This document shows positions 1-64,000 of a stretch of 64,000 nt of DNA, one piece after another. Below the pieces are notes generated by a model, which saw only the letters and a program-made list of their open reading frames with translations, had not been told where the DNA came from and made no database searches. This stretch comes from Acholoe squamosa. Its lineage: Eukaryota > Annelida > Polychaeta > Phyllodocida > Polynoidae. The stretch is taken from positions 15,553,282-15,617,281 of the forward strand of contig OX439039.1 of NCBI GenBank assembly GCA_949317995.1. Direction: 5' to 3'. Every line of letters begins with the position of its first letter. Position 1 is the first letter of the stretch. A program made the position numbers and the translations under genes.

Positions 1-1613
1 TCCTGTACCGGGAAAAATTTTTGAAAGGTTAATACACAATGCAATCTCCCAGCATCTAACTACTAACTCAATATTAACTGAACGCCAAGGAGGATACCAG
101 AAAGACAAATCTACTACTGACTCCATAAGTTTCTTTGTAAATGATGTATTAAGAAATAGAAATATAGGATATATTACCTTAGCTGCATTTATTGATATCA
201 AAAAGGCTTTTGACTCGGTTAATTATTTGATATTACTAGAAAAACTAGAACGCTATGGTATAAGGAGAAAAAACTTGGAATTAATTAGAAATTACTTAAC
301 GAATAGGAAACAATGCACCATGGCAAATAATATTAAGTCAGCAGAATTACCCCTGACCTGTGGAGTACCCCAAGGATCAATTTTGGGTCCCTTATTTTTC
401 TTACTATATATCAATGACTGCATACAACAGGATGATATACATAAAACAATGTTATATGCTGATGATAGTGTACTATATGTGTCTGGACCCAGTATTGATA
501 TATTAGAGACAACTCTACAACATGCATTAAACAAATTCATAACTTGGGCGAATAAAAACAAATTAACTATCAATGAGGGTAAAACTAAAATTATGACCTT
601 TTCCTCAGCCCAAACTCTCAAAAACCTACGTAGACCTAACATAGAAATAAATGGAACAGCGCTATTGTGTGTAAATTCTTATAAATACTTAGGGGTACTG
701 ATAGACCAGGAAATGAATTTTAATCTACATGTAAAGACTTTAATGAAAAATGTTCGCTACAAATCATTCCTATTATACAAAATAAGACATATGCTATCAC
801 ATACAGTGCTCCTACATGTATACAAAACCTATGTATTACCAATAATCGATTATGCTGATATTTTCTATGATACTGCCAATGGAACTTTACTTGATGAACT
901 CCAACGACTGCAAAACAAATGTATTAAAACATGCCTTGGTTTGAATATTTTAACATCAACAGATAGAGTTCATCATGTAGCAAATCTGCCTAAACTTATA
1001 TATAGAAGACAATACCATTGTAAGATGTTTGCACACAAAATGGTATTAATGTTAGAGTTGCAAATAGACAAACTCACCTACACGATGCTCCTGTACTTTT
1101 CTATAGTAATATAAATTGTAAAGCCTATGAAAAAGGTCCAGAAGTAAAATGTGCACAATTGTGGAATACCCTACCTACAAATACTAGAAATATAAGAGAA
1201 ATAGGTACTTTCAAAAACCTGATGAAATTGGATTTAATGGATTCCATCCCATGAAAAGAAATATGTAGAATTCTTATCTATATATGGTCAATTATATTGA
1301 TGCAACATTATGATTGTGACTAGAAATAATAATTTCTTTTTAAATACACTTATCTATTGTTTAAACACAATTATATACACCGCCATGTACCAAAACTCAA
1401 AGTCAAACTATTCTCAGGAATCTATATATATGTAACGTTACATACCATGGGGAGAGGCATAATAATATCTTTTGATACGCCTCGACCCAGGAACATATTG
1501 GTCTTCATATACGTGTATTTTGTACAATTTAATTCTGTATTATCTGCTCGTTGACTCATATGTCTATGACCAATAAAGTTCAAAGTTGTTCAAAAAAAAA
1601 AAAAAAAAAAAAA
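1..1613 (+). mobile_element. LINE copy A (Jockey/CR1-like non-LTR retrotransposon), 3' part, cut by window edge
   Basis: The window opens inside the reverse-transcriptase ORF of a non-LTR retrotransposon. It is followed by about 480 bp of 3' UTR, an AATAAA-like signal near 1571 and a 22-nt A tract (1592-1613). The same 3' end occurs reversed at 31733, so the end of the family is well defined by two independent copies. The 5' part lies outside the window, so length class and target duplication cannot be judged. The A tail abuts the last exon of the minus-strand gene to its right. Family placement (Jockey superfamily; CR1/L2/Crack-like) rests on RT motifs only. Confidence 0.9.
2..1114 (+). CDS. 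LINE reverse transcriptase, C-terminal part (partial, frameshifted end)
   Basis: This is the partial RNA-directed DNA polymerase of LINE copy A, open from base 2. Visible RT blocks include a fingers motif around KSTTDS, the AFIDIKKAFDSV block carrying the first catalytic Asp, the VPQGSILGPLFF block, the catalytic YADD box (MLYADDSVLY) and the thumb-side YKYLGVLID block. The enzyme would copy its own RNA at a nicked target (target-primed reverse transcription). Compared with copy B, the frame breaks shortly after position 1040: copy B continues for more than 50 residues with LINE-like sequence, while here the reading diverges and stops. This copy is therefore probably inactive. Confidence 0.85.
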   Translation, partial: PVPGKIFERLIHNAISQHLTTNSILTERQGGYQKDKSTTDSISFFVNDVLRNRNIGYITLAAFIDIKKAFDSVNYLILLEKLERYGIRRKNLELIRNYLTNRKQCTMANNIKSAELPLTCGVPQGSILGPLFFLLYINDCIQQDDIHKTMLYADDSVLYVSGPSIDILETTLQHALNKFITWANKNKLTINEGKTKIMTFSSAQTLKNLRRPNIEINGTALLCVNSYKYLGVLIDQEMNFNLHVKTLMKNVRYKSFLLYKIRHMLSHTVLLHVYKTYVLPIIDYADIFYDTANGTLLDELQRLQNKCIKTCLGLNILTSTDRVHHVANLPKLIYRRQYHCKMFAHKMVLMLELQIDKLTYTMLLYFSIVI

Positions 1614-4600
1614 CGGTCGCAGGATGACACAGTTATTTGGAGTTCTAACTGCGGGTCCTGGCCATCAGACAAGACATCAATAATTGTATCATCGTTGCTG
1701 TCCTTTCCATCTGTGTCAACTGTCTTGAAGTCACCTGTGCTTTTCATCACTTCTAAGTTGCAGTTATTGTTTTTCAACGGTTCTGGATTATTTAGAGACT
1801 GGTTTGTAGCCACGTCTCCTATTTGTATAGTGTCAGGAGGGCTAGGAGCCTGGTCAGTCTTCGGAGTTGTATCTTCACGTTGTGGCAGCTGAACAGAAGC
1901 AACGTGTTCAGTCTGGTCAGTCTCTGGAGGGATAGTAGCCTGGTCATTCTCGGGAGCGAAAGTAGCCTGGTCAGTCTCGGGAGCGACAATACCCGGGTCA
2001 GTCTTGGGAGTGGTATCTTGACATTGTGGGTGCTGAACAGAAGCAACGAGTTCAGTCTGGTCAGTCTCTGGAGGGATAGCAGCCTGGTCATTCTCGGGAG
2101 CGACAGTAGCCTGGTCAGTCTCTGGAGCGACAATACCCTGGTCAGTCTTGGGAGTTGTATGTTGACGTTGTGGGTGCTGAACAGAAGCAACGTGTTCAGT
2201 CTGGTCAGTCTCTGGAGGGATAGTAGCCTGGTCATTCTCGGGAGCGACAGTAGCCTGGTCAGTCTCGGGAGCGACAGTAGCCTGGTCAGTCTCTGGAGCG
2301 ACAATACCCTGGTCAGTCTTGGGAGTGGTATCTTGATGTTGTGGGTGCTGAACAGAAGCAACGTGTTCAGTCTGGTCAGTCTCTGGAGGGATAGTAGCCT
2401 GGTCATTCTCGGGAGCGACAGTAGCCTGGTTAGTCTCGGGAGCAACAGTAGCCTGGTCAGTCTCGGCAGCGACAGTAGCCTGGTCAATCTCGGGAGCGAC
2501 AATAGCCTGGTCTGTCTCGGGATTGGTATCTTCACATTGTTGCTGCTTTGTCTCCTGAATGCTGTGAGCGTGATCATCCTGGACAGTCTCTGGAGAGATA
2601 GGAGGATATGTCACTTTGTCAGAGTGGGAAGGTGCAGCAGGTCCTGGGCAGACAGTAGAACTAGGCCCTAAATAAAGGTTCTGCAGTTGATGGGGGATGT
2701 TGAATGAATTTCCTGGTGCAGGTGAGGTTTGTGATAAGTTTCCGTCTGAATTTGTGACAGTAGGTTGTCCTATTATTTGACAGTCAATTCTACCTGGATT
2801 TAGTGACAGAGGATTCGACCCTTGGCCTGCTGGAGGACCCATTCCAAGTGTGTTTGACGAAGTATCTATACAGACCACTGCAAGAGAGAGAGAGCAATAG
2901 ACATAAGAGAGGGAATTTTTATGAAAAAGATGAGGAACAAGAAGGTAAAAAAAAGAAATTGTGTGTAAGTTAATTCAAGTCGACCTCTTTATAGTTCATA
3001 ATTATCGTTATTAATTTGTTAATGTTATTGTGTTACTTCATCTACAACAGAGAAAACAGAGACAAATAGGTCAAGACTGACTACCTGTTGGGGCTGTAGA
3101 AGAGTTTGGTGTAGGACCTAGTGGCTCTGTAACGAGGAAAGGGAGTTCTGGAGTCTGTGTTTCCACTGTGACAGAACGTTTGACCATTTCTGTTTGGTGG
3201 AAGAGCTTACCGACCACTGAAAACATAGAACGGAAGGCACTTTCTTAAAATAGACCTACATTACAAAGGATATCTGGAAACAAACTTTGTCGCTGACATA
3301 ATATATGGCAGGCAGTTTTTACTTTTTATTTTCCACCGTGCCACACAAAGTGAAAAGACATACGTTCTTTTGCTATGTGACTACTTTAGGCTCAAAAGTG
3401 AACTTTTTCTCTCTGTGAAAATTTACTTAGAAGAAAGAAAACTTACCCTTTATTATTTGGGACACATTCCGATTGCATGTTGCTTGGGTGTCGATTATCT
3501 TCTCTCTGTCGTTCCCCAACTTCTCCAACACTTCCGTGCACTTTGATATAGCACAAGACATGTTTTCCTCAGAAGCATGGCGGTTCTCTTCCATTGTGGA
3601 AAGCATAGACTCCAAACGAGTCAAACGAGTGTCCTTTTCTGCCGAGTTCTCTTCGAGAGGCAAGTTTTCCACTGTCTTGTCTGGAGAGAAACAGAGCTTT
3701 TTACTGCTTCCTCCACCCTTTTTCCCTGCTAACCTTGGACTGCGTCTCAACCCTGTTTGGGGGGAATTTTCATTGGGGGTAGAAGTAAGCGGAATAGACA
3801 TATCCTGATTAATCCCTGTGAGATCAACAACGGCGTCAGCCTCTATCACATTGACAATCATATCGTCAGACTGATCTTTGGCCTGCTCCTCAGTTACATT
3901 GGAAACCTTAGAAACCTTGGAAAACTTAGATAGCTGCGAAACATTCTTAGTAAGGTCAACGTGTGCTGAAACCGCATTTCTTACAGCACATCTGCCAGGC
4001 TTCTTGAAAGGAGCGCTCCTGGCAGAGACTGAAGACAGTTTATTGCCAGACGCTTTAACAGTTACCCCTGTTACACCCTTGCTGTTAACTTTTTTAACTG
4101 GAACAGTGCAGGAGGAAGCAGCTTGCACAGTTTTGTTGGAAAGAGGAGGAGAAATAACTTGAAGCTTGACATGTTTCTTGTTAGGAGTACTGGCCTTCCT
4201 GGTGGTAGAGGCTTTAGGGGAAGCAGCAGCCGTTTCTGCCATTAGTTGTTCATCTGAGGGTATGAGCAAAACCTTCTTGCCAAAAGGAGCTGGGAACTTG
4301 GGTTTGGTGTTGGATTTAGGTAAGGTAGAATTCTTCTTCTTGCAGTTCTTCTTAGATTACTCTACTTGGTCAGTGTAATATATTACCTCTCCTACCGGAG
4401 CTGAAAAGACAGGAAAAGATGCACATTGATTAACTTATATCATGTGAAGGGATAAAATCAGCACCTTGTTTCCTTTTTCATGAAAATTAATTTTCTTTGC
4501 ACTAAATGAAAAGACAAAGAGGACGGAGGTAGAGATAAGAAAGAGACAGAGACAAAAAAAACAGTTTCACATCTTTAAGTAAGGACTGATATATCATAAA

Positions 4601-5971
4601 TAATCTACAGCCAGGACAAAAATGGCAGAAAGAAAGAAAGAAAAGGGTTGTTTTGTTCTCACCTACTATTCTCTCGACTCCTTTGTACTTCAGGCATAGA
4701 ACCTCCGTCAGTGAGCAGCCTTCTACTGAATTACCTGCATCAATCTGATCAAGGAAGTCCTGGTTCTGCAATAAAGTTAAAAAAGAAATCATAAGATATA
4801 AATGAAAAAGAGAGCTCAGGGAAGTTAACTACAAATAAAAAAGTATATTATTTCTTTTAGTTGAAGGTGCTGCTTTATTTTTCAGAGAACAACTTTATGT
4901 ACACTGAAAAAAGGACAAGGAAAAGCATGAAGCTTACCTTGTTCTTGGCTCTCCAAGCAAAGTCGTTCAGGTGGTGCCTTAGTTTAGGGAGTTCTCTCTG
5001 TGAATTCTGGATGCTGTGAACTGTCGCTGTAGAAAGAAAAAGAAAGGTTAACCTCATGTCATTTTTAAAGGTTTTTCATGGAAAATGGAATAAAAGGAGA
5101 AAATTCTTTTTAATTAAAATTTCTTGGCAGATAAAAATAAAAAAATAATTACTAGAGATGGAATGCACACAAAACTGAACACGGTCATATCAAGTTCATG
5201 GTTGACATTTTATTATAGTTGCAAGTAAGGTACAGAGTGGTTGTGGTATGGTTTTATGCCTAGATGTTGTGATCTACGTTTCAACCTTATTAAAAGGTCT
5301 TCATAAAAAAATAATCATCTAGAGAAAAAAAGAAAAAAAAAGCCAACAGAGAGAAGAGAGGAAATTTTCTTACCAAGAATGGTGTCCCAGCCTTCCTTTC
5401 TTGTCTCAAAGCTGTTAGGTCCTCGAGCACAGAGGAGTGCCTTCTGATTGTAACACGAGTACATCAAGGCATGGTTCTCCGCGTCAGACCAAAACACATC
5501 ACGACAGCGTGCTGTTCCACGCGAAGTTAGACTTGAAGAACCCACTTTGCTCTTACGTTTAGGAGCTGGTTTAGAGGGAGACTCGTCGTCAGAGAGGGAA
5601 CTCAAATCCTCTACTACATACTCTTCCTCTTTACTGTCGTCCCCTCCTTCGTCATCTTCCTCGTATTTTTCTTGTTCCTTCATTTGATAACCTTGGAAGC
5701 CTTGGAAGCAGGAGTTCAAGACAGGGAGATCATATGCTCGAACCACAGTGCCTGATTGGTTTACCTCTTCTTCGTCGCAGCTGCTGCTACTGGGATCATA
5801 CATTTCCCTCTCCTTCAATAAAGAAAGGACAAAGGTAAAAAAAAATGACATCACCGCAAGGTATAGGATAAAAGAAAAGGACCACGTAAAGGGGAAGGGG
5901 AACTTCAACATACACTTAACTTGAATACGTTTAACTTAGGTTAGGGCCCTTTTTACCTTATTATCGCTCAT
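1580..5971 (-). CDS. Myb/SANT-like, coiled-coil, repeat-tailed nuclear protein (seven coding exons, one in-frame stop)
   Basis: I assembled exons by GT-AG sites and phase: 5971-5957, 5812-5374, 5026-4938, 4765-4663, 4400-3447, 3216-3085 and 2877-1580. All junction phases agree across about 3 kb. The start is ATG at 5971 (MSDNK); another ATG at about 6110 with its own donor could be an alternative first exon. Order: acidic Ser/Glu-rich segment, then a Myb/SANT-like DNA-binding domain spread over exons 2-3 (conserved Trp in DVFWSDAE and GWDTIL, then RELPKLRHHLNDFAWRAKNK). Next come a Lys/Ser-rich region with RRSPRLAGKK, a coiled coil near TRLESMLSTMEENR, and a Gln/Thr-rich tail of PETDQATVA-type repeats. 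The function is probably nuclear and DNA-binding; the exact role is unknown. Odd points: a TAA at 4357-4359 inside exon 5, and the last residues plus stop come from the LINE A-tail. Confidence 0.72.
1890..2530 (-). repeat. Coding minisatellite (33-bp unit, higher-order repeat) in the last exon
   Basis: The exon is built of an 11-residue unit of the form ETDQATVAPEN (33 bp). A longer pattern is superimposed: blocks ending TDQTEHVASVQHPQ followed by DTTPKTDQGIVAPE recur four times. Copies are nearly identical in DNA, which indicates recent expansion or homogenisation. The repeat lacks stops in several frames and so creates long false ORFs on both strands. The product is a low-complexity Thr/Gln/Glu/Pro-rich tail. 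Confidence 0.9.
4357..4359 (-). other. In-frame TAA nonsense codon in exon 5 of the Myb/SANT-like gene
   Basis: With exon 4765-4663 ending in phase 1 and the acceptor TTTTCAG before 4400, the reading runs GEVIYYTDQVE, then TAA, then SKKNCKKKNSTLP in the same frame into the long ORF. A donor-like GAG/GTAATA lies 14 nt into the exon, but the intron it would start could only end a few tens of bases later, too short for an ordinary intron. The codon is either a real truncation, an allele, a recoded stop or a base-call error. Confidence 0.65.
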
Positions 5972-6129
5972 GCCCGCTTCAGAAAAAAACAAGGAAACTT
6001 TATTTTTCTACTATAACAACTACCTTATGAAGCACACACATGAAGAAAAGGATGAAACACAGCATTTAGACCACTTAATCCATGATTTACTCACTTTCTG
6101 GGGGAGTTGAGCCATATTTAAGATGTGTT

Positions 6130-9100
6130 CATCATAGTTGGCATCCACGAAACAAACAAAGTGAACTTTCCTTCCGGAAGTGACGTAGAGGGGTTACTGG
6201 GTCAAATTATGCTGGTTCCCCTGCTTATTTTTTCGCTGTGCGGTAGTTTCGCTGTGACAGCGAGAAAAAAACAGCGAAGAAGAAACAAAATTATCTTACG
6301 TAGTCACAACGACTCTCGTTAGGAAAAGGCAAAATATTTGTGCAACGGGTCTGGAAAACTTTCTTTGTAGATCTCGCTGTTTCCAAGACCTTTTCATGTA
6401 ACGAAGGTTCGCTGTTTGTGCAATGACCCTGTGATGGAGGCCATAATTTCAGAACTCCTTTTCCAAATATTTACCCTGGTGTAAATGTACTTATTTACAT
6501 GCATTGCTGTATTTATACCACAGTTATATTAAGATGATAGAAAAGTATACCACTGTTCCCTGTTGTTGGCTAGAAAGGTACATTTGTGTTATACCTCGAC
6601 ATTTCTGGCTATGGCTCTTACTTTAAAAAGGGGAAGTGGGAGTGAGCTCTTGAAAATATATATATCTTGCCTGCAACTATGAGACAATGCAAAGGGACAC
6701 TCTCAAACTAAATATACTGATGTATCAACAATGCATTGATGTGGAATTGGCAGGAGGGTGGCATAGTGGTACATTGAAGCACCCAAGAGGGGGGACAAGC
6801 AATTGTAAACAAAGACCTATATGTATATGTATAAGTAATACCAGAGGGAATGCCTCTGGGTTTGGAATGGAGGAACAACTGTGGCATAATTCTACAAAGA
6901 CAGACCCTGCGGGTAACCGAGCAGTTCTAAGGAAATGTTCTATAGGGTGTCAAACACAAACAGTATGTAGAGATGTTCCGTTGTATCCATAGTTCAAGTA
7001 GGTTGAGGGAAGACGAGGCAACATAGTCTGCAGGCAAGTTTAGTAAACAATTGTGCTTTACTTGTAAATGGCACAAAGTTATGTGAGACCATAAACATTT
7101 GTTATGCAATCTTTATAAAGGAATAATGGAAAAAAATAAAGAAATGTATTATTCACCTAAAATGACATGAAAGAAGGAACTTCTATCCCATCACATTTTG
7201 TCTGCAAATGGGTCAGGTCGCAGAAACCACCACATTTGGTGGTTTTCATGCTCTTTTTGGGTTTGTGTGGTTCTGTAACAAATTACCATGACCTAAGCTA
7301 GTCTTCCATGATCCTGTTAGGCCAGACACAGGTAGGGCAAGTAGAGAAATGAAAATTGTTATCATTCTATCAAGGATTGTTCAAGCTAAAAAGGGAACAA
7401 AAAAAGGCACTTTTTACAGTGTAAGAGATATCACTTTATTAGGCTTAAACAAAAGATGCAAGTGTTTTTTGTATCAAAATAAGGTTGGATCACTATGAGA
7501 ACATGTATGTTACCAAAATCATGGTTACCATGTTGATCCACATATTTCCATCGAAATATACTCAGGGCTCAGAGCAAATTCATATGATAAGAGAAGAAAA
7601 TGGATCACACCTATGAACACAATAATCAGGATTGACACTCTCTGGTCTTTAATTCTGATATTTGCTTTTCCATTCCTAATGTTGTCATGTACACAAGATT
7701 ACCTTAGTCTAATCTAAAGTTCCCTAAAATTCAACGTTTTCATTCAGTGTTTATCATTTGTAGACACTTGTATAGTGCCTGTCTTATAGTGCCATATACC
7801 TGGTAGACCATTAGACGGTAAATAGTATCTATGGAAACCAGCAATATCATAATTGTTGAGAGTTAGGAGTGAAATGCATAAAGCCAGACATCAGATATTC
7901 AGGGTAATATGTTCACTGACAACGACACTGAGGAATACAATTCATAAACTAGTGTTGATATCAAAATAATAGCCTCCAAGGTCTCCTGACAATCTTGGAA
8001 TTTCCCCCAGTCATCCATCGTCGAATGGGATCAGCATGCACACCGGGAAGGATCATGAACTGCTCATAAATACTCCTTCCTCCCCCCACACTGAGCTGAT
8101 CAAGGTGCAGAGTGTGAACAGAATATTATAATAAGGGACATGGAGGGGATTCTGAATTCTCCGCATAACTCTGTTCTCGTTTCGGTCCTTTTCCTTCACT
8201 CTCGCAAATAGATTTTAACCATTGGTGTCTACCTTGTTGGTTTTATTAACTTCCCTTTTCGTTCTGGTTTTGTTTGTCAAACTTTAGTTGTTTTCAATTG
8301 TTTGAACCTTTTCAATCTTTATAAAGTGGACAGAATAATTATAACCTGGCTTCCTGCTTTTAGGAAAGTCATTAGAGGAGCGGTCTGTGTAGTTGTGTAT
8401 GATGTCCATAAAAACCTCACTGATATTGTGATCATGTACACTATCATGAGATACCCTGAAATGTATAAATTCTACTGTTAAAAAGCAATACTGTAAGATA
8501 CCCTGACCTGGTTGTACAGCTAGTGGCATTCTACCAGCTTTGGAATTGCTGAGATCTAAGTTAAATCATTGTCAATGATAACTTTGTAGGGTATACGGCC
8601 AGAACAAAAAAAGGATGAAGCAAGATAGTATATGTGGTGATTGCATATTATGGTGTTGAGATATGATTGGAAGTGGTGCTCACATTAGCCTGAAAGAGGG
8701 TGCATCAATTGAAATAAGAAAACATATTTTAGTCAATCATACCTGTTTACACTCTGCAATATACCGCTCAGCCCCTTCCCAGCTGGATTACACCTAAAAC
8801 AAATAAAAATGATTAGCCTGAGAATGTACGTCATAGATGTTTTTGTTGTTGTATTGTAGCCATCTTTCCCTTTAAAAATTTTCCCATTAGTATATGGCAT
8901 ATAAATGGAGATGCAAGCTCTGTTGTCAATACTTGCGATCATTATTTTGTCTTACATCTGAAGGCAATATCCCTTCCAGATTGCAACAATTAAATTCCCT
9001 GCCTTGATGTATACATGGCTCGATAATGGCTTTTCACATTTTCTTCTCTACTTCTCAAGTTTTATTTGCACTTAGAATTCATCAGGATCCTGAAAACTCT

Positions 9101-9779
9101 AAATGTGACCCATCCTTACAAAATGGTACGGAGGTCGCACATACAATATGTTTAGTTATTAGCATATTCATTTACAACTCATCAAGAGCTTTCATTTGGT
9201 ATATAACACTTGCATATTTGAACCAGGTGGTCCTCTAAGGATCTTCTGTCGGTAAATTTAGTCGGATGAATTAAAAAAAAAATTAACCTGATATATTTGA
9301 CATTTTAAACATATAATAATTTATAAATCCTATATAATTCCCATGTAATTCTAAATAACCAAGAAAACTATAGCTATGTCTTCTATGCATTTGGGGCTTA
9401 AATTCAGTTCAGTAGGCAAGGATTCTGAAAGATATCTACCCATAGGTTAGAAAAATGCTAAAATATCTATTTTAAAAAATCTGATATTTTTGACACTATA
9501 CCACTTGAGAAGCCTATATCTAGGCTTCTAAATGTGCGACTTCAGTACCACTTTGTTAGGATGGGTCACAAATATAAAGTAGGACAGGAATTTATTTACT
9601 TGGACATGGACCCGAGTTGCATGATCTATAAAGGACCATGCACAAGTTTAACAAAAGGACTTTTGGCAGCCGACGAAAGACATTTTGTCGGCTGTCACAA
9701 ATAAAACAACTGAATATGGAGTAAAGGTTGTGAGGGCAGCCTGAGGTACGATGCAAAATTTATTTAGTTAGGTTTCAAG

Positions 9780-9780
<1 letters not shown>
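6130..9780. other. Gene-free stretch with old dispersed repeat and small palindromes
   Basis: No ORF here has the splice context or protein character of a gene. Part of 6740-6930 resembles 23980-24160 (shared words such as GGAATGGAGGAACAAC and AAACATAGACCTATAT), and 8630-8690 resembles 24310-24360, so this is a diverged duplicate. Two short palindromes are visible: 9508-9529 (AGAAGCCTATATCTAGGCTTCT-like, near perfect) and 9667-9694 (CAGCCGAC/GTCGGCTG with a 12-nt loop). Confidence 0.5.

Positions 9781-9829
<49 letters not shown>
9781..9829. repeat. (TA)n microsatellite, left target flank of the gypsy element
   Basis: A nearly pure TA run directly abuts the LTR end TGTAGCG at 9830. The run resumes directly after the other LTR at 19744, so the element split one TA tract. 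Confidence 0.95.
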
Positions 9830-10207
9830 TGTAGCGTTTTCCGACTCTATGGTTAATAAAGAATTACACAACTCCGACAGCTTGACTTCAGTGTCTTTTA
9901 TTTCCTGGCAGTCTTCGCCACACCATCTAAGTCTTGTATCGTATATAGATTAACCCGGAGGTAAGCCTTTGAAGTTCTGCTCTTCTCTGTCTGCAACCCG
10001 AAACTAACTGATCGGAGTAACAACTCCCTTATATATACATAGGCAGATACTCCAACCCCGGCCTGCTCCACGGCAGGCCAGCGTCGGAGGATCTCCTCCG
10101 CCGACTACTATTGCCGACGTAACCGCGTTACTTCAGGACCGCTGGCCTCGCCGCCCCCACACCAGGATGGTTTCGGCTCCGCCAACGGCCCCTCCGTCTC
10201 CGCCACA
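9830..10207 (-). repeat. 3' LTR of the gypsy element
   Basis: 378 bp with TG...CA ends (on the minus strand TGTGGCGG...CGCTACA). On the minus strand it contains a TATA box (TATATATAAGG, near 10029-10038) and an AATAAA signal near 9897-9902, in the order expected for U3-R-U5. It differs from the other LTR at three sites (an A/G in the CAACCCGRAAC run, one in ACTCCRACC, one in GCGTCRGAGG). Confidence 0.96.
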
Positions 10208-10217
10208 CTCTCCCCAA
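10208..10217 (-). promoter_or_regulatory. Polypurine tract of the gypsy element
   Basis: The minus strand reads TTGGGGAGAG immediately before the 3' LTR (TGTGG). This is the expected plus-strand primer. The second gypsy fragment at 45083 has the same tract, so it is conserved in the family. Confidence 0.85.
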
Positions 10218-10526
10218 CTAATCTATAGCCTTACCGGGAGAAAGAGTGTGATATTACCCTCCTGCAGATGGGTTTCCAATTTTGAAAAATCCTGTCACGC
10301 CATGGCCCCTGGGCGTTTAAGTAAATAGCTACACATATCATACACATAGTAAATCCTACTTAAACCTCCTCTATAGGCGGCATTAACTACTAAGTAAACC
10401 GAATCCGCCGTCCCCTATGCGGAGTATAGCCATAACAACAACTTTTATACAATAATACGGCGTCAGTTCGTCTGGATCCGGCAGACATCCTCCGCCTCCC
10501 CCTTCTCCGCCGCCCTCCGGATCGCC

Positions 10527-11717
10527 TCAGGATGTCTTGTCGCCGCCCTCGTTGGTTCCAGCCTTGGTCGTCCGCGCCGCCAACGTCCTCGGCCACCGCT
10601 GTCCGCAGCGGCTGCAGCATCCCTTCTTATCACGGCCATAACGGGTCCGGGTAACATGGACCAGTTCAATATCTCCATTGGGGAGGGTGTGAATGGAGGA
10701 AGATTGCAGTCCCCCGGGTATAACCCTCATCTCAGGTCCTAGGGTCCGAGGCTGCCCCAGTCGTCTAGAGTGTTCCTTGAGGGCCTCCGGCCCGGTAAAA
10801 TCCGAATGCCATGGCATAGCCCCATCCTCCTCCGCCTCCTCGTCCCTATTGTCACCCGCTTTATCTCCTTGTTGATCTAGCGGTAGGCGGTGCACCTCCT
10901 CTACCCCCACCAACCCCTCGGTGCTGGCGATTCCCCCTTCTCCCATATCTCCTATAGGTAATCCGGCTACTACCATCACTCGGTCTGTCTCAGTGTTGGG
11001 TAGGGGCGCCGGGTCCCCAAGCCCTCCGACCACCGTCTCAACCCCCTCCGGCACCATTACCATGGTCTCCGCCCGTCCACTCTCACCCCCCACTTCTACT
11101 TGCAGCAAGAATTCTCCCTTGGGCGAGCAAAGGACTAGCCCGTCCAACCCCACAGTCACGGTTCGGGGGTACTTGTCCAACCTGGGTAGAGCCACTAAGG
11201 TCCCCGGCTCTACGGGGGGGGGGGTCTTTGGTACCTTCTCCACCTGTCCTTTCTCCTTCACCGGTGTCCCTACGGAACCCGATTGAAATTTGCTCATTAC
11301 TTGGGCGGTACCCTCCTCCATGGATCGGTTTTGTATGGCCTCTTCCTCCGCTTCTTTTAACACTCCCTCCAGGCTCAACTTCCTCGTAGACTTTCCCGCT
11401 CCTTTTTCTTTAGGGCTTTTACTTTTAGTCTCCATCTCTTTCCTCAGTCTTTCTTTCTCCGCCTCTTTGGCCTTCCTCTCCTCCTCCTCCTTTCTCCACT
11501 GTTCCTCCTCCGCCCTCCGGCGCTCCTCAGCCTCTCTGGCCTTCCTCTCCGCCTCCTCTCTCTCTTTCCGTTTAATTTCTCTTTTCCTCTTCCGCTCCTC
11601 CTCCTTGGCATCGCTGAGTACAGCTAAGAACTGGGCTTTCAGTTTAGGGCAGGATTGGACGTACGCCGGGATGGCCACCTCCTCCGACTCCTCGCTGGTT
11701 TCATCCTCCCCTTCCAC
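10527..11717 (-). CDS. Extra gene (ORF3), C-terminal part: long charged coiled coil
   Basis: After GEDETSEESEEVAIPAYVQ and CPKLKAQFLAVL comes about 100 residues of almost uninterrupted Glu/Arg/Lys/Ala heptads (EEERKRKREIKRKEREEAER and following), a strong coiled coil. A Gly/Val/Pro-rich region of ~200 residues follows, and a final HVTRTRYGRDKKGCCSRCG with a CxxC pair. Together with the two preceding ORFs it would form one protein of roughly 1100 residues. Coiled coil plus zinc fingers suggests an oligomeric nucleic-acid-binding accessory protein. No enzymatic motif is visible. Confidence 0.65.
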   Translation of the reverse strand: MEGEDETSEESEEVAIPAYVQSCPKLKAQFLAVLSDAKEEERKRKREIKRKEREEAERKAREAEERRRAEEEQWRKEEEERKAKEAEKERLRKEMETKSKSPKEKGAGKSTRKLSLEGVLKEAEEEAIQNRSMEEGTAQVMSKFQSGSVGTPVKEKGQVEKVPKTPPPVEPGTLVALPRLDKYPRTVTVGLDGLVLCSPKGEFLLQVEVGGESGRAETMVMVPEGVETVVGGLGDPAPLPNTETDRVMVVAGLPIGDMGEGGIASTEGLVGVEEVHRLPLDQQGDKAGDNRDEEAEEDGAMPWHSDFTGPEALKEHSRRLGQPRTLGPEMRVIPGGLQSSSIHTLPNGDIELVHVTRTRYGRDKKGCCSRCGQRWPRTLAARTTKAGTNEGGDKTS

Positions 11718-12217
11718 CTCCTCCGCCTCGTCACCCCCCCCACCCCCTCCACCTCATCCTTCTCCGGCAACTCAGGCGTCACGATTGTAACTGTCTTCAG
11801 GATGGGTTTCGGTTTGTTAGGGGACGGTTTACTCATATCCTCATAGGAGGGCAACGTCTCGGGGCTGGCCCCGGAGAGAGTGGGTTTGGGCTTGTTGACT
11901 AGTTCGTAAGGGGGCTGCTTCTCGGGGCTAGAGTCCAGCCCATTTCCCCCTAGTCCCAAGCTCTCTCCGTCCTCCCCACTCGTGGCGGAGATGTCCTCGT
12001 AGGCAGCCGACTTGATGGAGGTTCGGGAGGTCGGAGTGTCCTTCCTGGTTTCCTCGTATTCTGCCTCCAGGGCCCTCACATTGACCTCCCCTAGAGGCAC
12101 CTCCCGTTGCATTCGTAACAGAGTCTTGGTGGGGGTCTCCCCCGACTGTCCATATCTCTCTACCAGCAATCCTATGACGAACTTCAGCTTCCCCGCCATT
12201 TCTTCGTCTATTTCCAC
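11639..12217 (-). CDS. Extra gene (ORF3), middle part, conserved in the second gypsy copy
   Basis: It starts EIDEEMAGKLKFVIGLLVERYGQ and continues GETPTKTLLRMQREV with a Glu-rich helical stretch, then GLDSSPEKQPPYEL. The fragment at 45771-46142 encodes the aligned sequence (DKKLRFVLNRIMEKFGE, GETPTKMLNRLQRDL, GLDSSPDKPAPYQL). Two diverged copies thus keep the same frame, which is good evidence that it is coding. It is entered from the zinc-finger ORF through a G8 run (+1) and left through a second G8 run near 11734-11741 (-1). The last ~35 residues here are out of frame. Confidence 0.7.
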   Translation of the reverse strand: MEIDEEMAGKLKFVIGLLVERYGQSGETPTKTLLRMQREVPLGEVNVRALEAEYEETRKDTPTSRTSIKSAAYEDISATSGEDGESLGLGGNGLDSSPEKQPPYELVNKPKPTLSGASPETLPSYEDMSKPSPNKPKPILKTVTIVTPELPEKDEVEGVGGVTRRRRWKGRMKPARSRRRWPSRRTSNPALN

Positions 12218-13673
12218 CTCCCCCCCCGCTCAGTAGAGGTGTCAGGTCGGGTATCCCCGTGGTCAGTGGCGGGGTGGAGGGTCCCGCTTCCTCCTCCGCC
12301 TGCCGCTCCTTACCCCGTGGGGATTGTCTCTTCCTCTTTTCCACCGATTCCTCCCCCTCCTCCGGCTCGAAGGCCCTTTTGACCCCCTTTCCTGACGTAC
12401 TCCGGGTGGACCTGACGGAGAGACAGCTCTGGGGGGTGCTGGTCCCCTCCACGCGGAATCCCAGCAATTGTTCCAAGTATTTGGAGGCGACAGCAGCCTC
12501 CGTCTCCTCCTCCAACGTTATCCCCGGCGACGCCATGCCGCTGAAGGTAGATCCACTGGGGCTGTCCCCCGCACCCCTTCCACCCGCCGAGGTGCCCTGC
12601 TGCGGCGGGGGGACCCCGGGCTTGGAGGCGGCTTTTACTGGTTTCTTTTTCTTGGCCAGCGCACTCCCCCTCTTCCTCTTTGTGGTGGTGGACTTGACAG
12701 TTTCCTCCGGGCTAGTTGGGGCGGCCACGAGGCTACTGTCCGCCGAGGATCCTCCCGCCTCCGTTGCCCGGCCCACCGGTAGCATCCTGCACTCCTCCGG
12801 CGGCTGCCAGTCCTCCAGCTCGGGGTGAATACGCGTAATGTGTCGCCGGAGATCATCTACCCGGATCTTGGCGACCATGTACTCACACTTAGGGCACTGG
12901 TAGCCCTCTTGCATCTCGTCGTGAGTGCTGAGATGGTGGTTCATCCCATCGGATCTCATGAAGTACCACTGCTTGGAGTCCCCCCTTTTCCGGCAGATCT
13001 CGCACCGATACTTCGGCAGCTCCACCCCGTCCACCCACTCCGTGGGGACAGGCTTCTGGTCTCTGTTTTTGAAGACAGGCATTACTAGTTGTGGCGTTGT
13101 CCATAGGCTAACAGGAATTGAAGGATGAGGCGGATAACGCTCCCTTATATTCCCCCCCGTGGTCACGCCCCCTCCTCCTCCTCCTCCAATCACCGTCCCC
13201 TGGGTCAGGCCACCCTCCGTCACCACGCGGTGGGAAACCCCCGGTTGCATCATAGCCCTACTCCGCACACTGTTGTCGCCAGTGGCGCCTCCGCTCTCAC
13301 GTGGCCGCTGTGAACCGTGGGAACGCGATCCGCGGTCAGCCGAGGACCTCCGCCTACGATAGCTCCCACTCCGACTCCGGCTCTCCGAGTCCCTTCTCCA
13401 ATATCTGGCTGCCTCCGTCCGGACAGACACTCCGTCCCTTCTGTGGCCACTAGTGGAGCGGCTAGAGGAGGAGTGGCCGGAGAATCTTTCTTTCTCCCTC
13501 CTCCTCCGCCGACTCTCCCTGTGTTTTGAGCGTGTGGGGCCCTCCCAGGAGTGGCTGGACACTGTAGAAGACACTTTCTTTGACCCTCCACCAGCATCTT
13601 TGCCTCGACTCGATTCACCCTCGGGCCCTGTCCCTCTTAGAACCACCAACCGTGTGTCATCTCCGGCCCGCAT
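11928..13673 (-). CDS. Extra gene (ORF3), N-terminal part: RS-rich region and two C2H2-like zinc fingers
   Basis: This gene lies downstream of pol, where envelope genes sit in some elements, but has no signal peptide or membrane segment. Residues 50-140 are Arg/Ser-rich (SR-like). Two zinc fingers follow: C224-x2-C227 with H246/H247 and H251, and C260-x2-C263-x14-H278-x4-H283. Then come a basic KRKRGSALAKKKK stretch and low-complexity sequence. True coding probably ends in the G8 run near 12228-12235; beyond it the protein continues in the +1 frame as the next ORF, and the remaining residues to 11928 are out of frame. The likely role is nucleic-acid binding or nuclear targeting; the family is unknown to me. 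Confidence 0.7.
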   Translation of the reverse strand: MRAGDDTRLVVLRGTGPEGESSRGKDAGGGSKKVSSTVSSHSWEGPTRSKHRESRRRRREKERFSGHSSSSRSTSGHRRDGVSVRTEAARYWRRDSESRSRSGSYRRRRSSADRGSRSHGSQRPRESGGATGDNSVRSRAMMQPGVSHRVVTEGGLTQGTVIGGGGGGGVTTGGNIRERYPPHPSIPVSLWTTPQLVMPVFKNRDQKPVPTEWVDGVELPKYRCEICRKRGDSKQWYFMRSDGMNHHLSTHDEMQEGYQCPKCEYMVAKIRVDDLRRHITRIHPELEDWQPPEECRMLPVGRATEAGGSSADSSLVAAPTSPEETVKSTTTKRKRGSALAKKKKPVKAASKPGVPPPQQGTSAGGRGAGDSPSGSTFSGMASPGITLEEETEAAVASKYLEQLLGFRVEGTSTPQSCLSVRSTRSTSGKGVKRAFEPEEGEESVEKRKRQSPRGKERQAEEEAGPSTPPLTTGIPDLTPLLSGGGGGNRRRNGGEAEVRHRIAGREIWTVGGDPHQDSVTNATGGASRGGQCEGPGGRIRGNQEGHSDLPNLHQVGCLRGHLRHEWGGRRELGTRGKWAGL

Positions 13674-13725
13674 TGTAGATTGACCGTTAACGGCCCTTCC
13701 CCCGCCTTTTATTGGGGAGACCTTG

Positions 13726-14601
13726 TTATGAGGGTTGCTTAGCGACTCCCGCCTCTCCGGCCCTACTCCGCTTCTCTCTGATTCTCCTCCGGCCAGGATC
13801 CGCCGCCCTCCTTAGTCTTTCTGCCCTGATTTCCTTGTTTTGGCCATGGTTCCGCCTTCTGCGGGCCAACTCACTCTCATCACTCACCCCCTCTCCATCC
13901 GACTCGCCCATCTCGGGGAGGGACCATTCCTCGTAGGGAGGGTCCTCCTCTGGTTCTACCCCCCTCCAATGTGACATTTCAGCTTCTTTCTTCGACCTTC
14001 TTTCCTTTTCCAGCCATACATCGCACCAGTCACGGCTTTCTTGACTCATCTTGCTTTTGCAGCTCCTCCACTCCGCCCCAAGGTAAGTATCCAGTTGAGG
14101 CGCCAGTCTGACGGCCCGGGCTACGCTGGTTCCGGCAGGCTTCGGTGCACTCCTCCGCAGACCTTCTTTCCGATTTCCTTTATCCGCTGCCCCTCCCTTA
14201 CTGTTTTCCATTATTTGATGTCTCTGTTTCTCTTTGCAGGTCAGCAGTTTCGCCTCCAGGTCAGCTCTAGTCTCCGAGGTCACCTGAACCAGCCGGATGG
14301 TGCCCCCTCCGGATCCTTCTCCCTCCTCGTCTGAATTGTCAGAAGATAGGGGCTCGGCCTCCCTTGTTTCATCTTCCACGGGAACATCCTCCGCCGTGGC
14401 CCGCGCCGGGGCCAATTTTAGGGCGTCGTAATGGACTACCCTGGTAGTTTTACCCTTTTTGATTTTATACACCGCCTCCCCTACGCGCCCCACTATCTCC
14501 CATGGGCCTGTCCAATAGCTCTGGAGTTTAGGTGTCAGGCCCCTCTTCCGGAGAGGGTGGTAGTAGAAGACCCTGCCCCCGACAGGGAATTCGCCTGCCA
14601 T
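13726..14601 (-). CDS. Integrase C-terminal (GPY/F-like) domain plus long charged extension
   Basis: The first ~65 residues are the missing end of the integrase: GGRVFYYHPLRKRGLTPKL, then YWTGPWEIVGRVGEAVYKI and RVVHYDALKLAPAR. This matches the GPY/F-type C-terminal domain of gypsy integrases, which binds DNA. It joins the pol frame by a -1 shift inside the 67-bp overlap, so I read it as one protein broken by an indel. About 225 further residues are Glu/Arg/Lys-rich without a domain that I recognise, including an SHWRGVEPEEDPPYEEWSLP segment. This tail is long for a gypsy integrase. Confidence 0.8.
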   Translation of the reverse strand: MAGEFPVGGRVFYYHPLRKRGLTPKLQSYWTGPWEIVGRVGEAVYKIKKGKTTRVVHYDALKLAPARATAEDVPVEDETREAEPLSSDNSDEEGEGSGGGTIRLVQVTSETRADLEAKLLTCKEKQRHQIMENSKGGAADKGNRKEGLRRSAPKPAGTSVARAVRLAPQLDTYLGAEWRSCKSKMSQESRDWCDVWLEKERRSKKEAEMSHWRGVEPEEDPPYEEWSLPEMGESDGEGVSDESELARRRRNHGQNKEIRAERLRRAADPGRRRIREKRSRAGEAGVAKQPS

Positions 14602-17288
14602 GCTCTCGCGTCATAGTTCCTCTGTTGCCTGCAGAGGGACCTTCCGAGGGCCTCCCTAGCGACGGAGTATGCTTTTGCCATGGTAGTTTGTAATTCGGCC
14701 ACATAACCGACCCCTCCCCCAACATTGGGCTCCAGTGGGTAAACCAAATCCAGGGGAATGCCTGTTTTCCGCCCCAACATCAGAATATTGGGGGACAACC
14801 CCGTGGAGGCGTGTGCAGAGGAGCGATACGCCGCCATCACAAATGGCAGTCGCCGGTCCCAGTCCCGTTGGTCCTCCGCCACCACGGTCGCCAGCAGCAT
14901 TTCAATCGTTCTGTTGGCCCGCTCCACCATCCCATCGCTTTGGGGCCTAAAGGAACAGGTCCTGGTCTGCCTGACTTCCAGTAAGGCCACCATTTCCCTG
15001 AACAGTCCCGACTGGAAGTTCTTGCCCTGATCTGTGTGCACCTCCACCGGAGCTCCAAATCTACAGATGAACTCCTCCACCACAGCCCTGGCCACCGTGG
15101 GTGCCTCCTGGTTGGGTAAAGCGTACGCTTCCGTCCATTTAGTGAAGTAGTCCGCCGCCACCAAAATATATTGGTTCCCGGCGGAGGACAAGGGCAATGG
15201 ACCCATCACGTCTAGAGCCATCCTCTGTAGGGGTAGTCCAGCACCCACGTGTCCCATTGGTGCCCGATGCGGAGGTGGAGCCGCCTTCCTCCGGACGCAA
15301 GGTTCACAGCTGGCGCACCACAGGGTCACATCCCTCCTGAAGTCCGGCCAGTAGTAACCTGTCTGGAGGCGCCGGATGGTTTTATTGCGGCCCAGATGCC
15401 CCGCCAAGGGTTCTCCGTGGACCTCCCGGAGCACATCATTCCTGCTCCGGGCGGGTACAGCAATTTGGAAACATCGTTCCCCCGCCGCGCCTTCCCACCA
15501 CCGGCCCAGTATCCCTTTTTCAATACTCATGCGCCCCAATTGGGCATGCCAGGCCCTCAGCTCATAGCCCCAGGTCCGTCTTTCCTCCTCTGTGGTGGTC
15601 GCCTCCCCGTTCACCCATGCTCTGACCCGAGTCAGCACAGTGTCCTCCGCTTGGAGCGTGCCCCACTCTCTCCCTGCCGGCGGAGTGGAGTCCTCCGCCG
15701 CCGGAGGCGCCCCCCGAACCATCTCCTGGCATTGAGACCTTGTGAAAACCCGGCAATGCAGCAGCTCCTCCTCATCCTCTCGTCCACATTGCTTGCAGGG
15801 CTTCCTGGACAGCCCATCCGCATTTCCATGTAGTTTCCCCGGCCTATGCTGCACCACTATGTCGTAAGTACTTATAATCTGCAGCCATCGAGCCAGCTGG
15901 CCCTCCGGCTCCTTGAACTCCAACAGCCACCGCAGGGAGGCATGATCTGTCCGGACTACCACCCTCCTCCCTATTAGGTAATGCTTGAATTTCCTGAGGC
16001 CAAAGACTATAGCCAGCAGCTCCCTCCTTGTAACGCAATAGTTACGCTCCGGCCTGCTGAGAGTGCGGCTGCCATAGGCTAGGACCCTCTCTACCCCCGT
16101 CTGCTCCTGGGACAGTACCACTCTGAGGCCTGTGTCACTGGCGTCGGTGTCTAAGGTAAGCTGTCCCTCCGCCTGGGGAAAAGCTAGGATAGGGGCCTCG
16201 GTTAATCTTCTTTTTAGGTCTTGGAATGATGCCTCGCATTCCTCCGACCACCGGAACGTCCTCCCTTTCTCGGCCAGCGCACTCAGTGGTTTAGCCCTCG
16301 TAGAGAACTCGGGAACGAAGGTCCTGTAGTAGCCAGCTAGCCCCAGAAAACTCCGGACCTCCGTCACCGTGGTCGGAGTGGGCCACGACTGCACCGCCGC
16401 TATCTTTTCCGGATCTGTCTCTACTCCCGCCTCACTCACTTGGTGGCCCAGGAATAACACTCTGCGGCGAGCCAACTGGCATTTGGAGGGCTTGATTTTA
16501 AGTCCAGCATCCTCTAGCCTTTGAAGTACCTCCCCAAGCCGCTCCATATGTTCCTCGAAGGTGGCGGAGAATACGACTATGTCGTCTAGATAGACCAAAC
16601 AAGTTTTCCACTGTAGTCCCCTCATGGCCACTTCCATCACCCTCTCGAAGGTGCCTGGCGCATTGCACAAACCGAAGGGCATTCTCCGAAATTGGAACAG
16701 CCCCCGGTGTGTCGTGAATGCTGTCTTCTCTTTATCCCCCTCCTCTATATCCAACTGCCAGTAGCCGCTGGCCAGATCCACTGACGAAAACCAAGCGGCC
16801 CCCGCCATGGTATCGAGACAATCTTCCACTCTAGGTAGGGGATAAGCATCCTTCACGGTGGCGGCGTTGAGCCTCCGGTAGTCCACACAGAAGCGAGTGG
16901 TACCATCTTTTTTTCTTACTAGGACCACCGGAGAAGCCCACGGGCTAGTGGATGGCTCGATCACTCCGGCTTCCAACATCTTCTCCACCTCCTCTTCTAC
17001 AGCCTCTCGTCTATGGGGTGCCAATCGTCTCGGCGGTTGTTTGATAGGTGGATGTACCCCCGTATCAATCCTATGCTTGGCCAATTGAGTGTGCCCTTTG
17101 TCGCCCTTATGCCTCTGAAATGCCCCCAGGTGTTTCCTTATAAGCCGTGCAAGCTCCTTCCTACGGTGAGCCTTCGTCCCGCTCACTAGCCCGTCCACCA
17201 AGCTCTTTAGCTCCTCCCGCTCACCTCTCTCCACCACCCGGCACCATCCCTCTCCGGCCGTTGCCTCGCCTCCGCCTCTGCACTCCAC
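14535..17288 (-). CDS. pol: Pol: reverse transcriptase, RNase H and integrase core
   Basis: About 915 residues. RT: Asp171 in SSVDLASGYWQ and YLDD at 233-236. RNase H: TDAS at about 381-384, with a GLRVVLSQ sequence where GLGAVL is usual. Integrase: the HHCC zinc site at about H624, H631, C658 and C661 or C664, then the DDE triad D693, D753 and E789 with exactly 35 residues between the last two. It copies the RNA to DNA and integrates it. The domain order RT-RH-INT is that of Ty3/gypsy. The reading leaves the integrase near residue 905 (RNYDARAW) and ends in out-of-frame sequence, while the missing C-terminal domain continues in the -1 frame. One base therefore seems lost near 14590-14605. 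Confidence 0.95.
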   Translation of the reverse strand: MECRGGGEATAGEGWCRVVERGEREELKSLVDGLVSGTKAHRRKELARLIRKHLGAFQRHKGDKGHTQLAKHRIDTGVHPPIKQPPRRLAPHRREAVEEEVEKMLEAGVIEPSTSPWASPVVLVRKKDGTTRFCVDYRRLNAATVKDAYPLPRVEDCLDTMAGAAWFSSVDLASGYWQLDIEEGDKEKTAFTTHRGLFQFRRMPFGLCNAPGTFERVMEVAMRGLQWKTCLVYLDDIVVFSATFEEHMERLGEVLQRLEDAGLKIKPSKCQLARRRVLFLGHQVSEAGVETDPEKIAAVQSWPTPTTVTEVRSFLGLAGYYRTFVPEFSTRAKPLSALAEKGRTFRWSEECEASFQDLKRRLTEAPILAFPQAEGQLTLDTDASDTGLRVVLSQEQTGVERVLAYGSRTLSRPERNYCVTRRELLAIVFGLRKFKHYLIGRRVVVRTDHASLRWLLEFKEPEGQLARWLQIISTYDIVVQHRPGKLHGNADGLSRKPCKQCGREDEEELLHCRVFTRSQCQEMVRGAPPAAEDSTPPAGREWGTLQAEDTVLTRVRAWVNGEATTTEEERRTWGYELRAWHAQLGRMSIEKGILGRWWEGAAGERCFQIAVPARSRNDVLREVHGEPLAGHLGRNKTIRRLQTGYYWPDFRRDVTLWCASCEPCVRRKAAPPPHRAPMGHVGAGLPLQRMALDVMGPLPLSSAGNQYILVAADYFTKWTEAYALPNQEAPTVARAVVEEFICRFGAPVEVHTDQGKNFQSGLFREMVALLEVRQTRTCSFRPQSDGMVERANRTIEMLLATVVAEDQRDWDRRLPFVMAAYRSSAHASTGLSPNILMLGRKTGIPLDLVYPLEPNVGGGVGYVAELQTTMAKAYSVAREALGRSLCRQQRNYDARAWQANSLSGAGSSTTTLSGRGA

Positions 17289-18081
17289 TCGTTGAATGGC
17301 CCCGAGAGTCTTTATATATCACCACTGGCTCAGGACCGGGATTGAGCACCCTGACCCAAGTTGCCCTCCCCTTGGGGCACACCAGCCCCCGCCCCACCAG
17401 GAAACTCGGTTCACCTTTGTGTCCGGCCATCCCTTCAATCATCCCGTCGTCCCCTTGTTGCCAGGGTCCGACTAGAGTTCCCTCTAGCATGGCCTTCTGT
17501 CCGGATCCCAGCACCGCCGCCTGGGTGCTGACGATTCGGCATACAGAATCCTCCTCTGTCCACACTAGGCGCCCTTTTGCTACGTCGACCATTAGTTTGT
17601 TGGTGCGGAGGAACTCCGCCCCCAGGATTCCCTCCGTCCCGGTGTCGCTGACTACGAAACGCACATTGATAGTACGCCTCCCGATTTCCAGCTCTGTGTA
17701 CACTTCCCCTTTTATGTCCATAGGCCGCCCATCGACGGAGTAGATCTTCTCTGCCGTTTCCCCCAGGCGTTCCCGTCCGCCCCACCTGCTCCACCATCCT
17801 TCGGAGACCAGATTAAGCGACGCACCAGTGTCCATCAGCAATTGGATGGGGGCCCCTGCCAGCCGACCCTCTACTATCAATCCTCCTCCGCCCCTCTCTC
17901 GGCGGCCCTGTATCACATTGATAGGCCCACTTCCCTCGACCTGTACTTGGCCTTTAGTATAGGTCGATTCTAGTTTCCCGCCGCCGGAGTAGCCTGTTCG
18001 CTCACCGGCTTGGATGCCTCCTTGGCCTTGATATTTGGGCATTCTCGCTTGAAATGGCCTTCCTGTCCGCATCCGAAGCAA
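17221..18081 (-). CDS. Retroviral-type aspartic protease region (pro)
   Basis: The protease core is clear: the active-site loop LLMDTGASLNLV, a flap-side segment, then EGILGAEFLRTNKLMVD, the usual second half of pepsin-like retropepsins. It would cleave Gag and Pol as a dimer. The ORF overlaps gag by at least 110 bp in the -1 frame and overlaps the RT ORF by 68 bp in a +1 relation, so pol lies again in the gag frame. Many gypsy elements keep protease and RT in one frame, so the second shift may be an indel in this copy. The true N-terminus is set by frameshifting or processing, not by the first start codon. Confidence 0.85.
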   Translation of the reverse strand: MLRMRTGRPFQARMPKYQGQGGIQAGERTGYSGGGKLESTYTKGQVQVEGSGPINVIQGRRERGGGGLIVEGRLAGAPIQLLMDTGASLNLVSEGWWSRWGGRERLGETAEKIYSVDGRPMDIKGEVYTELEIGRRTINVRFVVSDTGTEGILGAEFLRTNKLMVDVAKGRLVWTEEDSVCRIVSTQAAVLGSGQKAMLEGTLVGPWQQGDDGMIEGMAGHKGEPSFLVGRGLVCPKGRATWVRVLNPGPEPVVIYKDSRGHSTSGVQRRRRGNGRRGMVPGGGER

Positions 18082-19019
18082 GCACCATTGCTTGGCTTTT
18101 TCTTCCTCCCCACTGCCGCCGGATCATCCAGCCTTTGAACTAACCGCTCCATCAACTCCGCCATTTTGCTCATTTCCTCTTTATTGGACTTTAGGTGTTC
18201 ATTTACTGACGCATCCGCCGCCCGCACTTTGTGGATATTCTCCTGCTCCACTTTTAGGTACGCCTCCGCTCCCACCGCCGTCATTACTGCGGATTGTAAA
18301 TCTTTCGGCGTTGACTGATACACCCACTGCCTGAGTGGATTGTCGAGGCACAATAGGAATCTGTCGAGAGCTAAGGTGTCTGTCGTCCGGGCGTCCGCCT
18401 CCGGATATGCTAACTTAGTGTACTTTTTCAGTTCTTCTTGTAACTCTTGCAGTCCCTCTCCCTTTCGCCGGACCCTAGTGCGGAGGAACGCTTTGTAGAT
18501 CTCTTCCTGATTAGTAGGCTCAAACCTTTCCACGAGTGCCCTTCTCAACTCCTCATACCCCTCCGGCGTGGCTGGTTTCCTTCCCGTCAACAATCTCCGG
18601 GCTGCCCCTGACAGACTCAGGCCTAGGAACATACCCGCCTCCTCCGGCTTCCATCCATTCACTTTGACGCACAGGTCGAAGTGGTTGAGGTAGTCAGATA
18701 GGTCTGTGGTGCCATCATATTTAGAGGGTTTCACCACTGGCTTACCCTTTGCCTCCTTCTCCCCATCGGCACCTCCTCTCCAGCCGCTCTCCGGACGACC
18801 CACAACTCCTCTACCCTGCCGGGGATCTCCACCTTCCCCCTTTTCGTCCTTATCCGCCTCCTCCGCACATTTCCCGGTTTCGGGGCGAACCTCGGACGGT
18901 GCCCGCTTGCTCCCCTTCCCTGGGTTATTCACCTCCGCCTGCTCCTCCGGCCACCAAAGCACCTTTCCGCCATCGTCCCTTCCCGGGTTGAACCCCAGCC
19001 AGGCATCTGCATCACCCAT
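17970..19019 (-). CDS. gag: Gag polyprotein
   Basis: 349 residues. The first ~95 are charged and low in complexity. A retrotransposon gag/capsid-like region follows, with the typical PSKYDGTTDLSDYLNHFD block and FEPTNQEEIYKAFLRTR. A CCHC zinc knuckle (CFGCGQEGHFKREC; C-x2-C-x4-H-x4-C) sits near the C-terminus, about residues 318-331. Gag would form the cytoplasmic virus-like particle and bind the element RNA. The start is the ATG following the TAA of the leader ORF. The 3' end overlaps the protease ORF in the -1 frame, so a -1 frameshift within or upstream of the knuckle could make Gag-Pro. A G-rich/A-rich stretch (GGAAGAAAAAG) lies in that overlap but is not a canonical slippery heptamer. 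Confidence 0.9.
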   Translation of the reverse strand: MGDADAWLGFNPGRDDGGKVLWWPEEQAEVNNPGKGSKRAPSEVRPETGKCAEEADKDEKGEGGDPRQGRGVVGRPESGWRGGADGEKEAKGKPVVKPSKYDGTTDLSDYLNHFDLCVKVNGWKPEEAGMFLGLSLSGAARRLLTGRKPATPEGYEELRRALVERFEPTNQEEIYKAFLRTRVRRKGEGLQELQEELKKYTKLAYPEADARTTDTLALDRFLLCLDNPLRQWVYQSTPKDLQSAVMTAVGAEAYLKVEQENIHKVRAADASVNEHLKSNKEEMSKMAELMERLVQRLDDPAAVGRKKKPSNGACFGCGQEGHFKRECPNIKAKEASKPVSEQATPAAGN

Positions 19020-19025
19020 TTTTCC

Positions 19026-19349
19026 TTAAGGGTGCCTCAGCCTTCGGGCCGCCGGTTTCTCCTCCCTCTCCCATGGCCACAGGTAGGGCTCCCTTTCTTT
19101 AACGCGTGGTTCCTCATACCCCGCCTCCGGCACCTCCTCCCGGGGTGCTCTATCGGCGGGTTCTGCTTGTCTCTCCGGGTTCATCTCTTCCGGCCTCACC
19201 ACCCCTCTCTGCCGTAGCATCACTTCCTCGTCCACCACTTCCAGCAGAACCCCTTTTTCCCGCTTAATCTCCTCCGCATTCCTCTTCTCCACAGGTAAGT
19301 TTATCGTTTCTGAAGCCTCCGCCATCTTTCTTCTCTCGTGAGTCTTCAA
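19026..19349 (-). CDS. Leader ORF in frame with gag, separated from it by one TAA
   Basis: A 107-residue charged ORF starts just inside the PBS and ends in TAA two codons before the gag ATG, in the gag reading frame. It could be an N-terminal extension of gag interrupted by one nonsense codon, a readthrough arrangement, or a short upstream ORF. The composition (Glu/Arg-rich, no clear domain) gives no function. Without a second full-length copy I cannot choose among these. Confidence 0.5.
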   Translation of the reverse strand: MKTHERRKMAEASETINLPVEKRNAEEIKREKGVLLEVVDEEVMLRQRGVVRPEEMNPERQAEPADRAPREEVPEAGYEEPRVKEREPYLWPWEREEKPAARRLRHP

Positions 19350-19364
19350 ACACCGCTGTCACCA
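19347..19364 (-). promoter_or_regulatory. Primer-binding site of the gypsy element
   Basis: One base inside the 5' LTR the minus strand reads TGGTGACAGCGGTGTTTG. It starts with the TGG complementary to a tRNA CCA end. I could not match it securely to a particular tRNA by eye. Confidence 0.75.
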
Positions 19365-19365
19365 A

Positions 19366-19740
19366 TGTAGCGTTTTCCGACTCTATGGTTAATAAAGAAT
19401 TACACAACTCCGACAGCTTGACTTCAGTGTCTTTTATTTCCTGGCAGTCTTCGCCACACCATCTAAGTCTTGTATCGTATATAGATTAACCCGGAGGTAA
19501 GCCTTTGAAGTTCTGCTCTTCTCTGTCTGCAACCCGGAACTAACTGATCGGAGTAACAACTCCCTTATATATACATAGGCAGATACTCCGACCCCGGCCT
19601 GCTCCACGGCAGGCCAGCGTCAGAGGATCTCCTCCGCCGACTACTATTGCCGACGTAACCGCGTTACTTCAGGACCGCTGGCCTCGCCGCCCCCACACCA
19701 GGATGGTTTCGGCTCCGCCAACGGCCCCTCCGTCTCCGCC

Positions 19741-19743
<3 letters not shown>
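19366..19743 (-). repeat. 5' LTR of the gypsy element (promoter LTR)
   Basis: 378 bp, matching the left LTR at 375 positions. For this minus-strand element it would drive transcription, with the TATA box near 19565-19574 and the poly(A) signal near 19433-19438. It is followed on the right by TA repeat. Confidence 0.96.

Positions 19744-19778
<35 letters not shown>
19744..19778. repeat. (TA)n microsatellite, right flank of the gypsy element
   Basis: A pure TA run directly after the LTR end CCACA. Together with 9781-9829 it is the split target site. Confidence 0.95.
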
Positions 19779-19779
<1 letters not shown>

Positions 19780-21693
19780 CAGGCTTCTAAATGATCATAT
19801 CTATAAACCAACAATTTTTTTTTATTTGTAAAGCAAACAGCCATTCATTCACATGATATTCGCCGTGCTTACATCCTCAATTAGAGTAAGCTTGGCATTG
19901 ACAAACAGTATACTAGCAATATGAATGCAATTAATGATGAAACATCAAACGGATAGCAAATTTTGAGAGACTCTGAACCATGCTTGAGGCACTCAATCAC
20001 CAAGTTTTGATTGAATGAATCTATTCTGTCTTCCCTCCCTTATCTTTTCCTCAGGGTAAACATAAGCCTCAGAAGTCATCGTGCTCCTGTGTAAAACCAT
20101 TTCCATACAGATCCTCTGATGTACGACAAGCTATCACATTTACAGGTAGTCCTATCGCAATGGGCATGACCTGCCCCTAGTCAGTGTATCTTATCACAGG
20201 GAGACCTTATTCAATAGGACAGGATGTCCTCACTCAGATATTTGGGTGTGACAAAATCACCCAATGGTCATACTCCATCTGCAATACCACAGGAAAGGTT
20301 TATGGGGCATAGCCATTCTTATCTCATACCTATCGTAAACACCGCCGGTCATCACTTGAAAAAATAACTATTTTACTTGCAAGTCTTTAGCAATCACATC
20401 TTATATCATATGATCATGATTATACCAAAACTGTTATCGCCTGACCTTTACAAAGACATTCTAGAGTACTGGATTACTCATACAACTTTCAGTCGCAGAG
20501 GGTGTCCCAAAGCAAAACGATGATATAAACATAGTGTTTGTTCTGTTTAGACCCTTCATCAGCAGAAGTCATAGCCAGGACAACTTGCTTCTCAGCCCAA
20601 AAGCAATTACAGAAGTGCAGTTCCTATAATGATTGATAGAATAACCATGCTGCTTCTAATTCTTCAGGCTAAATGAGGAATCACCGAATAATCCCAAAGA
20701 GACAGGGTAATGAAAATGCTCTATCCAAGTCATTGTGATCGCCTCAGAACATGCTGTTTTTAGTTTAACCAGCTCAATCCTCTGATGCAAACTCAGTTAT
20801 CCTATTTTCAAGACTAGTATTCCTATGATCACATCTGCATAATGAGGTTTGGTACACATATCATCACTCAGAACACTTGAAATCATACCACAATACTCAT
20901 GAGCTAAAGGCACACACCGTAAATGATAGACAGTTCATAAGATTAATGAAATAACAGGATGAGAACAATTCAATTATGAGTTTTACTGATTCTTTTTTTA
21001 ATGGCAGCATATTAACATAAACATCTGTATTGGCACGGTAATTCCTAATGGGTAGTAAGCTTACTGATAGTTCATGACTCATACTTTGCGTCCTATCAAC
21101 ATCAATTGATGTAGTACTTTTAATCTCTTACATCTGACCAACTTAAGTGTAAGTCCATGTGTTTTTAAGGCTAAGACTAAGAATTATGCCTAGTTTCTGG
21201 AATAAAAATTGATGTACAAAATAATATCTGTAGCATTCTTAAGGCCAAAAACAGGATTTCATTGAATCATACAGTTACTGGATATGGGGTTCTCAATCCT
21301 CAATTTCTGATTGGTTAGAGGCCGTACTGTGCTTTATTTTTTTCTTTGTCCTTAGGGTAAACAAGTCTAAGACGGCATCCTCCTTCTGGTGCCAAACTAT
21401 TACCAACTCAATCTTTTGATTTGTGATAAGCTATCCCATTTACAGGTTGTCCTTTGGAGTTTGGTATGGCCTTACCCCTAGTCACTGTATGACAGAGCAG
21501 CCTGATAGGACAGGACAGATTTTGTCACATAATGTGGAAGGTATACTATCCAAGCAAGCCTTTAATATCCTTTAGGCGTAGAGCTTAATGCATAATCAGA
21601 ATATAGCAGTTGTGTTGGCCACTTCAGTACTATGTTGTAAAACATGCTAATCATAAGCAATGCAGGAAGAGCTGGCTAAAAATGCCCTGGAGG

Positions 21694-22044
21694 GTGTTGC
21701 TCCTATAGTAAAAGGAAGAGCTGGCTAAAAATGCCCTTGTTTCCAGTCCTTTCTTTTCATGTAGATATAACTTGTCCCTTTTGTTGCTCACAAGTGGACA
21801 TTCAAGTACGGTGCTCAAAAAGTGGATTTGAGTAGGTACCTAGTTGGGAGAAGTCAGTCAGTATAATATATTATAGAGTGTGTGACATGAGTAGGTGCCT
21901 GATAGTGCAGCTCTCTCTATTTTAAACAAGACAGGTGACTTTTCAGACTAATGTGGTGAGTGCAAGTTGAATGGTGAAGCAGGGCGTGACTTCTTTTGAA
22001 AAGAGGGTACCTACTGACAGCTTTTTTTACCATAGGAGCAACAC
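21694..22044 (+). mobile_element. MITE family 1, copy 1 (351 bp)
   Basis: Terminal inverted repeats GTGTTGCTCCTATAGTAAAA and (right end, reversed) GTGTTGCTCCTATGGTAAAA bound a non-coding 351-bp unit. Near-identical units occur at 40872 and 47597. Just left of this copy (21664-21687) lies GGAAGAGCTGGCTAAAAATG, which also occurs inside the unit, so it seems to have inserted beside or into an older fragment of itself. No target duplication is obvious. Confidence 0.85.
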
Positions 22045-23227
22045 GCTCCTGCTCTCCTCTATAGTGACAAGTAACTCAAAAAAACCTGCCAGAATCTGAT
22101 GCAAACTAAACTATGTTCTGGTATCCCTATGATGATGTCTATGACCTGTTATTACCACCCCCCATCCAATCACAAGGCAGCCTGATCTAATATGGCAAGT
22201 CATCTCCACTCTTATAGTACGAGTGCAAGGTGAGGGTTGTATCTCCTTCTATCATTGGAGTGTAGGCGTTTACATCAATAGTTCACTCTGCCCCTCGTTG
22301 TATGTTTATGGAGGAAATGTATGGCTAAGGTCAGCCTATACGCTAGACCTTGTGGACTAAAGCTGTGTACCTATAGGTGCCAGCACATCCCTGTGGCATC
22401 TATTCTCTGTGTCAGTGTTCTTGAATATGACATAGTATATTTATTATAAATGCACAAAATTAAAGGTTGTTGCAGGAGTTTTACTGATTCATATCATGCA
22501 CCTTAACATTCCAGATGCATGCATTAAGTTATGTGCCCCTTTCATAATACAAATAACCCTACCGTTTGGGAGACTATGATGCAGAGAATTCTACTTTTCA
22601 ATGACTTAATGAAGCGTCTAGCAGTTTGTGTACTAAGTCTGATGAAAGATAAAAGATGAAAGTACTAAGAGAGGGATTTTTGTCCATACCAATATTTCAT
22701 CGAAATGTGAATTCAGAAGTTAATATCTGGAAACCTCCAGAAGAAATGCGATACAGATGTTAAAAGAGATCCATGGTGATGCTTTTTGTATTCACAGGTC
22801 ATTTGAATTTGTACCTCCATCCATTTTAACTGAGCATGAAGTGTTAAACAGAGCCCCTTGCCAATCATTTCCCAGACACCTTTTTATGAAAATAATTTCT
22901 TTTATTTGGTATTGATCTGAATTCCAGGTCCCACAGCTTCCTTTCTACCTTAAAAAAACTCTTTTGGAGTCTCCACTGATGGCTTGGGCCCATCTGGGAC
23001 CCCAGACATTACAACCTGAAAAGGTTCAGATATGGAATCAAAAATATTAATTGAAAATGATTTTCAGAGATTTTGATAATCATATGGGGTACAATCTATA
23101 GTACTGTAATGGTTCGAGTTCTTATATAATTTCGGTTCAGTTCGAGATATATCAATATCAAGTAAAACCAGACAGGTTAGCTTAGGTTAGTGCAACTGGC
23201 ACATGTTTATTTCGTATTTACATATGT

Positions 23228-23478
23228 TTGAAGTGGTGCTATGAATATAGCTCAGTGCTCTGCAGGTGTTGCCCTGGCCGCAGCCAGAAGCCAACTGAAC
23301 TCCCTGCGCAGTCCCAGGTAGGGACTGGAGCAGCAACAACCAGTGCTGCCACCACCTCATAGTGGCCAGAGATCAAAGCGACCTCTGGTCCTACCGGTGG
23401 TAACCGCACCGACTGACCTGCCCTCTCGAATAGGGAGCTAAAACTATATACAACGCTCCACAATCCCCTCAACTACAA
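23228..23478 (-). mobile_element. Possible solo LTR (GC-rich block with TATA and AATAAA on the minus strand)
   Basis: A sharply GC-richer block reads on the minus strand TGTAGTTGAGGGGATTGTGG near the start, GTTGTATATAG about 30 nt later and AATAAACATG near 23205-23215, the order of an LTR. I cannot place the other end or a target duplication. The 77-residue ORF inside has no recognisable domain. Confidence 0.3.
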
Positions 23479-26400
23479 TGCACTTTCTGTAGGAATGCCC
23501 TGGTTGCTTGCTCAAGAGGCAAACATCACCACACATGTAGAAAAGGAGAAACAAGATCAAGAAGGTATTGAACAAACAATAGGGGTAGCTAACACCATCT
23601 TTAGTAGCACTACAATATCTAATTGGTAGTAATATGTACTACAGGTTTTCTATGAAATGAAAATCTCTCTGATGAAGACCATAATATCATCTTCACTTCT
23701 TTACATTTCATTTCAGACTTGATGAATAAATGGTATTGGGATGCTCAGGGGTATCATCTGTTTTGGGCTCTGGTTGTGTGTATTGGGCAATTGAACTTCA
23801 CAAGTGCCTTAAACCCAGTCCCTACAGTAAATCATAAATTAGATTAGTGTGCCACTGCACTCTGGTCGAGGCTAGGAGAAGGACAGCTGAATGGGAGTGG
23901 TGGTTTTAGAATACAAAACCAGCCTGCAAAAGTGTGGGTACATTCTCAATACTGATTATGCTAATAAAACAATAATGTGTTGATGGGTAAACGGAAGGAA
24001 CTTGACATGGTGGTACCTTGAAGTGCCTTAGAGTGAAAACCAATTATAGTTGTAAACATAGACCTATATCTAAAGAAGCCTGGGTTAGGGAATGGAGGAA
24101 CAACAGAAGCTTCCTCCTACAAATACAGGCCCTAGGGGGTAAGGTGAAGGTCATTATTTTGAAATTATTTGGTCTGGTTGTACAACAATTGGTATTTTAA
24201 TATAACACAGTGTTTGTTATTGCGGGCAACTAGGTACATTGATAATTGTTGACATTACAGGATAAGGGACGGAATTAAAATAATAAAGCAAGGTACAATA
24301 AGGGTATGGTGATTGCATATGCTGTTGAGATATGATTGAATCTTGTACTGAATGAGAGTAGAAATACATTCTTTAATCATTCATTCCTAGAAATTTACAC
24401 ATCACACTTTGATGCTAATCTCCCTCCGAGATGAAATGCACTTAAAATAGGCCATTCTAATACTTATTCTCAAGCACGGTGTTCAACATTCATGACAAAG
24501 GAAGTGCCTCTTCTTGGAGAGACCCTTTTTCAGACCTCTTTTAACAGGACAAGGACTCTTCAATTATGAGTTTTTAAAGCTTCCTTTGGCTGTGGTACTA
24601 GAATTTAATGGTAGCGGCTCAGTAATTCGTAACAGCTACATGTAACTGTTAATAATTCATGACTCACACATTGAGTCCTGTCGATATACAATGATTTAGT
24701 ATTTGATATCTTACATCTGACTGTCCATGCAGTCCATGTGTTTAAGGCTAAGATTATGCATACTCCCCTGCATAAGAAGTGATGTACAATCTTTACCATA
24801 AATTTGTAGGGCAAAAAATCAGGTGTCTATTGAATTGCACTGTTATCAGACATGATACACTCATTTTGTCTTTCTTTTTTATTTATCTCCATGGGGTAAA
24901 GCCTCAGTACCTATTCTCCTTCATATGCCAAACCATGGCCAACCCAATCTTTTGATCTGTGATAGTCTGTCCTATTTACAGGTTGTCCTTTGGGGATTGA
25001 CATGTGACGCAACATGGGAAAAGGTAACATTACGGGGATTTTGTGTTATTCACAGCAACTAGGTGGCACAACCAAATAATACAATAAGGTAATTTTGCTG
25101 TAACCTGTCAGAATAATTTCTGTAGGTCTTCCTAGCATATTTGGACAATCATATACTCTGATTAATGGGCATCAGCGTCTTCTACAGGACAAATAAGCAT
25201 GTTATCGTGCCTAAACTACCAGTGTAAGTTAACAGAAATTGTAATATTCTTAAGTAGTTCAGGTATGCCTATCTGATTTTGTACGCAGTTGACCAAGATA
25301 ATATCCAATGATCTCATTCAACAACATTTGATTTGATTGAACTGAAGAAGTCTTAGGGATCAGCTTGGTATATATGGATCATCAAAATCTGATAAGACTA
25401 AGTGGATGAAAGTTCCGTGACAATGTATGATGTTATACCATGTGTAGTACTGTCAGGGCCACTTGGTGGCCATAAATAGCACTAAATCACCGTAATGTTA
25501 CGTTTTCCCATGTTTTTCCACAGTCATGACCTGCCCCTAGTCCCTGGATCCTATTACATAGCAGCCTGATCTAATAGGACAGCAGGTTTGCACTCAGATA
25601 TGAGAGTAAAATAAGATCATTTCACAGTTCATAAACTAATCACAATACCCCAGAATTAGTTTATCAGGCATGATATGGGTAACTTGGATATCATCAAACA
25701 ACCCTAATGAGTCTCATCAAATACCTACTGCAAAGAAGGTCATTTCTTGTAAAATTCCATCTTAAACCATAGTAATAACCATAGTGACCAGGCAAGCAAA
25801 AACACCCCTATGCAGGGAAATTTCTTTTCAAAGTTCATCTCAAGATCTTTAAAATGATACATCATTAGCTTTAATATGGGCCATTTCTACAGGCTAAATG
25901 AGGAATATGTGGACTGATAACGTTCAAAGATAAAAGGTACAGAAATGAAGGGGCTTGCAGAGAAACCTAAACCGTGTTGGTCTACATATGTGAATAATCA
26001 CAAAGAGACCGAGTAAGGACAAATACTCCGTCCATGTCATTTTGATACCCCCCTCCCGGACATACTGATTCAATAACAACCATTAAGTACTGCATAGGGC
26101 ATTAAGCCCAACACCAGTAGGCCTGAGGCAGACGAAGGAAGGAAAGAAAAAAACAGTCATCTCCCATAACCAAGGGTGCCTTAGAAGGTGCTCTGCCCTT
26201 TGACCAAGTTGCACAAGTTATTTTATATATCCATTAAATAACCTTCGGTTTTATCCTAAGTTCGATGACACTGAAGCTGCTCGGTAGTCTGTGTGTCAAC
26301 AAATTGTCTGCAGTTTTCAATAACCTCACCTGTTTTCTCCAGTTCTTGTCATTTTTAATTGCAGACAGTCCAAAGCAAATATTTACAATGCTTGATTATT

Positions 26401-26568
26401 AAGACTTGATTTTTACTCCCATGTTTGGTGACTCATATTTTAATTACCATGCAATTTTAGTGTGATGCATATATGAGGTCGGATGGTTGTTCGAGCTATA
26501 AGTCTGTAGAATTGTAGTGACTGTACTAAACTGCTAGCAATAGATCTCCAAGTGTGCCTTATAGCTCT

Positions 26569-26628
26569 GGGGGTTAATTCAAAACAGTGCTTATTTACAA
26601 GTGTTTATCACTGTTTGAATTAACCTCC
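26569..26628. repeat. Short fold-back (about 60 bp)
   Basis: GGTTAATTCAAAACAGTG and CACTGTTTGAATTAACC form an almost perfect 17-bp stem around a ~22-nt loop. It touches the left end of the next inverted-repeat element. Confidence 0.85.
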
Positions 26629-27725
26629 AGGAGGTCGTTACACAAAGATTGAACTCTCCTTGTTGAAAATCCGCTTAAATCAACGATTTTCACTAAGTGA
26701 TTATTTTGTACCTGTTACACAATAGGTTCTGCCTTTTCACAATGAGAATCGTTGTTGCTTTCTCATTGTTGCCTAAGTAGGTCAAGTTACACTGGTTCCC
26801 GGTGCAACAATTTTTGCCCATTTTCGGTTCCATGATATCTCTGATGATTCCTGTTGAAAATCCTTATTTCTAGTCCGATTTACATGCTGTAAAGTTTCAC
26901 ATGGATGCTTTAACATCCTATCTACCTAATTACAATGAGAAAACAGTGACAGATTGTAGATTTTCTCTGAACATCAACACTGAAATCACGAAACAGTAGT
27001 TCTCACGTTTTCCGCTAGATGGCTCCACATTGTTATTTGAACCTACAGAGACCTCTTTGTGCAACTACATTAAGCTAATAGTATCTCACGGATGTAATAG
27101 GTTTGAAATAGCTTGAAGAAGTGGGGAATAATCAGATGAAGTCAGGAAATTAATAGGAGAGATCAGAAATGACCAGAACAAGTCATAATACTAATAGGAG
27201 AGATCAGAAATGACCAGAACAGGTCATGAAATTAATAGGAGAGATCAGAAATGACCAGAACAGGTCATGAAATTGATAGGAGATCAGAACTGACCAGAAC
27301 AGGTCATGAAATTGATAGGAGATCAGAAATGACCAGAGCAGATCTTGAAATTAATAGGAGAGTTCAGAACAGATCGTGGAATGAAAAGTAAATAACCAGA
27401 ACAAAATGAGGTCAGAAATATTCAAGGTAGGCCTTAGAATTAACATAGGATGTCAGAAATAGCTACAACAAAGGTCCCCATAGGAACCAATGCTAAAGAT
27501 GGAAAAGGCAGTACCTCTTGAGTAACTGCCATTTTTTTTCTCGTTGTTGACATTAAAGATAAGCCACAAAGACTTTTGCATAACAACTTTTTATTTGTGT
27601 AACACTTTTTTTCTCTTTGTGAAATTCTACCCCAAATATCACAACGAGAAAACATTTGTGTAACAGTTTGAAGTATCAACAACGAGAATTGGTCTATTCT
27701 CTTTGATTGTGTAACGACCTCCTGG
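26627..27725. mobile_element. Non-autonomous inverted-repeat element (1.1 kb)
   Basis: The ends are inverted copies: CCAGGAGGTCGTTACACAA on the left and its complement TTGTGTAACGACCTCCTGG-like (ATTGTGTAACGACCTCCTGG) on the right. Further subterminal similarity exists (GAGAAT/ATTCTC and TTGTTG-rich pieces). There is no transposase ORF. The interior carries a tandem array at 27133-27385. Superfamily not assigned; no clear target duplication. Confidence 0.7.
27133..27385 (+). repeat. Tandem array, ~40-bp unit, about six copies
   Basis: The unit is of the form AATAGGAGAGATCAGAAATG followed by ACCAGAACAGGTCATGAAATT. The copies differ by a few substitutions and small deletions (GGAGAGATCAG versus GGAGATCAG). 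Confidence 0.9.
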
Positions 27726-27933
27726 TCTGTCGTATGTATGGAACTTGCACCTTCTAAATGAGGTATTATGCTACTATTGTTGTGCCAACACTGTAAAAAA
27801 TAGATGTTGTCAAAATAACAGCCCATTCCATATCCCAAACATTTGTGTACCAGCGGACTGCCACCTGGGCCTTCCTGTAAAAACTATACTGGTTCAATGC
27901 TTTTCAATTATGGTGGTGCTCTCTTTAGTTTTA

Positions 27934-29233
27934 GGGGCTGTGTACAAATGACGTCATGCAGGAGGGGGGGAGGGGGGGTCCCTCTTGCCATGACCAAGTA
28001 TGACAAGGGGGGGAGGGGGGGTCATGGGCTGCATGACATCATGTCATCAAGAAATCAAAATATGGTTTGGTTTTGGCAAGAACAAAAACTTTTGTAAAAA
28101 GATTTGTAAAGGTAGGGAAGTTTAATGCATTCATCTGACATAAATGTTTTACCTATAGGCCCTACATGCATGCATTCCTCAGACATCTCACTCAATGAGT
28201 GTCACTGCCATCAATGTCAGTGTAAAATCAAGGTGATGTCAGGCCACTATAAGGGGGCACTACTACTCTATCCTACCTATACCAATTTAACCCTTTTTGA
28301 AAAGGGCCACTGCTGCCCTCAGGATCTAAAATGATGCACCTAAAATACCCCTGAACTGCTGCTGTTGCCTCAGGGCAGCATCAATAGTAATCCACAGGCT
28401 TCTTTTTGAAAAGGTGTGATATTTCCCTCCCCCCCCCCTCCTTGAGGTGTCAAAATTATTTTGCTCCTCCCCCAATCCACCCCATCCCGGAATCCCACTG
28501 TTGATAAATAACCAACACTCCCCTGGAGCGCTCCACCACCCTGTTGCTATTTTCACTGAGGGGATGCTTGGGGAGATTTTTTTTCTATTAGGCCACTCAC
28601 TAAATTCAGTGTTCTGCCTGAAACCTATTTCTAGTACACTTTTATATGGTTCAAGTTACAAATTGAATCAATACATTCAATATATCAATACATTCAAGCT
28701 CTTGAACTATATGATCCTTAATAATAACTGTTCTCGATTTTCTCTTCGCTAACAAGTGTACAGCTTTCGCTGCAAAGAAGGCAGACTATTACCTGTATTG
28801 GACTATTGATCTAGACAGTTTTTAAGCCCTTTTGTGACAGGAAATACTTGTGTATGATCACTACCATAGTACTCCGTGTATAACTATAAGGCACCGAAAT
28901 GGTACAGCCTGCATATAGGGACCCATACATTATATAAGCTGACAGTGTTTGGCATGTTTCTCTGTTCATTTGTTGATCAGTGCTAGTTCTTTTTTCACTT
29001 TGCATGTATCTTATCCTTTATTGCCATTTCACACCCATTATATGTCCCTTTGAACCATTTTAATTTGTTTATAGCCTATAGGCCTTCACTATTCATGCAC
29101 ATGGGGGGGGGGTATCTCTCTGCATGACGTCATGCTGAGTGGGGGTCAAGTGTTGTATGACGAAACATGACAAGGGGGGGAGGGGGGGTCAAAAATGGTC
29201 CAAAAATGCATGACGTCATTTGTACACAGCCCC
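27934..29233. mobile_element. Harbinger-like non-autonomous DNA transposon (1.3 kb, 3-bp TTA target duplication)
   Basis: The ends are perfect inverted copies of GGGGCTGTGTACAAATGACG followed by TCATGCA (27 bp). TTA flanks both sides (27931-27933 and 29234-29236), the target duplication typical of PIF/Harbinger elements. Inside there are no transposase motifs. G-rich double runs (GGGGGGGAGGGGGGG type) occur near both ends (27962-28021 and 29172-29188), paired with ATGACAAG words, so the subterminal parts are also inverted-repeat-like. Confidence 0.85.
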
Positions 29234-29239
29234 TTACGA

Positions 29240-30326
29240 GGATCACTGGTAGACACACCAGTTACATTTTTACTGACACAAATCTTTCTTACGGGTAAAA
29301 TATTGTGACCTCCAAAATGTTGAAATAGTATTCATTGAAGTGCCATGACATGCTCTTATGCCAAAATGTACAGAACTAAAGATAAAGGAATGCAATATAT
29401 TCTATCTCACTCTCATTTTCAATTAAAAACTTATTTTCAAACTTTATTTTAAATGCTGATTTGCCAACTCCTTCCCCCGAACCCTTTGTACTCTCACAAA
29501 GGATGTCATACACACTATTGAGTTTTCAGTGGTAGCAAGTGCATTCTACCATTTTGTAGTGACATGTCTCCTCCTGCTGCAGCACTGATACCCATCTAAA
29601 TCCTTTGATGCAACCTCAACAATGCTATTTTTAGTCAATACGATAATTCTTGGGACACCAGCTTTTACCGGAAAAATCGCTGCTGGGCCGGTGGGAATTG
29701 CTAGAATGCAAGACTGAATATCCGACTGTAATCCTGGGACCTTAGGCTACATTTAGTCTTTTACAGCTTGTAAATCAGACCATTATTAAAGATTTTACAG
29801 GATAAAAGAAAAGGCGTTACTGTTTGTTAAGGTTGAAAGAATTAAATTATTAAAATGGTGAGTTAATTGCTTGTGTTTTATTGCTTCTTTTCTGACAATG
29901 ATAATATTGAGGTATTTGGTCCTGCCAAAATCAACCTGCAGGACCGAATGGCCTGCAAGGGGGAAATCTTTTTGTATAGAATATATGTCCAGGTAACCCT
30001 CTGAGGTTGGCAATAACCTGCTCCTAGGCCCCTACCAAAATTACAAGCCAGCCTGATTTAATATGACCGATCCTTTCCGCTCACATAGGTATGAAAAGGA
30101 TTTTGATGGTTGTATATTGTTCTATCCGTGCAGAGCAAGCATTTGCAGCAATACTGTGCTAGGTACCATCGCTGATTTTTGTTTAGGAATTGTTCAGCCA
30201 AAGCCACACAATCAGGCCCAGTGGACTATTGGTACAGACATTTCACTCTATAGGTGCCCACGATTTCCTTAGGCATTGCCAATGAAGTTTGTTTTGTGTG
30301 TCCCAGATTTTGGAAATAAGTTGGTA
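29240..30326. other. Gene-free stretch
   Basis: No exon-like sequence. 30010-30250 carries a diverged copy of the CAGCCTGATTTAATATG repeat also seen near 22170-22390. Confidence 0.5.
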
Positions 30327-30330
30327 CATG

Positions 30331-30550
30331 TGTAGAGGTCGGTGAAAATGTTCTTGGAGAAACCGGGACTCGAACCCGGGGCCCTCCAACTTCGAAGCGG
30401 CTGCTCTTCCTCTGAGCTACTTCCCCTGGCCTGACATTTCCACCTTCCATCCACACCTGGATCGGTATGATACACACTAGGGGGCAGTGATTACCCGGAG
30501 ACCCGCCCCTGGGGGTCTGCCACCGAGTACAGGGAATTACTGCCCCTACA
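30331..30550 (-). repeat. 3' LTR of the TRIM
   Basis: 220 bp, identical to the other LTR. Minus-strand ends are TGTAGGGG...CCTCTACA. It contains the tRNA-like sequence at 30356-30426. Confidence 0.95.
30356..30426 (-). ncRNA. tRNA-like sequence in the TRIM LTR (copy in 3' LTR)
   Basis: 71 nt that folds as a tRNA in most parts: acceptor GGGGAAG/TTTCTCC (7 pairs with two G-T), D stem GCTC/GAGC, T arm CCGGG-TTCGAGT-CCCGG. The A box (TAGCTCAGAGG) and B box (GGTTCGAGTCC) of a Pol III promoter are both intact. The anticodon stem pairs poorly, so this is not an ordinary tRNA gene. A TTTT run (30345-30348) a few bases downstream could end Pol III transcription. Confidence 0.85.
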
Positions 30551-30559
30551 CTCCTCCCC
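30551..30559 (-). promoter_or_regulatory. Polypurine tract of the TRIM
   Basis: The minus strand reads GGGGAGGAG directly before the 3' LTR TGTAGGGG. Confidence 0.85.
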
Positions 30560-30800
30560 ATCAGCTTCAACCACCATCCACCAGCACCAGGCATTCCCCC
30601 TCAAACCAGTTACCTGGAAATTGAGGCTTTATCAAGCAGAGTTAGGGCACTCCTGACTTCCCAGTGGATGTACCAGTACAATTACCGGATTGGTCGAAGC
30701 GTCATCTGTATCATATCGGCCCAGTTCCCGAGTCCTCAATCCATGATTGTGTTAAGACATGAGCAGGCACACATATCTTCAATCTGATTGTATTAGGATG

Positions 30801-30816
30801 CTCGGTTTCTCCACCA
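30801..30816 (-). promoter_or_regulatory. Primer-binding site of the TRIM, matching its own tRNA-like 3' end
   Basis: The minus strand reads TGGTGGAGAAACCGAG, one base from the 5' LTR. Its complement, CTCGGTTTCTCCACCA, equals the tRNA-like 3' end with CCA added (CCCGGTTTCTCCA plus CCA) at 15 of 16 positions, 14 of them contiguous. Confidence 0.88.
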
Positions 30817-30817
30817 C

Positions 30818-31037
30818 TGTAGAGGTCGGTGAAAATGTTCTTGGAGAAACCGGGACTCGAACCCGGGGCCCTCCAACTTCGAAGCGGCTGCTCTTCCTCT
30901 GAGCTACTTCCCCTGGCCTGACATTTCCACCTTCCATCCACACCTGGATCGGTATGATACACACTAGGGGGCAGTGATTACCCGGAGACCCGCCCCTGGG
31001 GGTCTGCCACCGAGTACAGGGAATTACTGCCCCTACA
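30818..31037 (-). repeat. 5' LTR of the TRIM
   Basis: 220 bp, identical to 30331-30550. It contains the tRNA-like sequence at 30843-30913 and is followed on the minus strand by the primer-binding site. Confidence 0.95.
30843..30913 (-). ncRNA. tRNA-like sequence in the TRIM LTR (copy in 5' LTR)
   Basis: Identical to the 30356-30426 copy, with the same A box, B box and downstream TTTT (30832-30835). A discriminator-like A follows the acceptor stem in the genome; CCA is not encoded. Confidence 0.85.
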
Positions 31038-31041
31038 CATG

Positions 31042-31732
31042 CATAAATTGTTAAACAAGACACAACCTTAAGCTACTATGACATCTTGACCTGCATCAAA
31101 TTTGGAATGAAAATGTGTGTGTTGAAAATAACGTTCTCTCCATCTGGAGGCAATAGACAAAGCCAGTCTATGTAGTGCCTCAAGCCATTGTGCCATTCTT
31201 TGAAGGCAATTATTTGCACTAAGATATTTGTTTTTCTTACATGATTTTGAAATCCAAGGAATCTTTAGGCTCTATGTGTTGCCTCACGGCCTGAGGCTGA
31301 CCATAACAGAAGCAGAGCAACCCCCTTCTTTTAATTGCTTTTATTGTCGACTTCATAAATGATTTTCATGACAACAATTCTTGTATTTTGTAACAGTGAG
31401 AAATCAAGATTTACATTGCAAGCTGTAGATCATAGGATAAACGACTTAAGAATGTATCTAACAGAAGTTGTGAGCACAATAAAATTAGGCACATATGATA
31501 GACAGTCAAAATGCGATATTTTACCAGTGATTTCATAGGTTGATTGAACAAGTGCTTCAGTTATGGAGTAAGGATGAAACCATGTATTACCTTTAGTGAT
31601 GATCTCTAGTGATTATTTACTATTACATCATATCTAGCTCGTATTTGCCTTTGTCTATTGATGTATTCTGGATGTATTCTGGAAATATTCATTCCTCTTG
31701 CCTTTCATAAACGTTCCTAGCTTAACTTTGAC
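31042..31732. other. Gene-free stretch
   Basis: AT-rich sequence; I see no exon, hairpin or repeat of note. Confidence 0.5.
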
Positions 31733-32096
31733 TTTTTTTTTGAACAACTTTGAACTTTATTGGTCGTAAACATATGAGTTGACAAGCAGTTGACAGAAAT
31801 ATACATAGTAATTTTGCAGAAATAAAGACCAGTAAGTTCATGGGTCGAGGCGTATCAAAAGATATTATTATGCCTCTCCCCATGGTATGTATCAAAGGCA
31901 TGTACTGATTCCAGAGAAAAGTTTGACATTTAGATATGGTACATGGCGGTATAATTGATTGTATTTAAATAGTAGCGAGTGTAAGAATTGTTATTAATGA
32001 TCATAATGTTGCATAGAGGTATAAGTTGATAACCATACATAAGATTTCATACATTTCTTTTTATGGGATAGTAACCATTAAATCAAGCTCTTCCTC

Positions 32097-32261
32097 TGAG
32101 CTATTTCCCTGGCCTGACATACCCTGTCACCAACACGGCCCCACTGACATTTCCACCTTCCACCTACCTCTGGATCGGTATGGTATACATAGGGGGAGTG
32201 ACCACCAAGTGAGCTGGCCTCTGGAGGCTCAACGCACCCGGGGAGGGAACGAACCCCTACA
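32097..32261 (-). mobile_element. Old TRIM-LTR fragment inside LINE copy B
   Basis: The minus strand starts TGTAGGGG like the TRIM LTR, shares GATCCAG-GTGGAAGGTGGAAATGTCAG words, and stops inside the tRNA-like part after AGCTCAGAGGAAGAGC (A box present, B box lost). A ~28-bp insertion lies between two GACAT words. LINE sequence is missing at the junction (about a dozen bases compared with copy A), so insertion came with, or was followed by, a deletion. Diverged, hence older than the complete TRIM nearby. Confidence 0.8.
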
Positions 32262-33625
32262 AAAATAACAATTTCTTTTATGTTTCTGGTATTTGTAGGT
32301 AAAGCATTCCACATTTGAGCACAGTTGACTTCGGGGCTATTTTCGTAGGCTGTACAATTAATATTACTAAAAAAGAGTACTGGGGCATCATGTAGGCGAG
32401 TTTGTCTGTTAGCTATTCTAATATTCAGGCCATTTCTAACCATTTTGTGTGCAAAAATCTTACAGTGGTACTGTCTTCTATGTATAAGTTTAGGGAGATT
32501 AGCTATATGATGAACTCTATCTGTTGATGTTAATATGTTCAAACCTAGACAAGTTTTAATACATTTGTTTTGTAGTGGTTGGAGTTCATCAAGTAGAGTT
32601 CCCTTGGCAGTACCATAAAAAATATCAGCATAATCAATTATTAGTAATACATAGGTTTTGTATACACGTAGGAGTACTGTATATGATAGCATATGACGTA
32701 TTTTATACAATAGAAACGATTTATAGCGAACATTTTTCATTAAAGCTTTCACATGTAAGTTAAAATTCATTTCCTGGTCTATCAGGACTCCTAAATATTT
32801 ATACGATTGGACACACAGCAGTAATGACCCGTTGATTTCTATATTTGGTCTACGCAGCTTTTTTAGTGTTTGGGCTGAGGAGAAGGTCATAATCTTGGTT
32901 TTGCTTTCATTAATGGTTAATTTATTTTTATTAGCCCATGTTATAAACTTGTTTAATGCATGTTGTAGGGTTCTTTCTAGTATATCAATATTCGCTCCAG
33001 ACACATACAGTACACTATCATCGGCATATAACATGGTTTTGTGTATATCATCAATTTGTATACAGTCATTTATGTAAAACAAGAAAAATAGAGGACCCAA
33101 AATTGAACCTTGTGGTACCCCACAGGTTAGAGGTAATTCAGCCAATTTTATATTATTTGCCATAGTACATTGCTTTCTTTTTGTTAAATAATTTCTTATT
33201 AATTCCAAGTTTTTTCTCCTTATACCATAATGCTCCAGTTTCTCTAGTAATATTTGATAATTAACTGAATCGAAGGCCTTCTTAATATCAATAAATGCTG
33301 CTAGAGTTATGTATCCAATATTGCGATTCCTTAGGACATCGTTTACAAAGAAACTTATGGAGTCAGTAGTGGATTTGTCTTTTTGGTATCCTCCTTGGCG
33401 TTCAGTTAGTATAGAGTTCGTGGTTAGACGTTTGGAGATTGCATTATGTATTAGCCTTTCAAAAATTTTACCTGGTACAGGGAGAACACTGATAGGATGA
33501 TAGTTAGATACATTTGTGTGATCCCCACCCTTAGGTAGGGGGGTGACTACAGCGATCTTCCAACTGTTAGGAATTTTACAGGTTTCGATACATAATTTAA
33601 TAATTTTCTCAAATTTTTCAATCAT
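32262..33625 (-). pseudogene. LINE copy B reverse transcriptase
   Basis: RT with the motifs PLPKGGDHTNVSNY, FIDIKKAFDSVNYQ, CGVPQGSILGPLFF, MLYADDSVLYVSG and YKYLGVLIDQEMNF, ending in an NTRNIKEIVIF region where the TRIM fragment begins. The same frame continues upstream past an internal TAG. The reading is cleaner than copy A at the 3' side. Inactive because of the stop and frameshift upstream. Confidence 0.85.
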
Positions 33626-33706
33626 ACACAGTGTTGCTTCTTTAAATATATTAGTGGATATATAATTGAGACAAGAAGATTTTGATGTATCAATGTCCTT
33701 TAAACA

Positions 33707-34133
33707 CTAAATAATTTCATCTCTGGCTACCTCCAGGTCAGGCATATCTGTTATACAAGTTATACCATCAAAGGACCAAGGATCTGTATGTTTACTGGCT
33801 AGTTTCGGTCCTATGTTAACAAAGAATTCATTAATAAATGAGGCAGTATCAGGTATTTCTACTGTGTTTTCATTGTCATTTATCAAATTAATTACTCTAT
33901 TATCAGACTGTTTTGATGGAATAATTTTTTTAATACTTCTCCAAAATGCCTTGGTTTCTTTGATCATCACATTCTTTTCTAAAAAAATTTTGCATTGCAG
34001 TCTCTTTTTCCATGTTGACCTGATTTCTAATTGTTCTAGCTCTGTGCCAGTCTAGGACAGACCCGGACCTTCTAGCTGTTTTTAGCATTTCATTTTTATC
34101 ATTAATCCGTTCTAATAAATAATTAGTCATCAT
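33707..34133 (-). pseudogene. LINE copy B, region before the RT domain (two frames)
   Basis: Two overlapping pieces, 33707-33970 and 33930-34133, encode the linker between endonuclease and RT found in this LINE superfamily (VLDWHRARTIRNQVN; KAFWRSIKKIIPS; FINEFFVNIGPKLA). The frame changes where they overlap. Confidence 0.75.
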
Positions 34134-34403
34134 TCTTTTAAAAGATTCTTTTGAAACTTGAAATTGGATGTCAACGTCTAGAGAATCCCAAATCTGAACA
34201 CCTCTGGAGAAGGGAGATTTATCATAAAAACCTGAATTAGATCTATGGGAAGGGAAGAGCTATTTTTGTTTCCTCTTCTTGTCCTCATATTATGCTCATT
34301 TGTATGGGGTTTCATTTTTTTGGATTTTCTATACAATTTAGTGAAGCTAATAGCTCATTTCTAGGATCACCCAGTAAAGGGATTTCACATCTTTAATGTA
34401 AGC

Positions 34404-35151
34404 CTATAACTGTCTCGTCCCTGGTTTGAGACATATCCTTAAAGCATGATTTTGTAGTTTTTTCAGGCTATCGACTAAGTTTTTGTTGGCTGCATCTTGA
34501 ATAAAGCAGCAGTTGTCAGCAAAAGGTAGTATTGTTTGCTTATAAATTGTAATGGCGGTCAATTCATTTACCATATATCTAAGCTTGGCTAACTTGAAAA
34601 TCTTGTTGCACATTTTGTTGTATGTCTCATTCATGTATTTCTTAAAAGTTAGCTGGGAATCAATGAAGACTCCTAAATATTTAAAGCAACTAACAGGTTG
34701 TAATAGCTGGTGGCTGATTGTAAGATGTAGAGGGGGTACTACCTTAAGCTTTTGACTAGAGCCAAACCACATATACTGTGTCCTTTTTACATTACTGGTC
34801 ATGCTGTTGTTACACCAGTTACTTAGTACATCAAGATCCAGTTGCAATGCCCTTTGTGCAAGATTGCTATAAGAATTGTTGCCATATAACACTATACCAT
34901 CTGCATACATTAACATTTTTGTATTATTTATCAACAGGACTAAATCATTAATAAAGATTATAAACAGTCTGAGTACAGATCCTTGGGGGACTCCAATTTT
35001 GGACTTTTGACTTAATATTGTCCACTTTAGTAGAATGGAGCCTATTTGACAAGTAGGATTCAATCCATTTCAGGAAATCAAAATTTAGTCCAATAACTGA
35101 TAGTTTCCTCAGTATTAACCCATGGTGTATACTGTCAAAGACCTTTCTCAT
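34404..35151 (-). pseudogene. LINE copy C, a different RT fragment
   Basis: RT pieces from a second LINE family: FDSIHHGLILRKLSVIGLNF in one frame, then KIGVPQGSVL, a damaged catalytic box MYADGIVLYGNN (second Asp replaced by Gly) and FKYLGVFIDSQLTF in another frame. It lies directly upstream of copy B in the same orientation. Truncated and inactive. Confidence 0.85.
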
Positions 35152-35169
35152 ATCTACAAACGTGGCTGC

Positions 35170-36950
35170 TGTATACTTGTATCTTTAAGTATGCACCAAA
35201 AGCTTTTGAATGTCGGGGAAAAAGACACCCATAAATGCAAATAGAAGTAAGTATGATAAATGGCACCCTTTCCATCGGCTACTAAGCAATAAATGCTGTT
35301 CAGTGTTGTATATATGGTGCAGCTCATATGCGAGGATAGAAAAACAGTGGCTCTGGATAGAATTGGTCAAAGTTTGAGGTATGCGAACATTATCAACAAA
35401 AGAGCAGTACTAAAGTCGCTCACGAGAGCATTTTGACCGTATGTGTCATGTTTTGGTGTTTTGATCTGTTTTGGTGAGCAATACATGTACAAAGACATGT
35501 AGTATCGTTGTGTAGTAATACAGGATGTCCATCTGGAGGGCGATTTATGAAAAAAACACGATAACATGTATAGGTATTAAAGAAACCTTTAGAAACGATG
35601 ATTATCCCATTCCACCCCAAACTTCACCCCTACCCAAAAGAGAAGCAAAACAACAAAAAAACAACAAAAACGCATAAATTTAGACACAGTTTTGTTGTTT
35701 TATATACGTATGCTTAATATTCACAAAATGGGTGTCGGGGGGCTAGCTGCTTCCTGATGTTGCATAAGTAATAATTCCACAGGGTTTAACATTTTCATCC
35801 TATGTTGGGGGCATTGTACACACGTACATATTATAATAGTATGTAAGCCTTTGATTTACGTATATGAGCCCGCTAACTGTGTTTGAAAATTCAATTTCTG
35901 AGAGGTGCCGTCGCCTGGGGTCTTACATAAGTCTCATGAAGCTATGACATTTCTTGAATATATTGGAATAGACATAGCTCTCACACCATGGATTTTCAAT
36001 ATTTTTGAAAAATCACTACACACATGTATCAACTGTTAATTGCTATTTTTGCATTAAAGCAATTAAAATTTTTCATAACATTAGTAAATTTACTGAAATT
36101 AGTGCAAGAGCACTTATCATAACCTGTTGTAGATTTCAAAGGAATAACACCTCAGATAGAAGGATCTGGGGTTATTTAAGTCAATGAATTCTAAATCTGT
36201 TTTATTGGAATATTATAGTCATTAGTAAAATATAATGGTCATTAGACTTACCGACTGCAGCCCTTCTTCCTTTGGACCTTTTAAATACCATATAGCCTGG
36301 CAGTCGTCTGTCTTTGTATATGACATACATGTGAGCACTGCAAGAAATATCGATTATCGTGACATAAATATTGAATAATATTGATGCCCTTATATAGATG
36401 CCATGAATGATATATTAGAGGAATCAGTTGGAGAGTTATTGTGCAACCACATGCAAGCACTACGGATTATATTATTCAAACACAAGCCCCTCCCCTCAGT
36501 CTATGCGAGTTCATATAGAGCAACCATTAAGAATTGATATCATATTAGGCCATGTACCTGTTGCCAGCGTGTCTGTACTTTTATACACATCATTCTGGTC
36601 GAGGTAGAAGCTGGAGTGGAAGTGGAGTACCTTTTGCTTGGCTTTAGAAAAGCATCAGATAATTTTTTCACTGGGAAAGACTCTGGTATGTAATTTTGGC
36701 TTTGAATCTTTAATCACAGGAAAAGAGCAGCATTATCTCAAGCTAGACCTTGAATTTCCAAATGCTATTTTGTTAATACCTTGCTAGGCCGAGGCATTGT
36801 AATGGTTTAAATCTGCATATATCTTTTCACAATTCTAATGTTTTTTTCATACCTTTATCATATCTTCGGCTGTGATTTTTAGTATATATACATCTCTTTT
36901 CTACCGGGGACTTCGACCTTTAAATGACAATATTTGTTCTATATCTTCCA
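35170..36950. other. Mostly gene-free stretch upstream of alanine racemase
   Basis: A-rich simple sequence at 35640-35670 and one isolated exon-like block on the minus strand (36252-36337) are the only marked features. A 5' untranslated exon of the racemase gene may lie here but I cannot identify it. Confidence 0.45.
36252..36337 (-). CDS. Isolated exon candidate of an unknown gene
   Basis: On the minus strand a strong acceptor (TTTCTTGCAG) and donor (GTCG/GTAAGT) bound 86 bp. Two frames are open; one reads SYTKTDDCQAIWYLKGPKEE, the other MYVIYKDRRLPGYMVFKRSK. I recognise neither with certainty and found no adjoining exons. Confidence 0.3.
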
Positions 36951-36971
36951 TCCAACAATTTGGCAGGGCAA

Positions 36972-39900
36972 ATGTTTGATATGCAGTCTGTATACTCTGC
37001 AGTAGGACGACCTGCCTTCCTAAATGTAAATCTCGACACTTTATCCCATAATGTTAAGTGTCTCCGACAATGTGCAAGGAACCCCAACATAGGTAAGTGA
37101 CTCAAACCCCAATTTAGTCTTCTTCCTCTACATGAGGGTAATCTCTGAGAGTGATGAAATAATGATAATAAGTATAATAATAAAATGTAAATGTAAATGT
37201 AAATGTCAATGTACAATTACTATGGGGTTTTGGAACGACTGGCAGACTGCGGTTGCAGCCTGTTGCAAACAGCCACATGCATGGGATAGCTTATGGTGTT
37301 AGAATAGCAGGCGTTTAATTCAGTACATACGCATGTGTAACTTTCACTAAGTCTGTTCATCTCTGCATTGTTGCAGCCATAATTGCAATGGTGAAGGGTA
37401 ATGGCTATGGGCATGGCGCAGTGCCAGTTAGCCAACATCTAAAGGCTATAGGTGTGGAGAGACTGGGAGTTGCTACAGTACTGGAGGGCATAGAGCTTCG
37501 TCTAGCTGGTATCAATGGGCCCATACATGTCTTTGGTCAGTAATTACTCTGCGATTGCTTACATACGCATTTGCACGATTCATCTTCTTTCAAATCAAAA
37601 ACAAAACAACAACAACAACAACAACAACAGTGAAACATGAATAATCAGAGAATTATAATGTTCAACTAGAGGCAATATTCTATTCATGTCATTGCCGGCC
37701 CGGGAAAGAGTTACAAGTGCTTTTCAAATGGCACTAAGCTGTGAAAATGTTTACAGGTGCAGAAAATATTACACTTAAAAATTCATATTATTCCTTGATG
37801 GAAATCACATTTTATGGTTTCTTTTTCATACCAATATGAGTAATACGTTTAACATTGATGCCCTCCAACTTTCACCACCAGGAAATCTTCAGGGCTGGGA
37901 GGCTGAAAACTGCCTCAAACGTGACCTCATCCCTACAGTAGGAACTGAGGAGGCAATCAAGGCAATGGGAAAGGCACTGAAAAAGTGGACAGATGAATCT
38001 CCAGCTGCTGACACTATTAGGTAATGGCAAGTTTGGAAGATGGCATATTGTCATCAGAATGGTACCTGCGTAGCCTTTACAAAGAGTGTAAATACATAAA
38101 ATCTCAATACTCTCTGGACACACTGTTAGACTGCGGCAAGCTTTTTACAGTAGATTGCTCCTATTTTTGGAAAACAGTAGTAGTTGCTGTCGGTACCAAT
38201 CCCATGCCCTGTGGGTTGTCCTGTACCCAGTACAGTGGTCATTATAGCCCATTTACAATTGGGGCTGAGAGTGCACCTTCTACTAAATTTTTCAGATACT
38301 GGCATTGAGAATGACTATATTGGTTACCTTAATGGCCAGTGTTGTTAGGTAGGTCATTTTGATATACGTGATAGGTCTAGAAGGATATTTCAGTAATTTT
38401 AAGTAGTTCTGGTAATCTGGTATAAATACCCATGTTTACTTATTCAGAACTGAGCAGACAAAGCAGTGTACAGTGCATATCAAAGTGGATAGTGGGATGT
38501 CCAGGAATGGCTGCCAAATAAAACAACTTTCAACTCTAATAAACGTTAGTATAACTGGTCATGGGAAAAAAAGGAGAAATGAGAGAATCTGCATTTTCTA
38601 ACTTAAACAGCAATGGAAATTCGACTAGAAAGATAAAACCCTTGCTGGAATCTCCATTTCCTCAAACTTTGGAAAGATTTCTGACTCTGAATGCTGATGC
38701 AGTGGTCCCCAGTTGAAGTCTCCCAAAAGAAAGAAAATATAAACATTGTTGAGGTAAGGGCATATAAGGGCCCACGGTACCCAGTTTGTATGTTATGTTC
38801 AGTCTTCCATTGTCCATGTTGCAGTTATGTGAGACAGAGGGTGTGACCCTGGAGGGAGTGTTCACCCACCTGTCAGACTGTGACAATAAGGAGTTCACTC
38901 AGCAGCAGATGGAGACCTTCTACACAGCCATTACACCATACAGGTAGGTTAATATTTCAAATAAATATCAAATTTTTAATTAGTATCATAAATGGATGTG
39001 TGCCATTAAGTAACCCCATGGGTATTACTAATTATACGAAAACATCATTAAATAAGTGAGCCCTGTACTGAAATCTATATAGTCCAAGATCTGAAGAGGG
39101 ACTGCCCTGGTAGGCAGAAGAGCGTTTGGTAATCCAGCATCTATAATACATAGACCAAAACCATCAGGTGACTGCTTTCCATTGTCATGTTACAGGGGAC
39201 ATGGCCTGTTGTTCCACGTGGCTAACTCAGAGTGTATTATAAATGATGTTTGTACGGAACTGGATATTATGAGGCCTGGGATAGCTCTTTATGGACTCCC
39301 AGGTTGGTAAGGGCATTATTGATTTGCTTTGTTCCATATTTGATGCTTCAAAGACTCAAGTGTTCTATGTGTGAGAGTCAGTGGGCCCCAGATATGAATA
39401 TTCAAATCATGGTAAAATCCATAACGAAGGAGATAGGTTTTACTTGTTATGATAACTGCCATGATGACGTGTCAGGAAGGTGAGTGATAATAAATATAAA
39501 AACAATTTCAATAGTAGTATATCATAAAAAAAATACTAGTATATATTGTCAATATGAAATTGAGATATTTGCCCACTTATCGCTATATTCCTAGATACAA
39601 CAAAAGAGAACCATTTATTGCTAGCCCTCCTGACATCTGGTCTGTCTAATGGTTGCTTCTAATTGACCAATATTGCTTTTGGTCAATTTCACATAGGTAG
39701 AGATCCTGACAGATTAACCAGTCTTGGTTGCCAGCCTATAGCCTCTGTTCATGGCCAGGCGTCTATGGTGAAGCAGCTGTCATCTGGCCGCCAGGTGGGG
39801 TATGGGTGCACATACAGGTGTGTAGGGGAGGAGTGGGTGGTCACTATACCTGTTGGGTATGCCGACTTCTACTGGAGACACCTGAGTAACAAGGGGGTGG

Positions 39901-40494
39901 TCATCAGGGAACGGACAGGTGTGTATGGAGAAAGAGGAAGGAACGATTTTCTTAGTTATGATTTAAATGAAGTTGTACATAATTTCCCCCTTTTTATTGA
40001 TCTACACCAGCTAAACATGTTGCAATCAGTCCCAAAACGGAAAAAAAATGCAGGTGTAGCCACGCCTTGCACAGAACGGCCATTAGACCTTAAATGTCAT
40101 TGCTTCTCAAATCATCACTTAGTTCTTGTCAAGCGGGGCATAAATAGGACATAACATTCTGTGGAATTTTAGTGAATTGTCCCGACCCAAGGGGTGTTCA
40201 CTGTAGTAGATTTGCCTTTGTTTAAAATGATTTTTACCTATTCTTGCAGGAGAACGTTGTCCAATCATTGGCCGTGTCTCTATGGACGCCATTACTCTCA
40301 AAGTGACTAAGAAGCCGGATCCTGAAATAGGAGAGTCGTTCACGCTGGTTACGGCAGACTTTGACCATCAGACTTCTGTGTGGGGTATAGCCGACATGAT
40401 GAGTACCATCCCAAATGAAGTTGTGACTCGCTTTCAAGGCAGGCTACCACGGGTTTACAGTGGCGGATGTTTTAATAAAATGCCATCTCAATGA
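36972..40494 (+). CDS. Alanine racemase (PLP-dependent, fold type III), eight coding exons
   Basis: Exons: 36972-37092, 37377-37535, 37882-38020, 38448-38544, 38825-38943, 39196-39302, 39697-39918 and 40250-40494. All have AG/GT borders. The sum is 1209 nt, 402 residues plus TGA, normal for the family. The enzyme interconverts L- and D-alanine. Key residues by homology to bacterial enzymes: PLP-binding Lys in AMVKGNGYGHGA, substrate-loop VHIKVDSGMSRNGC, the Arg in IMRPGIALYGL that contacts the pyridine nitrogen, the catalytic Tyr in VGYGCTY and the Tyr of IPVGYADFY 19 residues later, then GRVSMDAI and YSGG at the end. The start is the ATG in the exon with RPAFLNVNLDTLSHNV; upstream non-coding exons are possible. 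No signal peptide is visible. In marine invertebrates D-alanine often serves as an osmolyte. Confidence 0.93.
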
Positions 40495-40628
40495 CCAGTT
40501 AGCTACAACTGAGTAGGCCTCTACCCCCAGTTGGCCTAGAACGTTGAATCAACGTTGAAATAACGTGTATAATGTTTGATAGATGGTTTGATGAAATGTT
40601 GTTTGCCCACAAGGCCACTATATCATGG

Positions 40629-40745
<117 letters not shown>

Positions 40746-40871
40746 GGTGATTTTATAATCATTCTATGACGGTGCAAGACTTGGACCAAGGTCATGCTCA
40801 AGGACAATGAAATGTGCATGAGACTATAATGTGCCTATCACACACAGCACTTTGCCGAATACTTCGGGATG

Positions 40872-41222
40872 GTGTTGCTCCTATAGTAAAAGGAAGAGCT
40901 GGCTAAAAATGCCATCGTTTCCAGTCCTTTCTTTTCATGTAGCTATAACTTGTCCCTTTTATTGCTCACAAGTGGACATTCAAGTATGGTGCCAAAAAGG
41001 GGGATTTGAGTAGATACCTATTTGGGAGAAGTCAGTCAGTATAATATACAATAGAGTGTGTGACATGAGTAGGTACCTGATAGTGCAGCTCTCTCTGTTT
41101 TAAACAAAGCAGGTGACTTTTCAGACTAATGTGGTTAGTGCTAGTTGAATGGTGAAGCAGAGCGTGACTTCTTTTGAAAAGAGGGTACCTACTGACAGTT
41201 CTTTTTACCATAGGAGCAACAC
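40872..41222 (+). mobile_element. MITE family 1, copy 2 (351 bp)
   Basis: Same length and ends as copy 1 (GTGTTGCTCC...GGAGCAACAC), with about 95% similar interior by eye. Non-coding. It lies just after the racemase gene. Confidence 0.88.
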
Positions 41223-41829
41223 GCTCCAGTGGTCATTTGCATGCATGTTGAGGGCGAGGTGCAATCACGCTCTGTCAGGTATGTTTATTCAGCATTCACA
41301 AATCCTTTACCCATTCCAAAACATGTCATTACACTTACATGGTAATGTCTAATTGAGCGGACATTATAACCTATCTTCTTTTTTAAATGAAATTCATTTT
41401 CTGGAAAAGCTTAATAATTGACTGCATGCTGTAAACCATTATTATTGACTGCAGGGGTAGACACTAACATTTTGGGTATTTGGCCACCCGAGCCAGTAGT
41501 CTGGTACAGGGCAATGTATTTTCAAATATCTTTCTGGCCAAAATGGCCAAATTCAAAGGGAATCTAGAAATAATTACTGGCCCACAGCCAAAACTACTGG
41601 CCATTGGCCACCGGGCCAGTGTTAGTGTCTACCCCTGTTGACTGTTAGGGTCCTATATGCACAAAACAGTCCATGTATAAATTATGCATGAGTGTAATTA
41701 TTTTATGTCTAGCAATGAAAAAGAGTGCCCAATTTCTGACAGCTGGAGTACTGCAATACACAAAATAGTGGACATTATCAAATGTGTAGCAGGGCCATTG
41801 AACATTAGGGTGGGTCTCATCCATCACAC

Positions 41830-41834
<5 letters not shown>

Positions 41835-41890
<56 letters not shown>
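41835..41890. repeat. (TA)n microsatellite
   Basis: Pure AT/TA run of about 55 bp. Confidence 0.97.
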
Positions 41891-41896
<6 letters not shown>

Positions 41897-42196
41897 TTAA
41901 TTGATTTTGACATTAAATCATTTTGTTCAAAGCATTAAATCACCAATTGCCACGTGCTATGTCCTTGGGACCTATAGATGATGTTTGAGTTACTATTTTA
42001 TTGATGGTAGTTAACGACAGACTATCTCACCATACACAAAGCAAGAAACATGAGGTGTGTATCATTTGTTGATTCAGCATGACAGAGCTGGGTCAAACTA
42101 CAGGGCATTCCTGATTATCTATCACCTACCCACCTATCACAAGAGAATCGAATAGGCTACTCATCAGGCAGGGTTTGCCCATAACATCTTGGGACT

Positions 42197-42250
<54 letters not shown>

Positions 42251-42259
42251 TTGGAATAA

Positions 42260-42327
<68 letters not shown>

Positions 42328-42352
42328 CATATATGGCTTATTTCAAGATGTA
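42197..42352. repeat. Two (TA)n runs with a fold-back around the second
   Basis: The first TA run covers 42199-42246. Then TACATCTTGGAATAAGCCAT (42245-42264) and its inverted copy ATGGCTTATTTCAAGATGTA (42333-42352) flank the second TA run, so the DNA can form a long hairpin with a TA loop. A similar CATCTTGG word precedes the first run (42185) and a related ATCTTGGAATGACCCAT precedes the TA run at 44639. Confidence 0.9.
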
Positions 42353-43034
42353 CTGGACATGGGGGGCCTGGGTCTGGAAATAACAAACTCAGTGTCTCTT
42401 AATAACATTATATTTTATTGATAGTCCTATATCTTGGCTTATTAAAAAGGTTCATTCAAGGGTCCAACTCCTAAGATGTGAGTTTGTATCACAGATGCCA
42501 TAAAACCTTCCAAAAACGTGAAGCATGAGTGAATGAATATAGTTGCAGCATGATTATAACTACTAAATATGGGTCTAGCTGCAGCACATTTTGTGTACAA
42601 ACTGGTACAACATGTATACTAATAGGCTAAAGCAAGAGTCAGAATCTTTTGAAATTGCGTATCGGCAAAAATTTTGTAAATGCTGAAATATTTGGAATTA
42701 TTTCTCCCATTTACAAACTTTATCCTAGCTCATTAAAAACACTTATACAATAATTATATTAACTGTCCATTGTATCCAGTGTGTGTACCTCATATAACAA
42801 TGGCAGTTTGCCTCCTTTGCAATATACTTTGAGACATATATATTTATACCACGATTTCGGGACTTCGGGTGGGTTTATATGCAGTTTAGCCGTGCATTAT
42901 TCTGCATATACCACACATATGCATTTTTTTAATTTTTGGTATATACCTTTTCGAGGTCAAGTTGGACTTAGAATATTTTGGTAAATGCTGGCGGACACAC
43001 AAATTCAGTCTCGCCATTGTTTCAATGTGAAAAA

Positions 43035-43115
43035 TCGTCCCAACTCGTAGGAGAATTGAACCCCGGCCGCAGTGGAGGTAGGCGAAGACCTTAGCCATAG
43101 TGCCACACTGAACGG
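43035..43115 (-). mobile_element. tRNA-derived SINE head
   Basis: The minus strand reads GTGTGGCACTATGGCTAAGG then TCTTCGCCTACC, and GGGGTTCAATTCTCC about 30 nt later: A-box and B-box of a tRNA-derived Pol III promoter, as in many SINEs. The tail and borders are unclear. Confidence 0.6.
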
Positions 43116-43544
43116 TGATGAAACTCAATACGATAGTAAATAAGTTCTAACCTGGGGTCCTTGTCCTATGTTAACACTCACTTTTCGTATGGAATCTAAC
43201 CATGACATGTTATAATATCAAAGTCCCAAGAAGTTTTCGATCCATAGAAGAGGAATGCGTGCCAAATTTCTCCATTTTCTTCGATATAAATAAGAATCCA
43301 TTGATTTTCCCAATGTACGCGAGTCGCAGTCCAGCCATTCCCACCTGCCTTCTTGCTCGGCGAAAGTGTGTCAGTGGCCCAGATGTGGATATAGGTCAAG
43401 TTCTCGTTGTACAAGGAAGACGCAGAAAATTTCTGACCTGTTTGGAAAATCAATGGATTCTTCTTTATTTTGAATATATTGGACATAATACGTATATTCT
43501 GTGGATATCAGGTAAGAAATTAATACAAAATGGTGGTATAAACC

Positions 43545-43663
43545 TATTAGGTGATGAATATCGGGGCCCACGGACTATACATGATGTATATACCCTCGCC
43601 GCTGCGCGGCACAGGTATATACAGCATGTACAGCCCTAGGGCCCCGATATCCATCATCTATTA
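43545..43663. repeat. Fold-back element (~119 bp)
   Basis: Arms share GATATCGGGGCCC-type ends (GATGAATATCGGGGCCC and GGGCCCCGATATCCATCATC) and an inner GTATATACC/GGTATATAC pair, around a GC-rich centre CGCCGCTGCGCGGC. No coding potential. Confidence 0.88.
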
Positions 43664-43668
43664 GCTTA

Positions 43669-44274
43669 ATAATTCACTCACGCTTCACGAAATTCACTCA
43701 AGCTTCATGTTTCATCAGTCTTTACGAGAAAGGCCACAGCTTAGCTATACATTGTCATATACCAATGGGATTGCATAAACAAGGAGAAAAGAGGTTGTAC
43801 TACATATCTAGAGTCATTTATACAGACATAAGACCCATCTTGACTCACTACTGTGACTTCAAAAAATAAATTACATAATTTCTACACTTCTCGCAATGTG
43901 TGCATATTATGTGGTACAGAAATATATCTTAACATACAACAATTACTCTTTTTTGATACCTCAGACAGGTCTATTGTGGAATAGAAATGGTACAAACACC
44001 ATACAAGATGATAGGTTAACCTCATGACACTTTACCTTTAAACATCCAAAACCCCTACATGCTTCACTCACGCTTCATGTTTTATCAACCTTTACAAGAA
44101 TGGTCACAGCTCATTATACAACATCATAATTATACCAATAAGAACACTCAGAGAACAAATGAAGGGGTTGTACTACCTATCTAGGGTCATTTATACACAC
44201 ATAAGGCCCATCTTTTACTGACCGGTAAAGGACCATGAAGCGTGAGTGAGTTCGGTGAAGCGTGAGTGAATTTG
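43669..44274. mobile_element. MITE with doubled terminal inverted repeats (~606 bp)
   Basis: Each end has two copies of TTCACTCACGCTTCA (with small changes); the right end is the complement of the left over about 42 bp. Between them a ~150-bp segment occurs twice (43700-43850 and 44076-44220: GGTTGTACTACATATCTAG, GTCATTTATACA, ACATAAG). Non-coding. Confidence 0.8.
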
Positions 44275-44636
44275 GTGTGCATTGAAAATCACTATTATCT
44301 ACTTGGCTTGGGTAATTCTCGAAGTACATCAAAAAAAATTTCTATGGAGGTTACCCCCCTAGGGTACCTCTTGATTGTATATAATAAGAAAAATTGTGCT
44401 CTTTTGCAAGGCCTGGATGGTCACTTTGAAAAAAAATTACGCACGCCTCTTCATGTAAAATTCATGTTTGAATGGATATAGAAGACAAATTATGCCCCAG
44501 GACCCACCCAAACGATGTGGAAATCTTAGCTATGACCCCCCACTAAGGAATAAAAATATTATTGGTGGTGTAGAAGTGTTTCCCTTGCTACACCACATTA
44601 ACCATGTACTATATGCCTAGAAAATCTTGGAATGAC

Positions 44637-44638
<2 letters not shown>

Positions 44639-44688
<50 letters not shown>
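44639..44688. repeat. (TA)n microsatellite adjoining the second gypsy element
   Basis: A TA run that ends exactly where the LTR sequence TGTAGCG starts at 44689. Confidence 0.95.
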
Positions 44689-44691
<3 letters not shown>

Positions 44692-45082
44692 AGCGTTCCG
44701 AATACCTGTCATCTTAGCTCTATGGAAAGGACCATGAAGACTCCATCAAATTTAGTATCAACACTGTTTATTGCCTGGCTTCTGGCCACACCATCTAAGC
44801 CGTGAATATCTCTTATCTGCTTTCACCACTGGGCCAAGCTGGGCTATGAGTCTTGACCAGCATGTACCTCCTCTCCCCCCTGTTGGAGAAACACAACCAC
44901 TATATATACGCTTGCCATTCCCCCAACGCTGGCACAGTTGGCACGGTGCCAGCGGCGGTGAACATTCCCCCGAGCGCCGCCAGGCGATGCTCGCTCCTAA
45001 CATGACTCCAAGATCGGTGGCTTCCACGCCCCCATACCAGGATGGTTTCGCTTCCACCGCCTCTCCCTCGGTCTACGCCACA
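44689..45082 (-). repeat. 3' LTR of the second gypsy element
   Basis: On the minus strand it contains a TATA box (GTATATATAG near 44900-44911) and AATAAA (near 44763-44770), and ends in CGCTACA next to the TA run. Confidence 0.9.
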
Positions 45083-45770
45083 CTCTCCCCAACTAATTAA
45101 CAACTTGCGGGGTAGAAGTGTCAATATTACCCTCCTGTGGATGGGTATCCAATTTTGAATAAAACTATCACACCGGTCCCCTAGGTGTCTCTGTGTTATT
45201 TTTATTTACAAGGATAAAGTACATGATATACAGTGCTATAACAATAGATCACTCTACCCGCTCCTATGAGTGGCTTAAAATACTAGTAACCGGCTGTTGT
45301 CCCCTATGCAGCATATATTTACAGGTGATAGCATGCTTTTAAACAGTAATACGACGTCAGCCACCAACAGCAACCTATGTACAACCAGCAGCTCCTCGTC
45401 CCTCGGATGGATCCTCAGCTCCGCTGGTGCCCTCCTCCGACTCCTCCACCGGTGGCTTCCTCCCGCAGTCTCCACTTCTCCGGACCTCCTCAGACTGCAA
45501 CACAAGGTGAGTAGCCCTTTTTGGTACCGTCTCCCACTTTCCATGCTTCGTCTTGTTGTGTCCCCCTGCTTTAGGTGATGGTCCCCCGAGAACCTAATGC
45601 CACGGCTGACCTGTACTCGCTGTACCCGCCAGTGGCCAATTCATCAGTGTTCTCCCCCACCTGTACTGGCCACCTCTCCGCCCCTCTCCGACAGCAGTGG
45701 TTGCTCGGTGGGGTCACTCTCAGCCAGTACAGCCCTGGTAGACTGTGGGGGATCCACCACCTTTGGGCCC

Positions 45771-46142
45771 CTATCCTCCTCCTTGGCTGGTGAACGGGGG
45801 GTGGTTGCCGACCCACTCAGTTCTGGTCGCCAGTTGATATGGTGCCGGTTTGTCAGGACTGCTGTCAAGTCCCCCAGTTATTTGGAATGAATTCTCCTTA
45901 GTGGGAGAGGAATCGGGCTCGTCCGTACCATTCCCCTCCTTTATCAGGGAGCGGGGGATAGGCTTCCCCGCCATTATGGCCTCGTACTCCTTCTCAATAC
46001 TCTGGATATCCAACTTGTCGACAAGTAAGTCCCTCTGTAGGCGGTTTAACATTTTAGTAGGTGTTTCCCCCCCTTCCCCAAACTTCTCCATAATCCTATT
46101 TAACACAAATCGGAGCTTTTTATCCTCCTCTTGGGATAGCAA
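45771..46142 (-). pseudogene. ORF3 fragment of the second gypsy element
   Basis: About 123 residues. DKKLRFVLNRIMEKFGE, GETPTKMLNRLQRDL and GLDSSPDKPAPYQL align with the middle part of ORF3 in the first element. It is open at its 5' side up to the breakpoint. The second half after PYQLATRTEW is unrelated and ends early, so the gene is broken. The comparison supports that the frame at 11639-12217 is really coding. Confidence 0.8.
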
Positions 46143-46182
46143 GTGCTTGCCGGAATCCTCCTCCCGCCTCCCGCCTTAGTTG

Positions 46183-46205
46183 GGACCTTCTAAGATAGAA
46201 GGTCC
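46183..46205. repeat. Perfect hairpin at the truncation point
   Basis: GGACCTTCT-AAGAT-AGAAGGTCC: 9-bp stem, 5-nt loop, beginning within 2-3 bases of the end of recognisable gypsy sequence. Confidence 0.85.
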
Positions 46206-47590
46206 AAGCATGAGGAGCCTTGCGATGGTTAATTTACTGTGTTGAACACATTTGTTTAAACATGTTGTCAGCCCTAAACATTCCCTTCAACACAGGTATT
46301 ACCAGGTCTTAGATTCAACTGATCCCCTGTCACTAAGTTATATATGGTAGTTGATAGCCTGCCATTTACCCGGATTTCCTACAGCCCTGAGATCGTGTAT
46401 GTAAAATGACACACTGAGTCACCATTGTCAGTTGTTATGAACCAGCTGGATATTCTTTCACTTTGGCACAGGGAATAGGATTAGACCCCGGCACCAATAT
46501 CTGACAGCCTGGTAGAGACACTTCCATCCCTGCAATATCCCCTCATAAATATTACGTCATCGTATAAGCTAAGATCATAGCTTTGCTCATTTACAGTAGC
46601 AGGGTATTAAAGACTATGATTTAAGAAGGGCCCGATAAATTTGAAATTGGGTGTCATGAAATTGGTGATTCAAGTAAGGCATTCAATTAATGAAATCGGC
46701 CATCGAAAACGGCACTAGCAGAAGCAAGAAGAGAAGTGAAAAAGAGAGAAAAACCAGAGGACGCCAAAAACCAATGTGCCAAGCAGTGATAGAAAAAGAA
46801 ATTAAATCACTAAACTTGACCGCAGAGTGAGCCACAAAGCTCGCCTTTATATGACAGAGCCACCTGGAGGCAAATGGTGTGGAAAACTACTAGAGCCCCA
46901 CGTGCATGGTCACTTCGTGCGTAACAGAGTCAAGAGAGATGCAATTTAATCATTGATAAGCCTTCAACATTGCAGATTGGTTGAGGAGTGCGGGGCGAAA
47001 TTCCCCTTTCAAAGGGACAGTTCGGCATGCCATAGATGATAACAATGCATTGTACTTCAAACATATAAAAGTCATCCCTTGTACCTCTAGCTGTTATTTA
47101 TTTTTAAAATAGGAATCGTAATGCAGACTCCATTGCTCTTTTATTTTCGCTGGATCCCGTCCCATTCCATTTTGCTGAGCAATGCAGTGCTGTCATCTAG
47201 CGATAAATTGCACTTTCAATGAACCTTCGTTCCTTCAATTACAGATCTCTGACTGTAACTTCTGTGTGGTCTGCTTAGATAAATTATCCATTTATCATCT
47301 ATAAAGACTTCAATGTCCAGGGTCCATGATCTCCTGGGGCACGAAGGGCTCACAGGTTAATCAGACCTCTTGGAGACTTAATCAGACTTAGCAACTCAAA
47401 TAATGTTGCTTATAATGCATTTGACCTTAGCAGACATCTCTGCTCCATCACCTCATGGAATCCTGCTTTGAGGATAACTTGTAAAGTTTGGAGCAAATTC
47501 CGTGAACGTCTGTCTTAAACCTGTAGCAGGAAGAATACATCCCTATTTCTATCTTCATCAAACATGTAAAGAGAAGATTTCTCAGAGGCC
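46206..47590. other. Gene-free stretch
   Basis: No exon-like sequence or repeat family that I recognise. Confidence 0.5.
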
Positions 47591-47596
47591 AGGAGG

Positions 47597-47959
47597 CTGT
47601 TGCTCCTATAGTAAACGGAAGAGCTGGCTAAAAATGCCCTCATTTCCAGTCCTTTCTTTTCATGTAGCTATAACTTGTCCCTTTTGTTGCTCACAAGTGG
47701 TCATTCAAGTACGGTGCTCAAAAAGGGGGATTTGAGTAGGTGCCTAGTTGGGAGAAGTCAGTCAGTAATATAAACTATAAATAAACTATAGAGCGTGTGA
47801 CATGAGTAGGTACCTGGTAGTGCAGCTCTATCTATTTTAAACAAGGCAGTTGACTTTTCAGACTAATGTTGTGAGTGCAAGTACTTAGGTGAAGCAGTGC
47901 ACGACTTGTTTAGAAAAGAGGGCATATACTCACAGCTCTTTTTACAATAGGAGCAACAG
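47597..47959 (+). mobile_element. MITE family 1, copy 3 (363 bp)
   Basis: Same family as 21694 and 40872, slightly longer (small ATAAACTATA insertion near 47775). The flanks extend the inverted repeat to GGCTGTTGCTCC...GGAGCAACAGCC, unlike the GT/AC of the other copies. Confidence 0.87.
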
Positions 47960-48299
47960 CCTACTTAATCTAACGGTTGATTTTCCTAAAGGAAAAACCT
48001 TCGTCAGAACTCTAATTTGTTGCTCGTGGCTATATCTGTAATGCTCCTTCTGTACACGTGTATCTCAATGTGACAAGTATTTGATAGGTATCTCCTTTGG
48101 GGGTGAGGGGATGGGGTAATCAAGAATACACTCTCAGCCGCAATTGTAAATGGGCTATAAAAACCGATGAAGTGCATACAGCAGGATCCAAATCAGGTCA
48201 TTGGTTTTGTACCTACAGCAGGGACTACTGTATTTCAGAATAAGAGACACTCTTCTATAAAACCCTTGTGACGGGCTGACAGTGTAGGGACTGGAAGGA

Positions 48300-48640
48300 A
48301 ACGAGAGGGCGAGAGGCATACTGGGTATAATGGCCAACAGGGAGGCGAAGGAAGATATAGAGGAGGGGGGGGGCGATAAAAAGAGCCACAGAGGTTGAAA
48401 GGGACTCTTCCTTAATCGATACCCTCCTTCCCTTCTAAATCTCCTTGGGTAGCATTGAGGCCTCTTTGCATCCCTCAGTCCCTTTATACAAGACGGTAGT
48501 TAATCGCTAAGTGTCCAGTCCCTCAGGGTGTTTGATGACTGCCTTATTGCTTATTGATCAATAACCCCTCCCTGTGCTGTGTGGATCAGATGTCAACCAG
48601 TCAATGGGGATTATTGGAGGATAGAGGCTCAGATATACTC
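48300..48640 (-). repeat. Segmental duplication, copy in reverse orientation
   Basis: The complement of 48480-48615 matches 54206-54369 and 61629-61790 (TGTATCCTCCA-like, GACTGGTTGACATCTGATCC, TTATTGATCAATAA, GGATGCAA). It is joined leftwards to C-rich sequence also seen beside the other copies. Confidence 0.75.
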
Positions 48641-49214
48641 CACTAGGCAATGGGTACATTCTCACTTTTTCTAATTTGTTGTAAACAGGATTCAACTCAG
48701 CTGAGTCTCATGAAGTCCTGCTTCAAGACTAACTTTTTAAGAAACACTCAGTTGGGATTTATCCTCCTGATTCGTTGTCGTAAATGGTGGGGTGGCTCTT
48801 TGTTGTTACATTTTATATGAAGACTACATTATGATAGGGCGTGGAAAAGGAACCTATAGATGACACATGCCATAGTCTGCCTGCTATAGTCTGGCTTCAT
48901 GAGACATCATTGTTCACTATAGGCTTTCAGCAGTTGGCCGGGGTTCTGTAAATAGTCTAGTCATCTGGGATTTTGTCATGTGCCACGTGTTGACTCTCAT
49001 GGCCTTTCTTTGTAAATACCTACCCTGTAGTCAGCCTACTCTATTCTGTTTTGTTCTCAACCGATATAGAGCCTCGGTCTGAAGAGTATCCACATTGGCA
49101 ATTGTTAGGGTTGGCGAGGAAACACTCCTCTACTCATCTACTCGACGTTTGATTAGAGAACATGTGCTATGGGTACGAGGATGTTTTCAATATATTGAGG
49201 TATAACATAAACTG

Positions 49215-50130
49215 CTTTCCCATCTATTTTGCCTTAAGCATTGGTTCCACTGCCATTAGTCAGTTAATTTTTCGCTAATCCGACGATCTATAGATCGTAT
49301 TGAAAAAACTATAGGAAAACGGTTGGATTAGCACTTGTTTAATTTCACCCGACCAACGGCAGTGGAATTAGTGGTTTACAGCCCCCCCCTCCTCTATACT
49401 AACAGTTCCCCCAACATCTTGCCCAATGTTCCCCTTAAAGCTGTCCTGGTTCTCATCTAGAAGATGCCCTCATTTAATTCACTTTCCCACCTTGTGTATA
49501 CATCATCCAGCACACTTCCCTACAAACAACAGCTTCTACTGCATAATCTCCTAGCTCCCAACCTCTACGCTGCATTCCCTCTAAACCCATTTCCTTAACA
49601 TCCTATGAGATGTAGTGAGTGAAGCCCCTGTCCCAATGTATCAACCCTGCTGCAGGCTATCTGTATACATATTTATATCGCTTTCCCATCTATTTTGCCT
49701 CAAGCATTGGTTCCACTGCCATTAGTCAGTTAATTATTCTCTAATCCGAAGATCTATAGATCGTATTGAAAAAACTATAGGAAAACAGTTGGATTAGCAC
49801 TTGTTTAATTTCACCCGACCAACGGCAGTGGAATTAGTGGTTTACAGCCCCCCCCTCCTCTATACTAACAGTTCCCCCAAGATCTTGCCCATTGTTCCCC
49901 TTAAAGCTGTCCTGGTTCTCATCTAGAAGATGCCCTCATTTAATTCACTTTCCCACCTTGTGTATACATCATCCAGCACACTTCCCTACAAACAACAGCT
50001 TCTACTGCATAATCTCCTAGCTCCCAACCTCTACGCTGCATTCCCTCTAAACCCATTTCCTTAACATCCTATGAGATGTAGTGAGTGAAGCCCCTGTCCC
50101 CATGTATCAACCCTGCTGCAGGCTATGTAT
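49215..50130 (+). repeat. Tandem duplication, 466-bp offset, ~98% identical
   Basis: 49215-49680 repeats at 49681-50130 with only scattered single-base differences. Both contain the same fold-back (49245-49369 and 49711-49835). The second copy is followed by ~35 bp (GTATCGTTATATATCGAAAT...) missing after the first, and both are followed by CTGTATACATATTTATATCG. No coding. Confidence 0.95.
49245..49369. mobile_element. Small MITE-like fold-back (present twice through the tandem duplication)
   Basis: TTCCACTGCC...GCTAATCC on the left and GGATTAGC...GGCAGTGGAA on the right pair with short interruptions; the centre has CGATCTATAGATCG. The second copy is 466 bp further on. Confidence 0.8.
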
Positions 50131-50451
50131 CGTTATATATCGAAATCTTTTATACATGATATCTGTATACATATTTATATCGCTTTATATTGTATATCAT
50201 ATAGTACTACTTGTACACGGTATACACCCCCCCCCCACCGCTACCTTACCTACCTGCTGCGTCCTACCTGTAACCTCAGACCAGCATAGGCTGCCTACCT
50301 ATACACTAGTTTCCATTAAGACTCTGTACAATATGTTGGAATAAATACAACTGCATTATCAACTGACACAAAGTCTTGCCTTTTAGTCATATATAATTGA
50401 TAGCATTTATAGCACATCGAGATATGACCTTATGTACAGGCTATGTTATCA

Positions 50452-50545
50452 TGACAACTGTGACATGTTAGCTGGCCTACACGGCATACAGTGAGGGCCA
50501 ATCACCCAGACACAGTTCTGACACCTGCAACCCCAGCCTTCAGCA
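50452..50545 (-). repeat. Segmental duplication, reverse copy of the 53.4-kb motif
   Basis: The complement carries AGAACTGTGTCTGGGTGATTG, CATACAG/GTATGC, AGCTAACATG and GTTGTCATGATAAC words shared with 53400-53533 and 60296-60423. Confidence 0.7.
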
Positions 50546-50689
50546 GGGCATTTCAACATGTTATGTATAGTTATGGTTTTGAAATGCTCTCCAGAGCTAC
50601 ATCTACAGACATTTTGATATGTTGTAGTTGTAGGAGGCTGTGAACTAGTGCCACATTGAGGCATTTCGACAACTTACTAGAATGGACTG

Positions 50690-53390
50690 AGAGACTGACA
50701 GACTAAACGCCGTTTCTGGTGGATAATCAGTATGACACCAATTGACTTATAGGGCAAATTCCTAGGTTGCTCTCAATCAATGTACCATCAAATCAAAATT
50801 CATACAGCATATATATTGGGCATTCCCATTCACACAGGTATGATACCCTCTGTCTGCCGAATCCTTTATAGCATCATACAGACTGTGCCTTTGTGAATGA
50901 TTTACAATGGTGTCTTTTCAATATTCTCCAGCGTTCTGATAACCGTGTATGCTTTGAATATCTATAGATTGCATCGTCTGTCCCTGTGGCAGAAGAGTAG
51001 TATTGCACATCTTTACAGTTACAGACTTCTTAGCAGGAACATTGATCGAAGAGACTCTTCTGAATCATCTTATGCCCTTGGCATATAAAGAATTTGGTGA
51101 TCCAGCAAATTGCCAAGAAGACCACCTGCCCGAGCCATTCTATATTCAGAGATATTCATGAAATTGAATAATAGAGTCCAGCAGGGAATATTTAAGTGAA
51201 CAACATAATCCATCATAACATGGCAACAATATGAATTGCAATTTTGTTGTACGTTCCCTTCAATCACATTTAAGCAGACTGCTGCATCGATGATGCATAG
51301 CAAGAAAATAAAGAATACCATATGTTTTGACATCTAGAGATCTGTCTCTGTCACTCAGGCCAGTTCTTCAGTACCACTGACATGATCAGCATCTCAAGAA
51401 GACGAAGAAGCCGTTAAGGGGGTCTCAACTGAATATTCTGCTAGACTATGTGCACCGACTCCTTTAATTCATGGTACATCTGTTAAAATACTGAGGGGTC
51501 ATAGCTTACATTATGACGCCATATTCTATTTCAAATGGGTTGGTGAAATACACCTATGTAGGGTGTGTATATTACATGCTATGTAATATGTTAATGCTCC
51601 AAAATGCACACGTCCGTTACACAGCCAATATACGGCCGTTTTCACTCCTATGCTGCCACATTGATAATGCATTGCATCAGAATAAACGGGAAAAAATAGA
51701 TCTACAGGTATCCTTGGTTAAATCAACCCTTCATTGTTAGAGCCTACAGGTGGCCAAGTTGGGAAGTGACCACCTCAATGCGATATTTATTTAGACAATT
51801 GTAACTTTAAAGGGTAGAGGAATAATAAAATCTACTTTAGTTACATATTTATTATTATCTATTAGAAAATCCAGTTCTAATAGGGGTGAGAATGCTCAAC
51901 CTTCAACATAGTAGATTTATGAGTGTATTTCTATAACTCTGATTAAACTTAAAGTTCTGATTAAAGTCATGCGTAAGTGTAATAAGGCATCTATAACAAT
52001 GGAAATGGATACTCTCTCATTATGCATTTCACCTTCTCTTCTTGAATGCTCAATTCTAAATGCAACCCATAATCACAGAAGAGTGACAATGTTATGTCTA
52101 CTCAAACCTACATGTACATTAGCATAGCATACAAAACTATGTTGAACCAAAAAAAAAACAAGGAACAGCTATTCAGAAATTCATAAGAAACAATAAAACA
52201 ATAAAACCGACTGGGTATGCACATGGTACATGAGACAGTCAACATTGGCTATTATCTATAATGGGTGATATTTTCCCAATTATATCCGATGTGAATGACC
52301 TATTGTAGCATATAAATGAGTGTCTGGACCAGTTGTGCGGGAGCATCTATGGGGCTCTTGTCCCATAAAATTAATGGCTCTTATTCAGTAGACGGCTCTC
52401 ATTCCTAAAACACGGTCCTTATCCTTCAAAGCTTCCTAATGCTCAAGCACTACTAGCGATAAATAATATATCCTCTAATACATTTGCATTCCCTTTGTAG
52501 GAATAAGAAAGGGCATACTGCACTAGAACAATGCTTGCCATGAGACGCCAAAATCACAAGGGTTGTGACGTAAGGCCACACTGATTTCTTAGGGCAGTAG
52601 GCCTATGCATTTTTATAGACAGTTTTGAAAATTAAGAGCAGTTGAGGACAATTGTGCTTTAACCCCCAACTGACTGAGGGTTAATTTTGTCAGATATACG
52701 AATAGTCAGTGGAAAGTTAATTAATGCTGCACCTCTGCAGGGTTGCCCCATCCAACTTGCCAGAAGGATTAGTATACCTGCCACCAAACAACATATTTCA
52801 AAGTGTTTTGTGTGCCCGCAGAAAAATGGTCAAAGGGAAAAATGGGCAAGGACAAGAAAATATCAGGACAGCATCAAATGCTTCGGGCCTTCCTAGGTTT
52901 TCAGTGTGCCGCTTCTCACCTCATCAAGGCTTGTGTCTTAAATATAGAGAATTCAATTCATTGTATGTATGGGTTTGTTAGATATAGACTTGCTAATTGT
53001 CAGCCGGTGACATGCATGACATACCGATCTTTCCTATAAGTTCACACACATGCATTGCCAAACTGTATCATTTGAGCACCTAGACAGTATTGCCTGACAT
53101 TCACAGAAAGCTCTATGATGAAAAACTCTGTTCTTTATTTGTAAAGGTAAAACTCTTCAGTCTCCTCATCTTCGGGAAGCAACAAGGTCCCATGTGGTCT
53201 TGAAGTCAATACACTAGGATAAACTGGTCTTTATAGGCTTTCCGCCTTTGTTCTCAAATGAGGAGGTACTTAGCGGTAGCACTTAGTGCAGCTGTGTCAT
53301 ATTAACAAGTTGTCTGTTAAAGCATACTGATCAATGTTATTTACAAAAAGCTGTACGTTTATGAAAGATGAAAACATGTAACAGATTCCT
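50690..53390. other. Gene-free stretch
   Basis: AT-rich; only short unsupported ORFs, without splice context or domains. Confidence 0.5.
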
Positions 53391-53394
53391 GCGC

Positions 53395-54445
53395 ACCTCC
53401 TGGTGTCTGGGAACAGAACTCCAGAGGCTGGGGTTGAGGGGGGCCAAAATACCATCTTGGTAATTGGCCTTCAATGTATGCAGTGTAAACCAGGTAACAT
53501 GCCATATATGTCACAGCTGTCATGACAAGATAGCCCGGAAGTTGAAATGTGCCATCTCATGGTAGACACCTCTATACGAACATTTTGTCTAGACTCACAA
53601 AGGTTCTGAAAACCTGCCTTACAAAAAATGCAATAAAGAGCTATTTGCATTAGAAATGGTTCATAAGGACATTGCATACTTCTTTCATCAAGCACAGCTT
53701 AACATCCTGATTGGACAGAAACTTCCAAATAAAAAATGTTTGCTCAAAGAACACAAAGGGTATCTGCTGGCACCTGACATAATCAATTTCACTGTGGAGA
53801 GATCACCGAACCATCCACGGACCACTGGATGCACACTACACTGAAACCACTTTTAGGATCAATAAGAGAACAGGTCTGGCATGAACAGACTGAACATGTC
53901 TATCCATGGTTTGCGCTATCTATACATCAGTCTCTCACCTTCCTGTAACCTGCAACACAAGAAAAAACAACAAAAAAACATGAGCAGTCAGTAAAATCAA
54001 AACCTGACATGATAAGAGGTAATACAAACATACATTTATCATTATCCTAATCCGTGAATGATGTTCAATGTATCATGAAATCCATCTTTGTTGATATCGT
54101 GGAGATTCCATAGCAAATGAGTCATTTTTTCACTGTTTTTCTGAATTTTCTTTTTTCAATAAAAGCGAACATTCTCCATTGGCAAACAAAAGGTAAGATG
54201 CCCCTGTATCCTCCAAGATAATCCCATTGACTGGTTGACATCTGATCCGCACATAGAGGAGTTATTGATCATTGATCAATTGGGCAGTCACCCTACACCC
54301 AGAGGGACTGGACACTGAGTGGGTAATGGCTGCCTTAGATCTGTAAGGGACGGAAGGATGCAATAAGGTCAGAGGCTCCTCAGGGGTATTAAAGATAGGA
54401 AGAGGGTATTGACTGATATAGAGAGAAATGCCCCCCCACTCCATT
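53395..54445 (+). repeat. Segmental duplication, copy 2
   Basis: 53400-53533 (CTGGTGTCTGGGAACAGAAC ... CAGCTGTCATGACAAGATAG) and 54100-54410 (GACTGGTTGACATCTGATCC, TTATTGATCATTGATCAATT, GGAAGGATGCAATAAGGTCA) match 60296-60423 and 61490-61840 in the same order. The spacing differs by a few hundred bases because of indels. Confidence 0.85.
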
Positions 54446-54449
54446 CAAT

Positions 54450-57400
54450 CTTTCCATACCTTTCCCTACCTGTTTATTTTTACTCCCTACTTTGCTTTCC
54501 TGTATGCTTATGATAATCCAACTACTTTTCAATGCCATCAATTTTCCATCTTTGCTTTAAATGACCCATGGGAAAGGCGTTGCTTATTAAACACACATGC
54601 TGCATTCTTGAGGTTATGCCTTTGAGCCATCAAATTGTATGAGGTAATATACTCCATAGTGCCCCACTCACATCCTGTCTTATGGGATAATCCCGGTAAA
54701 CAGTGATTTCTTTCACCAATCCTTCTCAGGGAAATATTCATTTCCTTCATCTCAGGGATTTTTTCTCCATTAGGCTAGTCTTGCACGAAATGAAGCCATT
54801 GCAATTTGCCCTGTTTAGTATTATGGTGCCAATTTAACTACTTTGCCTTGTGTGATAACTGATTAATGGTGCCACAGGGAGGCTTTATGGCAGTCACCCT
54901 GTCCCCAGGGATGATAGGTTCATGCATAAAGATGGATGGGGAACCGTGTTTCCGCAAGATTACTAAAATCAATCGAAACCAATCAATCCACTCTCTTTGA
55001 CAGTTCCAATCTGTAAATATCTGCTGTTGGGACAAAATGCAAAATTCCATTTGTCTCACTGTTTGATGGTGATTTTGTATGAATATTCCATGTTATTAGG
55101 CCACCTTTAAACATTCAGGGGTTCTTCTGAGAGGTGTGATTAACATATAGATTGCATATGCTTTTATAAGTGATGTTTAGAATAATGTGTGGTATTTCTT
55201 TTTGTTTGAAAAGTGGTTTTGAATTCAAATGAGGGCTTAAATCTTAATTTAGTGTAAAGTAGAACGATTCCAATATACATTCAACTATGAAGCAGTTAGA
55301 CTAGATTACATTCCAAATATTCGAAAACCCCTTAGTCAATGAAGGCAGTGTATTCATCAACCAGTCTGTGCATAGGTGACATAGCTAGCCTTTAGGGTTT
55401 TAAAAGTTTTTGCTGCATGTTGAGTGCTAGGTACTGTGTTTCATAGTGGAGTGCCCTACTGTAAATCATACATGATAGCCAATGATGATTACACTGTATA
55501 GACACGATGGTGGCTGATTTCTTAACCTAGAACTATGAATAGTGCATTTCCTTTCTGATTCTCTAGTTAACTGACTCATTCAATGTTGTCTCTCATAATG
55601 TCAGGGGAGATTCGAGGGCAGGAGGTAGGGGTGATGTCTGGGGTGTGGCGAGTGTCTGCCAGCCTTGGGACAGGGGTCAATGAACCAGTCACCTGAAACC
55701 TAGAGAGATGGTACACAGAGTGGTTAAATGCAGTGCAATATTACCAAGAACACACTGTGGCTGCTTAATGAGTACAGGATGCGAACAGCTTGATGCGAAC
55801 AGCATGAAATGCAGCTATATAAAATGGATATGAAATGAGGGATTGCATAAAGTTCTTAGGACTACCGATTAGACTAACCATTACTGTTACCAAAATTACT
55901 CTTATCCATGGATACGTCTGCCATTATTTGATATAGTGATTTGTATCAATATCTATGCCATTAGGCCAATTAGAAACACCCCTAGAGGTTATTCTTTGAG
56001 AGGTAATAAAGAAACCACTGAAACAGAGTACAGGTTAGGCCTTTGATGAAGTGTGGTTCAGGTTTGTCTAGTTTCCGTAACCAAAGGTATGATACTTCAA
56101 CTGCAGGCTATCCCAATGTACAGCTATGCATGGGATTCTTTATTCACACAATACACAGTCCATCTCACCAAATAAGGAAATGTAGTATTTGTAGTGATTA
56201 CAAGCTCAGTGATTGAATATCCAACCTACAGGGCCCACCTAGTGTGGCACATAGTGGAAATATCCGTATCTCATTTAATAAAGCAGGAAGGCTTTCCCAA
56301 TATGGCTACTTCACAGAATTCCTGCTGGCCATGCTTCCCTTCCCTACCCATCGTTACCCCCCGTTTCAATCCTCTCATATGGCGAGTCACTACCATGTGA
56401 GATTGAAGAGAAACAGAATGGATCCTACTGGTAAATTGAGGGGATAGGATTGTCTATGTTATTTAAAGGAGGTGTCAAGGAGAAAGAGAGCTGGGGGGAA
56501 GGAGAAAAGGGCATTTAAGCACTGTAATTATAAGGGTAACCCTGAATTGTACATGTGCATTTGAAAACTATCATTGCTAGTCTAAACTGTTAATCACCTA
56601 ACTAAAGGCCAAAGAATCCCTCTAGTTTCATACTTCTTTTTCATTCTGATGCCAAAGTATGGCATCAATTAGGTCATCACATTGTGCCAAGTCTCCATTG
56701 CATATGACTTGAATATAGTCTTAGACCTAATGTCCACTGGCCCTCAGCCTGCTGGTTTTATATAGGATCTCCATAGCTCAATCAGGATGCAAAGGCCAAG
56801 TAGACTTTGGGTCTAAGGCTCATAGAAACCCTATATGGCAATTGAGTCTGGGCATATGGGCATTATAAAACATGAATACACTACTGCAGAATGCTGGCTT
56901 TAAAGTGTTAATCATCCTATCAACCACCCCAATTACCCACACCCCTCTGCAATGCCTCCCTGCCCATATTAGCCTCGTAGGATCACATTGACCCTGTGTG
57001 TGCCTCAGGTACCTAACCAGGCATGGGGTAACACCATTTTATGCCTAATTACTCCTTCTGTGCCTCTCATTATCTACTGCAGCCCTGTCAGCTCCCAATG
57101 TCCTCACACCCTGCTGTGAGCATGGAGAGGGACAGGGATGGGCAGGAAGTTGCCACTGGCAGTACACTGGTCTCTGGTATTGAACAATGAATATCATGGA
57201 TATGACAAGGCCTTGCAAGAGTAGTTCAATAAGATTGGGATCTTCGTTGTCCTCGTGTCGACATGCACACTGTAGCAGCCATTGGAGTTAGTCTGTGTGT
57301 CTATGTGTTTCTAGTTCTCCATAAAACCCAAGTTATTTAACAATAGGCTGACGCCACTATAGAAAGTTCACTCTATGGCGGCACATAGCCCAAATAGGAC

Positions 57401-58072
57401 TCTGTCACCATCAGTGTACATGATGCCTCAGTAAATACAAGGATCACTACATTTAGGTTCACCCTACTATAATGTTTGTGATGTGTGCTGAATTACTCAT
57501 TTCGACTTACACTGCGCAACTCACTGTGAAGTCCAGAGAGCAAAGTGTGTACAGTGAGCCTAAATTGTAAATAGTCCTTGTGTTTTTGACTTTGTAGATA
57601 CCTTACTCTTTCTACATCTTCTTGTGTAGGGAACCAGATAGGTGATGGGTGCCAATTGGAATAGGGTAGGGGTTGGCAAATTGGCCAAAGCTAGGCATGA
57701 TGCGAGTTGACCAGCTGGGGGATGGGGATAAAAGAGGTTCAGCCCAAGGGTCTGCAAGTCAATTAAGGTCAAAGTATCCAGCTAGGAGGATGGTATAGGA
57801 AGAGATGATTCAGTAGGCTTCGAAGAGAGAGGAATAAAATTAGTAGAAGTTAGTGGGTTTGCTACAAGGAAAGGTAAGGTGGATGTCTAGGATGACATGA
57901 TGGGACAATAAGTGAAGGAGGTGGTCATGCAAGAATACAGAGAATGCAGTTTGAACTTGAAACAAGTGAGCATGGCCACTTCCTCTTTTTTTAAATAAAT
58001 CTGCAAAACTTCTCTATTCAGCTTTTCCACAAAGAATGAGTGAAATCTAAATGCATTAGAATAAAGATTATG

Positions 58073-58127
<55 letters not shown>

Positions 58128-59470
58128 TTGATAAGACCTATAAGACAATCACTGATATGTTTAGGTTATTGAAAGGTACTGAAAGTAAGATGTAAGCTGT
58201 GATAGCAGTATTGCAAAGGAGAAGAATCAGGATGACAGAGAAGTCATTGGTAGATCTACTGTCCTAGGGGAGATTACTGCGATAAAAAAGGTCAATGACT
58301 TAAAAAAAAAAACAGCTCAGCTTTAACACCAGTTTTCCACCAGGGCCCTGACAGTAATCAGCAAGTTGTAGGAAATCCTCAGCAGTACGTTGGTTCTTCT
58401 GTGCAGTATTTCTGCAATCTGCCCATAGCCATAAGCATGGTTAAAGTATCCTTGTAATGAAAATGCCAGATTTTTGTTTCATTATACAAAATTCAATTAA
58501 GGGATGAGTCTAGATCAAATGGAAAAACTTAAGATGTTTTCTATAATAATTTTATAAATGGTTTATGCTAATTTACAATGGACTTCTGAAAGCTACATCT
58601 CATGCTCATACAATGGATGGTACTGACGAGGTGTGGATGTAAACCAAATCACAAATAGGTATTGATCATCTGTTCTATGGATTGATTTAGCTCAAATCGT
58701 CCAATCCATTGCTTGAAGTTGCAGATCTAATTGCTGGAGTCATGAACATATGTAAAATTAAAATAAAATAATACACTATGGCTAGGGGCATCTCTTAATA
58801 ACCTTCTGCCCTAAGAAAGGGTCACATGAGAAGGTTTCTCAACAATCTATATACATTCCCATAAGCTCTCTGAAGTATATTCTGATGATTCAAATAAGAG
58901 GTATTTGCAAAGGGACCTTCTAGAGGGGCCATCAGTTGCTTAAATAAGAAGGCAGAAATAAAAGCGATTACCACTAGTATTGCCAACCCCACCATCTATG
59001 CCCTGAGCCATGTGGGCAATTTGCTGTGTTGTGTTCACTTTCCAAGAGCAACTCACCTTTAACACTGCCTTCATCATTTACCAACTGGGGTGTTGCTGTC
59101 ACCAGTGTAACTTGTAAGTGCCTCTGTGAGAAGATTGCTTCCTCCAATCATTCTACCGCCTGCCATTTAGATAACAAACCTATCTTTGTATGTTTTTTAT
59201 ATGTACTTTTAATTTGTAGGAGGATTAAGATTTGGTCACACAGCAATTTACAATTTCAGAAAGATAAATCGAAATATGTGTACCATTTTTCTTTTCAATA
59301 TTTTGGTAGAGCTGATGATAAAAGTGATACCTTTCGTAGTAAAAGTAGTTCTTGCCTATGCCTCAGGTTGCATGGTACTAAGTGTGCTTATTCCTACACA
59401 CATGCATTGTCAACCTTGATCAATGTATTTTACAATCAAGCTTTACATAGTTTGTGAAAGATAATAAGAG
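54450..59470. other. Gene-free stretch with further diverged duplicate pieces
   Basis: 55492-55560 (GACACGATGGTGGCTGAT) resembles 63127-63180, and 57640-57800 resembles 63225-63380 (GGTGATGGG; AAGTCAATTAAGGTCAAAGT versus CAGTCAATTAGGGTCGAAGT). The 143-residue ORF at 59026-59457 has no recognisable domain or splice context and I do not call it a gene. Confidence 0.5.
58076..58124. repeat. (TA)n microsatellite
   Basis: Pure TA run of about 48 bp. Confidence 0.97.
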
Positions 59471-59471
59471 A

Positions 59472-59596
59472 GTAATGAATGGGCTAACGGGCACCGAATT
59501 CAGTGTATCGTAGGATATCGTAACGAGTGGCCGTAGGCCACGAGTTATGATATCCTATGATACACTGAATGAGGTGCCCGTTAGCCCATTCCTTAC
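59472..59596. repeat. Large fold-back (125 bp, ~55-bp arms)
   Basis: GTAATGAATGGGCTAACGGGCACC...ATTCAGTGTATCGTAGGATATCGTAAC on the left and its near-exact complement on the right meet at GTGGCC-GTA-GGCCAC. Few mismatches, so it is young or constrained. Confidence 0.93.
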
Positions 59597-59723
59597 TGTC
59601 TTTATTACACGATTTATCAATAAAACATCATTAAATAATCAATAAAATATCAATAAAAACAAGTTGAAAACAAAAATCCTTCCCCGGGACTCGAAGCCAG
59701 CCATTGTGTGTACACAGGTACAT

Positions 59724-59934
59724 ACACCTCCTCGCCCGGCAGCGGACAGTGACAGCGCACACGGCGAAAAAAGACGCGTCTTGCGGTTATGTTTGTGTAT
59801 AATACACCTCCTCGCCCGGCAGCAGACAGCGACAGCGCACACGGCGAAAAAAGATGCTTCTCGCGGTTATATTTGTGTACAATCAGTACATACACCTTGT
59901 CGCCCGGCAGCGGACAGCGACAGCGCACACGGCT
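59724..59934 (+). repeat. GC-rich tandem repeat, three ~85-bp units
   Basis: Each unit has CGCCCGGCAGCGGACAGYGA followed by CAGCGCACACGGC; two continue GAAAAAAGAYGC...GCGGTTATRTTTGTGTA. Its GC content is far above its surroundings. Long ORFs on both strands here are by-products of the repeat. Confidence 0.92.
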
Positions 59935-59977
59935 TTGTATCATATCCAGACGTGGTTCGAACAGAGCGTATCTCTTC

Positions 59978-60052
59978 AGTCCCTGTGGCGCATTGCATAA
60001 GGAGTTGGATTATGGATCTGAGACTGCAGGTTCGATCCCTACCCTGGCCTGG
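59978..60052 (+). mobile_element. tRNA-derived SINE head
   Basis: TGTGGCGCATTGCATAAGGA (A-box-like) followed 25 nt later by GCAGGTTCGATCCCTACC (perfect B box). Layout of a tRNA-derived Pol III promoter; no body or tail identified. A weaker B-box-like GGCTTCGAGTCCCGGGG lies on the minus strand at 59681-59697. Confidence 0.5.
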
Positions 60053-60089
60053 ACCATTTCGTGGGTTTTAACATGTGACATATGACATG

Positions 60090-60160
60090 TAAGGTGTGCT
60101 GATATCCATGGATATCAGGCACTAGTGCCTGTTATCCATGGATATCAGGCACACCTTACA
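60090..60160. repeat. Near-perfect 71-bp palindrome
   Basis: GTAAGGTGTGC-TGATATCCATGGATATCA-GGCACTAGTGCC-TGTTATCCATGGATATCA-GGCACACCTTAC. Nested smaller palindromes (GATATCCATGGATATC twice, GGCACTAGTGCC at the centre) lie inside the large one. Confidence 0.95.
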
Positions 60161-60295
60161 AAAGTCATGATGCATGCATCATGGTGTGCAATATCGACAG
60201 GTATCAGAATGGGAATATCCAGAAAAAGCACCCAAAATCACAGAGGTCGTGTAATAACACTAGATAAGACTCCTACAGTCACAGTACTGCACCAC

Positions 60296-61860
60296 TGGTG
60301 TCTGGAAAGAGAACTCCATAGGCTGGGGTTGCGGGGTCAGGAGAGTGTCTGGGTAATTGGCTTCACTGTATGCAGTGTAAGTCAGCTAACATGCCACCTG
60401 TCACAGCTGTCATGACAAGATAGCCTCTACATAAAAAGCCTGCATCAGTATCACATTGGCAAAATGCACCTACCAATATCACTCATCAGGAGCTTGGAGG
60501 GGTGGGGTAGGGGGATTGGAATCAATAGTAATGAGTTGTAAAAGGCTGGGGTATTAGAGAAAAACAGTATAATTGTTACAAGTGCATATATACTTAGTCT
60601 TCATTGACAACTGCCCCCTGCCTTGGATTCATCATGTTGACTTAAGGACAGTGGATCAATCCTGTAATGTTCTGATGACTGATAATAGAAGTTGGAAGGC
60701 TTCAGAATCAGGGCAGGATATAGTGTGCCCCATCCTGTACACAAGGTACTACTTTTCTGTAATATGGAGCTATAAAACTTTGCTTGGGGTTTCATCTCAT
60801 ATTGATTTTCCAAACTTATGTAAACATTATTTTGAAATATTTATGAAAGACACTTTATACCCTCACCATTCATTTGATATTGTCTATGAACATGATGTAG
60901 TCTTCAAACAGGGCATAACAGCTTGATTAAAAAGAAACTTCATAATAATAGGACTTGTGAAACAATTACCAAAGCTCAGATGGCATGACATTGGTGTTGA
61001 TGTTTGGTGTTGGTGTTTGCAAACATTTTGTCCTTCATTCTGTCTGTTATTGTTTACATTATACAATTGGATTATACATTCTGCTTGTTCCCTCATTAGA
61101 TGTGAGCAATAACATTCAGAAGGATTAACAAGGGCACAGCCACCAGTGTGCAGGATCTAAAGGGGGAGCTCCATCTAGAGACCATGAAAGGCAACACTTG
61201 TCACCTGAAACCTTGAGACACTTTGAGAATCAATAAATTGGTACATCTAGTACAGCCAGACTGGAGGCATCAGGCTATGGTGTGTGCTATTTATAGATCA
61301 CTCGCTTACCTCTTTAACAGCTGAAAAAAAAAAACAGAAGTAGAAGATAATAAGGCATATGTATAGATAGTAACAATGGCATTCTTAGTAAGAAGTAAAA
61401 TACATATGCACCATAATCCTTTCAGTAAATGGTGTTTAACAAATTTTGCAACAAGATTGGTGGCTTTCAATACTTTCTAAATCTTTGCAGAATGGGGGAA
61501 ACCAAAGCGAATGAGTCATATTTTCACTATTTTCAGAATTTTTTACAACAAAATGTAAGAATGTTATATTGAAAACAAAATTAAGCATGCTATACTGGCC
61601 AGAAAAGGTAAAAAAAAGATGGGCTTGTATCCTCCATGATAATCCCCTTGACTGGTCGACATCTGATCCAGAGAGCAAAGGAGAGTCATTGATTAATGAT
61701 CAATAAGTCAGTCACCCAAAACACAGAGGGGATGGACAGCCAGCCGGTAATGACTGCCTTCTGTAAGGGATGGAAGGATGCAATAAGGTCGCAAGCTCCT
61801 TTGGAGTATTCAAGATAGGAAGAAGGTATCGAACCTCCCTTTAGCCTGTCTTTTCCTCTT
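60296..61860 (+). repeat. Segmental duplication, copy 3
   Basis: Same ordered motifs as 53395-54445 (see there), including TTGATTAATGATCAATAAG and GGAAGGATGCAATAAGGTCG. The 117-residue ORF at 60573-60926 falls between conserved parts and lacks support. Confidence 0.85.
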
Positions 61861-64000
61861 CGCTTATCTTCATCTTCTACTTTCCTCTCCCTTATGTGTT
61901 CCAATACTACTGTGGAAATATTATAGGTTTAATTCTACAAAAACAAACCATTTGTGTGTTATGAGATGGGTAAGACAGCTATATAGAGAACATGAGGGAT
62001 AGGTATTCAAAAGTATGGGTAGTAAGGGGGATAGGTAGTATGAGCAATAAGCAGTTTGAGGAATAGGCACAGAGATTACCTTGTAAAATGAGCAGACATA
62101 AAGAAAGTGAACATGGGTGTTAGGGACCAATATGCAAGTCAAATATGAGGGATATGCAGAGTTGGGGGATGGGCACAATGAGGGATAGGTAGGCTTTATG
62201 ATAGGTATTATCAAGGATAGGTATGGGCAAAATAGTAGACATGATAAACAATGTACCATTGAAGCTTATATAACATACAAACAGTGCAGATTAAACATGA
62301 GGGATGAGGGTCTGAGGGATAGTCACCATGAGGGATAGGTAAAGTGAATGATAGGCAGATTGAAGATATGTAGTCTAACGGTAAGAAGGAACAGATTAGT
62401 TAAGGTAAGGTGAGAGGAAAGCATTAGAAGCCAAGCATTTTCAGAGATAACCAGACTTATCTCTAGTTGTTCTAGATTGAGAAGATAGGCAGGAGGAGTG
62501 ATAGGTACACTAATTGATATGTTGTATGTGGGATAGGCAGAGCAATGCTGACGAGAATAAAGATGACAGTTTTTGGATTTAGCAGGACTTTTTTGTTTAG
62601 GTGGTCCCTTCATTTCATTGGCTATCTCTTTCATAAAGATACATGATAGCCCCATATACCCCCTTATCCTACATGGGGCCCACTACTGAACACACAAGGT
62701 AGCCTAGTTTCATGGGGGGGGGGGGGTAGAGGCGGGTTGGCCTTCACAATAAAACTGTATGGAGTAACCAATCCTATACTGTACTATCCTTGTGTAATTC
62801 AAATATTCACAAAATACGAAACAATTGAACTAGATCACTTTCCAAGATTTCGTCAATGTAGGAAACATGGGATTGACCAATGAGAGAGCTTGATGTGAGG
62901 ACATCTTTATATGCCATAGTCACTGGGGTCATAAAAGACATTTTCATGGTGATCCTACAGGACATGGAAACTAGCAGAGGAGGGTGCCTATACATTGTAG
63001 AAACCCCACAAAGGTTTCTATTTCATACATAACATACAGTGGCTGACATATTATCCTGTACATACTATACACAATTAATCCACCGATTTTTTTTTCAACA
63101 GCTTTGCTAATTATTGCACTGCGTGGACACGATGGTGACTGATCTATCATCCTGCAACGATGGATATTTCCTTCATTTTTGAATCTGCAGTTGCCTGCTT
63201 TGTCAAAGTTGGGTTTCCCAGGACGTCTGGGTAGGTGATAGGGGGTCTGAAGGGGGTTTGCAACTTGCCTGAGGCAGGGTGTGATGGGTGTACACAAGCT
63301 GTGAGACAGGGATAAACGAAGTTCTTCCGCAAGGGCTACCAGTCAATTAGGGTCGAAGTGTCCACCCTTGAGGATATAGGTATGAATATAGCCTTTGGAT
63401 AATTTAGCGAGATTTCCTGAACAGGGTCCAAAATTAAAGAAGGGTAGGAGACAGGCAGTGGGCAGGAAAAGGAGAATGAAAGAACTAGGATAACAGATCC
63501 ATAGTAGAGGAGTGTATTATCAAAAGGTATCAGTGTTATAGCAGTTTGTAAAGTAAAGCAGTCCAGTTTAAAACAAAGGAAGAATCTAGGAAGCATCAGA
63601 CAGGTGTCATAATGGTGTAGAGGATCTTATTTGAATTCTAATTAAAGAATGACAAACTAGGACTGTTTTCTAGTAGGTAACCGAGTCATCTACCATAGAA
63701 AACCCATGCCACAAGCTTGATCATCGGGACTTTAATGTGCATACTCTAATAAATAAGACAGTCTTCTGTCCAGTGGTTGTGCAACATATGGGAAAACATC
63801 ATAATATTATAGTAAAAAAGCAGCTAAACTCTTGGCACCTGGCATGTGACCAACTGAGAGGCCCCCTCGTGTGTAAGTTCCTGAGGTGGGAGACGTGCTG
63901 TCATCAATCCTAGGACCGCGCCTACACAACACCTTAGCTGGTAATCATATATATACAAGCATAACTGATATGCAATATCAACCCTTACAATAGTGTAGAT
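61860..64000. other. Gene-free stretch with a degenerate GGATAGG-rich zone
   Basis: Between about 61990 and 62550 the words GAGGGATAGGTA, GGATAGGTAG, GATAGGCA and similar recur every 15-40 bases, a decayed satellite. A G12 run lies at about 62716-62727. The rest (63120-63380) resembles 55.5 and 57.7 kb. Confidence 0.55.

What the first reader, a model, noticed from the sequence alone, without database searches (positions are those of the whole stretch)
30331..31037. A miniature LTR retrotransposon that seems to carry its own reverse-transcription primer
Each LTR holds a tRNA-like sequence with intact A and B boxes, good acceptor, D and T stems, and a TTTT run just downstream. The primer-binding site beside the 5' LTR is complementary to that sequence's own CCA-tailed 3' end at 15 of 16 positions, 14 contiguous. 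If the LTR RNA is made by Pol III, trimmed and given CCA like a tRNA, it could prime the element's own cDNA. Normally LTR elements borrow a host tRNA. The alternative is that the LTR tRNA-like part and the primer are both copies of the same host tRNA.
Basis: partly seen in the sequence, partly recalled or inferred. Interest (0 to 1): 0.92.

Follow-up and report, generated by a model that had tools for sequence, protein, structure and literature searches.

The report
Miniature retrotransposon matching its own tRNA
A tiny, recently mobile jumping element carries a tRNA-like gene in both of its end repeats, and the site where its DNA copying should start is complementary to the tail of that same tRNA-like gene; a related family in the same genome differs at the matching base in both, so these elements may supply their own copying primer, although a normal host tRNA has not been ruled out.

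Summary
A 707-bp element lies on the minus strand (31037-30331): identical 220-bp LTRs, 4-bp duplication CATG, PPT, and a PBS pairing with the CCA-tailed 3' end of the LTR's own tRNA-like at 15 of 16 positions. It is a Helenus-type TRIM, a published kind (PMC10886601). That paper reports no complementarity between LTR tRNA-like and PBS. Here it occurs in three LTR families of one genome. A (this one) and B (one locus): tRNA-like ends TTTCTCCA, PBS TGGTGGAGAAACCGAG. F, whose module is close to a full tRNA-Ala(TGC): ends TGTCTCCA, PBS TGGTGGAGACACCGAG in 20 of 22 copies with a readable PBS; one copy (L050) matches its own module 18 of 18. PBS position 10 and tRNA pair 6:67 differ together. Against: A, B and 20 of 22 F copies share a mismatch at position 15, as if the primer were a tRNA with T-stem CTCGG. 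The search for such a host tRNA did not complete. Self-supplied primer and a shared host tRNA-Ala source are about equally likely. New variant of a known kind.

The parts
30331..31037 (-). Helenus-type TRIM, family A, 707 bp, non-autonomous
   Evidence: 40 genome matches over 705-707 bases at 99-100% (40 of 2480 candidates scored)
30818..31037 (-). 5' LTR, 220 bp, TGTAG...CTACA
30331..30550 (-). 3' LTR, 220 bp, identical to the 5' LTR
30842..30913 (-). tRNA-like sequence in 5' LTR, 72 nt, Ala-like acceptor with G3:U70 (type by inference and recall), anticodon arm damaged
   Evidence: Rfam 47 bits, ARAGORN, fold (done on the identical 3' LTR copy)
30355..30426 (-). tRNA-like sequence in 3' LTR, identical
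30896..30906 (-). A box TAGCTCAGAGG (5' LTR copy)
   Evidence: sequence; consensus recalled
30853..30863 (-). B box GGTTCGAGTCC (5' LTR copy)
   Evidence: sequence; consensus recalled
30832..30835 (-). TTTT, possible Pol III terminator after the 5' LTR tRNA-like
30345..30348 (-). TTTT after the 3' LTR tRNA-like
30801..30816 (-). primer-binding site TGGTGGAGAAACCGAG
   Evidence: 15 of 16 to own tRNA-like+CCA; the script found the same 22-base PBS stretch in 47 rows of family A, some places counted twice
30551..30563 (-). polypurine tract TGATGGGGAGGAG next to the 3' LTR
   Evidence: sequence
30327..30330 (.). target-site duplication CATG, left
31038..31041 (.). target-site duplication CATG, right
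32085..32261 (-). truncated LTR of a family F-like relative, ends just after the A box; an insertion in a LINE-type frame relative to the second copy at window 1-1600
   Evidence: U3 wording as in L050

Best explanation
This is a Helenus-type TRIM, moved in trans by an unidentified LTR retrotransposon (Gypsy by analogy with PMC10886601). Shown: its LTR holds a tRNA-Ala-like sequence with Pol III boxes, paired acceptor, D and T stems and a downstream TTTT; its PBS is complementary to that sequence's CCA-tailed 3' end; in a related family PBS and LTR tRNA-like differ from these at the matching base. Inferred: LTR copies are transcribed by Pol III, ends are trimmed, CCA is added, and these family-made tRNAs, acting in trans and probably beside host tRNA-Ala, prime minus-strand DNA synthesis at the PBS. 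The TTTT may be leaky, so one promoter could give both a short primer RNA and a longer template RNA.
For: 15/16 match in A. Between A and the one B locus, U3 is 74% identical (91 of 123 ungapped columns) and the interior past the PBS 11 of 31, but acceptor 14/14, D arm 17/17, T arm 16/16, discriminator 1/1 and PBS 16/16 are unchanged; the 4 differences in the tRNA-like fall in its anticodon and variable part (20/24). Family F has a near-complete tRNA-Ala(TGC) (ARAGORN, 6 copies in L050-L052; up to 68.8 bits) ending TGTCTCCA, and PBS TGGTGGAGACACCGAG in 20 of 22 readable copies; L050 matches its own module 18 of 18. Between F and A/B acceptor pair 6:67 is U.G versus A-U and PBS position 10 is C versus A. 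One locus (L041, flanked by CAAC) holds tRNA-like 3' end + CCA joined to the reverse complement of U5, the junction self-priming would leave.
Against: PBS position 15 mismatches the tRNA-like in A, B and 20 of 22 readable F copies, and bases 17-18 also fail in A; one host tRNA with T-stem CTCGG would explain position 15. Predicted duplex energy is -26.6 kcal/mol for tRNA-like+CCA against -39.3 for a perfect 20-nt complement. Apart from the L041 junction, the script found no family A copy with a PBS changed to the self sequence, though Ty3/Ty1 inherit the PBS strictly (PMC7472051, section 13 read), so this weighs little. The covariation is one base of the PBS. No free host tRNA-Ala gene was read. 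The L041 junction also fits a deletion or template switch at an 11-14 base repeat. PMC10886601 found no such complementarity in its Helenus families.
Confidence: 0.43

Rival explanations
1. Shared source: the primer is an ordinary host tRNA-Ala; the LTR module was captured from the same tRNA, perhaps by template switching onto the primer tRNA packaged with the element RNA, and serves only as a Pol III promoter. PBS and module look alike because both copy host tRNA-Ala isodecoders.
For: Position 15 mismatch common to A, B and 20 of 22 readable F copies. Modules that look like other tRNA types sit in the same LTR frame in families C, D, E, so modules have been exchanged. PMC10886601 reads Helenus modules as promoters primed by host tRNAs.
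Against: Requires host tRNAs ending TTTCTCCA and TGTCTCCA, the first of which I cannot recall from animals (recall only). The 46 tRNA hits that I read, of 63 scored, all lay in family F LTRs and none was a free host gene, but host genes may have been crowded out. Does not by itself explain acceptor-stem conservation between A and B.
Confidence: 0.43
2. Coincidence: the tRNA-like is a promoter, and its type happens to equal the primer type in one lineage; A, B and F inherit one accident.
For: With some 40 tRNA types a match in one of many families is expected now and then (estimate); A, B and F share LTR ancestry.
Against: The matching difference at PBS position 10 and tRNA base 67 between F and A/B; roughly 3% by chance for a single change in each (my arithmetic).
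Confidence: 0.08
3. Tf1-like priming in cis: the tRNA-like end in the 5' LTR of the element RNA folds onto the nearby PBS and is cut to give the primer; no CCA addition needed, because the TGG in the PBS templates it.
For: The predicted fold of the RNA from tRNA-like to PBS forms 9 pairs between the tRNA-like 3' part and the PBS instead of the tRNA acceptor stem. Tf1/Tj1 self-priming is described in PMC4600332 (passages).
Against: TGG at the PBS start is kept in the three families, the mark of a CCA-tailed primer; alone, the tRNA-like folds as a tRNA acceptor, D and T arm.
Confidence: 0.06

Closest known systems
Helenus (TRIMp3), Kojima 2024, PMC10886601
   Same: Short LTR element under 1 kb, tRNA-like in LTRs with A and B boxes, PBS, PPT, 4-bp TSD as in animal Helenus, many young copies
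   Different: Kojima states that no complementarity between LTR tRNA-like and PBS was found; here it is 15/16 in A and B, 15/16 or 14/16 in 20 F copies and 18/18 in one F copy; acceptor stem kept in A, B and F; the F module is close to a full tRNA
Cassandra (5S RNA in LTR) and Ajax
   Same: Pol III gene-derived sequence inside TRIM LTRs
   Different: 5S rRNA, not tRNA (PMC10886601)
Tf1/Tj1 self-primed retrotransposons (PMC4600332, passages)
   Same: Primer comes from the element's own RNA
   Different: Primer is a 5' segment of the mRNA, not a tRNA-like RNA; further detail recalled
MLV vector rescued by an engineered tRNA-like primer (Lund 1997, seen only as a reference title in PMC3185771)
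   Same: A supplied tRNA-like RNA primes an altered PBS in trans
   Different: Laboratory construct; here the pairing would be natural

Membership tests
Helenus TRIM | tRNA-derived sequence inside both LTRs | tested here: met
   47 bits in both LTRs
Helenus TRIM | Length under about 1 kb, two LTRs with short interior | tested here: met
   707 bp, LTR 220, interior 267
Helenus TRIM | PBS and PPT at the ends of the interior | tested here: met
Helenus TRIM | 4-bp TSD (animal Helenus) | tested here: met
   CATG here; exact in 19 of 30 loci by simple test, not in 11
Helenus TRIM | Box A and box B conserved (TRGCY, YGG; GGTTC) | tested here: met
   TAGCT and GGTTC present; YGG reads AGG here
Helenus TRIM | No mobility proteins encoded | tested here: inconclusive
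   one stop-to-stop frame of 124 aa overlaps the element; not run against protein families
Helenus TRIM | Similarity to a Repbase Helenus consensus | not testable with these tools
   supplements and Repbase not held
Self-priming element (tRNA type) | PBS complementary to own tRNA-like | tested here: met
   15/16 in A and B; of 22 F copies 16 at 15/16, 4 at 14/16, L050 at 16/16, one other at 14/16
Self-priming element (tRNA type) | No host tRNA matches the PBS better | not tested
   pattern searches unanswered
Self-priming element (tRNA type) | CCA-tailed LTR RNA joined to cDNA | not testable with these tools
   no RNA data
Cassandra | 5S rRNA sequence in LTR | tested here: not met
   up to E = 1 the element matches tRNA and two weak unrelated families, no 5S rRNA

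The most novel reading that the evidence does not exclude
A lineage of TRIMs that encodes its own reverse-transcription primer: a great many LTRs, probably thousands, express a CCA-tailed tRNA-Ala-like RNA, the PBS follows that RNA through evolution, and by replacing its LTR tRNA module the lineage can change primer without depending on the host tRNA set. In family F the same RNA may even be a chargeable tRNA-Ala.
Probability: 0.4. Interest if true: 0.92.

Novelty: new variant of a known kind. Interest (0 to 1): 0.7.

Why it matters
LTR retrotransposons and retroviruses as a rule borrow a host tRNA as primer. An LTR element that makes its own tRNA primer would break that dependence and give TRIMs a role as primer donors. 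It also stands against the one published statement on the matter that I found (no complementarity in Helenus, PMC10886601; searches) and would explain why these LTR modules keep their acceptor stems. It is directly testable with a host tRNA list and small-RNA reads.

Tried and rejected
Window Gypsy (9830-19743, minus) as partner: its PBS reads TGGTGACAGCGG, not ours, so rejected as partner by PBS. PBS-overwriting argument (every copy should show the true primer's bases; my notes still lean on it): dropped as strong evidence, because Ty1 and Ty3 inherit the PBS strictly (PMC7472051). TTTT scarcity in the element: not significant (mean 0.6 expected per 487-bp unit). Fold z-score of the tRNA-like is weak (-1.12); the covariance-model score carries the case. 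Host identity: a LINE frame search gave no source names in the 120 listed of 5969 hits. Paper search for PBS or primer letters gave 10 papers, judged from titles to be chance oligo matches, none opened. Bivalve TRIM paper PMC6934838 (passages): no canonical PBS there, so not a match. Sampling for host tRNAs: ARAGORN found none in 50 kb. Families C, D and E: only solo or decayed LTRs were read, so their PBSs are unknown. L041 as proof of self-priming: rejected as proof, since a deletion or template switch at the short repeat, with a nested insertion, fits too.

Full report
What is there. On the minus strand, 31037-30331, lies a 707-bp element: 220-bp LTR, a 267-bp interior that begins with one G and the PBS TGGTGGAGAAACCGAG and ends with a PPT, and a second 220-bp LTR, flanked by CATG. 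The LTRs are identical. Each holds a 72-nt tRNA-like (LTR bases 125-196) scoring 47.0 bits against Rfam tRNA, with acceptor, D and T stems formed and a poor anticodon stem. A TTTT begins at the seventh base after its end; the element has no other TTTT. With CCA added, the tRNA-like 3' end pairs with the PBS at 15 of 16 bases, 14 contiguous.

Young and numerous. The window's own assembly (1.48 Gb, unnamed) gave 2480 first-look candidates, 40 scored, yielding 44 matches: 40 over 705-707 query bases at 99-100% identity and 4 partial ones, one of them at 75%. Of 30 loci cut out, 26 matches are exactly 707 bp and 25 of these have identical LTRs; 19 of 30 loci show an exact 4-bp duplication by a simple test. 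In the loci held a script looking for LTR end + PBS found 47 rows with TGGTGGAGAAACCGAGCATCCT (45 with a G before it, one T, one A), 2 rows of family B, 2 of the L041 fold-back junction and 1 unrelated; some places are counted twice because L007/L042, L022/L043 and L025/L041 overlap.

What it works like and what it is. It meets the marks of a Helenus TRIM that I could test, save coding capacity, which was not run against protein families (Kojima 2024, PMC10886601; I read parts 1-4 of 6 and the figure and table section). That paper considers priming by the LTR tRNA-like and rejects it, because it found no complementarity with the PBS. In the library held here, no other paper holding Helenus with LTR retrotransposon and tRNA, nor any other using TRIMp3 in this sense, was listed; 16 and 9 papers listed were judged by title and abstract except those named here.

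Relatives in the same genome. Family B is one locus beside a copy on contig C12 (L022/L043). It differs from A in U3 (91 of 123 ungapped columns identical) and beyond the PBS (11 of 31), yet acceptor, D arm, T arm, discriminator (48 of 48) and PBS (16 of 16) are unchanged; the four tRNA-like differences lie in the anticodon and variable part. The RF00005 search was answered once (63 of 97417 candidates scored, 63 matches). I read 46 of the 63 matches; all 46 carry an LTR tail or a PBS within 35 bases and belong to another TRIM family, F; 17 were not read. The F module is close to a full tRNA-Ala(TGC) (6 copies called so by ARAGORN) and ends TGTCTCCA. Of the 46, 24 have no PBS after them (3' or solo LTRs) and 22 do: 20 read TGGTGGAGACACCGAG, one (L050) TGGTGGAGACACCGGGAT, 18 of 18 to its own module, and one (second LTR of L051) TGGTGGAGACACCTGG, 14 of 16. 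Against the own module the 20 score 15/16 (16 copies) or 14/16 (4 copies, whose own T stem differs). A and F: U3 82 of 123 ungapped columns, acceptor 12 of 14, D arm 15 of 17, T arm 15 of 16, anticodon part 12 of 23.

Covariation. Between F and A/B the acceptor pair 6:67 is U.G versus A-U, and the PBS base facing tRNA base 67 is C versus A. One step in three places keeps both the stem and the PBS match. If PBS and module evolved independently, a single change in each would agree by chance about 3% of the time (my arithmetic, 1 in 11 positions times 1 in 3 letters). Recalled, not tested: common animal tRNA-Ala has GGGGATG/CATCTCC, so at bases 66 and 67 the PBSs follow the LTR version.

The other side. 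PBS position 15 is A in A, B and 20 of 22 readable F copies, opposite C62 of most modules. A host tRNA with T-stem CTCGG would pair there. PBS bases 17-18 differ between A (CA), B (TT) and most F (TG). Predicted pairing energy of the tRNA-like+CCA with the PBS is -26.6 kcal/mol, against -39.3 for a perfect 20-nt complement. The host-tRNA search that would settle this (pattern TCRANNCTCGGTKTCTCC and earlier forms) did not complete. In Ty1 and Ty3 the PBS is inherited strictly (PMC7472051, section 13), so in elements of that type a fixed mismatch does not by itself tell against the self primer.

Modules are exchangeable. LTRs of families C (L031 1716-1934, L046 4201-4420), D (L033) and E (L044) share the words before (TCAGG) and after (TTTT) the module, but carry modules that look like other tRNA types. 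The C module in L031 scores only 25.3 bits, below the Rfam cut-off; acceptor ends of C and E look unpaired by eye. Their PBSs were not found. This fits capture of new tRNA modules, and gives the next test.

A fold-back locus. L041 (contig C6), one 1675-bp unit flanked by CAAC, contains tRNA-like 3' end + CCA + reverse complement of U5 and LTR. Extension of the tRNA-like from the PBS would leave this junction; so would a switch or deletion at the shared 11-14 bases after a nested insertion. It shows that the two sequences were joined in the predicted register; it does not show how.

Verdict. Observation confirmed. Kind known, variant new. Self-supplied primer 0.43, shared host source 0.43, coincidence 0.08, cis priming 0.06.

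Noticed in passing
L041 5175-6849 (C6): Composite TRIM with tRNA-like+CCA joined to reverse-complement LTR, and an LTR CA-end joined to interior base 427, inside one CAAC duplication.
   Followed up: partly
L031 1716-1934, L046 4201-4420, L033 about 500-1158, L044 about 1440-1555: LTRs or LTR pieces with the same frame but different tRNA modules (families C, D, E); D has tandem repeats of about 22 bp in U3.
   Followed up: partly
L050-L092: Family F: 46 LTR-borne tRNA-Ala-like sequences read; such copies would inflate tRNA gene counts of this genome.
   Followed up: partly
window 9830-19743 (-): Gypsy-type element with 378-bp LTRs (99% alike) and long open frames; PBS TGGTGACAGCGG.
   Followed up: partly
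window 32085-32261 (-): F-like LTR cut off just after its A box, within a LINE-type frame whose second copy (window 1-1600) lacks it.
   Followed up: partly
window 49214-50126: Two tandem copies of a 466-bp unit, 98% alike.
   Followed up: no
L022 2214-3246: Family B copy with a nested partial LTR and interior, a tandem-like array with a deletion.
   Followed up: partly
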